Origin: Rhizodiscina lignyota
Taxonomy: Eukaryota > Ascomycota > Dothideomycetes > Aulographales > Rhizodiscinaceae
Assembly: GCA_010015805.1 (NCBI GenBank)
Contig: ML978124.1
Span: forward strand, 806,001-870,000
Reading direction: 5' to 3'
DNA length: 64,000 nucleotides
Below, piece by piece: positions 1 through 64,000 of this stretch (position 1 is the first letter of the stretch; the number at the start of each line of letters is the position of its first letter). The position numbers and the translations under genes are program-made. The notes beneath the pieces were generated by a model. That model was not told where the DNA came from. It was given only the letters and a program-made list of their open reading frames with translations, and did no database searches.

Positions 1-585
1 GTATTTATTCGTGTCTAACGCTCCACCGGGCCCTATAAACTTCTCCCACCATCCTTTTTGAGGATTTTCAGGAGTGCTGTGTGCGTGGGAGGAAGCGGAC
101 AAGCCAGTGTGGAGGAGGATCGCATTGCTACGCTCGGCGTTCAATGTTCCCCATGCTTCGTATGCAACATCATACGAAGGGAGAATACCGCCCCAATCGA
201 GGAGAAGAGGGTCCGAAGAACGGAATGTGAGATGTTTTCCGGATGTATACGAAGGCTCAGGGCCAGATAATGATCTTCGGGAGAGAGATGCGGAGCGCGA
301 CTCTACAGCGTCGAGGCATGGAAAGGATAGCGCGGGATTCGTCGAATCCACAGGAGGTTGTGATGGTTCATATTCCACAGCAGCTGCCGCTGCTTGCGCA
401 TTCCGCGGTGTCTGCTGATGTATTCGTCTCGCCGCTTGGGATGACTTTCGTCTGATGGGGCGGCCGGCGGAGGACGGCGAAGCGATGGTGAAGGGAGCGG
501 CGGCGGGGCGGGAGTTCTTGGAGGTGGAGCGGACGCATTGCCATGCAGGCCGTAGTATGGGCCCAATCGTCCGTGAGGCGCTCAT
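1..585 (-). CDS. Serine/homoserine O-acetyltransferase (MET2/CysA family), N-terminal part, cut by window edge
   Basis: The reading frame starts at an ATG at 585-583 and stays open for 195 codons to base 1, so the catalytic Ser-Asp-His part lies outside the window. From about residue 115 it matches the alpha/beta-hydrolase acetyltransferase family: [20 protein letters not shown], then the [13 protein letters not shown] stretch (an HxxSxxSHA motif), and [10 protein letters not shown]. The family makes O-acetylserine or O-acetylhomoserine from acetyl-CoA for cysteine or methionine synthesis. The first ~70 residues are rich in Arg, Ser and Ala and nearly lack acids, which looks like a mitochondrial presequence. 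That favours the mitochondrial serine acetyltransferase (CysA/Cys2) branch over cytosolic Met2, but this is inference. No intron is seen in this part. Confidence 0.85.
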
Positions 586-2182
586 TTTGAAGGCTATAAC
601 TGGGGTTAAGGTTATTGCATGGTGGTAGGAAATATATGTATCGTGATTGAGGTCGCCGAAGATGACAATTACCCCACGCCGCTTCTAATCAGTGCGTTGA
701 AAGGCCAATGCACAGCGGCGGGATTGCGTGATTGATGTCCGCTCCACCCTTTTCAACTCTCGGCGGAAGTCAAAGAACAGAGGATTCAATATCAACCCAT
801 ATATACAACAGACACTTCAAACCATATATTTAATTATACTGGGATCGTACTTCTCAGCGATCACGAGATAGAGCACGCTGCCTGTTTGATCTCCTTGTTC
901 ATGTCCCACGACGTTGAATCAGTCGACTGTTTTCCATAAAAGGGAATAACTAGGGCGTCTATGTAAGGCGTACTTGTCATATCAACTATCCTGCCATGTC
1001 CCGTGCGAGCCTGAGGAAGAGGGATCTGCAGCGGTTGAACGATTCGGCAACATTGCGTTTGAAAGTCCCAGGCCCTTGCGCAAAGCCTGTGACAGGCGAT
1101 CCTGAGCTGGTTGTTGCTGTACTTTCTCTACCATAACGAGCATCCCGCACAAGGCCATAGCCACTGTGGATATGATCTCCGTTGTGGGAGACTTGACGCC
1201 TCCCATTTACAGTACAATATCCCATAACATCTTGACGGGGCAAGCGTCGCAAGCCTACAAAGCATCACGATGCCGCACGTCAAGAAGTTCCACTTCTCTA
1301 AGCTCGTCGAGTGCTGCTATTGCGCCCATTGATACCTGCTAATTGCATGTGGTAAGTATTGTTTAAGCTCTATGATAAAAGTGTATCGAAACTCGTGGAG
1401 ATTTCCATTTGTGTGAGACCACGGTGGTCGCATAGACCACGACCAAAAAAGGTGCGAATGTCTGAACACGAGGGTTCAGAGACTCAGTGGCTATATATAC
1501 TCTGTCAATCCTAACAAAAGGATTGCAAAGCGTATTTATCCCATTTGTACAGACGCAGGGGTAGGCATGGTGTACGTTGGGGACATCGGCAGCCGTCGCT
1601 GCTTGTGGTTGTCCATTGGGCCCAAGAACTCTAGAACGAGGTCGAAGTGTCGTTCAATAGCTCCGCTGGGTAGTTGGCCAGCCAATGGCCCTCCGCCTCT
1701 CCCTATAAGTGTCAAGGGGCTGCGAATAAGCACCGGTACAGTCGTGTTGCTGTGTGATTCCGGTGCAGAGAAGTAGTCGCTACTTGAACGCTTCTCTGAC
1801 AACGCATTTGAACGCCGCGGGAGTCTCCACGCGAAGCTTGCGACTTGGAGTGGACTTTGAAATCCACGTGAAGAAGACTATACACAGTCCTATCGTTTCA
1901 TATATCGCAGATCGAGCAGGCAATCGTGCTGATTGGCCATAGCAGATATGACAAGTGTACTGGATGGTTGACTGGGCGTAGTGTTGCTCCAGCGAATTGA
2001 CGCTACCGGCAGTTTCTAGGTGCTATTTGATCTGTATCTCACTGTTCACCTCTTCCTCTCTGCTGGCGTTTTAGCTCTGCCTCTTGATCACGATTGGAAA
2101 TGAAAGGTGGTTGGAACAGATGAGAAGGTAGTTGTAGAATCTGATAGTAGATACTGTCTAAGCGGCAGAATTCTAGTTCATT
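586..2182. other. Intergenic, no gene recognised
   Basis: This 1.6 kb stretch holds only short overlapping frames with no recognisable family motif. The part next to 585 is the promoter side of the acetyltransferase gene; the part next to 2182 is the 3' flank of the F-box-like gene. I see no repeat, RNA gene or transposon signature. Confidence 0.5.
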
Positions 2183-2900
2183 TTAGTGTTTGACGTTGGT
2201 CGGAAGGATCTCGTGGTTGTAGCGGTCCCGCTCGAATGCTTCCAGAACGTAGGCAAGCCGCTTTTTAACCGCCCAGTTATTGAAGACGGTAAGAGAAAAG
2301 TAGAATTGTATCCCACACGCGACGATGGCGTTCCCCTTCGATGCTGTCTTTCTAGAATGTCTAAGGTCGCGTCAGGTTGATCTGGAGATGCTGTTTTCGG
2401 AAACGGAAGAAGAGATCCATTAGCTTCTTATTTCCTGAGAGGCGGGAGTCCGCAACCATCGTACTATGCCCCATACGTCTGCCCAAGGGCATGTCGTGTT
2501 TCAGTTCTGTCTACCACCTGAAGAAATTGTTTGTGCGCCTGTAGTCCTCTACCAGACCAGTTCGCTCATCGCGGCTGACGTAGTCGTAGAAGTGGCCGGC
2601 CACTGTGAGGAAATTAAAGATTTCGCGACGTGTAGCATGAGAGACGTGCAACAGGTTCAGGATGTTCTGGCGCTCCGTGCGGTTCATAGAAGGATCCAGA
2701 TCCACCTTCAAGTCAGTATCATCGTACACGAATTTATACATCTTACAGCGAATCTCTAAAGGAAGAGACATCAGCTGTGACGCAACTGCCGGTGTCAATG
2801 GATTGGATTCCGGCCGTGCAGGCGAGGATGATGCTTTGCAAAGGCAGTTAATAGCCAGTCAAAGGTCTGAGGCGCACGACATACCTTTTACGGCAAACAT
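2183..2900 (-). CDS. Small F-box-like (2EXR/F-box type) fungal hypothetical protein, three exons
   Basis: Proposed exons are 2900-2885, 2785-2518 and 2351-2183, giving 150 residues. The N-terminal core MSLPLEIRCKMYKFVYDD, followed by LLHVSHATRREI, is the pattern of the large fungal group of F-box-like proteins, in which LPxEIRxxIY starts the domain and the 'L..vc+q.r.E' helix follows. The C-terminal exon encodes FNNWAVKKRLAYVLEAFERD, also typical of the group. Intron 1 has a GTATGT donor and CAG acceptor. Intron 2 (2517-2352) needs a GTGGTA donor, which is unusual, with a CTAG acceptor; joined this way the frame is open. If the second join is wrong, the gene ends at a stop at 2511. Function is unknown; a role in ubiquitin ligase recognition is only suggested by the family. 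Confidence 0.5.
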
Positions 2901-3282
2901 GAGCTCGAGGAATATGCCCAAGTCTGGCCTTTTCCTTCGGAGGTTCGCGTTGAGTGATTGTGGACGCAGTGTTGGACCAGGGCTTTGGTGTGAGAGTCGT
3001 TATTTCTAGGATGAATCTGTGATGATAGATTTGAAGAGTGGGAGTTTAACCTTATATAGCCCAGAGCTTTTGATGTAGGGGGACAGAACGTTGAACTGAG
3101 ACACGAATCGGGAAAAGCGCAGAAGAGAATAATCAGCGTCCACCTGTTTGGCACAGGAAACAAATCTGCACTCGAAGAGTCTCGTTAGATTAAAAGTACG
3201 TGCTGCGAACCAATTTATTGGCCTAAACTGCGGCCTTCGAGAAGATGCGGTACAACGGACTCGAGAGGAGATACTCTCACTT
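2901..3282. other. Intergenic, no gene recognised
   Basis: 382 bp between two minus-strand genes. It should hold the terminator region of the BolA-like gene and the promoter of the F-box-like gene. I see no distinctive motif. Confidence 0.4.
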
Positions 3283-3814
3283 CTACGTAGCTCTTGTTCT
3301 TAACTGTACACCGTGCCATTTCTTGATGTCTTCCCCTAGCACCTCATTTACCAGTCTATGTTGCTTGATGACGGAAAGACCGTGGAATCTGGGGGACGCA
3401 ATGTCTATCGCATACATCGAACCGCAGCCACCACTGATATCTTGTACCTATACCGATGCCAACGCGTTAGTCTTTCAAAAGCATTCCCGATCGCAATCCA
3501 ACATATTGTGTCTTACGTACTTCAAGTGTCTCCGGGCTCAGACCTGCTTTGATCTTGTCGAATATGTCTCGCTCGCCCTCAGAGAGATAGTCGGGAGGTT
3601 CCGGTTCGGTTGCTGTCACGCTCGAGGTAGCAGCTTCGGTAGATTGGAAGCGCAAATGGCGGCGATGAAACGTGTTTGAACATGAAATAAGGCGGAAGTC
3701 ATGGTACTGAGACTTTCGTATACTGGACTGGAGGTTTACGCATGGTAGATATTGCGATGTTGGCCGCTTCAAAGCACCGCGGAGGAAGCGCAAGAGCGCT
3801 CTGGAGGGGACCAT
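3283..3814 (-). CDS. Mitochondrial BolA-like protein (Aim1/Bol3 type)
   Basis: Two exons, 3814-3521 and 3447-3283, give 152 residues. The intron has a GTACGT donor, a GACTAAC branch site and a TATAG acceptor, and the join reads ...SPETLEVQDISGGCG. The C-terminal ~85 residues are a BolA domain: the SGGCGSMYAIDI strand with its Cys, FHGLSVIKQHRLVNEVL with the conserved His, and the terminal IKKWHGVQLRT. Mitochondrial BolA proteins work with monothiol glutaredoxin in late delivery of 4Fe-4S clusters to client proteins. The first ~60 residues are Arg-, Ser- and Leu-rich with almost no acids, as in a mitochondrial targeting sequence, which favours Aim1/Bol3 over the cytosolic Bol2. The start ATG at 3814 gives this presequence. 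Confidence 0.88.
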
Positions 3815-6800
3815 TGGTACACTGCATAGTTGTCGTTAGTACATAGTGGCGGCATGAGCATCATGCTCTTGTTGCAGCTTGCTCACCTCTCGAATCTCTT
3901 CACTCGATTGAGATAGCTCTACCGTCCGATCCAGCCAGTTCGTGATACCTTACCTTTCGTCATTAAGCGTCGGCCAATCAACGCCAAGGGCTTACAATCT
4001 GTAATCGGAAGCAATATCTATTTTCCGACTAAGTACCTCCGTACCTCCCCTCCTCATTCTTTCTTTTGACTCTCCGCACTTTCTGCACTCCGCAGTTAAC
4101 GTTACACATCAGCAGTCTGGGCATATCTTCAGGAAAGACTATGCTCACGCCATCAACAATGGCTACTGTCGGAGGCTGCACAATCCGACATGGCTCCCTC
4201 ACCAAGCTGCAGCAGGGTCCGAGAGAATCTGGGGTGAGGCTGAAGTACCGCCGAAGTACCTCCAAGTCTCGTCTTGAATCTCTTTCAAGTACCTCTGTAA
4301 CTCTTTCCTAATGGACGAAACTTCCCCGGACTCCGAAAAATTCTGATGCTTTAGCTTCCCCACCAGCTTCAATCCCTAGTCGTTGGCCAGACCGCATCCC
4401 CAAAGGTCCCATTATTCGAACTCTGCGGCTCTCCATACTGCGTTGACATCGAGACGGCTCATTTCACCCTTCCTAGGTGTGATCGACCTTCCTCCACGGG
4501 GAAATCAAAGCCTCTCCAGACGCCATCTCGCACATCAGTCGTGATATTCCTCGAGTATCTCAGTACCGTCGCTGATCCACGCACAGTCCAATTCACATGT
4601 CAAGCACCACGCAGGGCCATGCTTCCCTGCATAGCGGCTGGCTAGGTGGAGTCATCGCCGGAAACCTACAATTGGTTTAAGATGATCCTTCCTAACCTCT
4701 AAGCAGCACGGGCATCGATACACGAGCTCCTCCGGCAAAGATCAGCGCCACCACTGTGCAGTCTGGCTACTACTCTGCGGCGAGGAGTAGCTGGACCCTC
4801 TAAACGATGGCGCCACATTACGTCCCCAAGAGGCGCCGACATCGCAGTCAAGCTCCTTCTGTGGTAGTGTATAAAGTTTAAGATTGGCGGTGAGGAAGAC
4901 ATCGCCATTTTCCGACTTACGAGGTTTCCAAAAAGTTTGATTGATGAGACACGGGATGCGTTCGCCACAAGTGGTGTAATAGCGAGACCCGCAATACTGC
5001 TGTATCTCCGCGCGGAGGAGAGGCAGGGAGTGCGGAAAATTGCTTCCTAACAGTCAACGGATTCTGGAGATATTGTGGACCGCGGAGAATGTCTGTGGAC
5101 CCTTTGCCGCAGCCTCTACAATACCCTACCGCCGTAATGGCACTGCCAACGCCGAATTTGCATGTCTCCATTGCATGCTGTGGAGAACTCTTGTGGGTCC
5201 TCTACAGGCGTACATAATACTATCATTCCGCTCCTTGTTCTCAACGTCTTTAGCAGCGACGCCGCATACGGCGTACCTCCACCTCGAATGTTTGAGGCGA
5301 CAGGACAATGTCGAGGCACTGAATTTACAGCAACCATGAGCGGCAGGGACGGCTTCGCAATCTGCAGGGACTGAAATTCGTCATGGCCCAAAAGCTCCAA
5401 GCAAATCGCTTGCTAATACACAAAATTCCGCGTTGCTAAGTGGCTGTTATCAACTGCATGCTGCGATGCAAACGCAAGGCAACACACCACCTGCGAGCTT
5501 CTAGATAAGAGGTACCTCTGTACCTGACCCGAGCGCGCCGAGCTTCCTGCAAGCACGACCCTTGGCAACTGCTGGCGCAAGAATCCCAGTCCACTGCAGA
5601 AGATGAGGCTCGCTTCTGTCGCCAACCCTCGATCTCGCTCGCCAAAAGCGCTTCCCTTGCAACTCACGGCCCTGTTCTGCATGCCATAATGAAGGGCAAG
5701 ACGGCGCACTGTCCTCTCCGCACTGTAGCAATACTAATGCCGCTCGTAACCGCCGCCCGCCCTCCATGAAGCAGAAAATAGCTACAGCGGTACTGATACT
5801 GGCAGACGCGCAAATTTTGCTCACCTCATTTCGGGGAAAGCGTGCTAAGCACGCGTGTCTGGAGTGCGATTTCGTAATTCGTTGGCCGGCCCGCCACGGA
5901 GGGCGGGAGCTACGGCATTGGCGGCACGCGCGGAGATCAGGGTCTAGATTCCTGAATAGTGTCAAATAGTGGCTGTAAGTGCTGCATTAATAAGTTATGA
6001 GCGACTATTTCGGGCGGGAGGTCTGTGTTGAGCTGCGTCGTCGAATCTGTTTGTGATCGTCGCGAAGCGAGTGCACTTTCATTATGAGTGCGGGGCTCTT
6101 GGTGTTGCAGCACGGAGTTCTCTCGCAAAGTCGCTGCGGCGAGTCAGCGACGTGGGAGGGGCAGGCTGCGGCTGGATTACAGCCTGGATTACCAAGATGT
6201 GTGGGGTAGCCTGAGATAACAGAAACATGTGATAACGATTTTCAGGACAGACGGGACACCCAAACTTCACTCTTTGGATCGGCGACGTTGGGACGGGAGG
6301 GCACGTGGATCAAAGGGGTGCGCAATCGAGAGATGTTATACAGCATCGAGCAGAGAGTCGAATTATGACATTGAAGAAATCGTTCATCGAAAGCCCGTTT
6401 CCCAACAGCTTTTGAGCGACGCTGATCAGACGGGCGGCGTGCGGTCGCACAACATACGTGCAGAGAGCTCGAGATTCGACCCAAGCCCAGCAAAGCGTTC
6501 AAGCGATCATGCTGTGAAACCAAAAGTCCAACCCAACGCCCCAGAGGCCCTTCCCCAGATTTTTCTACTCCACCTCGCTGGCCTGCCGAGCATTATTGCG
6601 GAGGCGGAGGTAATATCGCCTTGGCACTGGCTGCCAAAGGCTTGCGCGACGCTCGCTTATTCGCCCTTTCGAGTGCATGTTCACGATCCTGCAAAGACCT
6701 TGGAAATTACCAGCACATACATACCATACGACGTGCGTACATGCGCTGCGGCGTCATTGCTCGCAGCTTTTGGCGAGAGTACGAAATCTTGGAAGCAGGA

Positions 6801-7339
6801 TGCGTCCTGTTTGCGGGGAAAGCTGCGAGCCTCGAGCGCCCTCGAAGCTAGCACGCGATAACGCGGGTATTGTTATCACCCGTACGGGGGTCGACGTCAG
6901 CGGGAAACAGGTGGTTGAATCTCCAGATCAGGCGAGTGGGTAATGCGATGGTGTGATATAGTGTGAGGCCGACAGGGCTCGAGATTACATGTGAGAGAGT
7001 GCGCTTCTCTTTTTGGACTGTTTGCTGGATTATTGAATGGAGCTCGTGGCGAGGTGCTTCTGTATACGAGACGGACAAGCGAGAAATGGCGAGAGGTGTC
7101 GCCTCTTGTCTTGAAGAGACTGCGAGGAGATACGAGATGAACACCACTAGGGTATCGAAAATAGGCGAAGTTATGAAAAGTCGACCAGTTTGAAAACAAT
7201 ACTGGAGGAAATAATGCAGTGTATACCTCCCTTGAAATAGATTGACTTTATGCTTGCTAGCGGTTCAGCGTTTGGTGGAATCTGTGGCTACTTCACATTA
7301 GCTCTTCAACAATAGTCGAAGCCATCCTCTCTCTCTCTG

Positions 7340-7370
<31 letters not shown>

Positions 7371-10300
7371 ACGAGGCGAAGGCCAACCAGTCCCCGAAGA
7401 GACAGCGCTCCTCCCGCGAAAGGACAAGGTGTGTCGAAGAAATGGCTGCGGGATACTCTTTACTGAATATAATGCTGCACAAGCATTTATTTTTCTCGAT
7501 GCGCATCGGAGACTGAATCGGAGTATCAAAAACAAAGTCGAGCATCAAGCCCCTTGACGTCGAAGGTCCGCATCGGACATTTCCGACGTGAGCTTTTGCG
7601 ATATTCGTCCTCATCGCTGCCTCGTGACCCTTAAGTATCACATGGAGATTCCCAATCCATCTGAACATGCAGATGCCGAGAGCGGAGCGCGCGGTTATCG
7701 CAGCTGAGGCTCATTTGAAATGCACCCCGTTCGGCACCGTCGGAACGCATCGGTCCCCACATACGGCAGGATGTATGTACAACTGTACGTACCGGCTGTA
7801 AAGGAAGGAGAAGCAGGCCGGGCTTCGATGCGTCATCGTCCGCGTGCGTGGTGGCTGCGGGGTCATATGTTGTGCAACCTGAAAGAAGGAAAATGCTCCG
7901 TTATGCTCGATGCTAGAGTTTACTCCACAATGCTGTCAAGTCGCCGGCCATGCCTCGCGCATCTTGCATTGCGCGACGTCCCGCGGATCCTGGCGTGCAT
8001 CGCGAAACTGGTCCGTGGAACCGCTGGCAACTGCAGGAGGAATAAGCATTGGAGGGTTGGAGAGGGCGATGCGCTTATATCTGCGAGAGCGGTGCGCCGG
8101 TGGCCAATGGGGCAGGGTTCTTGGCTAACGTGTCTGGGAGCAGTGCTGATAAGTAGCGGACTCTTGCCCTGCTTCGCCCTCCTTGTAGGTCAGCTGCGTC
8201 GCTCTTGGCACTGAGATCGACAACTCTCTTTCCCATATCGAAGCGACACTCGCGAAGAAGGATCCTGTCGTTACGAAGGGTAAATACAAAACTCGGTGAT
8301 AGGGAAAGTGGCATCTGAGAAGAAGGCGGGCATCTTGAGGCAGGACAGCAAAGTCGAAGTTGAAAGCTGAGAGTCAGAGAGAGGGAGAGAGACATCGATG
8401 TTCTTCAAACTCTGCATCGTGGGATTCGTGTATGTACTCTGCGTTTCATTAATATGAACCTCTTCAGCGTTAGTTCGGCCACAGCCACGACTCCATGGCG
8501 ATTCTGAGACTCTTCTCCGCGATCGCAATTCGCTTGACGATACGAGAGAAGCAGGGTGAGAAAAATAAAAGGATCAGGCCGCCGGGGTGGTTTAATGCCC
8601 GTTGCTATTTCCAAGCTCCTGCTGACCGCGTGCGACGTAAGGCGTTTGCCGCGTTTTCTCCATAATATTACAGAAGCAGAGATCTGATGTGTGAAGGGCA
8701 TTTGAAAACTGCATTGTCAGAGACAGAGGGCAAGCAAAGAAACAAAATTGTTGAGATGTAAGGTACTTGATAAGGGCGGTCGCTTGTAGCGATCGCGAGG
8801 TCACTTGCCACTGCGCGCGTCCGTCCCGCTGCGCAAAGGTCATACGGAAAATAGTGCTCGCATCATCGACAAAGCAGCAGAATATTTTAGGAGCAAGCAG
8901 CAGAGTGGAAGGCGGGCGTCAATATAACCTCTTCGCCTTCAAGGGATCAGCAACGGGTACCTGAAGATTCATAAGTTGCTAAACGGGCCGTTGCGAGGAA
9001 TTGGCGATGAGCTTCAGAGATTCCTCACTGCGCTCGAGATCTCAGCGCAGAGTCGAATTGTGATGGTGTGGTGAATCGTCGATGTTTCCACAAATGCGGC
9101 TTAGATGCGAATGCGGGCGCCATGCGGCTCATAACTAGCCTCAGAGTGCCAAGCGCATGACGCGGCTGCTGATTTGCCAATGGCTCATCTGCCCCGCCAT
9201 CTCAGTCCAAAGTGGGCCGTAGCTCGCCTGCGGATTCAATAAGCGCCGGGATGTCAATTAATAGTGGATGTGTGGGGAGCAGCCGGCTGGGGATATCCTG
9301 GCAGGCGCGGGTGCTTTGACAGTGAGTGTGCTGGGATGCAGCGCGTGCTGGTGCGAGCCACAAGCCACAGGTTGGGGGTAGCGGAGGAGATTCGAGGACG
9401 GAGAGTTTCAGCTAATTTTAAAGAGCGGGAATGGCGACGCGACGGGTTATGGGATTGCATCTGGTCATGAAAATATTTTATGCGCCAGTTCAAGGGGCAG
9501 CTTGAGCGTCGCGGTACAAGACACGATGGCAGACAAGGAGCGAGGTGATTGGAAATCATGCTGTCGACAGATAGGAGTGAGTGAACAAGAGCCGAAAACT
9601 GGTTGGGAGAGCTGACTCGCCGACATCGCTCTTTCACCGTAATTGCATCGTCATCGACATGTTGAAGAATGCCCATTGCGTGCGGACGGACATCTTGTGA
9701 CCATCAAAACCAAGGTTTTACCCTAGCTTTTAGTCAAGACACGACTTACTATTCGAGTTGGCCAATTCTCTCTCCCCGCAAGGAGTGCAAAGGAAGAGGA
9801 GGTTCGGATGAAGCATCCGCAAACATTACTGCCGTCGGCCTCGATAACCTGAAGATGACAGCGCAGAGAGTGTTCGAGTCAGGCGCTTGCCTCTCGTGTC
9901 GACGGTTATTCGACTGAGCGAGATAGGGAGTTGAGGGAGGTTTCCCTTCAGAGTAAGGCGACGGCCGTCTTACGGTCGTGCATGCATTTTGCACGAGATC
10001 TTGTTTCGCTGCGCCCGTTTGGCGAGTGTGGGGTAACGATGGCAGCCCCTCTTCGCTTTTCGCGACTCTTGTAAGCTCCTATTCGGGCCCGCGCCCCTGC
10101 GCATCCACGGCAGCTAGCAGGTGCCTGTAGCAGGTTCTGCTTGACCTCGTCTGCGGAGAAACGAGGCCAAGGGCGAATAGTTTCAGGATTTTGCGGTGGG
10201 CAGTAAGAGACACAGAGCGAGTGCAAGTGCCGTGCAGATGACACACCTTCCTGAGAGTGAGTGATGATGAAAATGAGATGAAAACGGATGTGTGGCCATG

Positions 10301-12506
10301 GCGGAATGGACGATGAGGCGGATGGAGAATTTCACGATGCAGAATTGTGAGCGGATTTGTGCAATTGTCATTATTCGGCCGCTATCGTGAGCGGGTGCGA
10401 CTCCGAAAATGCGAACGCTCGTCTTTCGCTTGGGGTTAGCGCGAGCCGTGCGCGCAGAGTGTTTGTGGCGCATGAGGGCACAAGCCAGCAAGACGCGCGA
10501 GCACGCGTTGATTCGTCAATGGCACTGCCAGACCGCCTTTATGCTGGGTGTCCCGCTTAGAAATGCTGCCCGCAAGCGGAAGGCCAACCAAGGCTGAATG
10601 ACGCTGGATTGCGCAACAGCAGCTGCATATTGCGGTTTGAGAGATAGAGAGAGGGAGCAAGAGCGTTTGGATGGGCGCTGCAAGAGCGAAGACGAGGCAC
10701 GGGATGCAATTAGATTACTGTGAGGAAAAAACCGTCGTAAAGCAATACGGGTGGCGAGGGCGGCGAAGATAACGGGACTGGCGCTGCTGCCACTTACATC
10801 ATGCCTGCACGAGCGCATGTGTTGCATGCAAATATAAAGCTGCACAGCACCGGGCTAAAGCGCAGGCGAATGGCTGATGCGCACGCTGGATTCGGCGCTT
10901 GCGCGTTCGGGCCTGGTGAGGATGTACGAAATCAAGCCCATGAAAACGGCTTGTAAAATGGCATTGCTCCCAAACGTGCATCGCACCCGGCCTTCCGCAA
11001 GCGCACAAGTGCCTTTGCACGAGATTCGGAATAGCGCGCGCACGACTCAATCGCTACAGAGCAATCGCGATGGAGCAATCAGCACGCTGCATTCGTCCGG
11101 CGCGAGTCCGGCGAGCGTGAGCAGTCATGCGCTGTGGCGTGAGAGTCAAACGGTGTGACGGGCTGATAGTGATAGCGGAGAAATTCTCGGTGGCTTGGGT
11201 GGGAGCGTGGGAGGCTTTGGGGAGGGAGTTGGCGGGCAGCGAGCGGCTCGGCGAACGCTGCCAGAGCAAGGCATTTGCGTGATGGAAATGAACGATGATG
11301 ATGGAAGCGGAAGGCCCATCCAACGGGCAGCATCTGTACATAGCTTGCACTCGCCCTTGTACCTCGACGTACCGCTCGAGTACTGGCGCACGGCCGCCTG
11401 GCACTGCTTTGTTCCCACTTCCTTCCAAGAGCGAGTGCAGACGGCGCGCCACCAAAGAAAAAGGCTCCTGGCTCCAGACCATCCCCGCGAGCACTAGTCC
11501 TCCTCTAGCCACGATAGTAGCGATACTGTACCCACTCTGCAAGGCAGCGGCAAAGCAGCGGCAACGAGACTGCGCGCCCTGCCCATCTCGCATCCGTGGG
11601 CCGTCGAGCGAGCGCGCTGCGAGTGTTGGGACGCGATCATCTCAGATATCTCAGCACTGCAGAGCACCCCTGCACTCGGTGAATCAATGTATCAGGGCCT
11701 GCTGGAGGGCAATCAAGCTAAATCCACTCCCTGATCCTTGCCGCCTCTGGCTTGTCTGGATATCCGAACCGCCCCAATTACCTGCGATCCTCAACTGTTC
11801 GCCCACCGTCGCTCCATCCTCCGCCTCAACAGAGCGCTGCTCCCCTCACGCTTTTTTTCGGGGCCATACATATCAAAGAGAGCCTCCTCACGCGCACCAC
11901 CTCTCGCCGTCACATCGCTGCACCCTCTGAATTCCACGGGCAGGAACGGGCTGCCAAATACTGGCGGCGACCTTATCTAACTAAACAGGTGACAAAGCCT
12001 AATAGCGGGTACCTGTCCATCAGTCAAGCAGCAGCAGCGCCCATATACCGGATCCCACCGGCCCTGCCTGCCTCAGTAGACTCTTCGAGAGATCAGTTGC
12101 TGAGTGACTTGATTAATATCACCACTATCACCCCATTGTCGTCGTCCGGGCCGCAGACCTTGTCGTCGACGTCAACACCTACACGCTTTCACTAGCAGTG
12201 TCCCTCGACCATTCCTTGAGCCTCGTGCGCGGTGCAACTAGCGTCTCCGCGGCTCTAGGCGCTTGCTTTCAACACATCCTTCTGGTGAGTCGCCTCTTTC
12301 CTTTTCTGCCTGCAATTGCACGCTTCCCCAGACGCTCCTCCTGCGTGGCGTTCCTTCCTTTCAACGCGTTTCGAGAAATCGAGCTGACGATCGACCGGCG
12401 TCACGGTCCCTTCCACAGCACCCTAATACTTCAATAATCCTTTGTAATGCCCTCGACACCTTGAAGCATTCTCGACCGAGTATCCTTCATCCGCCTCGAC
12501 GAAGGA
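3815..12506. other. Long gene-free stretch upstream of the CBM21 gene
   Basis: I searched both strands of this 8.7 kb block for family motifs and found none. Frames up to ~210 codons exist, but they overlap one another on both strands, are rich in Arg, Ser and Cys, and resemble GC-rich non-coding shadow frames. It contains a CT microsatellite (7327-7371), repeats of GTACCTC (4031-4295 and ~5511), and a CT-rich leader with possible untranslated introns from ~11.9 kb to 12.5 kb. It may hold regulatory DNA, non-coding transcripts, lineage-specific genes with small exons, or old decayed elements; the sequence alone does not decide. Confidence 0.5.
7327..7371. repeat. CT microsatellite
   Basis: About 45 bp of near-perfect CT dinucleotide repeat with one G and one A interruption. 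It lies in non-coding DNA. CT tracts are common in fungal promoters, but this one has no nearby gene that I can identify. Confidence 0.9.
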
Positions 12507-14920
12507 ATGCCTTACACTCCGCCCTCCCAGCGTTCGCCGGCCTCCTCCAAACCCAGCAGCCCCGTCATCAGTCGAAACCATTCCTACTCGAACAATGCCC
12601 ACCTCCACTCACATCCTCAGCACCCCTCACAGAGGCCTTCACTGCCTCGATCGATGTCTTCCACGTCGTATCTGCAGAAGCACCGTCGCTCGCCGTCGAT
12701 ATCCGATCACAAGCCCGAGCAGCCCGCACAGATAAAGGCAGAAGCGGTGGCAAACGGTACAAAACAACCTCTTCACCGAGTTGTGCAAAATTTACTAACT
12801 CAAGAAGGCGAGTCGAGCAACGAATCGCCGAGTTCTGACGACGATCGGGGTCGTCCAGTTGGTCAGCCAATCCCAGCTGAGCACATGAAGCAGATCGAGG
12901 AAGCCCTGTCCAAGCTCCAGCCCTTGGGACATCGTGCGCTATCGCCTACTCGTGATAGTGAAACTGCCTTGACAAATGGCACTGACGGGTCTGCATCAGC
13001 TCCGGTTCCTGGTTCACCGGGTCCGGCGCTGTCCAAAGAAGCCCGAAAGATCTCACATTCACGCTCGTCGAGTGAGATCCAATTATCCTCTTCGAGCCGC
13101 CTCGCCTCGACCGACCTTCCTACCACACACTCTTCCGACGATAGCGATGTCGAGGATGACGAATTGCGGATAAAGCCACCATTGCTGCGGAAGAAATCTG
13201 GCGAGCTCGTCAAGCCCGCACTGAGACCAGCGTCCAGGCGAAGACCATCCAGCATGCCGGGTACCCCCACCTATTCAAAGGCAGTCCACTTCAATGAGGA
13301 TATTGAGCAGGTCCGACACTTTCTCCAAGTCGATCGTCCCATTGCCGTCAGCGCAGGCTCGTCGCCGGTTGAGACATACGACAGTGAGAGTGACTTTCCC
13401 TTCGGCTACGAAGAGAATTACCGGGAACGGAAGTCTCAGATCGTTGAATGGGAAATCAAGACGTCCAATTTCCCTCGCGACACTTTCGAGAGGAAGTCGA
13501 TGCCCATCCGAGTTGAGCGCATTTTCCTGTCGTCGGATAACAAGAGTCTCGTTGGTACGGTCGCAGTTGCCAACCTCGCTTTTAACAAGCTTGTCGTCGC
13601 TCGATTCACACTCGACTACTGGAAGACGACGTCTGAAGTTGTTGCAGAATACAATAACGATATCAGAAAAAAACAGGCCAATGATGGTTGCGACCGCTTC
13701 AACTTTAACATCAAGCTTGCTGACCAAGCCAATTTGGAGACGAAGACGCTGCTACTGTGCGTGCGATACAATGTCAATGGACAAGAGTTCTGGGACAACA
13801 ATTCAAATATGAATTACCAAGTCGACTTTATTAAGAAGACGAAGCCCAGTACTAAGGTGCAAAACAAGGGCGGAATGCAAGCCGGCCCCTTAGGTGCCAT
13901 TCCACGTAGCCGACAGTCCCCACCTGCACACAGTGCAGGCCGCAACGCTCACACCCAACCAGCGTCTCCCGACGATGACTTTGTCCGCAATTTCGACAAC
14001 ACGTATCAGTTTGGCGTGAAGCGGGTAAATCTAGAGACGCCCAGCAATCCCATTCGCCTAAAAAACCATCACCGCCAGCCACCACGAAAAGGCAGCGGGC
14101 TCCCAGACGAGGCACGCACCTCGACTGCTACCGGCTCGAACCAGTCGCAAGCGTTCTCCACCCGTTACGACTTCTCGGCATCTCTCTCTGCCGCACTCAC
14201 CAACGCACAAAATGCTTTGGGAGACCGCAGTGGCATCAAGCCTAAGCCATCTCAACAAACAGCATTCAACTCAGATGGACCTGCCGCCGCCCCCAAACCA
14301 GCCGATGCTCCCAAGCCAGGAGCACTCAATTCTTCTTCGGAAGCTCGACCGGGCCTGCAGAGTGCAGAGTATAATGACTTGATCCAGAAATACTGCTTCG
14401 TACGTCCAACACCTTCAACCACTTCCGGCGCTTCCGCTGCCTAAGTCCTCTCTCCCGCCCTCTACTTTCTCTCTGGCCATGGCATTGACTGACTTTTTCA
14501 CAACAGTTCGGCTCTGCCAATGGTTCGAAAGCTAGTTCTCCACCAAACACTACACCTTTGAAGGGTCCCGAGGTACCAACTTCTGCGCCCAAGGACGAGG
14601 CGGAAAAGACTACTGCACTTGACCACACGATCCATAGTTACAATAGTTCTACAACTTCCTCCGCAACTAGCTCTGCGGCCTCGTCAACTCAGTCATCTGG
14701 ATCAAATTCGCCAACTCAGCAACAAGCGGTTTTCGACGGCTCGGCTGACTCGCGTCATCATTCTCGAACTCCTAGCGCTTATGGAAGCCGATCCGCAAGC
14801 CCAGGCAGTGTTGGGAGCTTTGGAATTACTGCAAGAGCGGGGAGTCCGGTGCCTTTTTCGAGCCCGTGGCAGCAAAACATCCTTGGAGAGGGACCTGCGG
14901 CGGTGGCCAGTCATGGTTGA
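12507..14920 (+). CDS. PP1-targeting regulatory subunit with CBM21 domain (Gac1/Pig-type)
   Basis: Two exons, 12507-14399 and 14507-14920 (GTACGT donor, CAACAG acceptor, phase 0), give 768 residues. The PP1-docking RVxF motif is KAVHF at residues 258-262. A CBM21 carbohydrate-binding domain spans about 315-440: EWEIKTSNFPRD, the VAVANLAFNKLVVARFT strand pair, and the closing NYQVDF. The rest is Ser/Pro-rich and disordered. Proteins of this design bring type 1 protein phosphatase to glycogen and glycogen synthase, activating glycogen storage. The N-terminal Ser clusters (for example 180-240) are likely phosphorylation regions. A long CT-rich 5' leader precedes the start ATG; upstream introns may exist. 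Without the second exon the protein would end just after 'KYCF'. Confidence 0.88.
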
Positions 14921-16250
14921 GACATTGGGAAAAAAAAATCTGCAAATCGTGCGGACGACTCGGAGATCTGAACTATGCGACACGACTCACGAAAAAAGAT
15001 AAACGTGAATATGGCGAAACGCTTAGTTGCGTCTTTGCTGGGATGGTGACTCAACCTCACCATTTCAATGATTCACGACTGTCTGACTCGAAAATTTGGT
15101 GCTTTTGATCGACTTTGAACGTTCTAGCGAAGACGGAAAGATAGGGTTAAAATTGGAGGATTGGTGGTACATATGGCAGCCGATGCTTGGGCTGTGTGGG
15201 ACTTGTTTTCTGAATTTTGCATTGCTTGCATTCTTCGGAGGGGCCGACTTTCTACTTCTTGCATGTCTTTTCCTCCCTCTGGGCCTGCGCCCTTCGGTCG
15301 TTTCCGCACTTCGATGGTGAAGCAAGGCGTATTCGGCGCGTTTGTTTTTCCTGGGTTGGGGCTTTGCTTCTTCACCTTCTCTTTCTATGTGCGGACGACC
15401 GAAGGCGACAGGCTTATTTGGCCTGAGTTGATAGAGCCACGGTTGTAATCTTTTTCTCTTACGTTCTGGCTGCTTCTCTTCTACTCTCCGCTCACTATCG
15501 TGACGACGGGACGAGAGACGTATACGACTTTTGCGCTTGTTTTTGTCCGGGCCGGTTGTTCTTCCATGCCTTTCATGGGCGTTATCAGCGAAGGTGGTTA
15601 AAAGTGCTTTTCAGGGCTGGTTTTTCAACGTTCGGCCTGCTGTTTCTGCTTTGCGTGCTCCTTTTCATTACAACTCCAATCGCGTCTCGTCGAGGTCGAC
15701 GCGCGCATGGGTCCATTGGAGGGCTGTTTCCAGACCAGACTGCTAGGTTTTGCAGACTGTTGCTTTTCAGTTCTTCGGGCACACGGATGGGTCTGTGTTT
15801 TACTGGTGCATAGCTATACAGGCGGGATTGGCTTTATTCGAATACAACTCCCAATTCTCAGAAAGCTCAGAATCTCCCCCGATGCACTCTCGTGATGTCA
15901 ATTCGACGCCGTAAATATCAAATCCGCGATCTTGGCGGTTACGGACGCCATGCATTCGCTACCAACGGCGGTGCATGCTCACGAGGCTCGTCCAATTCTC
16001 CGGGTATCGTGAGATTGTCTGAGCTTGACCCCACAGATGCACGTAGCCGGCCCCGCACTTGAGGCGAGCCAGCATGGCGGCGCGGCGGACGGATAATGCC
16101 GTTCACGATTGTCGCCACCCGCAACCCTGCACCAGTCGCGTCTCAGCCTGACACCCCCCCAATTCCTAATCAGGAGTCCACCTCACAACATTACACCTCC
16201 TAAGATATGCAACTGTCCTCTACACACTGAACCTCTCACAAGCACGTAAA
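14921..16250. other. 3' flank of CBM21 gene and promoter of the sterol isomerase gene
   Basis: 1.3 kb without a supported gene. From ~15.1 to 15.85 kb the plus strand is T-rich, giving overlapping hydrophobic frames (15096-15813) that look like untranslated trailer rather than protein. The last ~120 bp before 16251 are C-rich, as expected for a leader. Confidence 0.5.
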
Positions 16251-17120
16251 ATGGCAGCCTCCCCATCCACCGGCCCGGTAATCGACCAGACCACCGTCCT
16301 CTCCCTCCTCTCCACCCTCGCCATCCTCCTCGTCGCGTCCCTCGCGTCCGTCCGCTTCCTCCCCGCCACCTCGTCCGCCCGCACCCGCGTCCTCTTCACC
16401 TGGCACGCCTTCGACGCGCTCGTCCACTTCCTGCTCGAGGGCTCCTTCCTCTACAACTGCTTCGCCGTCAGCGTGCCCATCTCGCGCGCCGACCGGCTGA
16501 GCGCGACGCTCGACGCCGCCTCGGGCGCCAACGGCGCCGCCGGCTACTGGATCGTGTCGCCGCCGGGTGTTAGCTTCCTCGGCCGCGACGACAGGCTGTA
16601 TGGCCCGGCGTACGGGGCGAATCCGATGGCGCGGCTGTGGCAGGAGTACGCGAAGGCGGATCATCGCTGGGGCGGGGCGGACTTGACGGTCGTGAGCTTG
16701 GAGCTGTTGACGGTTTTCATCGGCGGCCCGTTGGCGGTGTGGGTGTGCTGTTTGCTTGCGCGCGAGGGGGATGTGGCGACGAAGGGCGGGAGGAAGAGGC
16801 TGGGCGGGCGCGCGAGCTTCTGGATCAGCTTGCTTGCGACGGGCGAGCTGTATGGGGGGTTCATGACGTTTGCGCCGGAGTGGTTGTCGGGGAACTCCAT
16901 GCTGGATGGGAGTAATTGGATGTATCTGTGAGTGTGGTCCTTGGTTTTGCTTGGAGACTGTGGAGAGATTTGCTAACGTGAGCTTGGCAGATGGCTGTAT
17001 CTTGTGTTCTTCAACATGCTCTGGGTTGTCTTTCCGTTTTGGGGCCTGGTCGAGGCGTATGGGTCGATCGCTGCTGCAGATGAGGCAGCCGGCGTTGGTG
17101 GAGAGAAGAAGAGAGCTTGA
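16251..17120 (+). CDS. EBP-type sterol isomerase (EXPERA domain membrane protein)
   Basis: Two exons, 16251-16927 and 16991-17120, give 268 residues. The intron has a GTGAGT donor, a GCTAAC branch site and a GGCAG acceptor, and the join reads NWMYLWLYLVFFNMLW. Four or five membrane helices fit the emopamil-binding protein fold. Residues matching those conserved in human EBP are visible: the LVHFLLEGSFLY helix (His and Glu), SLELLTVFIGGPL (second Glu), and FFNMLWVVFP (Asn and Trp). EBP converts Delta8 to Delta7 sterols in the ER. Fungi usually perform this step with the unrelated Erg2, so the protein may be an additional isomerase or act on another lipid. Codon use is very GC-rich. The family is clear; the substrate is inferred. 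Confidence 0.85.
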
Positions 17121-17780
17121 GAGCATTGGTAGACGAGAGCGTCCAGGCATCGAGCATCAAGCATGCGGATGCGGAAGGGATTGGGCGTCATGTCAGAGCA
17201 TTTACGGAACCATGGCAATAAAAGAGCAGGAGAGTCTCCAATGCTCTCTCCGGAGATTGAAGACGCCCATGGTATAACGAGGCTCATGCTCACGATTTAT
17301 TCCATGTATGCTTGAATGGCGCAGAGCTGGCCTCATGCGTATTTATTCATGTATTCAAGCTAAACCGAAATATTGATATCGGATGTTTTGGCGCTGCTTT
17401 CATCTCTGCTCGATTTGCCGAAAGAGCTGTCCCCTCTCGTCTAGTCGGCATAGCACCGCCAGGAAGCATTGAAAGTCCCTGGACATTGTGATATTTGAGT
17501 TAAACGTTTGCTACTAGGAAACGGTCCTTCGGGACGACCGCATTCTTCGGCCTGTTGCTTGGTTTCCACATCTACCGTTCGTAATGTTCAAGGTTAAGAA
17601 CGAACGGAACATGCACATAGAAGTCACAAACAGACAGGTTCAGACACAATATTATCGTACGTATTTCGCTGTGTTTTGCTAAGAGAGCATGTTCTCATCA
17701 ATCATGCTATTCGTGGTATACCCAATTCATATCGCATCCGCAAATGGCCAAATTATCTTCCCGCGACAATGCAGATTACT
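17121..17780. other. Convergent 3' intergenic region
   Basis: 660 bp between the ends of a plus-strand and a minus-strand gene. It should hold both poly(A) regions. No gene or repeat is seen. Confidence 0.5.
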
Positions 17781-20601
17781 CTATCCTTCGACCCTACCTA
17801 CCACCTTCCCATAATTTCCAGGAAATAATCCTTTCGCTCCAGCATAGCAGCCCCAGCACCAGTCCCCATTAATATCATCCGCCTCCGTGATCTCCGCACC
17901 TTTAGGAAACATCAACTCATCCTTCGCCCCTTCCTTCGGCCACCACGCATACATTGCATGTATGCGCAGCCCCACACCACCGGAAGGCGGAAAGCGTTGT
18001 TCAGACGGGAAACTCAAAGCGCCCGCGGGGGGCAGTCCAGGTGACAGCTGCGGCGAAGGCCCATTCCACGAACCGTGGCGCAACGTTCCATCTTCATCTG
18101 TCCAGCTCCACTGCGGGCCGGTCGAGGCAAGCTGCTCCTCCTTGAGTGCGAGTCCGCCGACGCGCTCCGCCGCAACAAGGCGCCACTGTCCACCGACTCT
18201 GTCTTCGAAGCCCACAATGCCCATGCGGTGACCTTGAGGGCAGCGGCGCCAGCCGTGCGGTCCGTCCTCGCGCTTTATCCGGCCCTTGGCTACGAGGCCA
18301 TAGTAGCAGGTTTTGCAGATGTCGTAGTCGCCATTGTTGCAGTCTGGACAGTGGAAGCGGGTGTCGGAAGGTGAGATAGCGCGGACGCAGACGTCGCACT
18401 TTGTTGCAAAGGTGAGGGGAGTAAAGGGTAGGCCGGCGAGGATTGTTGGAGGGAGGGTGTCAAGGAGTGGCGAGGCTGATTTGGGAGTAACTGGTCGATC
18501 TGGATCTGAGCTCGGATGTAAACTGTTGTCGGTAGTGGGGTTCGATCGGTCTGCGGCAGCAATGGTGTCATTAGACTGGCTTATCCCAGAGTCGGCAGTC
18601 GCTTTGTGGGCAAGAGGGAGGAGCGCATGTGTGCAGTGTCGGAACTGGTTAGCGCAATTATTGCAATAGCCCCAGGCACCATCGTTGCAGATCTCGCACT
18701 TCCAGTAGCACGCATTCGCGAACGCACCGCATATATCGCAGAACACTCCTGCTTCGAGACGCTTGGCCGGATCTTCGTCCGTCATCATGCGCGCTGTTTC
18801 TGTAGAGGATCGTACGGGAGGTTGCTTTGGACGTTGATATCGTTGGGATATCAGAACGTGTGGGAGCTCGTTCCGCTGAGCAGGGGTAAGTACATCGAAA
18901 AGCTCAGCATGATTTCTGGCGGCCGTGGCAGGAGTATATCGAAACCAATGACGGCAGCGCATTCCGTGGCGGAAGCAGTTTTGGCAGAGGTGGAAATTGC
19001 CATTATTACACTTCGAGCACGCGTAATGGAGTTTATATTGGAGATTGACTCTGTGGCATCGGTCGCAGGATATGGAAGGTTCGAGGAAAAGCGAAGTTCG
19101 AGGGCGGGATGGCGCAGCAGAAGTTGGAGGGAGTCTAGTAGAGGCTGCCGGAAATGTGGCACTTGAGGTAGGTGGTGGGGGAGAGGAAGCAGTCGCTTGA
19201 TTTGGTGTCCGCGAAGAAGGCGTATCCCTCGAGGCGATAGGGAATGTGGCAGACGGTCGAGTATCTGCGACATTGAATTGAGTTTGAGTAGCAGCGGGTG
19301 ATGCAGGATTCGAGTTCGTCCTCCGTTCGGGCGGGGCTCGCATGGCCCGCTCTGCAGGATGGACTCGAGGCTGGCCTTCCGGATCAGTCGTTCTGCGTGT
19401 ATTAGCTGATGCTCTTCGAGGCCGCTCCCCGCTCCCTTCCACTCTTGGAGGATCGAGTGAGAGATCTGATGCAGAGCGAGATGCCCTATTGTTTGAAGTT
19501 GGGACGTCCAGTCCGTGATGACCGTCCGTACGACCCGATCGTGAACTGCCCTGGCTTGATGTCCTGCGTCGATGTGTTCTTGGGTTTGGATGGTCATTGA
19601 CAGCATTAAAGAGATGAGGTCTTGATACTGGCGGCCTTGATGTGTGCCCTTGGGAGCTGCTACCCTCTGGACGAGCCTCGGCTGATGTGATTGAAGCATC
19701 TGATGTACCGTGTGCCCGGCTAGTGGACCGCTCGTCCCCTATTTCTCTTCGGCGACGCTGAAAGGACTCCAAGATCCTTTCCTGGATTTGTTCCTCTTGC
19801 GTCCGGTCAATGTTGTCAAGGTCTATCCCCTCAAGGAGGCCCTCTTCTAGTATTTGCCGTAAAATTTCCTCCTCCAACTCTTGCGAGTCCAATTCAGATG
19901 CACTTAGTAAAGACCTTAGACTAGACTGGTGCTGCACTTGTCGCGCAGTAGGAGGTCCTGATACTGTAGATGGCGTTACTCGAGGTGGTCTCGCAGCAGA
20001 CTCGACTCCGCTCCCACTCGACTCTCTTGATCGGTGCGGCCTGTCTCTCGACTGCCTACTTCTGCTCCGACTCCTGCGTTCCCTGGTTCTTGCAGGCTCT
20101 AGAGAGGTTGGAGGAGAGCTAACTCCCACCTCACGTAGACTCAGTGCCCTGACCTCGTCCATCAAGCGGGTATCAGTTTCATCCTCTCGGTTTCTGCGCC
20201 TCCTCAGCTTGGGCAGGACGTTGTCTCCAGGCTTGTATATCCTCTTCTGGTCTTCCATCTCTTCTTCGGTTTTCCCCTTCGTTGGGTTCGCCTTAAGATA
20301 CTGCTCCAATATGCTCGTCATCCATGCATGTCTGGTTGTGCCCCTCACCGATGCGCGACATGAGGGGCAGGTGTACGGGTGAGCGCTTGTTGCAGTTGAT
20401 GCCTGTTGCGCAAACCATTCTTTGAGACAGGCACCACAGAACGTATGGAGACAATCGAGAAGCGCAAGCGGCTGGTATAGGATATCTGTACATATCTATG
20501 CGATTATTAGCAGCTGTATCAAGCACGTAGAGAGTCGAACATACCGAGCATGTGAGTTCCCTCTCCCAGTCGATGCCGCTCATTTGCCCTTCCTCAGCCA
20601 T
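17781..20601 (-). CDS. RING E3 ligase-like protein with three ZZ-type zinc fingers and a C-terminal SH3 domain
   Basis: Two exons, 20601-20545 and 20495-17781, give 923 residues. The splice (GTATGT donor, CATAG acceptor) completes the RING: ELTCS joins ICTDILYQPL, then LDCLHTFCGACL and YTCPSC, so the RING covers ~17-75. Residues ~75-490 are Ser/Pro/Arg-rich and disordered. Three Cys-rich ZZ-like modules follow, beginning SCDRCHR (~495), FCDICGAF (~601) and KCDVCVRA (~718). The last ~60 residues (from ~861) are an SH3 domain: ALYxx-like AMYAWW, then DWCWGCYAGAKGLFPGNYG. The likely role is ubiquitin ligation with partner recruitment through SH3 and ZZ domains; the target is unknown. If translation began inside exon 2 the RING would be lost. 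Confidence 0.85.
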
Positions 20602-21550
20602 GGTGAAGCGTCAGCGCTGTCTTGAGCGCACATTTGGATCTCTTGTCAGGCTTGGGCGGGCATAAGTAGAGGGGAGAAGGATTGGATGTCACGGGCTGAA
20701 GACTAGCAGACCGACAGTATGGGCCTTGGCATTGGAAATCTGGAGGATCTGCGGTGAAGCTACCGCCAGGGTCGTGCAGTGGTTCGCTCCAAGCTACGTG
20801 GCGGACGGTGAGCTTTTACTTTCCTTACAGAATCTTGGAATGAGGCACATATTGCAGCTTATAGTCTATCATGTGCTATTGGTGGCGATGCAAATATTGG
20901 AATGCGCTCGAATGAGATTAGTCACTGTCTCAAGACGCATGTCGGCTGCCAGAACGAGTCGTTCTGACGTCTTAAGAGATCGTTCACGCCAGATGTCGTC
21001 GGCTCACCGCAGAATATGACGGGAATGACAAATTGGGTCTCATCCAAAACTGAGGTACTATCTCCCGAAACCGGGAGATAGTTGTGCTCCTGTATCATAC
21101 CCATCAGAGAGTTGAGGATGGCTGGGGACTGTGAGCAGTGTCTATCTAACTGTACACCTTGGAGCTGTGCGAAGGTACGGCTAGCGAAAAGACTGTTCAA
21201 ATTCGGTCTAGGCATTTGTAAATGACCAGAATATCATGAGTAGATCGATACAATGGTGATAAGGATTCATGCCATACATAGAAGAAAGAAGAGATGGAGC
21301 CGAGTTCCCGCCAAATGTGAAGAGATTGAAGGTCACGTGCGTGCCGAATTCGGTAGTCACCTCCAGCTCCGAAGCTCAGCTTTCTTCCCACACTTTCTTC
21401 GAGCAACTTGCGTGAACTTCAACATATCCTTCACTCTTTTCCATAAGTTCCTCTACTCCGCGCAATACTCTTCACTAGAGAATTGTGCATCGGTGCGGCA
21501 CTCTCGCGTCTCTCTGGGCGCAACAACTGCGAGGAGACCAAGTATTCAAA
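20602..21550. promoter_or_regulatory. Divergent intergenic region between RING/ZZ/SH3 and NOSIP genes
   Basis: 949 bp between two start codons pointing away from each other, so it contains both promoters. A perfect 11-bp inverted repeat lies at 21057-21082 (separate entry). Frames on either strand here show no family motif. Confidence 0.5.
21057..21082. repeat. Perfect 11-bp inverted repeat with 4-nt loop
   Basis: The arms are ACTATCTCCCG and CGGGAGATAGT, separated by AAAC. All 11 pairs match. It could form a hairpin or be a dimeric protein-binding site. It lies about 470 bp upstream of the NOSIP start and about 460 bp upstream of the RING gene start. Confidence 0.75.
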
Positions 21551-22663
21551 ATGTCGCACTCCAAACGAAACACCTCCCTCGCCTTCTTCACCTCCTACGA
21601 GCGCTCCCTGCTCAAATCAACCTGGGGTTCTCGATCCACACGCCTGACACGCGACTCCTTTCTTCCATTCGGCTCATGTCAATTATGCCTTCGTCCGGCA
21701 GAGGATCCAGTTGCATGCCCCCAAGGTGACCTCTTCTGTCGCGAGTGCGCCCTCAAGAACCTTCTTGCGCAGCGGCAGGATATCAAGAGACTTGAGAAGG
21801 AGATGGAACAGAATAAGGCGGAACTGGAAGAGGACGAGAGAAGGCAGGACGAGGAAGCGAAAGAGCGGGCTGTGAAGGAGTTCGAGATGGTTCAGATGGG
21901 TCTGGAGGCCAAACACAGCGGTGGCAAGGTGGTCGGCAGGGAGAATGGGAAGGTGATTGTAGAGGCGAATGGAAATGGGAAGGAGCCGGCACAGAAAGGC
22001 ACGAAACGGAAGTTTGAGATTGACGAGGAGGAGCTCATACGCATCGCGAAAGAGGACAGATCCAAAATGAAGCGGGTTATCGCAGACGAAAAGAACGCGA
22101 AGCCACACTTACCGTCTTTCTGGGTGCCATCAGAGACTCCAGGAACCGACCCAGCTGCATCGAAAGCTTTGAAACCACAGAAACTCCACCCATTATGTCC
22201 CCAATCGTCAGAGTCCGCGCCACATCAGTACTCACTGAAGACGCTTATCTCTGTTAAGTTCACAGAGGAGAAAGACCGTCAAACTGGAGACCCTGTGCGA
22301 AGCTGTCCTGCATGTCGTAAGGTCTTGAGTAATGCGACCAAGGCAATGGTAGCGGTACCATGCGGGCACGTCCTATGCAAGCCATGTGTGCAGAAGTTCA
22401 TGCAACCCCAGAAGACTGTCGATGCACACGATCCGGATGCTGAGCTTGGTGTGTTGAGATGTTATGTTTGTGAAGAAGACTTGAGCCCAAATTCGAGCAA
22501 AGCTAAGGAGGGCAAGAAAGAGAAAGATAAGCCCAGGAAGAAGGACAAGGGCGACAAGGGAGGGCTCAAGCCCGGTCTCGTTCAAATAAAGTCTGAGGGC
22601 ACTGGCTTTGCAGGAGGAGGTCAGAACATGGCACGTAAAGAAGGCGTTGCATTTCAATGTTGA
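21551..22663 (+). CDS. NOSIP family RING/U-box protein
   Basis: A single-exon frame of 370 residues. The start was placed at ATG 21551 because the protein then begins MSHSKRNTSLAFFTSYER, close to the family's MxRHxKNxTxxxxFTYxE opening; an upstream in-frame ATG at 21485 is less likely. An N-terminal zinc-finger half, CQLCLRPAEDPVACPQG followed by LFCRECALKNLL, lies at ~43-75. A charged coiled coil follows at ~75-120. The C-terminal finger, SCPACRKVL then PCGHVLCKPCV and CYVCEEDL, lies at ~250-315. NOSIP proteins are E3 ligases found with spliceosomal complexes. The lysine-rich tail is probably disordered. Its neighbours on the minus strand converge closely (146 bp). Confidence 0.9.
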   Translation: MSHSKRNTSLAFFTSYERSLLKSTWGSRSTRLTRDSFLPFGSCQLCLRPAEDPVACPQGDLFCRECALKNLLAQRQDIKRLEKEMEQNKAELEEDERRQDEEAKERAVKEFEMVQMGLEAKHSGGKVVGRENGKVIVEANGNGKEPAQKGTKRKFEIDEEELIRIAKEDRSKMKRVIADEKNAKPHLPSFWVPSETPGTDPAASKALKPQKLHPLCPQSSESAPHQYSLKTLISVKFTEEKDRQTGDPVRSCPACRKVLSNATKAMVAVPCGHVLCKPCVQKFMQPQKTVDAHDPDAELGVLRCYVCEEDLSPNSSKAKEGKKEKDKPRKKDKGDKGGLKPGLVQIKSEGTGFAGGGQNMARKEGVAFQC

Positions 22664-22809
22664 GGGATGCTTTGCATACTAAGCCGCACTAGCTATTGGC
22701 TTGCCCCAATGATACCCAATTTACGGAACGCTCATACCGCAGATGCAGAATCTAACTTCGTGGCCCTGACGCCTGTTACCGGCCAATGTTTAGCCAAATC
22801 ATCCCGGCG

Positions 22810-24673
22810 CTATGACAGGTGAACAAGACCCTCAACCGTGCCGAAAGCCCTCAACTTGTTACCGTACACACGCCAGAAATCGCTCTGAAATGGCGGCATC
22901 TCAGCCCTGTCACTCTTCTCCGTAGCTGTGCTCTTGGAAGCGCTTTGGGGAGAATGGCTATCCGTATAGCTCGGCCCGTCTCCTTGCGTCTCTTTGTCAT
23001 TGTCGGACTCGATCGAGAGACTACCTAGCTTGTCGTATATGTTGCCGTGTGAGAAGCGACTGGGCACAGAGTAGCTCCTTGACCCATCCTGCTTGTCTGT
23101 TTCGCCTGTCATTTCCCCTGCAGGCGTCTCAGATGACCGCTCGTCATGGAGGGCTAAGGATGCAGGCAAGCTGACACCACCCTCGACAGAATCCTCAGAG
23201 CCTAGGCCTGAGCTATCGACTCGTTTCACGTACGTTCCTTCCGCTTCCAGCTTTGAGGACAAGCGGATCAAGACTAAGGCCGTGAGATAGCTGTCAACTG
23301 CATAACACTAGTTAGTGTATTAAACAGGGGGGAGTTCGAATCCTTACAGCCTGCCTCGTGGAAGAAAGCCTGATTGCCATCGTATTTGAGATGTTCGTTG
23401 TGTGTGAGACATATCGGTCGCTTCTCAGACTTGAGCTTGTCATCGATTTCCTGTAGTGAAGACATGGGATTGATGTCTCCGCAGTTGTGCGTCGCCAAAT
23501 ATTTGGTATCTATGACAAGCGGGAAGAGCGCGTGGAAGGCCTGCTGAAACTCCTCAACGGTGTCTGGAAGAGGTCCAATGAAGAACTTGTAGAAGTAAAC
23601 TACGTCTGTCATGCAGTTATGTCCGACCAAAACTGTTTTCTTGGTTTTGAGTATATCTTTGATCCTATCGAAGCGTGAGTTGAGAGCTCGTAGGTCAACG
23701 GTCCTTGCAGCTCCATCCGGATAGTATGCAAACGACTTCACGTCGATTCTATGAAGCGTCTCATTCGTCATGGCATCAACAATCCATCGAAAGCCCGTCT
23801 GACGGTATATTTGCTGCTTCACGCTATGTTTTCGCTTGTGTAGTATCTCCTTCTCGCGCTCCTCGTTCAAGGGAATGATCGTAATGTAGCTGGCTCTGCT
23901 GAGGGTTACCAACTGCGGGAACTCGGCTCTGACAAGCTGATGCACAAGTCGCTTCTCAAATCGTGAGAGATCTCCACCTTCAGGCTCTGGTGTACTGTCA
24001 AGATCGATGTCCTTGGATGGCTGCTCTCGTTTTCCCAACTCTTTCCTCGACATAATGTCTAATGACGTACCACCGTTCTTCTTCCATTCCTCAATCCGTT
24101 TTCGAATACTGTCGAGGAGAGCCAGCGACTCTACGTCGTCGGTGTCAAGGTGGATGTCTTCGATGTTCTTTCGTCCTAGCCGGTTGTATGCGGTCTCCTT
24201 TGCAAGCTTGGCCTCCTCATGTGAGAGATATGGCACACCTTCTCTGAATGGCTTCTCCAACTTGAAGTCATTACGAAGCAGAAATTCTATCGCGCCGCTC
24301 TGGAACGAGAAGATGCGTTCGATGTCAAGTTTTTCATCCAGCAGAGGGTTCAAGTTGAAGTTGTAAGGCTTGAGAAGATAGGTTTCTTCCTCTTGGTCGT
24401 GAATGGCGAACGTCAGGCCAATCTGTAGGATTTGATAACGTTCGGCTGCCTCTTTGATGTCCCTATGTCGAATGGACTCAGCTTATCTTGAACTGGCTGC
24501 GATCAATGTGTTATGTACCTGTAGCGCTCTTGAACTGTTTGCCTGCCGGTCGCGTGGGCAAGCTTTGTAGCGATGCCCGAGAGCTCGAGGTCAAGAGAAA
24601 CAAAGTGGCATTGCGAGAGATCTTCTAATATCTCAAGCAAGCGCGGCGCAAAGGAAATGCGGTCGACGTCCAT
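22810..24673 (-). CDS. PARN-like poly(A)-specific ribonuclease (CAF1/DEDD family)
   Basis: Three exons, 24673-24519, 24462-23348 and 23297-22810, give 585 residues. Both introns have good signals (GTACAT...ACATAG and GTAAGG...ATGCAG with a CACTAAC branch site). The DEDD nuclease residues are visible: VSLDLELSG gives Asp28 and Glu30, the same numbers as in human PARN. GHNCMTDVVYFY supplies the third Asp, and the junction HEAG/FDSYLTA supplies the last His and Asp. An inserted segment around VRAEFPQLVTLSRA corresponds to the PARN R3H-like insertion. The enzyme would shorten 3' poly(A) or trim small RNA ends. The last ~150 residues are acidic and disordered. Schizosaccharomyces Triman is a relative of this group. 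Confidence 0.88.
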
Positions 24674-25194
24674 CTCCGCAAAATGCCCAAGGCTAGATGG
24701 TGAGGTGGTAGAGGGAAGGAGAGGAAGAGATGAAGAGTAGAGAAGGTGTTGTTAAGAGAAATCGTAGTCACTAGTCGCGCCTGTCACAAGAACGCATGAA
24801 GTTCAACAGCTTGCGCACGCGACATGATGTAGAGAAGTGTGCAAAGGAAAGGTTATGCGCCTACGCATGGACAATAGTGGGCGCGGGCACCGCGTTGAGA
24901 GCTCAATTGCTCTGTAATTTCACGGTACATTATGTGAAGCGTCAATCCTACTGTAACTCTTTACAGATTTACTTGAAACATTAATACGTTGGAAAAGTAG
25001 AGATGATATCCCTGATTCACGTGGTCAGGACACCCTAAAAACGCCATGCCGAGGTCAAGTACTTTACCGACTAGCCAACTGTAATCCACGACTGCATTCC
25101 TCACCCTCAAACAACAATCACCACCGTCGCGTCCTAAATTATCTCTTCTCGCGCTATCTACCGTTCTGACCGATGTGGGCATAACCAAGACGCC
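24674..25194. promoter_or_regulatory. Bidirectional promoter region between PARN-like and PEX26 genes
   Basis: 521 bp separate the two divergent start codons, so both promoters must fit here. I see no family-specific operator or other gene. Confidence 0.5.
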
Positions 25195-26654
25195 ATGACA
25201 AGCGGCACGACCGTCACCTCCACCATGCCTACCTATACCGATCCCTCTGAACCCGCATCCGATGGCCCTCTGTACTCCTCTATCTCGAGCCTCTCCTCCA
25301 ACCCAGCAACACAACGCCAACAGGCGTCAAACATTGCTAAATCATACAGACAAGCGGCGCAACTATTCTTAACGCGGAGACTTCCGGAGGCGCTCTCTAC
25401 GATCGAACCTGTCATAGCTCCGCAGCAAGGGAACCAGGATGGGACAGCAACCGGTAGTGATGGCAGCGGTCAAGAGACGGAATCCACAGCGGCGCCAATT
25501 GCCTCTGCAAGCCGCGGAACAAGAATCAAAGTTTGGAGCTTCTATTTGACGTTCCTGAATGCGGTCGTTGACCTAGGGCCGGAAGAGGGCAAGCATGCCT
25601 TCGGGAGCACCAAATGGAAAGCTTTAGTTGCCAAAGCTAGGGATGGAACGGTGTGGGAGGACGTCGTAAGAAACGGTTACAATGGCATAGAAGGAGAAGT
25701 AGATCCAGACGTCGTCGTGAATCTGTAGGTTACCTCCGGCAAAAATCGTCTGCGAGAACTGATGCATCTAGCGCAACGCTTCTCTTAACGCACTCCCCTT
25801 CCCAGAAGCTCAACCAATCCCGCCTTGAAACTTATCTTTCAGCAACCTCTACTCCTACATTCTCAATCTCATCCTCTCAAGTTTCTGGTCCAACCCTCCA
25901 ACGGCGATCCTCTAACTCCTCTCATCATAATGGCACATCCACCCCAAGGGACTTGAATACGAGATTAAAGCTTCTCGAGCTCTACACTCTCCATATCCTT
26001 CCAAGGAACCAAGAATGGCAGTACGCACGTGAGTTCATAATGATGAGCGAAGTACTGGACGACGAGCGTAAAGAGACGTTCCTCCATGCATTGCACAACC
26101 TGCGCGAAGAATCCGAGCAGAGCGAACAACGGGAGCAAGAACTTGCCCGTGAAAGAGAAGAACAACTAGAAGCGCAACGGCAACGAGAAGAAGAAATTCG
26201 GAAGCAAGAGGAGGAGCGAGACCGTGAACGGCGGAGGAAAGAGGAAGAAGAACGTAAAAGACCGCCCAGTAGGCGGCAGAATGGCGCCACAAATGCAAGA
26301 CCCGCGGAAGTCCCAGGACCAACGGATCATGGAAGGAGATTAACCAGTCCACCGAGCAGACATCGACCGAACCAGCCCTCGCGAACACCTGCCAAGAGAT
26401 CAATAACTGCGTCACAGGGAATATATAGAAGGGCTGCGGCTCTTGTTGCGGCCATACAGTCTGCAATTACTGGGACGGCGCAGAGTGTTTCGAGCAACCC
26501 TATGGCCTTCCTACGGGCCTTCTTGTTTCTCCTGGCATTCGTATTGGCATTTGCAAGGGCAGAAGTCAGGGAGAGAGTCAAGCGATGGGTGATGGATGCT
26601 TGGGACAGGATAAGAAGGACGATCGGAATGGGTGTGAAGGTCAGCTACATCTAA
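25195..26654 (+). CDS. Peroxin Pex26-like peroxisomal tail-anchored protein
   Basis: Two exons, 25195-25724 and 25772-26654, give 470 residues. The intron is only 47 nt (GTAGGT donor, ATCTAG acceptor) and the join reads DVVVNLATLLLTHSP. The N-terminal third is helical, with repeat-like motifs (SYRQAAQLFLTRRLPEAL). The middle carries a long Glu/Arg-rich coiled coil (~305-345). A single hydrophobic helix, FLFLLAFVLAFA, near residue 425 is followed by a basic tail. This matches fungal Pex26, the membrane anchor that docks the Pex1/Pex6 AAA-ATPase on peroxisomes during receptor recycling. An ATG 10 codons downstream is an alternative start. Identification rests on overall design and remembered similarity, so I am less sure than for enzymes. 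Confidence 0.72.
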
Positions 26655-27177
26655 AGCTTGAATTATATCCACGACTTTGAAATGTATCAATATTGGAGTA
26701 TCCTGCATGCCGCAAGGAGCGTTCAATGTAATTGGAGGATACTTTGCGTGTATCACCGTGGAGTAAGACTTAGCAGTGTATTGCATTATACCAAATGCAT
26801 TAGCTCGCCTCGTTACTACTACGCTTTTGATAATGTTCTTCTCCTGCTCCTCTGCCGAGCTCGATCTGGGTCCTCCATCATCCCCAATTCGTTAAGCAGA
26901 TATCATTGCCGGCCTGCCAAAAAGCTTCATTCAACATCGCATGTTTTAACTCCCAGCTTCGGCACCGAAGACAGCGACCTTCAGCCTTTGAATTCATTGA
27001 AGCTTCTTCCAATATGCTGCTCTTCCAGGCCCAAAGCTTGCTTCTTCCTCCACATGAGCAGATTGATCTGAGCCTTGCCAAATGATGTCATGTCGAAGTT
27101 CGTTCTATTGAACCTGGGAACATCGTCTTCGCAATCATCTTTTGTCATAGAATGTCACCCAAGGTCCCCCGCCCGGA
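26655..27177. other. Convergent 3' intergenic region
   Basis: 523 bp between the 3' ends of the PEX26-like and RDS3 genes. Short frames exist on both strands but have no motif. Nothing else is seen. Confidence 0.45.
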
Positions 27178-27504
27178 TTATTGATTCCTAAAATTCTTCT
27201 TCTGGTAGAACAGATCCGTTCTACTACTTCCCAAGTTGATAATCTTCGGACATCCGTCCCGGTCCTTCTCAAGTCGCGTGCACTCGGCGCAGTAGAACGC
27301 GTCACTGATGCCCTCTCCACCGCACACGATGCACTTATTGTTGTAATTGCCGAAGGAGCACTCGTCGCAGATTCGTACCAAGGTTGTTGGGCGCACATAC
27401 GAGTCGCAGATGGGGCATTTGCCGTCGCATTTGTCGCATAGACGGCCGATGGCGATGCCGGAACTCTTGCGGCACATTACAAGATCGGGGTGATGTCGCG
27501 ACAT
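27178..27504 (-). CDS. rds3: Splicing factor Rds3/PHF5A (SF3b complex subunit)
   Basis: An intact 108-residue frame without introns. It aligns almost end to end with human PHF5A from [13 protein letters not shown] through [18 protein letters not shown] and [10 protein letters not shown] to [10 protein letters not shown]. The CxxC knuckles that bind three zinc ions in a knotted fold are all present. Rds3 is part of SF3b in U2 snRNP and helps hold the branch-site adenosine pocket. The family length is 107-110 residues, so the protein is complete. It lies head-to-head with a pinin-domain gene, another splicing-linked protein. Confidence 0.97.
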
Positions 27505-27893
27505 GTTTGTGGCTGATGCTTCGGTTTTGCGGTTGTTGAGCGGCGATAGAGATTGTAAGTTCTTTTGAAGTTACTTTTCGAACTTGGAGGATTCTGGGCT
27601 CTGAGTGTGTCGTGTGTTCGAGGTGGTGAAAGAAGTGGCGAAGATATTGATGCATTTCAAATGTTGTCCTAACGCTTATATACCTTGCTGTTATGGCCAT
27701 AATTCGGCTGCAGTCGGACTTCGAGATCTTTCTATCACACTCCATGCCGTAACTTCTCCGCGAATCATTCTCCGCGCACGACCAACCAAAGCGAACCAGC
27801 AATTTGACCACTGGATTGCAAGAATGGCGGATGAGGAATTGTACTGCTTCTGATTTTCCTGCGCGCAAGAATGTCAAGCTAATACTATCTAGA
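27505..27893. promoter_or_regulatory. Bidirectional promoter between rds3 and the pinin gene
   Basis: 389 bp separate the start codons of two divergent genes that both act in pre-mRNA splicing. Sharing a promoter would allow common control. I see no intron or other gene with confidence in this interval. Confidence 0.55.
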
Positions 27894-28871
27894 ATGGTAG
27901 AGTCCGCGGTGGTCGTTCCAGCCGAACCTCTCATAGAATCACAAGCTTCACCACCTCCTCCACAACGAAATGGCTCTCTCAAACGCCGCCAGTCCTCCAT
28001 TTCGTCAATATCTAGCAAACGTCCTCGCCTCAGCTTTGATGGGGCTCCCGAGTCTCGCTCCGCCAACTCACCTACCCAAGATACTCCAGCTCCAATTCAC
28101 TCCCCAGAACGCGCGCCTCTGCGCAAAGCCAGCATAGACATGGACAAGAAGCGCGCAAAGAGGATGTTTGGCAATTTTCTCGGTGCAATCTCACAGAAAA
28201 GCGAGACGGTATCCCAAAGGAAAAGAGCAGATGTAGAGAAGAGGGCACAGGCTAAGCTTCGACAGCAGAGTGAAGAGGACGAGGCAGCGCGTCAACAGAA
28301 GCTGGAGGAGATACAAAAGAAGCGCAAGGAGCAGCAAGTCGTGTGGGAGGAGAAGAGCGTGGAGGTTCGCCATAGCAACATGCGTGCAACAGCAAACTTC
28401 CTGAGAACAGATGCTGAGCCGCACCTAGTGAGTATACCGAGCACGATGCCCATTTCTGTGTATGTTGACCTATTATTGCACCAGTACTACAAACCATACG
28501 AGCTTCGACCGTCCGACAAAGAGCGCATCGAGCGCCAAGTGAAGGATGTGGAGGAGATCATCGAAAGCGAGAAGGAGGAGCTTGAGAAGCGAAGGCAGGC
28601 GCGGTTAGATGCGACTGAAGCTCAAATGATCGATCAAACAGAGCATGGTGAAGAAGACCGTAGCAAATTCGGAGACCCCGGCGCAGTCCATGAAGAAGCA
28701 GCAGCAAGTGAAGAGCAGGGGGCAAGTAAGGCTACAAACGGGGATAGTGAAGATGCCTCTCAGGTCGCCAATGGCGCACCGACGGCTCTCATTGAGCATG
28801 AAAATAACAAGGAGATGGCCGATGATGGCGGAGAGGTGGTCGAAGGAGAAGAAGACACCGTGATATACTGA
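27894..28871 (+). CDS. Pinin/SDK/MemA domain protein
   Basis: A single-exon frame of 325 residues with the start at ATG 27894; the frame is open further upstream, but only after weak non-ATG starts. Residues ~85-205 form the pinin domain: KKRAKRMFGNFLGAISQ, a long Lys/Glu coiled coil, then VEVRHSNMRATANFLRT and PYELRPSDKERI. Metazoan pinin belongs to exon-junction-associated complexes and binds RNPS1/SR proteins; fungal relatives are thought to act in splicing. The N-terminus is Ser/Pro-rich, with a KRRQSSISSISSKRPR stretch that may be a nuclear signal. The C-terminus is acidic and Ala-rich. Confidence 0.87.
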   Translation: MVESAVVVPAEPLIESQASPPPPQRNGSLKRRQSSISSISSKRPRLSFDGAPESRSANSPTQDTPAPIHSPERAPLRKASIDMDKKRAKRMFGNFLGAISQKSETVSQRKRADVEKRAQAKLRQQSEEDEAARQQKLEEIQKKRKEQQVVWEEKSVEVRHSNMRATANFLRTDAEPHLVSIPSTMPISVYVDLLLHQYYKPYELRPSDKERIERQVKDVEEIIESEKEELEKRRQARLDATEAQMIDQTEHGEEDRSKFGDPGAVHEEAAASEEQGASKATNGDSEDASQVANGAPTALIEHENNKEMADDGGEVVEGEEDTVIY

Positions 28872-29012
28872 TTTGCGTGCACAGTTGCGTTGACTCCTTG
28901 GAGTTCAAGCATTCTTGGAGTTGCTTGAATTGTAACATAGTTTAACGGGCCACAGAGCAGATCCTCAGCAGCAGCTATATGATACGCAAGCGAGCTGCAA
29001 TTAACAAAGAAC

Positions 29013-30455
29013 TCACAGCTTCACAACGACCTTCGCCGCTGACACGCCTTGCTTGTGACGATCGACCGCTTCCTGGCATTTAGCGAGGCCACCCTCTATC
29101 ACAATAGGATCTGGCTTCGCTTGGAGAGTACCATCGGCCAAAGCTCCTGGTACCCACTTGCCCCATACACCTTCTGCTACGGCCGGTGACTGCACCGCGA
29201 TAGTTGCTGCATACACTAGATTTTGTTAGTCTACATTCTCGCTCGTGTAAGACAACAATCTTCTCCCTGTAGATATCGCTAAGTTCGAATAGAGCGGTAT
29301 AATATTCTTCCTGGTTGAGAAGAATACACTTGAATGGATAAGAAACCCTATGAATCGGACTTGGTGACATGATTGAAGATGCATTTGGGCGGAAGAAAAG
29401 ACTGATCAATCAGAAAGGCAGACATACTTGAGGATCCGGTGACGTTCTTTCCCATATCTCCTCCAGCGCCGGGCTTCGTCAATGCCAGCTTTCCTCCACC
29501 AAATCGTTCAGCGACCTCGACACATGTCTTCAAGGTATCGTCCGTACAGATGGAATCAAAGCCCCCTGCAAACGTGCCTCCTTCGAGGGCTTGGACCAAC
29601 TGATCGACCAGGTTTGTGCTATGATGATCGACGACCGCCTTTGCGCCAAGGCTTTTCACGTATTCAAGGTTGTGTTTAGAGGCAGTTGATACGACGTCAA
29701 ATCCAGACCCAATGGCCAGTTGGATTGCCACTGTTCCAACGGAAGATGAGCCACCGTAGACGAGTAACATCTTGCCATTGGGTTTTGTGCCCTTTGCGGG
29801 CAACGGTAGTCCAAGGAGGTTCTCCTGGTACAAGCCACATGCTGCTGTTGATAGAGCGAGAGGAAGAACAGTAGCCCTTTCAAAGGAGAGGGAGTCTGGG
29901 ATTGGGGCAACGTTGCTCTCTTTACAGATAGAGTAAAGCTGGAACGCGCCGTCCTTGGGATCGTTCGTCATGAGTCCAACGCAATGACTGTCGACGTTTA
30001 GTAAGTGCGGCAGTGATAATTGATTGGTGAACTTACCCAATGACTCGCTGGCCCTTCTTAAGATGGGTGACATCTTTGCCAACTTCTACGATTTCCCCTG
30101 CAACGTCGGTACCGATTACATTTGGGAACTTCTCGTAGATGATGCCTGTGCATGGTCAGATTTGATTCTGAATACCACGATATCGGCATACCGAAATCCT
30201 GCCATTATGGAGTCAGTGCATGCAATTCAATAAGAACTTGAATCAGACCTCACCTGAACCACTATTATCAAAGTCAATGTCAGCAAATTTCGTCTAGCGA
30301 GAGTGAGTAATTGACGCACTCCAATCAACTGGATTGATCCCAAGGGCGGAATTCTTTATCAAGACCTCGTCCGCTCCAGGAGTATAATATTCAGCATCGC
30401 CAACCTTCAATGGCTTCGCTTTGGCTTCAGTGAGCCAAGCTGCCTGATTCTTCAT
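29013..30455 (-). CDS. MDR-superfamily zinc-type alcohol dehydrogenase/enoyl reductase-like, six exons including two microexons
   Basis: Proposed exons are 30455-30320, 30261-30254 (8 nt), 30198-30192 (7 nt), 30145-30037, 29987-29428 and 29215-29013, giving 340 residues. Joining them restores the GroES-like segment NPVDWMVQDFGIIYEKFP, then IGTDVAGEIVEVG and KKGQRVIGHCVG. The NADPH site follows as VYGGSSSVGTVAIQLA (GxxSxxG type). The C-terminus ends PDPIVIEGGLAKCQEAVDRH and KVVVKL, as in ToxD-like and trans-enoyl-reductase relatives. Catalytic zinc ligands are not evident, so a quinone/enoyl reductase activity with NADPH is more likely than alcohol oxidation. The substrate is unknown and no biosynthetic cluster surrounds it. 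The 212-nt intron 5 is long and could hide alternative splicing. Confidence 0.82.
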
Positions 30456-31300
30456 CTTTCTTGCTCCTTTTTATGAGACAACACTAGTGAGAATAGATGA
30501 CTGCGTGAAAACCGCAACGACTGAAATGAAAGAAGCCCACTGTCCGTTAACAGACCTTCAACTTAAATGAAAACATACAAGGCATCTCTTTGTTCCCACT
30601 ACACGCTCTGTCTACTGACATAATAGACTAAATGGAGTACGGAGCAAAATAGTCGGTCTTATCTCCATCACCGACCTTTATGACGAATCGGAGCCTCGGG
30701 ATCGCCTCGGATTTCAGCTCCACCTTTCTCGCTCTTACACAATCGGCCAGTTTATTTCGCCGTGATTGTTTCTAATAGATCCTGTCAGTTTCACCAACGT
30801 AAATATGCCGTAGATGGTTTACGGTACTCCTGCACCGATAATTCTGCTTCCAATCATGCCGAAGCCGTGCGCGTCGGAGTTCACCGAAAGCGTAAAGTCG
30901 CCGGCCAACAGAATATCCAAATCTGCTCCTCTATTTGTCCAACTCACCAATTCATTTCATGTGGTCCATGTGTTCTTACAGACTTCTAAGCATCAGCACA
31001 ATAACCCTTACAGATGTTCCGACCCTGCTGGGTTTGGGAAACTGATTGTGTGTTGAATTTACGTGACTTTGGCCTTGGACTGCTACAAAGAAGACAGCAC
31101 GAACGACGTCCCGTGTGCTCGCACAGTAGTAGGGAAGGAATCTGAAGATCTGAAAGCTTACAGATTAAGGCTTCTCGTTACAATTTTTTACTTTTGAATA
31201 TCATCGCTGAAAAGACATCAAGGTATCGTAGAAAGATTCGAAGTCTCCAATAAGGTCAACTCCGAAAAGTGGAACAATAAAACCATCTCAACCATCGCCC
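30456..31300. other. Intergenic, no gene recognised
   Basis: 845 bp between two minus-strand genes. Frames around 30762-31056 on the plus strand and 30790-30900 on the minus strand look weakly protein-like but match no family I know. The rest should hold the oxidoreductase promoter and the WW-protein 3' end. Confidence 0.4.
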
Positions 31301-32119
31301 CTAAAACAACGCAGCACCAAGAAGTGCCCCTCCAAGCAACCCACCAACCAGAGGCAGCCCTAATCCTCCGCCATAGCCATAGCCCACGGGACGGTTATAG
31401 TCATATTGTGGTCGAATGAAACGTGCATTTGGGTTGTTTGCATATGGTCCTTGTGTATATGGGTTGTACCCGTATGCACCCCGCGGTGCACCTGGCCCAC
31501 TCGGCGGTTCGATGTACACGTCTCTACCATTTCGATCCTTGCCCAGATACTGCGGCTGGCCGCTCTGAATCGCCTGTGACAGCGCCCGACGATAGGCGAG
31601 GTGCTGCTCGTATTGCTGGCGCTCTAGCTCGGCACGCTGCCGTCTCGATGTCTCGCGCTCCTCATGCGTAGTCTGCGTAACTTTGTCCTTCAGCCTGCGA
31701 CCGAACTTGTGAATTCCGGTCGGTTGGCCGGATGATCCGGAAATTTCAGGCGCTCCTGCTGTCCTGGATGGACCAGCATGCCCCTCTTCATCGCTGCTTT
31801 CTGCCTCGATATCCTTCAGACTGATGCTCTTCTGGAGGCGGTTTATGTTCTCCCGCTCTTCCTTAGGCAGGGATTTGAGGTACTCGTCATCGTCGTACGG
31901 ATGATGCCACATTGAGCGCGGAGGATCTGCCGTGGTGTCTACGAAGAACTGATGATTGTGCGCAGTGTCGAATTGGCGCACCCAACCCTTAGGTAGGGGC
32001 CTATGCTCATCTTCCATTGATCTCCGGTGATCCGGGGGAATCCCATTTCGAGTTTCAGCCTTAGACTTCCCTGTAGCGTTCTCGTAGCTTGGAGGTGCTT
32101 CTTTCGGTTCGTCTGCCAT
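31301..32119 (-). CDS. WW domain protein with Gly-rich C-terminal tail
   Basis: A single-exon frame of 272 residues from ATG 32119. A WW domain spans ~42-73: LPKGWVRQFDTAHNHQFFVD then PRSMWHHP, with both signature Trp residues and the closing Pro. Upstream lies PPSYE, a PPxY motif that could bind WW domains of other proteins or its own. The middle is charged with a helical Arg/Gln-rich part. The C-terminus is Tyr/Gly/Asn-rich and ends in a hydrophobic Gly/Leu stretch (LPLVGGLLGGALLGAALF) that may insert in a membrane or aggregate. WW proteins are adaptors for Pro-rich ligands; the specific role is unknown. Confidence 0.8.
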   Translation of the reverse strand: MADEPKEAPPSYENATGKSKAETRNGIPPDHRRSMEDEHRPLPKGWVRQFDTAHNHQFFVDTTADPPRSMWHHPYDDDEYLKSLPKEERENINRLQKSISLKDIEAESSDEEGHAGPSRTAGAPEISGSSGQPTGIHKFGRRLKDKVTQTTHEERETSRRQRAELERQQYEQHLAYRRALSQAIQSGQPQYLGKDRNGRDVYIEPPSGPGAPRGAYGYNPYTQGPYANNPNARFIRPQYDYNRPVGYGYGGGLGLPLVGGLLGGALLGAALF

Positions 32120-32743
32120 GGCTTGTATGTTTTGTTATGCGATTTATGAAAGAGTTGAGGAAATTGGACAGTAGACAGAAGAATTTATCCTGATGAATGT
32201 GAAGGCAATTGCGGTGTGGCTGTGTCAAGAGTCGTTGACGCGTGACACCGTAAGTGGCAATGGTGAGAACTTCTGACTTGGAGCTTGAGAGAAACGTGAA
32301 GAAAATTGCCTGCGAGTCCGTATAGATCTATATACTTCGACAATGTGGCTTTGAGGTTGATTTTGAGTTGAATTTGGAATCCCGCCGCGTGCCCGAAGTC
32401 GTGTGAGAGGTTGGAGTTGTTGAAGCGTGCGCCTCAAAGATTCATAATCCAGCTCTCGCCCAAAGCGGTAAGGTGCGAACGCCTTTGTCAGGAGGAACTT
32501 CCGGAACCTGTTCAGCTGTGACGTCTTCATCTCAATCTAAGGTGGCTTGGACGCTTTTTCTTCTATGGAATGAAGAGTTGCCGAAATCCGTTGAAATCTA
32601 ATGCTATGGTAATACGACAAACCCGAAGTGCTTCATCCCTCCGTAACGCCACAATCTCGGTCTAAAAATTAATTTACAATGACCGGACGAAATCTTAAAA
32701 AAAAAAAAGCTGGCTCCCCTGTCCTCAGGCACTAACGGTTAAT
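32120..32743. other. Promoter of the WW gene and 3' flank of the membrane-protein gene
   Basis: 624 bp. A 101-codon minus-strand frame at 32225-32530 starts with ATG and is Arg/Gln/Ser-rich but shows no family motif; it may be leader sequence of the WW gene. A run of about 12 A residues lies near 32700. Confidence 0.4.
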
Positions 32744-33758
32744 TCAAACCCACGGTACTACTTTAGGAGTTGCTCTCCGCGCGGCTTCTTCATCGTCACG
32801 ACCGTGTGCAGCGTAACTCCCAGGTCCAGACTTATTTTTTTCGACAAGCGGAATAGCAAAGCCAGTTGCCAGATACATGACAACGACAATGTACTCCATC
32901 AACGAATGCATAACGATCAATGCGGCGATTGAGCCAAAGAGCGGGCTCCACGTCGGATCCTCAAGGTTACCGGAGAAGACCGACAGGCAGGAGTAAATGA
33001 TGCGGACGGTCAGGAATGGCACGGATGCACTGATAGCGTACAGGATCTATTCAGAAATGTCAGTCATACGGGGAAACCTGCAAATTCGATCAAAAATGGT
33101 AGAAACTTACCCTCAAGCTGCTGTTATGAGCGAGACCTTCACGTTTGGTCCAGAAAAGTAAATCAAATGCAATGATAGCACCAACGATCGCGGCGAATAA
33201 GATGTAGCCAGCCTTTGAGAGCTTCGTTCCAGTGGACACATCGCTGGCATTGTTGTAGTTTCCCTGGAGGCAGCTGCCAGCAATGACGAGGGTGACACCG
33301 ACAAGCAAAATGACACGTAGAGCGATGATCTGTATTTCGATTCGTTTATGCTCCGGAAAGTCGATAAATTTGCTGAGATCATATGAGTCTTTGAATTTCT
33401 CATTCATACCACTCTCGGAAACTAACATTATCCTTAAGAGTCCGATGGTGGATAAGATTAGCGGGATAACACCAGTCCCTTGGAAAACCAGTCCTGCGAT
33501 GATATACCCGACACTTTGAGGGTGGTTCTCGAAGACTACAAGGATAGCACCTTCAGCAATGCGAACTGTAGAGACTTTTTAGCAGAGGCTTTAGTTAGGC
33601 AAAAGGCCAGTCGTACCTGAGCTGAACAAGACGAGGGAAGTCCACGCCATCCTCGGTCGTCCATGTTTATGGAAGATCAGGAAGCACGTAGCAAACAGCG
33701 CTGGTATGTAAAAGGCAATCTGAGCAATTCCGACATCCGAATGCACGTTCAAAGTCAT
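32744..33758 (-). CDS. Fungal multi-pass membrane protein (DUF7702-like)
   Basis: Three exons, 33758-33617, 33565-33111 and 33046-32744, give 299 residues. The introns carry GTACGA...CTACAG and GTAAGT...GAATAG signals and keep the frame open. I count about seven hydrophobic helices, for example IAQIAFYIPALFATCFLIF, VGYIIAGLVFQGTGVIPLI, IIALRVILLVGVTLVIAG and GYILFAAIVGAIIAFDLLFW. The FLTVRIIYSCLSVF motif near the C-terminus and the overall helix layout match the fungal DUF7702 group, whose function is unknown. The C-terminus is a charged cytosolic-type tail. It could be a sensor or a transporter; nothing in the sequence decides. Confidence 0.72.
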
Positions 33759-34158
33759 CTTCGATTTCGTTCTGTCGTTCTTATTCCGTGGAGAAGAGGG
33801 CTGAGAGAAGTGATAGACCGCGATGACTTGAACCAAGAGAAGATGAACTTGCAATACCTACACAAGGCATTCCACTTGCTCTATATACTGTTTGCCATCG
33901 CAAGCGAGAGTTCAGCACGCGAAGTTCGCAGCGTCATTGAGGTCATTGTGGCCACGCCGGTTTCGCGAATTGTCTCTTAATCTGGCGGGATCTGTTGAGG
34001 CTGTTGACATCTTCATATCTGCCAGTGTACCGAGTATAACACGTCCATCGATCTGGAGGTGTGCGTTTACTTAAGTGTTCGGAATTCTTATGTAATGCAG
34101 ACTTGCCACGCAAATTTAAGAAGCAATGAAGAATGCATTTCCAGATAACCGCGTGATC
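33759..34158. other. Intergenic between membrane-protein and HET genes
   Basis: 400 bp holding the promoter of the membrane-protein gene and the 3' flank of the HET gene. No other gene is seen. Confidence 0.4.
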
Positions 34159-35481
34159 TCATGTGTTCATTGGAAAAGACACCATGGGGAACAGCACAGC
34201 TGGTATATACGACGAGTCTGTCAACGACGGTCTGTGCCTCCTAGCCATAGTACGTTTATGTCTTCTGAGAACAAGCTTGATGTAAGAATAGAGTATCGTC
34301 CGATATGCTTCTCTCGAGATCTTGGCGGGTAACCTTGGATCGCGGTGGAATCTATGCCACGTTTCTTGATACACGGCTTCCAAGCTGTTCAAGAATTCGG
34401 AAGAACCATCGTTTTCCGAGTCTGCCGCTATGCCGTGCGCTGTCGAGGATGTCGTATGAATGAGTCCAAGTCGATTCCAAAGCACCCAGGCTACGCCGAC
34501 AAAAATGCGCATTTGCTCTTTGGACTTCTCCACGATCCAACCAGCTGCTATTTTCGCTACAGTAGTCATCCATACCTCCCGCAAGGAGCGTCTATAATTT
34601 ACGGGCACTTGATAGACTTCACCCAGCATGGAGAGGAGCGCAAAAACCTGGTCTCGCGGTTCAGAGCACTGGCATCCCGCCGTAAGCAATAACACAGAGT
34701 GCCAACTCCTTTGCGATGCCCCCTGCTCGCCGAAATGACTACGGCCGCGAACAACCAACATGACTGACAGGCGGTCTGCATACTCAGCTTCTCCAGTTCT
34801 TAACAGGCCGCCTCGTCGAGATACATTCGGGTCGAAGGTGTCCAGATCGAGGGAGCGCGAACCAAGATACATTTGCAGCCGCTTCGCGAGCAGCATTTCC
34901 TGACAGACCCAAAGACGCGTCCAGTAAGAATTATCAAACACTTGCTCCAATGCCGCTCTATGATTTTGTGGCTTCAGTCGTGAATCTCGGTCGTTTTTAA
35001 GATTGCTACTCCGTGATTGCAGAGCAGTCATCAAGCCGCCGCTACCTGGGAAAGCTTGACCGAGCCATATGACCACTTCCTCGGCATTGCTGTAAATATC
35101 GCCCATTTGCTGAACCTGATGATTTCGTTCTATTTTATTGTCCTGGTCAATGGTGATCTGGTCAATCCAAAAACGAGTTGGTAAACTCAGCTCAGGCTGC
35201 GACTGAGCCATTGTCAAGAACTCGTAGAGATTTTGCCGAACAGAAAGAAGCCTGCCCTCGATGACTATATTGCTGCTCGGATCAGGCTCGCCCCAGGTGT
35301 ACGAGAGTGCTTTGTAGACAGGCTTGTCATCCAGACTGACATTTTCGATTTTACATCTCACACCTGTGGAAGCCCCTGCAGGAGCACGCAGAATCTGTAC
35401 GAGACGTATCTGTCGTTGATTAAGGTCGAGAGGCTTGTGGTGGAAGCGGCCATCAAATACACCTCCGATGAAAGGGACCAT
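34159..35481 (-). CDS. HET (heterokaryon incompatibility) domain protein
   Basis: A single-exon frame of 440 residues. The start was placed at ATG 35481; the frame is open further upstream, but without an ATG. The HET core lies at ~45-170: YKALSYTWGEPDPS (block 1), FWIDQITIDQDNKIERNHQV with the typical D-Q-x-x-x-x-E-R-xxQ pattern (block 2), then VVIWLGQAF and WTRLWVCQEM (block 3). These domains occur in fungal proteins that trigger cell death on fusion with a non-self strain, though many copies have no assigned role. The remaining C-terminal ~230 residues are helical, with PRDQVFALLSML, another family hallmark. It lies next to, and divergent from, a Zn2Cys6 regulator. Confidence 0.88.
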   Translation of the reverse strand: MVPFIGGVFDGRFHHKPLDLNQRQIRLVQILRAPAGASTGVRCKIENVSLDDKPVYKALSYTWGEPDPSSNIVIEGRLLSVRQNLYEFLTMAQSQPELSLPTRFWIDQITIDQDNKIERNHQVQQMGDIYSNAEEVVIWLGQAFPGSGGLMTALQSRSSNLKNDRDSRLKPQNHRAALEQVFDNSYWTRLWVCQEMLLAKRLQMYLGSRSLDLDTFDPNVSRRGGLLRTGEAEYADRLSVMLVVRGRSHFGEQGASQRSWHSVLLLTAGCQCSEPRDQVFALLSMLGEVYQVPVNYRRSLREVWMTTVAKIAAGWIVEKSKEQMRIFVGVAWVLWNRLGLIHTTSSTAHGIAADSENDGSSEFLNSLEAVYQETWHRFHRDPRLPAKISREAYRTILYSYIKLVLRRHKRTMARRHRPSLTDSSYIPAVLFPMVSFPMNT

Positions 35482-35925
35482 GGCAGTGCATACCTTCTCG
35501 GTATCAGTTGCAGATTTCTCGAGAGAATTTCGTCCTGAGGCTGAGCAACGCCACAAAATCTCGCAATCACGTGTTCGGTGAATTGATTCCGCTTTGGGTC
35601 TTAGGGCAATTCGGACGACGAATAGCGAAGGCTAAGGCGCGATTCGCGAGTCAACCTCCACATGCAGCCCCACGACGATGCCTTGCGAAACTACGCAGGG
35701 CAGACTATACAGTGCTTGGTTGTTGTCCAAGCCACGATGGTCAACGTGGATGTAGCTCAGGGCAACTTGAGCGGGCTTTTCCATTCCTTTTATCTTTGCC
35801 GCAGGTGATCTCAACTCGCGCAATGTTACTCTCTTTAGCTTCGCTTCGACGCGTTTTTGCCCCTCAACATCAAACTCCAGTACTAGTTGATCAATCATCT
35901 GAGTGTTCGAGAGTCCTTGTCCAAT
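35482..35925. promoter_or_regulatory. Bidirectional promoter between HET and Zn2Cys6 genes
   Basis: 444 bp between divergent start codons. Long shadow frames cross it on both strands but show no domain. No clear CGG-type inverted pair for the neighbouring Zn2Cys6 factor was found by eye. Confidence 0.45.
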
Positions 35926-37647
35926 ATGGTTGGTGTGCCAGGTAGATCCAAGGCGTGCAATACATGTCGAAGACGGAAAATAGCCGTGAGTCAGCCTTTC
36001 CCATTGGCGTAAGTGAAAGACTGTGCTGACCATTGGCTGCCCTGCACAAAGTGTTCTCTGGAGCGCCCTCATTGCTTCCAGTGCATCAAATCAGGGCGAC
36101 AATGCCTCGGTTACCAGAAGGAGCGAGTCTTTGTCACTTCTGCTCCGTCCTCCGAGCCATATGCAACCTCGTGGCGCCCAGACGCATACAGCAAGACGAC
36201 CGAAGAGCCTCAGCGGCCCGTTGCTGCGGCTCATACTGCCGCAGTTGTTCCATTGGTCAAACCAATCGCAGTCCCCCGGAACGAAAGCTTGGAGAAGTCT
36301 GCCATCCGTCAGTCTGTGCTTAGCACGTTCCTATCGTCAAGGCTCCACCAGGCCGCAAAGAGTGGCGCAAGAGCTATATCCTGGATTGCCATGATACCCG
36401 ACTTACCGCAGACCACCCAAGCTCTGGAGATGGCCGCATTTGCGGTTTGTACTGCCAGAATTGCTCGCAGCTCGCTATTCGATGTCGATGACCGTTTAGT
36501 GCATGAAAGCTTGAAACTGTACGGCCAGGGTTTACAAGCCACTCGACGAGCACTATCGGACCCCAAACTTATGTGGAAGGATGAGGTATTAGTTGCGTGT
36601 GTACTTCTTGGCCTTTATGAAGTCTTTGAGTGCCCATCAAATAGCCGCTCGGGTTATCTCAGCCACTTCGACGGTTGTGCGAAACTCATTCAACTACGTG
36701 GTCCACATGCCCATAAGCATGGCATTGCACATTCCATATTTCTCGCCTTCAGGACAATGGGCGCGCTCGAGTCCCTGATCCGCAAAAACACGTACCTTTC
36801 TAGGCCATCTTGGAAGACTATACCCTTCTCTGCCATTCCAAAATCACCTTTTGACAGGGTCATTGACATTTATCTCGAAGCGCCAGCCATGTTTGCCCTC
36901 GCTGACGAACTTGTCAAAATCACCTCACCATACGAGCAATTCAAAAAGGCCACTAACCTTGCCGAGCTCTCCTGGGATCTCGATCGCGCACTAAACGAAT
37001 TCTACGACGACCTAAAGGCCTCGGCCAATGGTCCGCTATACTGGCCGGTGTTCTCGACAACTTCAGAAAAGGTCAAGGATCTCGAGCGGGAGGAGGAACC
37101 AGACATCTTCCCCGTTCAGTACGAGTTTATCGACGGCAGAGTGGGGGGCACAGTGATGTTTTACTGGGCAATATGTCTCATTCACCATTCCGGCATGTGC
37201 CAATTGTACAAATTACTGGACGAATTACGTCCGCTGGTGATTGCGGCAATGAAAGAATCCGAAGACAGCGGAGGAGAAAACGAGACCATCAAGCTGGAAC
37301 AGCCTCCTTTGGAGCACCGCAAAGATTTCGTCGAAATAGCCCGGAATATATGCCAAGGAGTCGAGTTCTGTATTCAGGACGACCTGGGACAATCGGTCGT
37401 GACGTCGCCACTGAATATAGTCATCAATATCCTCTGCCAGTGGCCGGGGCTGTACGATCGGGAGATTGAGTGGGCTAGGAGAGCGTTGGATCGATTAGAG
37501 CAACGGGGAGTCGCGATTGTCAAGTATTTGCCTCAGCACACTCCCGTTGGTGAAGGCAGGCCGAGTCTAGAGGAAGAGTGGGAGCAACTGTCACCCGCGC
37601 AGAAACAAGGGCGGGCTGAATGGGATAGTGCGTTTGGCGAATGGTGA
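35926..37647 (+). CDS. Zn2Cys6 fungal transcription factor
   Basis: Two exons, 35926-35985 and 36052-37647, give 551 residues. The first exon is 60 nt (GTGAGT donor, TGCTGAC branch site, CAAAG acceptor) and supplies the first two Cys. The completed cluster reads ACNTCRRRKIACSLERPHC then FQCIKSGRQCLGYQ, exactly Cx2Cx6Cx6Cx2Cx6C, at residues 11-38. Without exon 1 the DNA-binding domain would be broken. The long C-terminal part has the helical regulatory region common in this class (DEVLVACVLLGLYEVFE, HFDGCAKLIQLRGP), as in Pro1-like and other middle-homology regulators. Target genes are unknown; the divergent HET gene is an obvious candidate only because of position. Confidence 0.88.
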
Positions 37648-38432
37648 TTTATGATGACATCTACATGTCAACAGTACGACCGACGACCGACGATAGAACT
37701 TCATGTCCGCTATGCTTGTAGGTTTTAGATGTTTTCTGGACGAGGTTCCCCCGTTAAGGCTGGACTGATACCGTTAATTGCTGCGGTGGCTGCGCGTTGT
37801 GTTCTTTGGCATCGAGCGTCTGCTCTGTTTGTTACTTATGGCTTTGAAAATATCAATTACATTTTGACTTGCTCTTTCGACGACAGACATCAGTGATTCA
37901 TTCGTGGCTTGTTCTCTGGGCTGGCTCTGCTCACCGGCCGCCAAAGCGGGAGTGCGGGCATGACATAATCAGGGTCAGGCTCGGCAAGCCCCGCGCTAGT
38001 GCGCGCGCCTACGTTCTCTGGCCATAGCTTCTTGTGATAGCGCCACCTACTGCCGAAAGTTCACCTAAGATCCAAACACGAAATTCACTGCACCCTCGAC
38101 CATCTTTGCTTGTGTTAAAGCATGGGTTGTGTCTTCTTCTTGAGCACACCGTTTGACACGTCTGCCTGAATTTTTAACGCCTCGATCTTTCTTCCGGGGC
38201 CTCAACAAGCAGCCTTGCTACGTCACCTTTTTTTTCTCCCTTAAGGCTGAAGTGCCAGGCTACAGCTGCGGCGGACGTGCAGGAGCTATCAATTCATTCT
38301 TGAATTCTGCTCCCGCGCCTTCACTGCCTTCTTTTCTCGTTTGGAAGCAACAACTGGTTGTAGCTTTCGGGCACGCACTCGCTCGCGTTGATCGATACAT
38401 ATTCTGGTTGGCCTCGTTGCAGGGATTCCGCT
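37648..38432. other. Promoter and leader region of the giant deubiquitinase gene
   Basis: 785 bp between two plus-strand genes. It should hold the poly(A) region of the transcription factor gene and the promoter of the deubiquitinase gene. The last 250 bp are T/C-rich, leader-like. Nothing else is seen. Confidence 0.45.
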
Positions 38433-41400
38433 ATGGAGCCAAACGACGACCGCGATGGCACTGCACCTCCACCCACCACGGTTCACAGTTCGCGTGCCCC
38501 AAGCTCGGAGCCTTCTTTGCCTCGCCGCGACCTTGAAGAGGATGCCGATACATCAGTGACCAGAAAACGCCCGCGCTTGGATAGCGGAGACCGGGCCACC
38601 AGAAGCATGTCGGCCGACAGAATATTATCCATGTCAACAAAGCCTGAGCCTCAACACTCCGCGGATGCGAACTCTGTCGAACACCACCAGAACTCTACTA
38701 ACGCTGAAGACACTCCAAGCAAACTCACCATCACCGTTCGACCACATCTAACTTCTCCTTCAAATGAAACCATCACTGACACCAGTCTTTCTGCTGGCAA
38801 CAATCACAACGGTCTTCCTACACCACCTGATGCCATGAATATCGACACGATGACGCCATCAACACCAACGAAAGAGCCTCACGACATGCGCGATGAGAAT
38901 GCTCGTAATGATTCTCTGATTGACGAAATGAAGAGCTCGCCGCCGGTCGTGGAAGTCGACGGGTCGCTCGATGATGGTGTTTCGGCACCAATAGTCACCA
39001 TGGATAACGAGGAATATCTGAGCCCCGCCGCTTTGCTTGGGTCTTTTCCCTTTCGCCAGCCTCACGAGACATATATCCAGGCGGCCAAGAATGTTACAGA
39101 AATGATGCAAAGCGGCACCCTCAAGACTGAAGTGCTTCGAGGTCTCTCTGACTGGATTGAGGAACACTTACGAGTCACTGCTCATTCTGAAGACCTCTGG
39201 GCCGACTTGTATTGTGAAGATAGCCCTTTTTGGGAGGAGATTGGCACAGGTTTCTCCAAGCTCTCCAACCGAAGTAAAGTTCAGTTCCTCGACAGCACTG
39301 TGCAACAAGGATTTGCGGCTGTCGAAAAGCTCGTCAGATCTTACGTCCAGCTCTGTGCCCGGCTGTTACGGGTCGATACATTTCTTCTCCAGCAACTAAA
39401 GGAGGACGAGGAAAAATTCCGACTCCTCTGCGCGCGGTATCTCCGAGCCATGGCGCAGATTGCGCAGTGTCCTTGTGGAGGCGACGACGGCGGCATTCGA
39501 GATCTGCTCACAAAAGCCTACACCCGCACACAGACCAGAGTTACGATGCAACTACTTGATGTCTTCTTCAGCGAGTCCGTCAACGGAATGCGTTCGCTTG
39601 TACCTTTCGCGGCGCATTGCTTTGAGTGGTCTCACCGACACGCAGGACTCTGCCAGCCTCTTTTGTACGCCATTAAGATCACCACTGGCTTCGCGAGATG
39701 CGTCGAGGAAAATACGATGCATTATGGGCAATTGACTATCGACCCGCAACTGCAAGCTCCGTTCATCACGACTGCTGTGCAAATGTTTCGTGCTATTAAT
39801 GTGCATCTTCAAGATTGCGCCGGAAAGGTTTCTTTTCTACCAAATGAAGTCCGCAGGAGTCTCTTCGACACCACCTCTTCTCTCCTCATCGAGCTCTCAC
39901 GATTGTCCGAGGAGCAGGCGACTCTTCTTTTCCAAGCTCTTGTCGGTGATCCAAACTCGTGCCCTAAATCTCTCCGGCCGGAACTCATTGGCCATGTATG
40001 GAAAATCAAGACCTTGAAAAAGCACATCGCCAAAGGCAAGATGGAGATACGGGTCATGGGCGTTGATATCATGCAGCACCTGCTGGTGTCAGTGTGGCAG
40101 GAGCGCGACAGAAACGGCAATGACCCAGTGCTGCAATATCTGGTGACGGTCCTGTTGGAGGAAAAGATTATCAACTACATGGTTGGGGTCGACTCTCACC
40201 CGACTCTCATCTCACGATGCGGAAACATCATTGGTCTTCTTGCTGTGACACACAGATATGGACCCGCTGAAACGGACATTATCTGGAACACAGTCGCCAA
40301 CAGCCCAGATCCTCGTGTCGTCGCCGCTACACTCCAAATGTTCTCGTCAATCCTGAACTTAATTCACATGCCAGATGTGCTGCATATTTGCAAGAAAATG
40401 GAAGAGCTACCGATTGCAGCTTTCAATGTTGATATCGTCCAATTTTTTCGAAGACTTCTCGGTCGAGTACGGGGTACCGATGGCAACACCAGCATCCAAG
40501 AGTGGCATGACAGCCCCGATAGAATGAATGCATACCACCTCTGCATGCGCATGACGAAGGAAACTTTCCCTGGAAAGTCTCAGGTGCCGCAGTCGAAGCA
40601 CATCCACGCCGAGGCCGTGACGGAGTTATTAGGGCTTGCTCAATCGGGCATGTTGGCGGACCGTGCGCTCATTTATGCAGACCTCTTGAAAGAGATTCAA
40701 GCTCGCTCTCCAGAGACAGGGGCAAATATGGAAGTTCTGTTCCATATGCTCAGAAACTGTTTCGAGCAAGATCTTGACACTGCCATGCAACTTGACCTCT
40801 TCAGAATAACAATTGAAGAGCTGCGCAGCTATGTCCAGGTCAGATCGCAAGAATCGTCTACCACGAGCGACCAGAGCTTTTGGCTGGCAGAACTTGGGTC
40901 GAGACTTGACCTCGTGGTCCTCCTCTTGCACCGTAGGCCTGGTTCCGCGCCAGAGGACCTTCTGCGCCCTCTGTGGGATGTCATGGTTGGAGACGAAGCA
41001 ATCAATAACTCTGCAAGAGATGCTGCTTGGTACAAGCTTGCCGACATTGCTCGACCTCAAAATGTCCACCAACCGTTTCTTGATCGGTCTCTTACTCAAT
41101 ACCTCCCGGAACTGAATCCTCAATATTACACCCCTCAGCTGTATTCCTTCATCGAAAAGGGAGTCAGATATCAACTCGTCCTTCAAGGAGGTGCTCGGTT
41201 GAATGGGGAGGGCCTCGTTGATGTGCCAAGTGCAGACTTAATGTGGCGTGCAATGCTCTCCGCACCAGTCGGCACTATTGAGGACGCTGTGAGCAAGCTC
41301 CTAGCTGCCGCATACAATGATACAGCTCTTGGCAAATTACCAAAGACTGCCATTGAGGCGACACACATTTTTGTTGCCAACAAATGCGTCAGTGAGATGG

Positions 41401-44400
41401 TCAAAGCAGCCTCTGAGGCCCAACCACAGACTATGGATTCTAGCGACGCTATGGAAACTGAGGAGCCAAGTAATGTCGTTTCTTCAGTGGTACGCTTCCG
41501 TCGAACGGTCTTCTTCCTTGGGACGTTATTGCAAAGCGTACGAAGCAATACAGCATTCATTACAGCTCCAAAGCCGACTATTGATACGGATACTTTGCCA
41601 GACATCAATCGTGGTGATCCAATCATCATTAAGTATCAATCGTTCAACGGCCATGTAGGTCCTTGGGAATCGGTTGAGGTGGGCGACCTGGAGACACGGC
41701 GCGACCTCTACGTTAGACTCTCTAGGCGAACAGGATTCCAAAACTTTTTCATCATCTCTTCCGGTCAAAGATTGAATCTGCTGGACAATGCCTCACAGAC
41801 CCTGCAAGAGTGGGGCAAAGCTAAGACACCAATACTGGTGAAGAAGGATACGAATGCTGCAGATTTTACCGACAATAATCTCAGCGTGGGACGATGTGCC
41901 ATGGAGATGGAAATTCTGAAGAGCTTTGATAAGCTATACGCCCTGATGGACCGAGATGACGAATTGGCTCGACTGACGTACGATTTTCTGGCAAAATTCC
42001 CACCGCACCAAAGCACCCAGCTTGGTCCGTTATGCAGCGGAACTGCAACAGTGGACGACGCATTCCCGGCCGGCAAACTATTCAAGACAAGATACAGTAT
42101 CCGCTGCCTTCAAGCACGCCTTGAGTCACAACTGCGTTCGAGCAGCGTAGATTTGCCTTTCGTGCAAGGTTCCTTGCGCCTCCTCTCAGCTGCCTTTAGC
42201 TGCGGCAGAGTATCCAGAGAATCCAGCAATGATCATCTCGACATAACGGTGATCTCTGAAATGGTGCATTGCTATTTGAAATTCCTTAGGGAAATTCCTA
42301 CCAAGGCTGAGGATATTCCTGACGGCGAGATCTTGGCTGACCAACTCCTGGCCGTCTTGGAGAACTCTATGGCATCTTCACTAGAGATTCTCATGTGTGA
42401 GACCTACTACACGATATTGCTTGCATCGCTGCACTGGCCCTCGGTATGGAATAGACTTCAAACGAAGGACCTGGAAGAGCTTCATAAGCAACTCCTACTC
42501 GTAGATTTCCAACCAGGTCCGATACCGAATCTCGGCAATGCTGAGCGTCCCACTGTCAGAGCCAACATATCACATTTCATCAAGGAGCTCATATCAACTG
42601 ATCTCCCGTGGGCGTGTGTGACCGCAAACGAGATTGCAGCATTCTTCTGGAAGTTGTTCGTGCCTATGCTCCCGGAGACCATCAATTATGAAGCCCATTC
42701 TGTCGACTTCTTTCACATCGCGGATAATGTTTTTGTTAAGCTCTACGAAGAGTCGGATGAATCGAAATTGAGAGACGACACAGATGAATTGAGAGTGCTT
42801 TTTGAGACCTGGAGTGCTCTGCTTCTAGAGCACAAACCCGAAGAATTCGCCGGGCGAGATGAACGTGTTCCTATCGTCTATGGCTTTGCCCAACTGCTGC
42901 GACACTGTGCTTACTTCCTTCGGCAAAGCGCGAAACCAATACAGGCTGATCAGTTTATTGAAGACCTTTTCGACCGATTCCTCTTTCCGCCCTTGGCTTT
43001 ATCTGAAGCCGATCCGGATGCAACGGCCGCGGAGCTCATGCCATTACTCGATACACTTACGCGGAAGAGAGTCAATCAATTGATCTTGGCTTTATGCCAG
43101 AGCCAGGAGAGTTTGAAAAAGATGATCGCTCGCGCGAACGACTCACTTTTCGACTATGATCCTCAACAAGGTCTTTACTGGAGAAACCGTACACTCCGAT
43201 CATCTACTGGACTTGTTGGAATCAAGAACCTCGGTAACACATGTTACATGAATTCGTTGCTCACTCAACTGTTCATGAATGTTGCATTTCGAAAGTTCAT
43301 TCTCAGCGTACCGGTACAGGAAGATTCCCAAACTCAGCCGCTAGTCTGGAATATGCAGGTTCTCTTTACGAAAATGCAAAATGGATATGGGAAATATGTC
43401 GACGCTACGAAGCTTACGCAGTCCATCAGAACTTTCGAGGGAGAAGCAATCGACATCACGCAACAGATGGATGTAGAAGAGTTTGAGAATTTGCTCATCG
43501 ACCAACTTGAGGGCCAAATTTTGGATCCGGTGTCTAAGCAAGTTTTCCGCGACTTTTATGGCGGCCAGATGATCAATCAGATCAAGTCGAAGGAATGCGA
43601 GCATGTTTCGGAAAGACTTGAGCCTTACTTTGCAGTTCAATGCGATGTAAAGGGCAAGAGTAATCTCTGGGAGAGTCTACAAGCCTTTGTCGAAGGAGAT
43701 GTGATGGAGGGAGACAACAAGTACAAGTGCGAATCATGTGGTGGCCGTTTTGTCAGCGCTGTCAAACGGGTCTGTCTGAAAGATGTTCCAGACAACCTCA
43801 TCTTCCATCTGAAGCGCTTCGACTTCGACATTGGCACGATGCAGCGGAGCAAGATCAACGACCTGTTCGAGTTCCCAATGCGCATAAACGTCCACCCATA
43901 CACCATCGAGCACCTCAACAATCCCGCCAATGCAACCGAGGACAACTTTGACTTGGTTGGAGTATTGCTACACAAGGGCGTTGCAGAGCATGGCCACTAC
44001 TTCTCTTATATCCGCTCGCGACCTGGTGTAAACAACGAGCCACCGAAATGGATTCAATTCGACGATGCAGATGTGACAGAGTTCAACCCGTCAGAGATAA
44101 AGGAAAAATGCTTTGGCGGCTGGATGGACCCGAAAGAGGTGCCTCTTATTGACGGCCAAATTCTTCAAAAGGGTTACAACGCGTACATGCTTTTCTACCA
44201 GCGAGCAAACACAATCGAGCGCACCGATACCCTCATCCAGCAACCATTGCCAGGACCACCTGGCCCGCCCAAAGTTGCAGTGCCGGAAGCGCTTGAGAAA
44301 AGTGTCGCTGGCGAAAACGAATCAATGCTTCGCGAGTACGCCACCTTCGATCCAGAGCACATGGTCTTCATTGAGAACTTGCTTGGCAAGCTGCCATCAC

Positions 44401-46125
44401 TCCAAGGCCAGCAGTCCTGCTCCAACTCCCATGAATTTGAAAAGGCATCCATCAAACTCGCCATGAGATATCTCCACCAGGTCTATAGTCGCACAAAGGA
44501 TGTGCAGGCAACTCAGAGAATGTTCAGACTCATACGCAACATCATCGGGGATTGCTTGACCTGCAATATGTATGCCTTGACTCTCATCGCTCCAGAGCAA
44601 GGCGAGGAGCTGGAAGACACGAACCTCTTCCTCGATCTCACGATTCGTACAACCCTCGTCATTGTTCGCCACGAGTTTGCCGAGTTGATACTGGACATTC
44701 TCATGCTTCTGCGCGAACATGCGGATCTCGAAAAGTATGGCGTTCCCAATTGTGACGATGAATTTGACCCAGACCATCCATTTTTTGGCGTGGCTCCTGC
44801 AATTATTAGAATCTCGAAGGTTTGCGTCGAAACCATTCCGAAACTGGCCCTCAACCTCCGAGCTTGGGATGACTTTTTCAATTTGGTCCTTCGAATAGCC
44901 GGATTGGGCATTGGAGAAGTCAGCGCTCTCTTGTCTCATGGAGTATTCCAGATGTGTCTGGAGATCCTCTGCTGCAGTTGGACCCACCAGCGAGAAGAGC
45001 CTGAGTGGAAGAGACTCTACAAGCTACTCGAGAAACGCAGAGCACCTCACAACAAGCTCGTTGAACTGGTCCACATGCTTCTCAGCTCTATCGACCTACA
45101 GCAAGAAGTTGCCTTTGACAGTGAAGATCGCCTCGAGACTCTAAACGCGGAGACATACAAGTTCAGTCTCACTCAAAAAGAAGAGGCGCTTCTCACGGCC
45201 TGGGACTCCAGGAATGACGAGTATCCTCTGATTATGCGCATGTTTGATGCCTGGGATTATTTGCCGAATGAGCCATGCTACCCAAGCGAGATCCTGGCCA
45301 TCCTCATGAACGCAAACCTTGGGAATCCCCGCCAATTCCAGACCACTATCAGGAATGGACTGGAGGGGTATGGAGGTACAAACCTACAACCATTCTACGA
45401 TGGTGCCGCGGTATTCTGTCGTCAGAGCCATCACCGTCAGCTCATAATTGATATCCTCGACTTCTGTGTCGAACAAACCTTCCACCTTGATGCAAATAAT
45501 CTGGGCGTGCCCATACTTCGCTTCTTCAATACAATAACGAAGGCAGAAGCAACCAGTTCCTGGAAAGGTATCTACACACATTTGATGCGGAAGGTGGGTA
45601 GTTGGGCTCCGAATTTGTTGATGGATACGGATCACGCTGTACGCAACAGCACCTTCGACTTCGCCTTCGAGGTGCTCGTGGACTACACAATTCCAACGCT
45701 AGAGGAGCCATCCCAATTTGACAAGGAGAGGGTTAAGGCTGTTCACAGTTTCATCATTGAGGGAAGCAACAAATTGCGCCGTTCATTCAACACACAACAA
45801 CTTGGAAAGCAATCACTCTCGTCCATTGTCACCATGCTAGTTGATGCTGCGCAGTTCCTGCAGGATCTGAACAAGAGCGAGAAGCCGGGAACGATCGCTC
45901 TTAGGGACAAGATTGATGACGATTTGATCGCCAAAGTACATGAGCTTCGCCAGGAGTACGAAAGCTGGCCGTTCGAGGATTCTGAAGTGGCACAATCTGG
46001 TACGTTCAGCAAGTTCATCCACGAGCTACTTGACTACTCTTACTAACACAAGCTGTTCGCTACCCGCAGACGAAGAGTGGCCGTCGGACGGGCTTCTCAC
46101 AGATGATGAGTACCTCGACAATTGA
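38433..46125 (+). CDS. Very large ubiquitin C-terminal hydrolase (USP34/FAF-like, fungal)
   Basis: Two exons, 38433-45999 and 46070-46125, give 2,540 residues. The start ATG 38433 opens MEPNDDRDGTAPPP. The peptidase C19 domain lies at ~1590-1910. The Cys box NLGNTCYMNSLLTQL carries Cys1604, the His box GVAEHGHYFSYI carries His1855, and WIQFDDADV supplies the acidic third residue. A zinc-finger pair survives as CESCG; the opposite side (KECEHVSER) keeps only one Cys. A ubiquitin-like segment seems to lie at ~1060-1140. The rest is helical-repeat scaffold, as in USP34/USP9X relatives. The last intron has a GTACGT donor and a perfect TACTAAC branch site and adds DEEWPSDGLLTDDEYLDN, an acidic tail; without splicing a different 15-residue end is made. 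Substrates are unknown. Confidence 0.93.
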
Positions 46126-46677
46126 AAACTTCTTCTGATCGATCGACCTTCCTCCACAAATGTCTTATTATTTGCCTTTGCAAAGCGAGCGCATGATACC
46201 GCATTTGGCGAGAGACTCTTTTCCTTTTTTCTTGTTTTTTCTATTGGCACTCTCTTTGCTTTACACACCATTGTCTTAGCGTTGCAAATGGGCTGTTAGA
46301 GGATCAGCGGCAGAATACGTCCTAATCTTTTCAGCGCCCTTGGCTTGAATGGGACACTGCCGCTGTGCGCGATCACTGATGACGATTGACGACAAAAGAC
46401 TACGGAATTGGGATGAGTTCGGCGTTTGGTGTTTTTTGCTCGACATGAAAAAGGCGTGTATCATATGCTCCGGTCATCCGGGGTTGCTTCTACAAAGAGA
46501 CATAGTGTGGCATCAGCTTTTGAGCCTGTGAGCCTCTTTCGGTTTCCATACTTCGACGTAACTATTTCCAAAGATGCGTGCTAGTGAATGGATACGTATG
46601 TTCAGAGCTGTATTGCGCTTTTACTGCCAGGTCGAGGCATTCATAAGCTAAATCACATTAGTCGCACTACCTCTCTA
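46126..46677. other. Convergent 3' intergenic region
   Basis: 552 bp between the ends of the deubiquitinase and isochorismatase genes; T-rich trailer sequence is seen just after 46125. No gene recognised. Confidence 0.45.
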
Positions 46678-47424
46678 TCAGATCCTACATAGCGCCTGTA
46701 AGGATTCTGTCGTGCTCTGTTTAGTTTCCTTCACCAGTCCGGCAATGGCTCTGAACTCTTCAATTCCCGCATCTCCCATGCATTCGTATAGCCAGCTCTC
46801 GCTCGTCGTCACAGTCGCACCTTCAGCTCTCAACCTCGCTAATGCAACAGGCACTTCCTCCTTATTACAGCTCGATACGCCATCCGCGAGAACGTATACC
46901 TTGTGGCCGGCCGCCATGAGGTCTAACGCCGTCTGCGTCACGCAGATATGACTCTCAATGCCCACTATTACAGCGGAGTACCTCTGGTTCGGCTGCCTGC
47001 CGAGCGCGTTCCTCACCTCCGGCGTCCACATGGAGAATTTGGACTTGTCCGAGTGAACCAATGTTTTGATACCATTGGGGCCGTCGGAGTCAAGACCAAG
47101 CTCAGAACATGTCTCGCCTAGCTTGGCGCGCTGTTGTGTCGTTGCGAGGACGGGGATGGAGAGGATGGAAGCGGCGCGCAGCATCTTCTGCGTCGTGGCA
47201 ATCACGCGAGGGTACTCGTAGATGGCAGGGCGGAACTTCTCCTGCAGGTCGCATATGCTATCGCCATGGTGTGAGCAGATGTGTAGGAATCCGTTTGGGT
47301 GGCTGCTCGGGTGGGCGGAGAGCGTACAATAGCGCGGGATTCACTGTGGATTGGTTAGACATGTGCATGAGGAGCTTGCAATACTGGAGGTTGGGTACAA
47401 CTTACAAATTCTTCGTTTGGCCAT
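46678..47424 (-). CDS. Isochorismatase-family cysteine hydrolase (Ycac/ISOC1-like), three exons with two very short ones
   Basis: Exons 47424-47406 (19 nt), 47343-47328 (16 nt) and 47257-46678 give 204 residues. The joins recreate MAKRRILNPALFICDLQEKF, the family's opening strand with the catalytic Asp15. The catalytic Lys is Lys85 in SKFSMW, and the nucleophile is Cys117 in GIESHICVTQTALDL, followed by AGHKVYVLADGVSS. All three triad members are therefore present. Introns use GTAAGT...CCACAG (CTAACC branch) and GTACGC...CGATAG. Proteins of this small type occur in mitochondria or cytosol, and most have no proven substrate. True isochorismatase activity is unlikely to be the role here; hydrolysis of an amide or similar bond is more plausible. 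Confidence 0.87.
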
Positions 47425-49200
47425 CTTGCAGTCTATTTGGGTGATCAATTGACAGATTGTCTCGTGTGAGACATGAACTTCTCTGCGGACCTGTCTTGAC
47501 CTGCGGGGGACGTTCGGAATTAAGGTGGGGTTAATTTCTGCCAAGCCTCTCTCGGAGAATAATTCGAACGTTTATCCGTAACGGCGTATTGGCTGACGAC
47601 GGAAATGGAAACACGAATGTTCAAGGCTTCTGGGGCTGAAATGAAACACTTCACTCGCATCGTGGTCGCTAGCTCCAGCTCATCTGAATGGCTGCCTTTA
47701 CTTCATCAACATTTCCTCTTCCTCTGCGCCCGTTCCCGCCTGTGTTTGCCGGTGTGCTTTTGCATTTCTTGGCCTCTGGGGAAAACGTGCCGCAGGGGTT
47801 CAGCCCTGCCGGCGCGTGTTTGGGGAAAGTGGAAATATCGAGGCGGAGAAGCCTGTCCCTGATTCGTTAGCGCAGCGTGATGTCGAGGAGCAGGAGCCGG
47901 AGAGTTCAGGTGAATTTTCGCCGTCACGCAGCGGAAGGAACCGATGCAGATCCACGCTAGAAACCCGTGCCTCCTCGGTGCAGGAGGCGCTTAGGGACTG
48001 TATGTATGTCTCTCCTCACTCAACATTAACTGATCAGGGCTCCGCGATGGCAAAGAAGAGAGGCGCAGCATTGCCTCTCTTTCCAAGGACCCTCACACGA
48101 TGGTGATGTCAGGTGAAGACCTTGCAGATTTGGGACGGTCCTACATCACAGCGTGAGGCGGTTGACCAGCTTCGCCGGCCGCTGCCCGAATGGACAGGAG
48201 CTTTTACGATTTCTAGCCTCTCGACAAGGGAAATGATCGTTCAATAGACGCTGGATCTAGGCACAGCATATTAAAGTTGCACTGGAGTGCCGCTTGATTC
48301 CGTAAAAGATCGTTGCTGACGAGAGGAGTGAAGGATGAGAGTACCAAGTCGCGAAGTACTGGCCTTCACCATGCCACGCCGAGACCGCTCAGCCCCAGTA
48401 AAGGCGTGAGAAAGGCTAGAGTTCTATTTGGAGCGCCCCTCGAGAGTTATTGGTGACCCTGACTCTGCTGCAGCGCTGTACGACAGTTGTGAGGCTATCG
48501 ATTTCGCTTGACATCCCGAGTGAAGCTGCAGGCCGTGATCATATGGCTGCCCTGATGGGCGTCCTTGAATTAAATGACGTGACAGTATTATGCAGAAGGG
48601 CATCCGAATGGGCCTTTTGGGTGCTTTGTCCTGAGTCTCGGTGTGCGGCGTGGAAACATAAGTGCAGACTGATTGCGCGCGCGCAGGTTGTCGTTTCGGT
48701 GTGGTGGTGCTCTGCTCGTTTGGCGCGCCCGGCATGCGTTGTTCCTCCCCGTGCTTGAATCGATTTGGTGATCTCCGAAGGTCGAGTTTAGCCTCCATCA
48801 CGACTTTCCTCGACACCACACTGCACCGCCCCTTCCCGCCGCCTTTCCCCCCCTCAGCGCGTCTGTTTCTGCGTGCCAGACCCGCCAGCTGCATCAGCTC
48901 AAGAACATCACTCAGCATACACGCATTGGCTACCGCTCATTCCTGTGGCGTCCCGACTGTTCAGCTTCTCATCCCGCATTGAGAGCAGGGGCAATTGGCC
49001 CACCTTCGTCCACCAGCCCTACGACTGCACCCGACGCGCCTCTATCCCTTCATTCTACTTGCAAGGCCAGCGAGCGAGCCATTCCACTTCTCTCTGGGCT
49101 TGTTCGCGTCTTTCTCCTCGACGCAGCACACGCACCACCGACACTGCTCCTCACCTGACATCTAACGGCAGCACAAAGAGCTGGGCCGTGCCGATATTGC
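47425..49200. other. Long divergent intergenic region upstream of isochorismatase and nucleotidyltransferase genes
   Basis: 1.8 kb. Frames at 47605-48118 and 48424-48918 are short, overlap on both strands and match nothing. From ~48.78 kb the plus strand becomes C/T-rich (for example the tract around 48830-48860), as in a fungal leader. The nucleotidyltransferase leader may begin here. Confidence 0.5.
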
Positions 49201-52200
49201 ATGGGCGAGTCGCAGCTTTTCGAGCCGAGACTGGTTCACTCTCACGGTACCCAGGGCAGCTTGAGAGGGCTCTACACAAAGCCAGACAACTTTGTTGCAT
49301 CTTCCTTCGGCGGCAGAGTTTCTGCCGATCCTTGTCCTTCGACCCCATCCCTTCTGGCGTCGCGACACCGCCGAACCGCGCAGTCTACCTCAGTTTTCGA
49401 GTTTTCAACCGCGTCTTCTCGACATCACACCAACCCTGCCATCATCGTGCATTCTGTTCAAGCAGACGCCGGCGTGGCGGATACTCCAAGGAAATCGTCT
49501 CCCACTCTGGTCTCGCATCGCGGAGAGCACATAAATGGGAAGTCAACTACAACTGCAAACGGTCCAGCTGGCAGTTTGCCGATAGCCTCGAGTCGGAGCC
49601 CCAACATGGCGGGTAGTAGACACAACCAACACCTCCCTACGCGTCCTCCAATGTTATCTCACCAGTCTAGTTCAGTCCCTTCGACCCCACATCAACATGC
49701 CCGCGACACATTCATCTCTCGATCTCGATCCCCATCACCACATGCAAGTCTAGGTGGTAGTCATTCTCCTCGCTCAACCAAGTCAGAAAGTTACATGGCT
49801 GCCCTTCCCCGTGGTCGTCCAACATGTAAGTATGAGACCGCCGCCGCGTTTGGGAGGAGACGCATCTTGTACGATATTGGAGACGCGCCTCTGGAGAAGG
49901 CGAAGGAAGAACCGAAAGCTTCGTTGAATCCGGATGAGGAGGACAAACTTAGCGGTGACATGCGCGAGTTGTACGACCGGTTATTGCCGACCGCCGAAAG
50001 CGAACAACGGCGACTGAAACTGGTGGACAAACTGGAAAGGATACTGAAGAAAGAGTGGCCTGGGAATGAATTCACGGTACATGTCTTTGGATCATCAGGG
50101 AATCTGCTTTGTACCAGCGAGTCCGACGGTACGCGATGGGACCTCGTATTTCTATAAGACAATTGCTGACGCTCTATCAAAGTGGACATCTGTGTCCAGA
50201 CGCCGTTCAAAAAGCTTGAGACAATGCACCAGCTGGCCGAGGTCATGGCCAACAGTGAGTTTCACTTTCCAACGCCAATTTTCCGATGAACTGACACATT
50301 TCAAGATGGCATGGAGAAAGTTATTTGCATCGCGTCCGCCAAAGTTCCGATCGTGAAGATTTGGGATCCCGAGCTCAAGTTGAATTGCGACATCAATGTC
50401 AACAATACCCTCGCGCTTGAGAATACGCGAATGATCAAGACGTATGTCCAGATCGATGATCGCGTGCGCCAGCTCGCCATGATCATCAAGCACTGGGCAA
50501 AACAGAGAGTCTTGAATGACGCCGGTATGTCTGAGAAGAAAAAAACATGACGTGAATTACGGCTAAAGGAGTACAGGTCTTGGAGGAACTCTTAGCTCAT
50601 ATACCTGGATTTGCATGATCCTCAATTTCCTGCAGACGCGCGATCCGCCAATACTTCCCGCCCTTCATCAGAGGGAACATGAGCGCTATGTCGCAAACGA
50701 CGGCTCTGAGGCTGGTTTCAACGATAACCTTGACGAACTTCGTGGCTTTGGGAAAGACAACAAGGAAACACCAGCGCAGTTACTGTTTCAGTTCTTCCGA
50801 AGATACGGTCATGAGATAGATTACGAGAAGTCTGTCATTTCCGTCCGGCACGGGAAGCTTCTATTGAGAAGTGAGAAGAGCTGGGACTCTGCGAAAGAGG
50901 CGTTATCGCGGTTATGCGTGGAAGAGCCATTCAATACTACTCGTAATTTGGGAAATACCGCCGATGCTACCGCTTTCAGAGGGATTCATTTGGAGATACG
51001 GCAAGCATTTGACCACCTTGCGGATGCTGCGCCGCTCGATAAGCTGTGCGAGCCTTTCGAGTTCCCGCCAGAGGAGAAGAACTTGTTCAAGAGACCTACA
51101 CCTGGAGCCCGACCAATCATGCCTCAGATGCCACCAAATATGCGACGTAATGCTCCTGCGCCAGTTACTATGCGAGCACCTCGAAATCCTCAAGGACTCC
51201 GAAGTTCCCCGGGCTACCGAAGATCGTCAAGCGGCGCGTCATTTGCGAATATGCGACCTCAATATGGTTACCCACAGCAATATCCAATCCCTCACGATGC
51301 GCTCGAACAACTGCGGCAAGGGTTTCTGATGAAGCAAAATCAGATCGACGTGTTGAAGGCACAACTCGCTGCTCAGAGCCACGCACAACACGCTCAAGCG
51401 TATGCACATGCCCACGCTGTCCAAGTTCAAAGTCTTGCACACGCACAGGCGCAGGTACAGGCCGGCCTTGCCGCAACGGCCTCACCGCAGAGACAGGGTT
51501 TCATGAATGGACCACCAACTCCGCAGCTTGATGATGGCAGGGGTCATTCATCTGTGTACAATCCCTACAGCTATTCCTACTATCCACAATATGACCTCAC
51601 CCAACCGATGTCATTAACGGCTTCACAGGATGGCACGAGGACGAACCCAACCTCTCCATCGCTATCGAACGCCATCCCAGCGCGAAGACAGTTACAGCGA
51701 TCAGTGACTGCCGGTGGAATCCAGAGCAGTTCTATTCGTTCGCAGTCCCAGCCTGCAAGGGCGTTGCCGAATCACATGCTCCATGCAGCCGGGTATCAAA
51801 TGCCACTATACGACTCGAACACATACGCACCCTCCACGCAGCAGGTGAATGGCGTCGATGCTGGGCAGGCTTACTCCTCCGACCTTCCACTTCGAGCTGC
51901 CCGGGCGATGTCCATTGCAGAGACGCAGTCGAACTCTGGTTCGCCTCGGGAATATGTGGGTTATCACATCGAGGACTCCTCCCCGCAGATGCAACAGAGT
52001 CTCCCCCAGCCTCAGCCAAAGGTATCAAACTTCCATCTCCCGCCAATTCCCTCGTACGGCGACCTTCGGAGGCAGAGGGGAGGCAACGATCTTCAGCTGC
52101 CAGTTTCAATATCGGCCCGTCGGGCTTCGCGCTCGCCATCTCCGCTTGGTCATATACGAAGCTTCTCAACAGCCAGTGGTCTACGGTCTGCACCACTACC

Positions 52201-53191
52201 ATCAATGCCATTACCGCGTCAGAGGAATGATCCAGTTCAGCATATACCCGAGAGCATCGGCCCGCTGGTTGTTAACGGCTCCTATGCGTCGACTTCACCT
52301 CCAGCATGGGATTCTCAAAGCACTCCTGGCGAGTCGCAGGCTGAATTGACTGATCAATTCGCGGCGGAATTTGCGTCGACTGTGAATGCTCCGGCTCACG
52401 TACAGTCTGCCTATGACGTCTTTGGAATTCAGCACCCTGTCGAGACTGCTTCCGAAGCATCAGTGACCGATAGTGAGCACGCCCCAATGACGGCACAGAT
52501 CAATGGTACTCACGGCGAGTCTGCGAAGGGTCCTAATGGAATTGTCATTGCTTCATCCACTCCGCAGCAAGCCTCGGAGCCCTTCCCGCCATTAACCGGT
52601 ACCTCTCCAGAGATTGTCCACTCACCAGAAATGGCAACATTGACGGCTTCGCCATCTCCCGCGCCTGTCACAGCCAACAAATCACCATGGCGAGAAGTTG
52701 CTGCAAACCGAGGCCCCGTTCCTCCACTAGATCTGTCAGGGGTCTCAGATGTCCCGAAGGCTCTCACCTCTGGCAAAGCCCTTCTTTCGCCTGTCATAGA
52801 GACACGCACACCCTCACCCACAGCCAATCGCCGAGGTGGAACTCCTAAGGCATTTAGGACGAACGGTTCAATCTCTATCGCGAATGGCACGCATGCCGAG
52901 TCGAGCAAGAGCGATATGCATCACAATGAGAAAGTGAGCGCTGCAAAGGAATCTGCTCCTGCGCCGCTGGCCAACCGTACGAACAAGTCAAATACGCCAA
53001 AGGCAGAGGCAGGATCGGAGAAGAGCAACTCGGCCTCAAACTCGAAGCCACAGCAGCAGCAGTCCGGACAGTGGCAATCCGCGGCTGGTAGAAAGAAGAG
53101 GCGTGGAAGAACGAAATCGAATGCCAGTTGGGCGAAGCCAGGAGAAGGTGAGCCAATGCCCGCGAATGAGGCTGAGCGGAAAGGAGGATGA
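49201..53191 (+). CDS. Non-canonical poly(A)/uridylyl transferase (Cid1/CutA-like)
   Basis: Four exons, 49201-50128, 50183-50254, 50306-50524 and 50577-53191, give up to 1,277 residues. A well-placed ATG at 49606 (residue 136) is a strong alternative start, since the part before it is Ser/Pro-rich leader-like sequence. The polymerase-beta fold is clear: FGSSGNLLCTSESDVDICVQ with Asp309 and Asp311 spanning an intron, Asp362 in LNCDINVNN, then KTYVQIDDRVRQLAMIIKHW and LGGTLSSYTWICMILNFLQ. The PAP-associated domain follows around 460-560. This family adds U or C/U tails to RNA 3' ends; Aspergillus CutA/CutB are relatives with long tails like this one. The last ~700 residues are Gln/Ala/Ser/Pro-rich and disordered, ending in a basic KKRRGRTKSN patch that may bind RNA. 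Confidence 0.88.
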
Positions 53192-54602
53192 GTTTTCCGC
53201 GTCGTGCGAAACAGTTGGCTCTCACCTGGAAATCGATAGGGAGATACGAACAACAAGAAAAACGAGCGCGGTTCAAAGCGAGTAGAGACTACCATCAGCG
53301 TTCTCGATCCACAGACGCTAGCAGTGATGCAACAGACAACTATATCGAGCCGCATGGGGAGTTGGCGGGAGATGACGTTTTTCGACTTGAACTGAACGCA
53401 TGGAGTTTGTACCACGCGTGAAGCGATTGATTGGGCGTTTTCAGGGAGTCCCCAAAGGTACATTATAGTGTACGCTGCGAAACGTCGTTACCCTTTGGGT
53501 TTCTTGTTTCCCGTCTCGCTCTGGTAGTTTCTCACTTTCCTGTTTTTCTTGGGTTTCCTGGAGCTTTTTTCATGCGAGGTACTCTTGTTTTGCGGCACAG
53601 CGCGGGACTCAGAACTTTTTATTCTCTCGGTTCTGAATGGGATCATCGGAACTTGGGACTAAAGTTTTCTCCTTGTCTCACTTGTTTCTTTTTCGCCTGC
53701 CAATCAACAAACTGTTGGCTTTGAGGGCGCCTTCTTTGATGTATAGATAGCAGTCTCAACTAAGGTTCGGCTTTTTCGAACCACCGTGAACTTGGGGATA
53801 GGCCTGGCCGGGTAGTGGATACATAGGCTTGAACAATGACAAAAAAACAATTCAAAAGAAACGCTAGTCTGATTGAGATTGTGATGGGCGGGCTGCTGCG
53901 AAGTGGGGCAGACAGAGAGTTGGACCGTCTCTGGGCTTTATTCTACTTCCCCCTCGATAAGCAATGGATTGCAGATTTGTTTCAGATTACTCGTCTTCCG
54001 CACAGCTTGTACGTCAGTCTCGAGAGCAATCTCGCCTCTGTCCGCCCTTCTTCCGATATCCTACAGCGCTACAGAAAATTTGGAATAGTGTCCCGATTGC
54101 CGCTCCGACGCTCTTCTCGTGCGATACGCACGCGCCCACTTGATAAATCAGACCTCTAACTCCCGTCACCGGTCTTCCACCATCCCACGACACCTTAGAC
54201 CGCTGGATGAACTCCCGGTACGCCTTATTCATGATGTTCGAACAACTCGGCGCAATATCGACTTCAACAAAACTTTCTTGTCTATCCCCACGCGAACGTA
54301 AGTTCAAATTCACATTCTTCAGTTCATCATCAGTTTCGCAGCAATTTTTTTAAATTTCGAAATCTCTAATACCTTGGATTTCGAAGACTACTTACAACAC
54401 TGTCCGATGACCCGACGTTGTAGTCCTGTACCGTTCGAAGATGAGTGCTGAGCAGGCACCCTGCTGTTACAATCTGACACCGATTTTGAATACCCGAAAA
54501 ACCCTTGATATCATTCTGATTCCAATCCGCACGTGTCATTCTGATTCCATGTCGTCCACTGAAGCCTTTTCTCCGTCATCTCATCGTTAATCCAATCGAC
54601 AC
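53192..54602. other. Convergent 3' intergenic region, no gene recognised
   Basis: 1.4 kb. The first ~500 bp are T-rich trailer of the nucleotidyltransferase gene. Two opposed frames overlap at 53836-54159 (+) and 54014-54313 (-). The minus-strand one contains protein-like text (EVDIAPSCSNIMNKAYREF), but it has no ATG start and no family match, so I leave it as a possible relic. Confidence 0.4.
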
Positions 54603-54850
54603 CTACTGCTCTGCATCTTTCGCAACCTCCTCGTCGTCCACGACTTCTTTCTGATCAGCATCATCCTTCTGAACCACACCAACCTTCTCCTCTGCACCGG
54701 TTCTGTCCTCTGCGATGTCATTCTTCTCTGCAGCGTCCTTCTCCTTTGTAGTGTCCTTCTCCTTCGCAACTTCTTTCTGATCCGCACCATCCTTCTGAAC
54801 AGCGACATCCTTCTGAACAGCGACAGCCTTCTTCTGAATAGCGACAGCAA
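54603..54850. repeat. Minisatellite encoding a charged C-terminal tail
   Basis: The last ~250 coding bases consist of degenerate ~15-18 bp units such as CCTTCTGAACAGCGACA and its variants on the plus strand. They encode xxQKDxA/EKDxx-type repeats. Such tracts change in length by slippage, so the tail is likely variable between strains. Confidence 0.7.
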
Positions 54851-56460
54851 AAGGATTCACTTCAAACTCCTTTAGTACGAAGGGGCATCGTTCCTGAGTC
54901 ATGCTGCCCCACGTGTTGCCTCCAGATGGCGGCAGTCCTTTCATCGCCAGCATAACGCTCCATATGAAGTTGTGTGGAACCTCTTCTCTGCGAGCGCTAT
55001 CTATCAGGTGAAGGTCAGCGTGGGAGCTGAACTTGACCACAAGGACCTTCAGCAGTGGGTCTTGCTCCGGAAGATTGTCATATGCCTCCTTGATCATATC
55101 TGGCGACAGTCCCTCCTTGCAGAATGGGTTTCTCATCTGCGTCCAGATTGCCTGAAGGGTTTCTCGCTTGAGTAGAGGGATGCGGTAACGATCGGCGAAG
55201 AGATAGAGCTTAAGGAGGAGCTCGTAGGGCAAGCGCTCTGGCTGTGCGGAGCCGTCGAAATCATCGACGAGCTTTCGGGAGTGGAGCCACTCGATGAAAT
55301 GGACGATTACCACTGGTTCGGTCTCCGGAAACTCCAGGACGTCCTCAGGTTTGTCCATGAAATAAGGCGATACGGCATAGAGCCAGGACTTCCAAGACTT
55401 GTACTCCTTTTTTTCAGGGCCGATGAGGAGGGTTACAGGTTTGAGGTTCTCAAATCTAAATGTCCAGTTCAGCACTGTCAAGAACTTAATTGCTTTGTAG
55501 AACATACTGATGAGTAGGCCGGAGTCCGTCGGGTAACATATTGCGCATTTTCGGGCGAGAGGCTACTTGGAACTCGAAGGATCCACCCATATTCGCGGTG
55601 TACTCCGCGAATGGAATTGTCTGGCGAGAGCCCTGCTCATTCGAATCTTTATGTGTTGGCAGTTTTCCCCTGCCCGCGATGGAATCGGCAAGTCGATGTT
55701 CCTCTAGAGACCACAGTTCATAAGTCGGCTGCATCGAAATGGACTGGAAGACTACTATTCTCGTACCTTCCTTCACCTTTGTCGGCTCAAACGGACGAGT
55801 GCCGGTGCCTGCATCCTCAGGCAATGCTGTTACGCCTCTTGGAGGACCACCACTGCTTGCAATACTGAGCCCTGCTCCAAATCCTCCAAACGCTCGTGCG
55901 CTTGAAGCCATGGACTGGCCGTTGCCGCCGGCATTGTTGTCAGTCGAGACACGAAGGTTGCTGAAGAGCCCGCCTCCGGTGTTGCTGCCGCTCCCAAAGC
56001 CAGAGTTACCGCCACTCCCAAAGCCAGAGTTGCCGCTCCCAAAGCCAGTGTTGCCGCTCCCAAAGCCAGAGTTACCGCTCCCAAAGCCAGAGTTACCGCC
56101 ACCGAAGAGTCCGCCTCCGGTGTTGTTGCTGCTCCCAAAGCCACCGCTACCGTGACCGAAGAATCCAGGTGAAGGGGCACCTATGGCGGCGAAGAGGCCA
56201 TCTCTCTGAGGACTGCCGAAGCCACTAAAGGTGCTAAGATTTCCCAGGTTGTTGTTGGATGACGTGCTTACCACACTGGCAGTTGGAACACCGCTGGTAC
56301 CGCTTCCACCGGATGCGTCTTGAGCACTCGAGCTGTCGAAAACCTTGCGAGCAGCGCCTTTCATAGCAATGTCTGCTGTGAGCGGATGGGCTCCACATGG
56401 GTGAGTAGCACCACAGATTGCGCACTTTAGTGCGCCGTCGCCGTCATCTCCGCCAGACAT
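54603..56460 (-). CDS. FG-repeat/Nup98-linker-like protein fused to a BTB/POZ domain
   Basis: Two exons, 56460-55508 and 55455-54603, give 601 residues. A Cys/His motif CAICGATHPCGAH lies at ~13-25. A Gly/Ser/Phe/Asn-rich region follows, including tandem GFGSGN units at ~110-160. The stretch GTGTRPFEPTKVKEGTRIVV then FQSISMQPTYELWSLEEHRL resembles the region after the GLFG repeats of fungal Nup98 (FQSI..p-Y..-S-EELRL.DY). The intron (GTATGT...ATTTAG) joins RPTHQ to FENLKPVTLLIG, opening a BTB fold: YKSWKSWLYAVSPYF, then FIEWLHSRKLVDD. The C-terminal ~80 residues are Lys/Glu/Asp/Ala-rich imperfect repeats. BTB proteins dimerise or act as Cul3 adaptors; no further function is evident. The neighbour downstream on the plus strand is a diverged paralogue. 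Confidence 0.8.
55970..56130. repeat. Tandem repeat encoding GFGSGN units
   Basis: Repeated units around CCGCTCCCAAAGCCAGAG (18 bp, with some 3-bp insertions) make up the region and encode successive GFGSGN or GFGSGG hexads on the minus strand. At least six copies are visible. They are nearly identical, pointing to recent expansion. Confidence 0.85.
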
Positions 56461-57296
56461 TGTGTTTTTGTTGCAATAGATGCAACTAGTTCAAGGTCGG
56501 TTGAGTATCTGACCGCAACCTCTGTGGAAGTGGGTTGATGAGGGTGGTGTTTTTTCCAAAGAGGTTGTGGAAGGTAAAGAGAGAGGAGATGTAGAAAGTT
56601 GAGGCCTCGACCTTTAACTACAGGCAGCAGAGAAAGAGGTCTTGGCGAAAGTTTAATTAAAAAAAAGAGGGCTGGTGTTAGGGCTGGTGTTAACAGTACG
56701 TCATGAAGCGAATTGCACTGCCGCTTGCAGATGTGCCTTCACTGCGAAGGGTGTTGGAGGTCGAGATGTTAATACTCTTAAAGACGCTTACTCTCAGAAG
56801 GGGAGCCCGGTGAATAGGCCAATCTCTGTACATAGTGCGAGCTCGGCGGAAGAAGGCGTGTTGGGTACACAGTTTAACCTCTGCGTATAATACAAGCATT
56901 GGCGGAAGAAGGGTTGCCCTTAGTTAAAGCAATGCTCTGTCTATCCATACGAACTGTTAGTTGAACTGTTGTATTGGATCAAAGCAATACTCTACGTACC
57001 TGTGCGAGCTGAAAGTTTGACGCCGACCTCTAATCAAACCAATACTGCATCTGCCAGTGCGAAGTTAAAGTTGAAAGCTTGCTCGAAGTGTGAAACATCG
57101 CTCGAAGTGTGGTGTTCATCATCGATCAGGATTTTAATCTGCTAGCTAACCACATTGAATAAGCTATCCTTTGCAAATTTGTCTGTTGAAGCAATTCGCC
57201 ATTGCTCTGCCATCTGAGATCCATTTTGAATATCTACTGCGCTTCAGCCTTTCCCAGTTTCTCCTGAATGAACTGGTGATGCAGATTCTTCCTTCT
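56461..57296. other. Intergenic between the BTB paralogues
   Basis: 836 bp. It includes the promoter of the FG/BTB gene. Short direct repeats are seen: AGGGCTGGTGTT twice near 56669-56692, CAATACT/CAATGCT-type motifs at ~56930-57045, and GCTCGAAGTGTG twice at ~57082-57113. No gene is recognised. Confidence 0.5.
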
Positions 57297-58665
57297 TCAC
57301 TTGGTCTTCCTGGATACTTCCTCAGATAGCTGAAAAGGACACCAGTGCTTCTTCAGAATCGACTCTCCACTCCCAGCGCCTTTACCCTTAACCTTTGAGA
57401 GGACACGAAACAGGAAGTCATTTGGATACTGTTCCCCATCACTTTGCTTCAGCTGACTCATGTCGAAATCCACAGCGAACTTCTCAGCAAGTATCTCCAG
57501 CAGCGGATCCTTCTCTGGGAGGCTACTGTAGGCCTTTGTCACCGACTTCAATGAGAGCGCCTGTCCATCTCCCTGACCGAGTCTCACGTGTGTCCACAGC
57601 ACTTGGAGGACGTCTCGCTTAAGTTGCAGCACATTGAACGTGTCGGAGAAGACGTAGAGGTTAAACAGGAGGTCGTACGGCCACTGTGATGCTTTTTTGT
57701 GTCCTTTGTCGTCAACAAGGCAACGAGAATGGAGCCACTCGAGGAAGTAGGCAAACGTCTCGGGGTCCGTATCTAGCTCAACAGTGTTTTCCGTTGATTC
57801 TCTGGTGCCCCCGTTGAACACGCCTTCGAAGTACGGCGAGACTGCGCAGAGGAATGACTTCCATACCAGGAACGGCTTCTTCTCGGAGCCCACGACAACA
57901 GTCACGGGCTCAAGATTATCATATCTGGTTTGCGTCAGTATCTTCAATCCGATACACTTTCGAAGTCCCTTACCGAAGAGTGGGCCTGTACACTAAGTCC
58001 GTATCGTCGGAACGTTTACGCTTCACTGTGCCTGGTTGTGTGGTCTGCGGAGATGGAGGCGGAGCAGCTGCAAATGGACTGATTGAGTTCGCGTTGCTGA
58101 ACAGAAGGCTACCAGAGGGTACGGTAGCTTGAATAGGTGTTTTTGCGCTTCCTCCAAGTGAGCCGCTGTTACTCAGGGTGTTGCTAACATTGCTGCTGTT
58201 GTCGGGCGAGGTGTTGTGAGCAGCAAGATATGGAGTGGTCCCAAGGACACCGCTCTCTTTCCAGTTACGAAATATGGCACTGCTGCTCCGCTGGTCTTTC
58301 TGTAATGACGTGCCAAGAGCACCAGAGCCCGGTGTGAAGGGGCCGGATTGGGACGACGAATTGGAGTTGCTGGAGGATTCTTGTCGAGGTGGGAAGGTTT
58401 GTGGGATGCCACCACGACCTCTTGGGGTGCCACCACGGCCTCTGGGGCTGCCACCACGACCTCTGGGGTTGTCATGGGCGGGTGTCTGTTGCGGCATGGC
58501 AGCGAGGACCGCGGAGCCACTGCCAAGGTTGCTTGGGTTGCTGTTGTTGGTGTTGTTGTTCGGCGCGTTATTAGATGACGAAGTATTTACAGCGCTGGCG
58601 AAATGCGCTGCACATGGCCAGGCAGCACCGCAGGAACTGCAGTAGGATGGAGCGCGACTAGCCAT
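57297..58665 (-). CDS. RGG-repeat BTB/POZ protein, paralogue of the FG-repeat BTB gene
   Basis: Two exons, 58665-57974 and 57924-57297, give 439 residues. The N-terminal Cys/His motif CSSCGAAWPCAAH matches the neighbour's CAICGATHPCGAH. An Asn/Ser-rich stretch and three PRGRGG units (~73-93) follow, then Ser/Pro/Asn-rich text and KRKRSDD, a possible nuclear signal. The intron (GTAAGG...ACCAG) joins RPTLR to YDNLEPVTVVVG, the same junction as in the paralogue (RPTHQ/FENLKPVT). The BTB domain follows: FLVWKSFLCAVSPYF, YFLEWLHSRCLVDD and a C-terminal helical part with LPEKDPLLEILAEKF. There is no Nup98-like linker and no charged tail. Function is unknown; RGG units suggest RNA or protein binding. 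Confidence 0.8.
58410..58475. repeat. 21-bp tandem repeat encoding PRGRGG units
   Basis: Three copies of a 21-bp unit containing ACCACGACCTCTGGGG or close variants encode PRGRGGS, PRGRGGT and PRGRGGI on the minus strand. Copies differ by one to three bases. Confidence 0.85.
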
Positions 58666-59242
58666 TGTGCAAAGTGGATGAAAATGAGTTTGCAGAATTG
58701 GCCGAACGCGTTGGAGCAACGATGAGATTGGTAGTGAAGTGAAGAGGTAGAGGTTGATGGTGAGTGAAAGAAGGTAAGAGAGCTTTAGTTTAAGGAGAGT
58801 GCTCAAGAGGCAATAATATACTTCGAGGCAGGAACGCGGCCTTGGCGCGCCAAGATCGGTTCCTCGAAGTGATATGTTAACAAGCCGCAGTCTATTGTTT
58901 GAATAGTGTGCTTTGAATAACAGAGACCGATATTTCAACCGCATGACTCCCTCTTGGTACAGAAGGGCGGCAAAGGCCCAATAACGAAACTTGACGAGCT
59001 CGTGGAGCAATTGACTTGTAATAAGACTCCTGCAACCTGCCATTGCACTTCTCACCTGCTTTCCCTCTCATGCTGCATAATAATTGGTACTAAGACACAT
59101 CCCCTTTAGAGCGTCTCGTCCCTACCAGCTCTGTACACTGTCGGGAATCCTTACGTCTCGAATTCTACTTCTATTCTTACGAACTCCGTCCTTATGTTTC
59201 ATTCCTCGGCTATCCCCTCCACTCTTCTATCAATTCATCCAC
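58666..59242. promoter_or_regulatory. Promoter region of the RGG/BTB gene and 3' flank of VTC1
   Basis: 577 bp. It contains a nested palindrome at 58820-58870 (separate entry), about 155 bp upstream of the RGG/BTB start codon. Frames here have no family match. Confidence 0.5.
58820..58870. repeat. Nested palindrome upstream of the RGG/BTB gene
   Basis: The outer arms ACTTCGAGG-CAG-GAAC and GTTCCTCGAAGT pair over 12 bases apart from a 3-nt CAG bulge on the left. Inside them sits CTTGGCGCGCCAAG (58841-58854), a perfect 14-bp palindrome. Such structure fits a dimeric factor site or a hairpin. It could equally be the relic of a small inverted-repeat element. Confidence 0.75.
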
Positions 59243-59735
59243 CTACTTGTGGCTTCCACCTGCTCCCGTAACCCTCAACACGAAATTCACAATCACCGCC
59301 GCCAACAGCGCAACCGCTAGCACCGTCGGCCCAAAGCGGTCATCGAACCCTCCTTGGCCTCTCACCCGGATGCTCCTCGCGCGCCAATGGAACGTGAACA
59401 AGGCGTACACCATCGCCGCCATGGCGACCAGCGTGAAGAGGCCGGCGCTGATCTGGCCGACCTTGTCGCCGAAGTTGAGCAAGCCGATGGCCAGGCCACC
59501 CAGGATGACGGTGAAGTTGAGCCAGGAGAGGAAGGTACGCTCGTTAGCGAAGAAGACTTTTGGCTCGACGCGGGTGGGGAGGGCGATGCGCTTGCCTGGG
59601 AGGGGAGTTAGCTCGATCGTGGAAGAGCTCGTAGAATTGAAGCACAGGAATGATTGAGGTAGGGGAAATCATTTTCCTGGAGCTAGAACAGCTTATCATA
59701 CCTGGAGCAGCCTGGAGCAAAGGTTGGCTTGACAT
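59243..59735 (-). CDS. vtc1: Vacuolar transporter chaperone subunit Vtc1
   Basis: Two exons, 59735-59702 (34 nt) and 59595-59243, give 128 residues, close to yeast Vtc1 (129). The intron (GTATGA donor, GAGCTAAC branch site, CCCAG acceptor) joins [12 protein letters not shown] to [19 protein letters not shown]. The rest is the DUF202 membrane module with three helices: [39 protein letters not shown] and [20 protein letters not shown]. The basic residues of PTRVEPK and ANERTF line the polyphosphate channel in the family. Vtc1 is the small membrane subunit of the VTC complex, which makes polyphosphate from ATP and moves it into the vacuole. The gene is divergent from the dynein light chain gene. 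Confidence 0.96.
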
Positions 59736-60118
59736 GATGGGCAGTGACGAAAAGCTCTGAAGTGGGGGTGCTGAAGGTGAAGATGGAGCTTCGAATGACG
59801 TCCTGGAGCTTCGACCGTTTGCCTGAAGCTCAATTGAGATACCGGATACTCAAACAGACTCAATTGAGCAAAGAATAGAGATACAGAGGTCGTGTGCGGT
59901 TAAAACGAAGAGGCAGCGGAGGCGTCACACGGGATGGGAGGAGGTGCTCTAAGTGGCTCAATCCCGGTCGCCCCGCGCAAGGTTTTGCAGGGTGGAGCTT
60001 CCCGTGATCGTCAACACCATCCCGCTCTTGCCAAAACAAACGCGAACATCATCACAACTTCTACAACTCCACACAATCGCGTCAAAAGCTTTCACATTTT
60101 CCAAATCCACAATCAACC
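59736..60118. promoter_or_regulatory. Bidirectional promoter between vtc1 and the dynein light chain gene
   Basis: 383 bp separate the two divergent start codons. I looked for a PHO4-like CACGTG core, which would fit phosphate control of vtc1, and saw none. No other gene fits here. Confidence 0.5.
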
Positions 60119-60612
60119 ATGGCACCAACGCCCGTAAGGCGGCCCACAGGTAACCCCCAAATTCCAGTTTTAGACACGCTAACAAATTTCCTACGCAAAA
60201 GCCCCTCTCAGAAACGCGCCTCAGGCAAATCGCAACCGACGCGTGCGAATCAACCCTCGGCTCGCAGAGCGAGTACGTGCACTCCAGCACGCCCTCCTGG
60301 AACAGCAGCATCATCAACAAGATCCTCGAAGCGCTCATCTCCGAGACCGCGCCCGCCAGAAAAGACCAGCCGCCAGCGTGGAAGTTCTGCGTCAACAGCA
60401 CCATCATCCAGCACCCCGAGGCGGTGAGGGCTGGGGAGGAGGACGATGAGGACGAGAAGGAGGGCAAGGGGCGGGGCAAGCGCGGCATGCATGCGGCCAG
60501 CGGGGCGTACTGGAATAACGAGAAGGATGGGATGTGGAACTTTAAGTTTCAGGGGGAGGAGCAGTTGGGGATGGATGTGGTGGTGACGATTATGTGGATC
60601 TCGGCGATTTGA
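60119..60612 (+). CDS. Tctex-type dynein light chain
   Basis: Two exons, 60119-60133 (15 nt, MAPTP) and 60202-60612, give 141 residues. The intron has a GTAAGG donor, a CGCTAAC branch site and a CAAAAG acceptor. The Tctex-1 fold is clear: LRQIATDACESTLG, then TPSWNSSIINKILEALISE, the central strand AWKFCVNSTIIQ, GAYWNNEKDGMWNF and the final strand VVVTIMWISAI. The typical length is ~113; the extra residues are an acidic/basic loop (EEDDEDEKEGKGRGKRG) inserted before the last two strands. The protein is a light chain of cytoplasmic dynein, bound to the intermediate chain and to cargo. The start is supported by the downstream splice, which leaves only five residues in exon 1. Confidence 0.92.
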
Positions 60613-61098
60613 GGATGCGTCAGCACGAAGGAGAATGAGAGAGATGTTGGTGGCCATCTACGTTGCGGCAATCCCGGGTGGATGGTCTCCGCAACGAAGT
60701 TGACGGTGGGATACTAGGGCGTCTTGGAAATTTGTGTGCATAGCAAGGAGCTTCGGCGCACATATCTACGTCATCTGGAATTTCGGTACATTCGACAAAT
60801 AAATCTACCCCTCCAGGTGCTTTGTCACTCATTGTACCGCTGCCTGTTCTCTGTTGGGTGATGCTAACCGCTGGAACCACCCAAGATATTCTATATTTCA
60901 CTGCCACAATCACGATCACCCTCAGTAATTATGAGAAGACTGGAAGTCTGTTTCCAAACTTGGCGCTGACAACAGCTACATCCTTTTGATAGAGCTACTC
61001 TCTATTGGAATTGAGAGAACGGAGGCTCGCTCGCTCCAAACGTCGATACCAGGACATAAGAGGAATGCCGCCCCCGGAAGAAAAGGAGAGCAGAGAAG

Positions 61099-61257
61099 AT
61101 GGCGACGGAGGACGCTACACTGTCGCGATTAGAGGATGGAGAAGAACTGACAGCCGAGGACCACAAGATTCTAGATGCGAGAGCCAAGAGGCTCGCTGCT
61201 GACCGGGAAACCCACAAGAAGGCAGCAGAGAAAAAGAAAAAGGCAACAGCATCGTGA
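61099..61257 (+). CDS. Possible small Lys/Glu-rich protein
   Basis: An ATG-to-TGA frame of 52 codons beginning MATEDATLSRLEDGEEL and ending in a Lys/Ala-rich helix (RLAADRETHKKAAEKKKK). The composition is typical of a soluble charged helix rather than random sequence, and a second frame on the same strand covers the same bases. It could be a real small protein or the last exon of something undetected. I recognise no family. Confidence 0.25.
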   Translation: MATEDATLSRLEDGEELTAEDHKILDARAKRLAADRETHKKAAEKKKKATAS

Positions 61258-61754
61258 ATTGCGTGATTAGAAGGTCGAGTTCTCTCCGAGCTCTGATGTC
61301 AAAAGGCTGACCAGATCATATTGACAGACTACTTCGCCAGACAGGTTATCCTCAGCACCAGTTCCTCAGATGAAAACCTTTGACTGAGAAGAAAGCATGG
61401 AGGAAATAGTTACACAACCATAAACCCTTAGTGTCACTATTCCACAGGCATGGAAACATGCTCATGTCAATTGCAGGAACGTCATTGTCCTCAGGCTTCG
61501 TGATGGAACCGATGGCCTCGATCACTGGAATCCATTCTTAGGTCGGTGCCTAGTTCATTTAGTTCGCATTGCGTAAATATTATGCAGTATCAAAATCATC
61601 GAGCCTGCAGAGATTGGAAGATTCCGCATCATTCTCCGGAGCTGCGGTCTAGTCGAGAGTGATAGAGACTACCGGGCGCTGACATTACATAGCGGACCGA
61701 ATTTACTCAGGCATTGTTGAGGCCATAGCCAAAAGCCATGAAGTGGAAAGATAC

Positions 61755-61794
61755 TATCCCATGCTTGCCGGCCAAGACCGGCAGGCATGGGATA
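61755..61794. repeat. 17-bp imperfect inverted repeat (hairpin)
   Basis: The arms TATCCCATGCTTGCCGG and CCGGCAGGCATGGGATA pair at 16 of 17 positions, and the mismatch would be a G-U wobble in RNA. The loop is CCAAGA. Such a strong hairpin in an intergenic region could be a terminator-like or structured RNA element, or a relic of a short inverted-repeat transposon. Confidence 0.75.
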
Positions 61795-61839
61795 AGAAAT
61801 CTGTGGACATTTTATCCTAACTCTTGGCATGACCACTAA

Positions 61840-62010
61840 CATTTAGGAATTCAAGCAATGCATATTATAAAAATTGAACATAAATTAGCTTCTAGACAAT
61901 TTTACTGTAATCTGGAATTTCTGGTAATGTTTCTAATAAATTCTGTCTATGTGTTGTGGTGGAATAACTATCTTCAGTATTCTAAACTCTCCACAAACTA
62001 TTATCTCATA
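61840..62010. other. AT-rich patch of unknown origin
   Basis: About 170 bp are visibly much richer in A and T than the flanks, with TAATAAAT-like runs. AT-rich patches in fungi often mark RIP-mutated transposon remnants, but I see no recognisable element here. Confidence 0.45.
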
Positions 62011-62290
62011 CCTACCGGTGAACCCGGTCCGGGAACTCAACCTTGTCTATGCCTTGATACCGCCAATATGACCAGCAATCGTGCTCGGCTGCTCGAAAAC
62101 GGCTAGTCCTAAGCTCGATAAAGCTGCGCGATCAACGCTGGAGAAGTGCAGGTACGATCGCAATGTAACGCACCGGCACCACATTCTCCTCTTCTCGAGC
62201 TCAAGCTCCGCATCATGATATACCAGCCACCATGGCTCATATCATGGAAACATTCTCCAGGTACCATTGCCTGCGACAATCCAGTCTGAA

Positions 62291-64000
62291 ATGTGGTCGA
62301 AAAGTGGAATTGTAGCTGCAGTACAGCTTTCCGCCTTTGTTGCTGCTGCCCAGCAATATGGCAGACCATTTCTCTCGGGCCCTGGGTCGAAGAGCCTGAT
62401 TCCTGGATGGTCCTTACAATCCTCTGCAAAGACAGGAAGCATCTCGAGTGTCTCTCATCCGAGTGTAGATACCTCGTCGTGGTATAACATTGGCCCAAGA
62501 GCCACAGTTTTTGGTGGTCTCCTCGACGCTGGCGTTTATACCGATACTCAACTTTGGTACCACACAAATTTAGTCACAACACCAGACTACTCTGAATTCG
62601 CTGTGCCTTGGATATACCGACATGAGTTCTCCCTCTCCACAGGAAAGGGCTCGCACTACTTCCTCATCACGAACGGCATAACCTCTAAAGCGGACGTTTA
62701 TCTCAATGGTCACGAGATTGCCTCCAAGCTTGTCCAAGCCGGTGCCTACGGAGGTTTAACATTCGACATTACCAATGCGGTTGGCAAAGAGAATGCATTG
62801 GCAATCCAGGCGTACCCAACGGACTACAACTTGGACTTTGCACTCGGATTCGTTGATTGGAATCCTTACCCACCAGACAATGGCACAGGCGTCTGGAGGG
62901 ATGTCTATGTCAAAGAAACTGGCCCGGTTGCTCTGGGATCCTTGAGGATTGTGACCGACTACGCAGGTGGTAGTGTGGAAAAAGTCAATGTGATGTTGAA
63001 GGTAGCTGTCACGAATTTGGAAGACGAATCTGTGACGGTGAAGTTCGCTGGTGCAATTGAGGACGAAAGCGGGAGCAATATCGGAAAGCCTTCCACAGTG
63101 CTGAAACTATCTCCTCATGAGAGTAAGACTGTCACATTGTCTACTTCAGTCAGCCATCCGAAGATCTGGTGGCCAAAACGCTGGGGCGGTCAGCCTCTTT
63201 ATGCGGCTCAAATTTCTGCTACGGTTGGCAAGGGGCTTTCAGACATCACCGAGAAGCGTAATTTTGGTATCCGCCACGTCACTTCTCATGTCAACGAGCA
63301 TAACGATACCATCTTCGCTGTCAATGGCCATCCATTCCAAGCCATCGGCGGAGGTTACTCTCCAGACATGTTCCTCCGCTGGGATTCTACTAGGTTTACC
63401 ACAATAGCTCAGTACATGCTCGACATGGGTCTCAACACTTTGCGTCTGGAAGGCAAATCAGAGCACCCAGAGCTCTACGACATCGCAGACCGTCTAGGCC
63501 TTATGATCATGCCAGGCTGGGAGTGCTGTGACAAATGGGAAGGCTGGTCTTACAATGATGAAGTCAGCGGTGTTCCTTTGTGGAATGCGAATGATTATCA
63601 AACTGCAAACCATTCAATAAGACACGAGGCGGCCATGATGCAAAGCCATCCTTCAATACTTGCTTTCCTGGTTGGTAGCGACTTTTACCCCAACGACGCC
63701 GCGACGGCCATATATGTGACGGCACTCGACGACTTTGATTGGCAAAACCCAATCATCTGTTCTGCGGGCAAGTTGGGCTATCCGAAGCTCTTAGGACCAA
63801 GTGGAATGAAGATGGTTGGCCCGTACGACTGGGTTCCGCCAGACTATTGGTATACTAAGCAACTCGGTGCAGCTTTCGGCTTCGGCTCTGAGCTCGGTGC
63901 AGGTGTCGGCACGCCTGAGAAGAGGAGTTTACAGCGCTTCCTCACCGAGAGTGACCAGAACGACCTGTGGCAACACCCAGACAAGACTCTTTACCACATG
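62291..64000 (+). CDS. Secreted GH2 exo-beta-D-glucosaminidase, cut by right window edge
   Basis: From ATG 62291 the frame is open for 570 codons to the last base, so the C-terminus is missing. A signal peptide is likely (about residues 1-20, a hydrophobic run then AAAQQ). The jelly-roll and Ig-like domains occupy ~40-330, followed by the TIM barrel: HPFQAIGGGYSPDMFLRW and LDMGLNTLRLEGK. GH2 enzymes usually have an Asn-Glu acid/base pair. Here the matching motif is LVGSDFYP with Asp464, and GSELGAG supplies Glu534. The 70-residue spacing and the Asp match the exo-chitosanase subgroup typified by CsxA, whose pair I recall as Asp469/Glu541. The enzyme would release glucosamine from chitosan ends outside the cell or in the wall. 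No intron is seen in this part. Confidence 0.9.
   Translation, partial: MWSKSGIVAAVQLSAFVAAAQQYGRPFLSGPGSKSLIPGWSLQSSAKTGSISSVSHPSVDTSSWYNIGPRATVFGGLLDAGVYTDTQLWYHTNLVTTPDYSEFAVPWIYRHEFSLSTGKGSHYFLITNGITSKADVYLNGHEIASKLVQAGAYGGLTFDITNAVGKENALAIQAYPTDYNLDFALGFVDWNPYPPDNGTGVWRDVYVKETGPVALGSLRIVTDYAGGSVEKVNVMLKVAVTNLEDESVTVKFAGAIEDESGSNIGKPSTVLKLSPHESKTVTLSTSVSHPKIWWPKRWGGQPLYAAQISATVGKGLSDITEKRNFGIRHVTSHVNEHNDTIFAVNGHPFQAIGGGYSPDMFLRWDSTRFTTIAQYMLDMGLNTLRLEGKSEHPELYDIADRLGLMIMPGWECCDKWEGWSYNDEVSGVPLWNANDYQTANHSIRHEAAMMQSHPSILAFLVGSDFYPNDAATAIYVTALDDFDWQNPIICSAGKLGYPKLLGPSGMKMVGPYDWVPPDYWYTKQLGAAFGFGSELGAGVGTPEKRSLQRFLTESDQNDLWQHPDKTLYHM

Follow-up and report, generated by a model that had tools for sequence, protein, structure and literature searches.

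Gene A (54603..56460, minus strand) encodes, in spliced translation, a protein of 601 aa in which a Cys motif, FG repeats, a GLEBS motif, a BTB domain and a charged tail follow one another, confirming the original prediction that FG repeats, a Nup98-like segment and a BTB domain reside in a single protein. Judged from sequence comparison, gene A is probably a BTB paralogue equipped with a Nup98 FG-GLEBS module that would bind Gle2 away from Nup98 or in competition with it. The domains themselves are known; their order was not found in the literature searched and is seen in one genome, and it hints at an unusual, putative connection of RNA export with BTB proteins.

Gene A and its tandem paralogue

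The window, i.e., the whole stretch of DNA that was analyzed, spans 64,000 nt, and the genome searched comprises 33.4 Mb distributed over 29 contigs. Gene A is built from (i) exon 1 (55508..56460, minus strand; 953 nt, phase 2 at its end), with no stops in the coding frame vs 6 to 13 in each of the other five; (ii) a 52-nt intron (55456..55507, minus strand; GTATGT...TTAG); and (iii) exon 2 (54603..55455, minus strand), which carries the BTB domain and the tail. On the same strand, a CxxCGxxxPCxAH motif located near the N-terminus (56386..56424) precedes an FG-repeat stretch (55876..56235; residues 76-195) with 11 FG dipeptides and one GLFG, which includes, at the DNA level, a tandem array of period 21 that codes for units of the SGFGSGN type (55986..56099). 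The GLEBS-like motif follows (55669..55815; residues 216-264), and its Glu-Glu pair (55699..55704; residues 253-254) corresponds by alignment to E201/E202 of human Nup98. The linker that holds this Nup98-like module is probably disordered. Downstream of the intron, the BTB domain and the family's C-terminal extension (54942..55436, minus strand; residues 325-489) are followed by a Lys/Glu/Asp/Gln-rich tail, encoded by 18-nt tandem repeats (54683..54848, minus strand) and absent from gene B.

Gene B (57297..58665, minus strand; 439 aa) is a tandem paralogue located directly upstream of gene A, and displays, in order, an N-terminal CxxCGxxxPCxAH motif (58603-58641, minus strand), a low-complexity linker, an intron (57973-57925) and a BTB domain. 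The introns of the two genes occupy an identical place and phase, between RPTHQ and FENLKPVT in A and between RPTLR and YDNLEPVT in B, and downstream of them 78 of 205 positions are identical (38%; pairwise E 1e-47). The intron position and the Cys motif common to both genes support the predicted single spliced gene. A pair of separate genes, i.e., an FG-GLEBS protein stopping in-frame at 55486 and a BTB gene whose start lies near the intron, would agree with the unspliced frame, which does run to a stop at 55486, and with an in-frame ATG upstream of the BTB part in the ORF 54603-55562; it is nevertheless extremely improbable and was rejected, because gene B, like gene A, places the Cys motif and the BTB domain on opposite sides of this shared intron.

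A six-frame scan of the window detected the Cys motif in genes A and B only. The first 42 residues of A, used as a protein query of the genome, returned A alone, the short motif of B being beyond the reach of that search, and a looser form of the motif was found solely in the locus holding A (L069) among 63 fetched loci, a set from which six further loci with A or B were left out. The CxxCGxxxPCxAH motif of both tandem BTB proteins is possibly metal-binding and has no Pfam match. The linker of gene B contains its own 21-nt array (58402-58469), with PRGRGG-type units. Similarity of this linker to the FG stretch or to the GLEBS is not detectable, the scores of 33 and 29 lying below their own shuffle maxima of 50 and 51 (1000 tries). 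The module may have been gained by A or lost by B.

The Nup98-like module in the linker

A search of the genome with residues 205-318 of gene A returned three places at E<=10, including (i) gene A itself; (ii) C1:1355586-1355837 on contig C1 (E 8.5e-10); and (iii) a match on contig C5 (E 3.49), which was set aside on its E-value. The C1 match sits in an open frame of 1269 aa that bears PF04096 (E 5.9e-52), the autoproteolytic domain of Nup98, for which the genome returned no other match. In the reverse direction, 61 residues of this Nup98 retrieved Nup98 itself and gene A (E 7.0e-10), with no others at E<=10, so that the predicted kinship of the linker with Nup98 rests on significant matches in both directions. 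The alignment of A with the GLEBS of the genome's Nup98 is ungapped over 49 residues, of which 24 are identical and 33 positive. Its score is 118, whereas 5000 shuffles averaged 20 and peaked at 43, and a chance match was accordingly rejected. The original prediction had likened the segment to the one after the GLFG repeats, wrongly, since the matched stretch of Nup98 is the GLEBS, embedded among FG repeats. By its sequence, the linker segment of gene A is therefore a GLEBS motif of the Nup98 type, which in Nup98 forms the Gle2/Rae1-binding hairpin. A broken copy of Nup98 was rejected, gene A being devoid of PF04096 and the Nup98 frame that bears it residing on C1.

The Pfam model of this motif, PF21240 (Nup98_GLEBS), scores 17.4 bits on the genome's Nup98 (E 0.0046) and detects it at 17 bits (E 0.283) in a whole-genome search, in both cases below the cut-off of 27; it finds no match on gene A, the model being insensitive here, where a true Nup98 reaches only ~17 bits. 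A GLEBS-like regular expression gave one extra match outside Nup98 and A (fetched as L024 and L059, which are the same place), taken as chance for want of any further likeness.

Comparison with the PDB was carried out with each sequence and with both combined. The 61 residues of Nup98 matched 3mmy, 4owr, 7byf and 7vpg at E<=1 (E 0.3-0.42), three of which are named Nup98 or Nup98-Nup96, the fourth, 7byf, being named Peptidase S59 domain-containing protein and aligned over the same stretch. A two-sequence profile of A and Nup98 returned seven sequences at E<=10 (best E 4.2e-4), comprising these four entries together with three longer chains, each carrying the name Nup98 or Nup98-Nup96. The GLEBS of A alone retrieved no Nup98 from the PDB, one such search giving just a phage head-closure protein (E 1.6). 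We take 4owr, 7byf, 7vpg and the longer Nup98 chains to be complexes of Rae1 with the Nup98 GLEBS. Entry 3mmy is the Rae1-Nup98 GLEBS complex, in which the 57-residue GLEBS lies as a hairpin atop the Rae1 propeller and E201/E202 engage in salt bridges (PMC3783196). The motif ties the RNA-export factor Gle2/Rae1 to the pore via Nup98 or Nup116, and in yeast the association is weakened when either the equivalents of the Glu-Glu pair in Nup116 or the arginines that contact them in Gle2 are altered (PMC3783196).

The FG stretch upstream of the GLEBS also resembles Nup98. Residues 102-136 of gene A (56053..56157, minus strand) are nearest to Nup98 exon 2 (GFGSGSFGSSTNTGGGLFGGNTGGGFGTGG), an inferred exon whose borders were placed by eye from splice signals. 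The FG stretch of A scores 107 against this exon; among 570 windows taken from the first 600 residues of the large Nup98 exon, none exceeds 78. In a scan of the Nup98 N-terminal region that included exon 1, each of the eight top-scoring windows overlaps exon 2. Residue shuffles of the FG stretch reached a maximum of 91 in 2000 tries, and shuffles preserving the GFG units a maximum of 104, with none of 2000 attaining 107, a narrow margin, such as repetitive sequence would lead one to expect. In A as in Nup98, exon 2 or its counterpart comes first and the GLEBS second; all 11 FG dipeptides of A precede the GLEBS and none follows it. This shared order, together with the proximity of the FG stretch to the inferred exon 2, lends support to the suggestion that gene A holds a captured duplicate of an N-terminal piece of Nup98.

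An independent origin of a Gle2/Bub3-binding motif within a low-complexity linker could draw on the ease with which FG-like low complexity arises and on the occurrence of the motif, besides Nup98, in Bub1, BubR1/Mad3 and BuGZ (PMC9147866). Such convergence is very improbable, given that the 49-residue ungapped identity extends past the Glu-Glu core (GTG...FEP...KEG) and that the upstream FG stretch is nearest to the very Nup98 exon preceding the GLEBS.

Descent from Nup98 appears to be ancient or followed by rapid change. The DNA alignment of exon 1 of A with Nup98 disclosed nothing clear (score 36; 20 codon shuffles reached at most 33), and with similarity at the DNA level gone, either the event lies far back or the sequence evolves fast. 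Within the 27-residue core of the GLEBS, 13 columns agree between human Nup98 and the genome's Nup98, nine of which are retained in A. The core of A is identical to that of its own genome's Nup98 at 14 of 27 positions and to the human one at 13 of 27, and is therefore about equally near to both and not a recent copy. The Glu-Glu pair is kept (SLEEHRLAD in A vs SFEELRLAD in the genome's Nup98); among six aligned GLEBS sequences, from human NUP98, yeast Mad3 and Bub1, human BUBR1, mouse BUB1 and human BuGZ, it is completely conserved (PMC9147866).

Two of the four core changes in A, Leu to His and Tyr to Ser, lie near the Glu-Glu pair, so that binding of Gle2/Rae1 may be lost. Gle2/Rae1 is conserved in yeasts and hence expected in this genome. 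On account of these two changes, docking of the GLEBS of A on Gle2/Rae1 is given a chance a little better than even. The same changes favor a relic, in which the module would have been captured long ago and would now bind nothing, the linker that joins the Cys motif to the BTB domain being disorder that is tolerated; the tandem GFGSGN array and the shortened BTB domain point in the same direction. Against it, 24 of 49 positions, the Glu-Glu pair among them, have been kept despite the lost DNA-level similarity, and 601 codons remain open with intact splice sites, making a relic unlikely.

The BTB domain and Cul3

The second half of gene A contains a BTB domain, as anticipated. PF00651 itself has no direct match in A at E<=10 in the Pfam search; the assignment derives from a profile of the genome's paralogues (E 1.4e-28) and from the 38% identity to gene B, which passes PF00651 (E 1.3e-7). 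An AlphaFold model of exon 2, calculated from a two-row alignment, was poor (mean pLDDT 44), and a Foldseek search with this model gave Skp1-complex entries as the ten best matches, with BTB domains and Elongin C ranking after them; the lowest E was 8.1e-3, and not one of the 143 matches attained E<=0.001. Neither PF04096 nor a BACK domain was found by Pfam in A, and BACK is also absent from B. When the BTB domain of A was compared with collections of genome contigs and viral contigs, 49 and 10 pattern matches were obtained, respectively, none of which was confirmed.

Clusters of BTB stretches occur in the genome at G000:C4:1734016-1748358 and G000:C14:289866-325566; in the latter cluster, four of nine stretches contain in-frame stops and represent pseudogenes or introns read through.

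The original prediction had also raised the possibility of a Cul3-type adaptor placed at nuclear pores; the GLEBS, for its part, would predict binding of Gle2/Rae1 or Bub3. In a Cul3 substrate adaptor, the BTB domain would bind Cul3 and the GLEBS/FG part would bring Gle2 or pore-associated proteins for ubiquitination. The genome encodes Cul3 (best PDB match Cullin-3, E 1.1e-82), BTB1 of Neurospora binds Cul3 (PMC2996332), and the ubiquitin ligases Highwire and RPM-1 both yielded Rae1 when binding partners were isolated (PMC4806438). On the other hand, mutations at the phi-x-E Cul3-contact motif and in the helix preceding it severely disrupt KLHL3-Cul3 binding (PMC3616122), and at F350-M351-D352 (55353..55361, minus strand) gene A lacks 8-9 residues present in its paralogues, including the apparent phi-x-E site. 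The segment aligned with this motif, whose columns were equated with fungal F-x-E by inference, KLHL3 lying outside the alignment, has no counterpart in A and is T-R-E in B; of 23 other BTB stretches of the genome that were aligned, 15 retain hydrophobic-x-Glu. These features, along with the absence of BACK in both proteins, weaken the proposal and render a Cul3 substrate adaptor quite improbable.

Proposed function and related proteins

The preferred reading, a BTB paralogue with a Nup98 FG-GLEBS module, would operate as follows: (i) the linker supplies an exon-2-like FG stretch and then the GLEBS, homologous to the N-terminal part of Nup98; (ii) the GLEBS hairpin would dock on the Gle2/Rae1 propeller; (iii) the BTB domain may dimerize, yielding a particle with two GLEBS motifs; and (iv) the protein would compete with Nup98 for Gle2 or carry Gle2 to BTB partners. 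The outcome would be a tuning of RNA export by gene A, rather than service as a Cul3 adaptor. It is possible, if somewhat doubtful, that gene A represents a fixed natural Nup98-BTB fusion acting as a dimeric, pore-independent receptor of Gle2/Rae1, and perhaps Bub3, that tunes RNA export or checkpoint function, and thereby an evolutionary counterpart of NUP98 fusion proteins.

Four groups of known proteins provide a comparison. Nup98/Nup145N/Nup116 share with A the FG stretch followed by the GLEBS and the Glu-Glu pair, whereas A has no FG after the GLEBS and no PF04096, carries a BTB domain, and coexists with the genome's own Nup98 elsewhere. Fungal-type BTB proteins, represented here by gene B and the other BTB loci, share the BTB domain with its C-terminal extension and, in the case of B, the intron and Cys motif; A differs by the Nup98-like linker and by the 8-9 residue gap at the apparent phi-x-E. 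The Nup98 portion of NUP98 fusion oncoproteins holds FG repeats and the GLEBS, and the underlying leukemia translocations are somatic and leave the Nup98 sequence unchanged. These oncoproteins (e.g., NUP98-HOXA9) resemble gene A in that a foreign domain is fused to an N-terminal part of Nup98 (PMC2725295), but they are products of translocations in human leukemia, whereas A is genome-encoded and strongly diverged. Bub1, BubR1/Mad3 and BuGZ likewise display a GLEBS on an otherwise unrelated protein and bind Bub3 (PMC9147866); A is set apart by description, its motif having been found through its likeness to Nup98 and being accompanied by FG repeats.

The literature searches covered titles and the beginnings of abstracts, with subscription papers mostly outside their scope, and within these bounds no protein combining a GLEBS with a BTB domain was found; the literature found on fungal paralogs of GLEBS nucleoporins did not concern such a protein. 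Searches for Nup98 with a BTB domain in fungal genomes and for fungal BTB expansion gave no literature. If the preferred reading is true, a BTB protein endowed with another GLEBS of the Nup98 type would allow Gle2 to be relocated or sequestered away from the pore, and evolution would be seen to have domesticated the FG-GLEBS part of Nup98, much as in the leukemia fusions.

Concerning the rest of the window, an Rfam search returned nothing at gathering scores. The window has 19 open frames with 260 codons or more; in 10 of these, scanned with Pfam, HET and Fungal_trans_2 domains were found, with a HET (heterokaryon incompatibility) domain protein at 34159-35631. From this gene content, the DNA is probably fungal. 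An open frame of 2560 codons (38364-46046), located ~8.5 kb from gene A, contains a ubiquitin hydrolase (UCH) domain and DUF3517.
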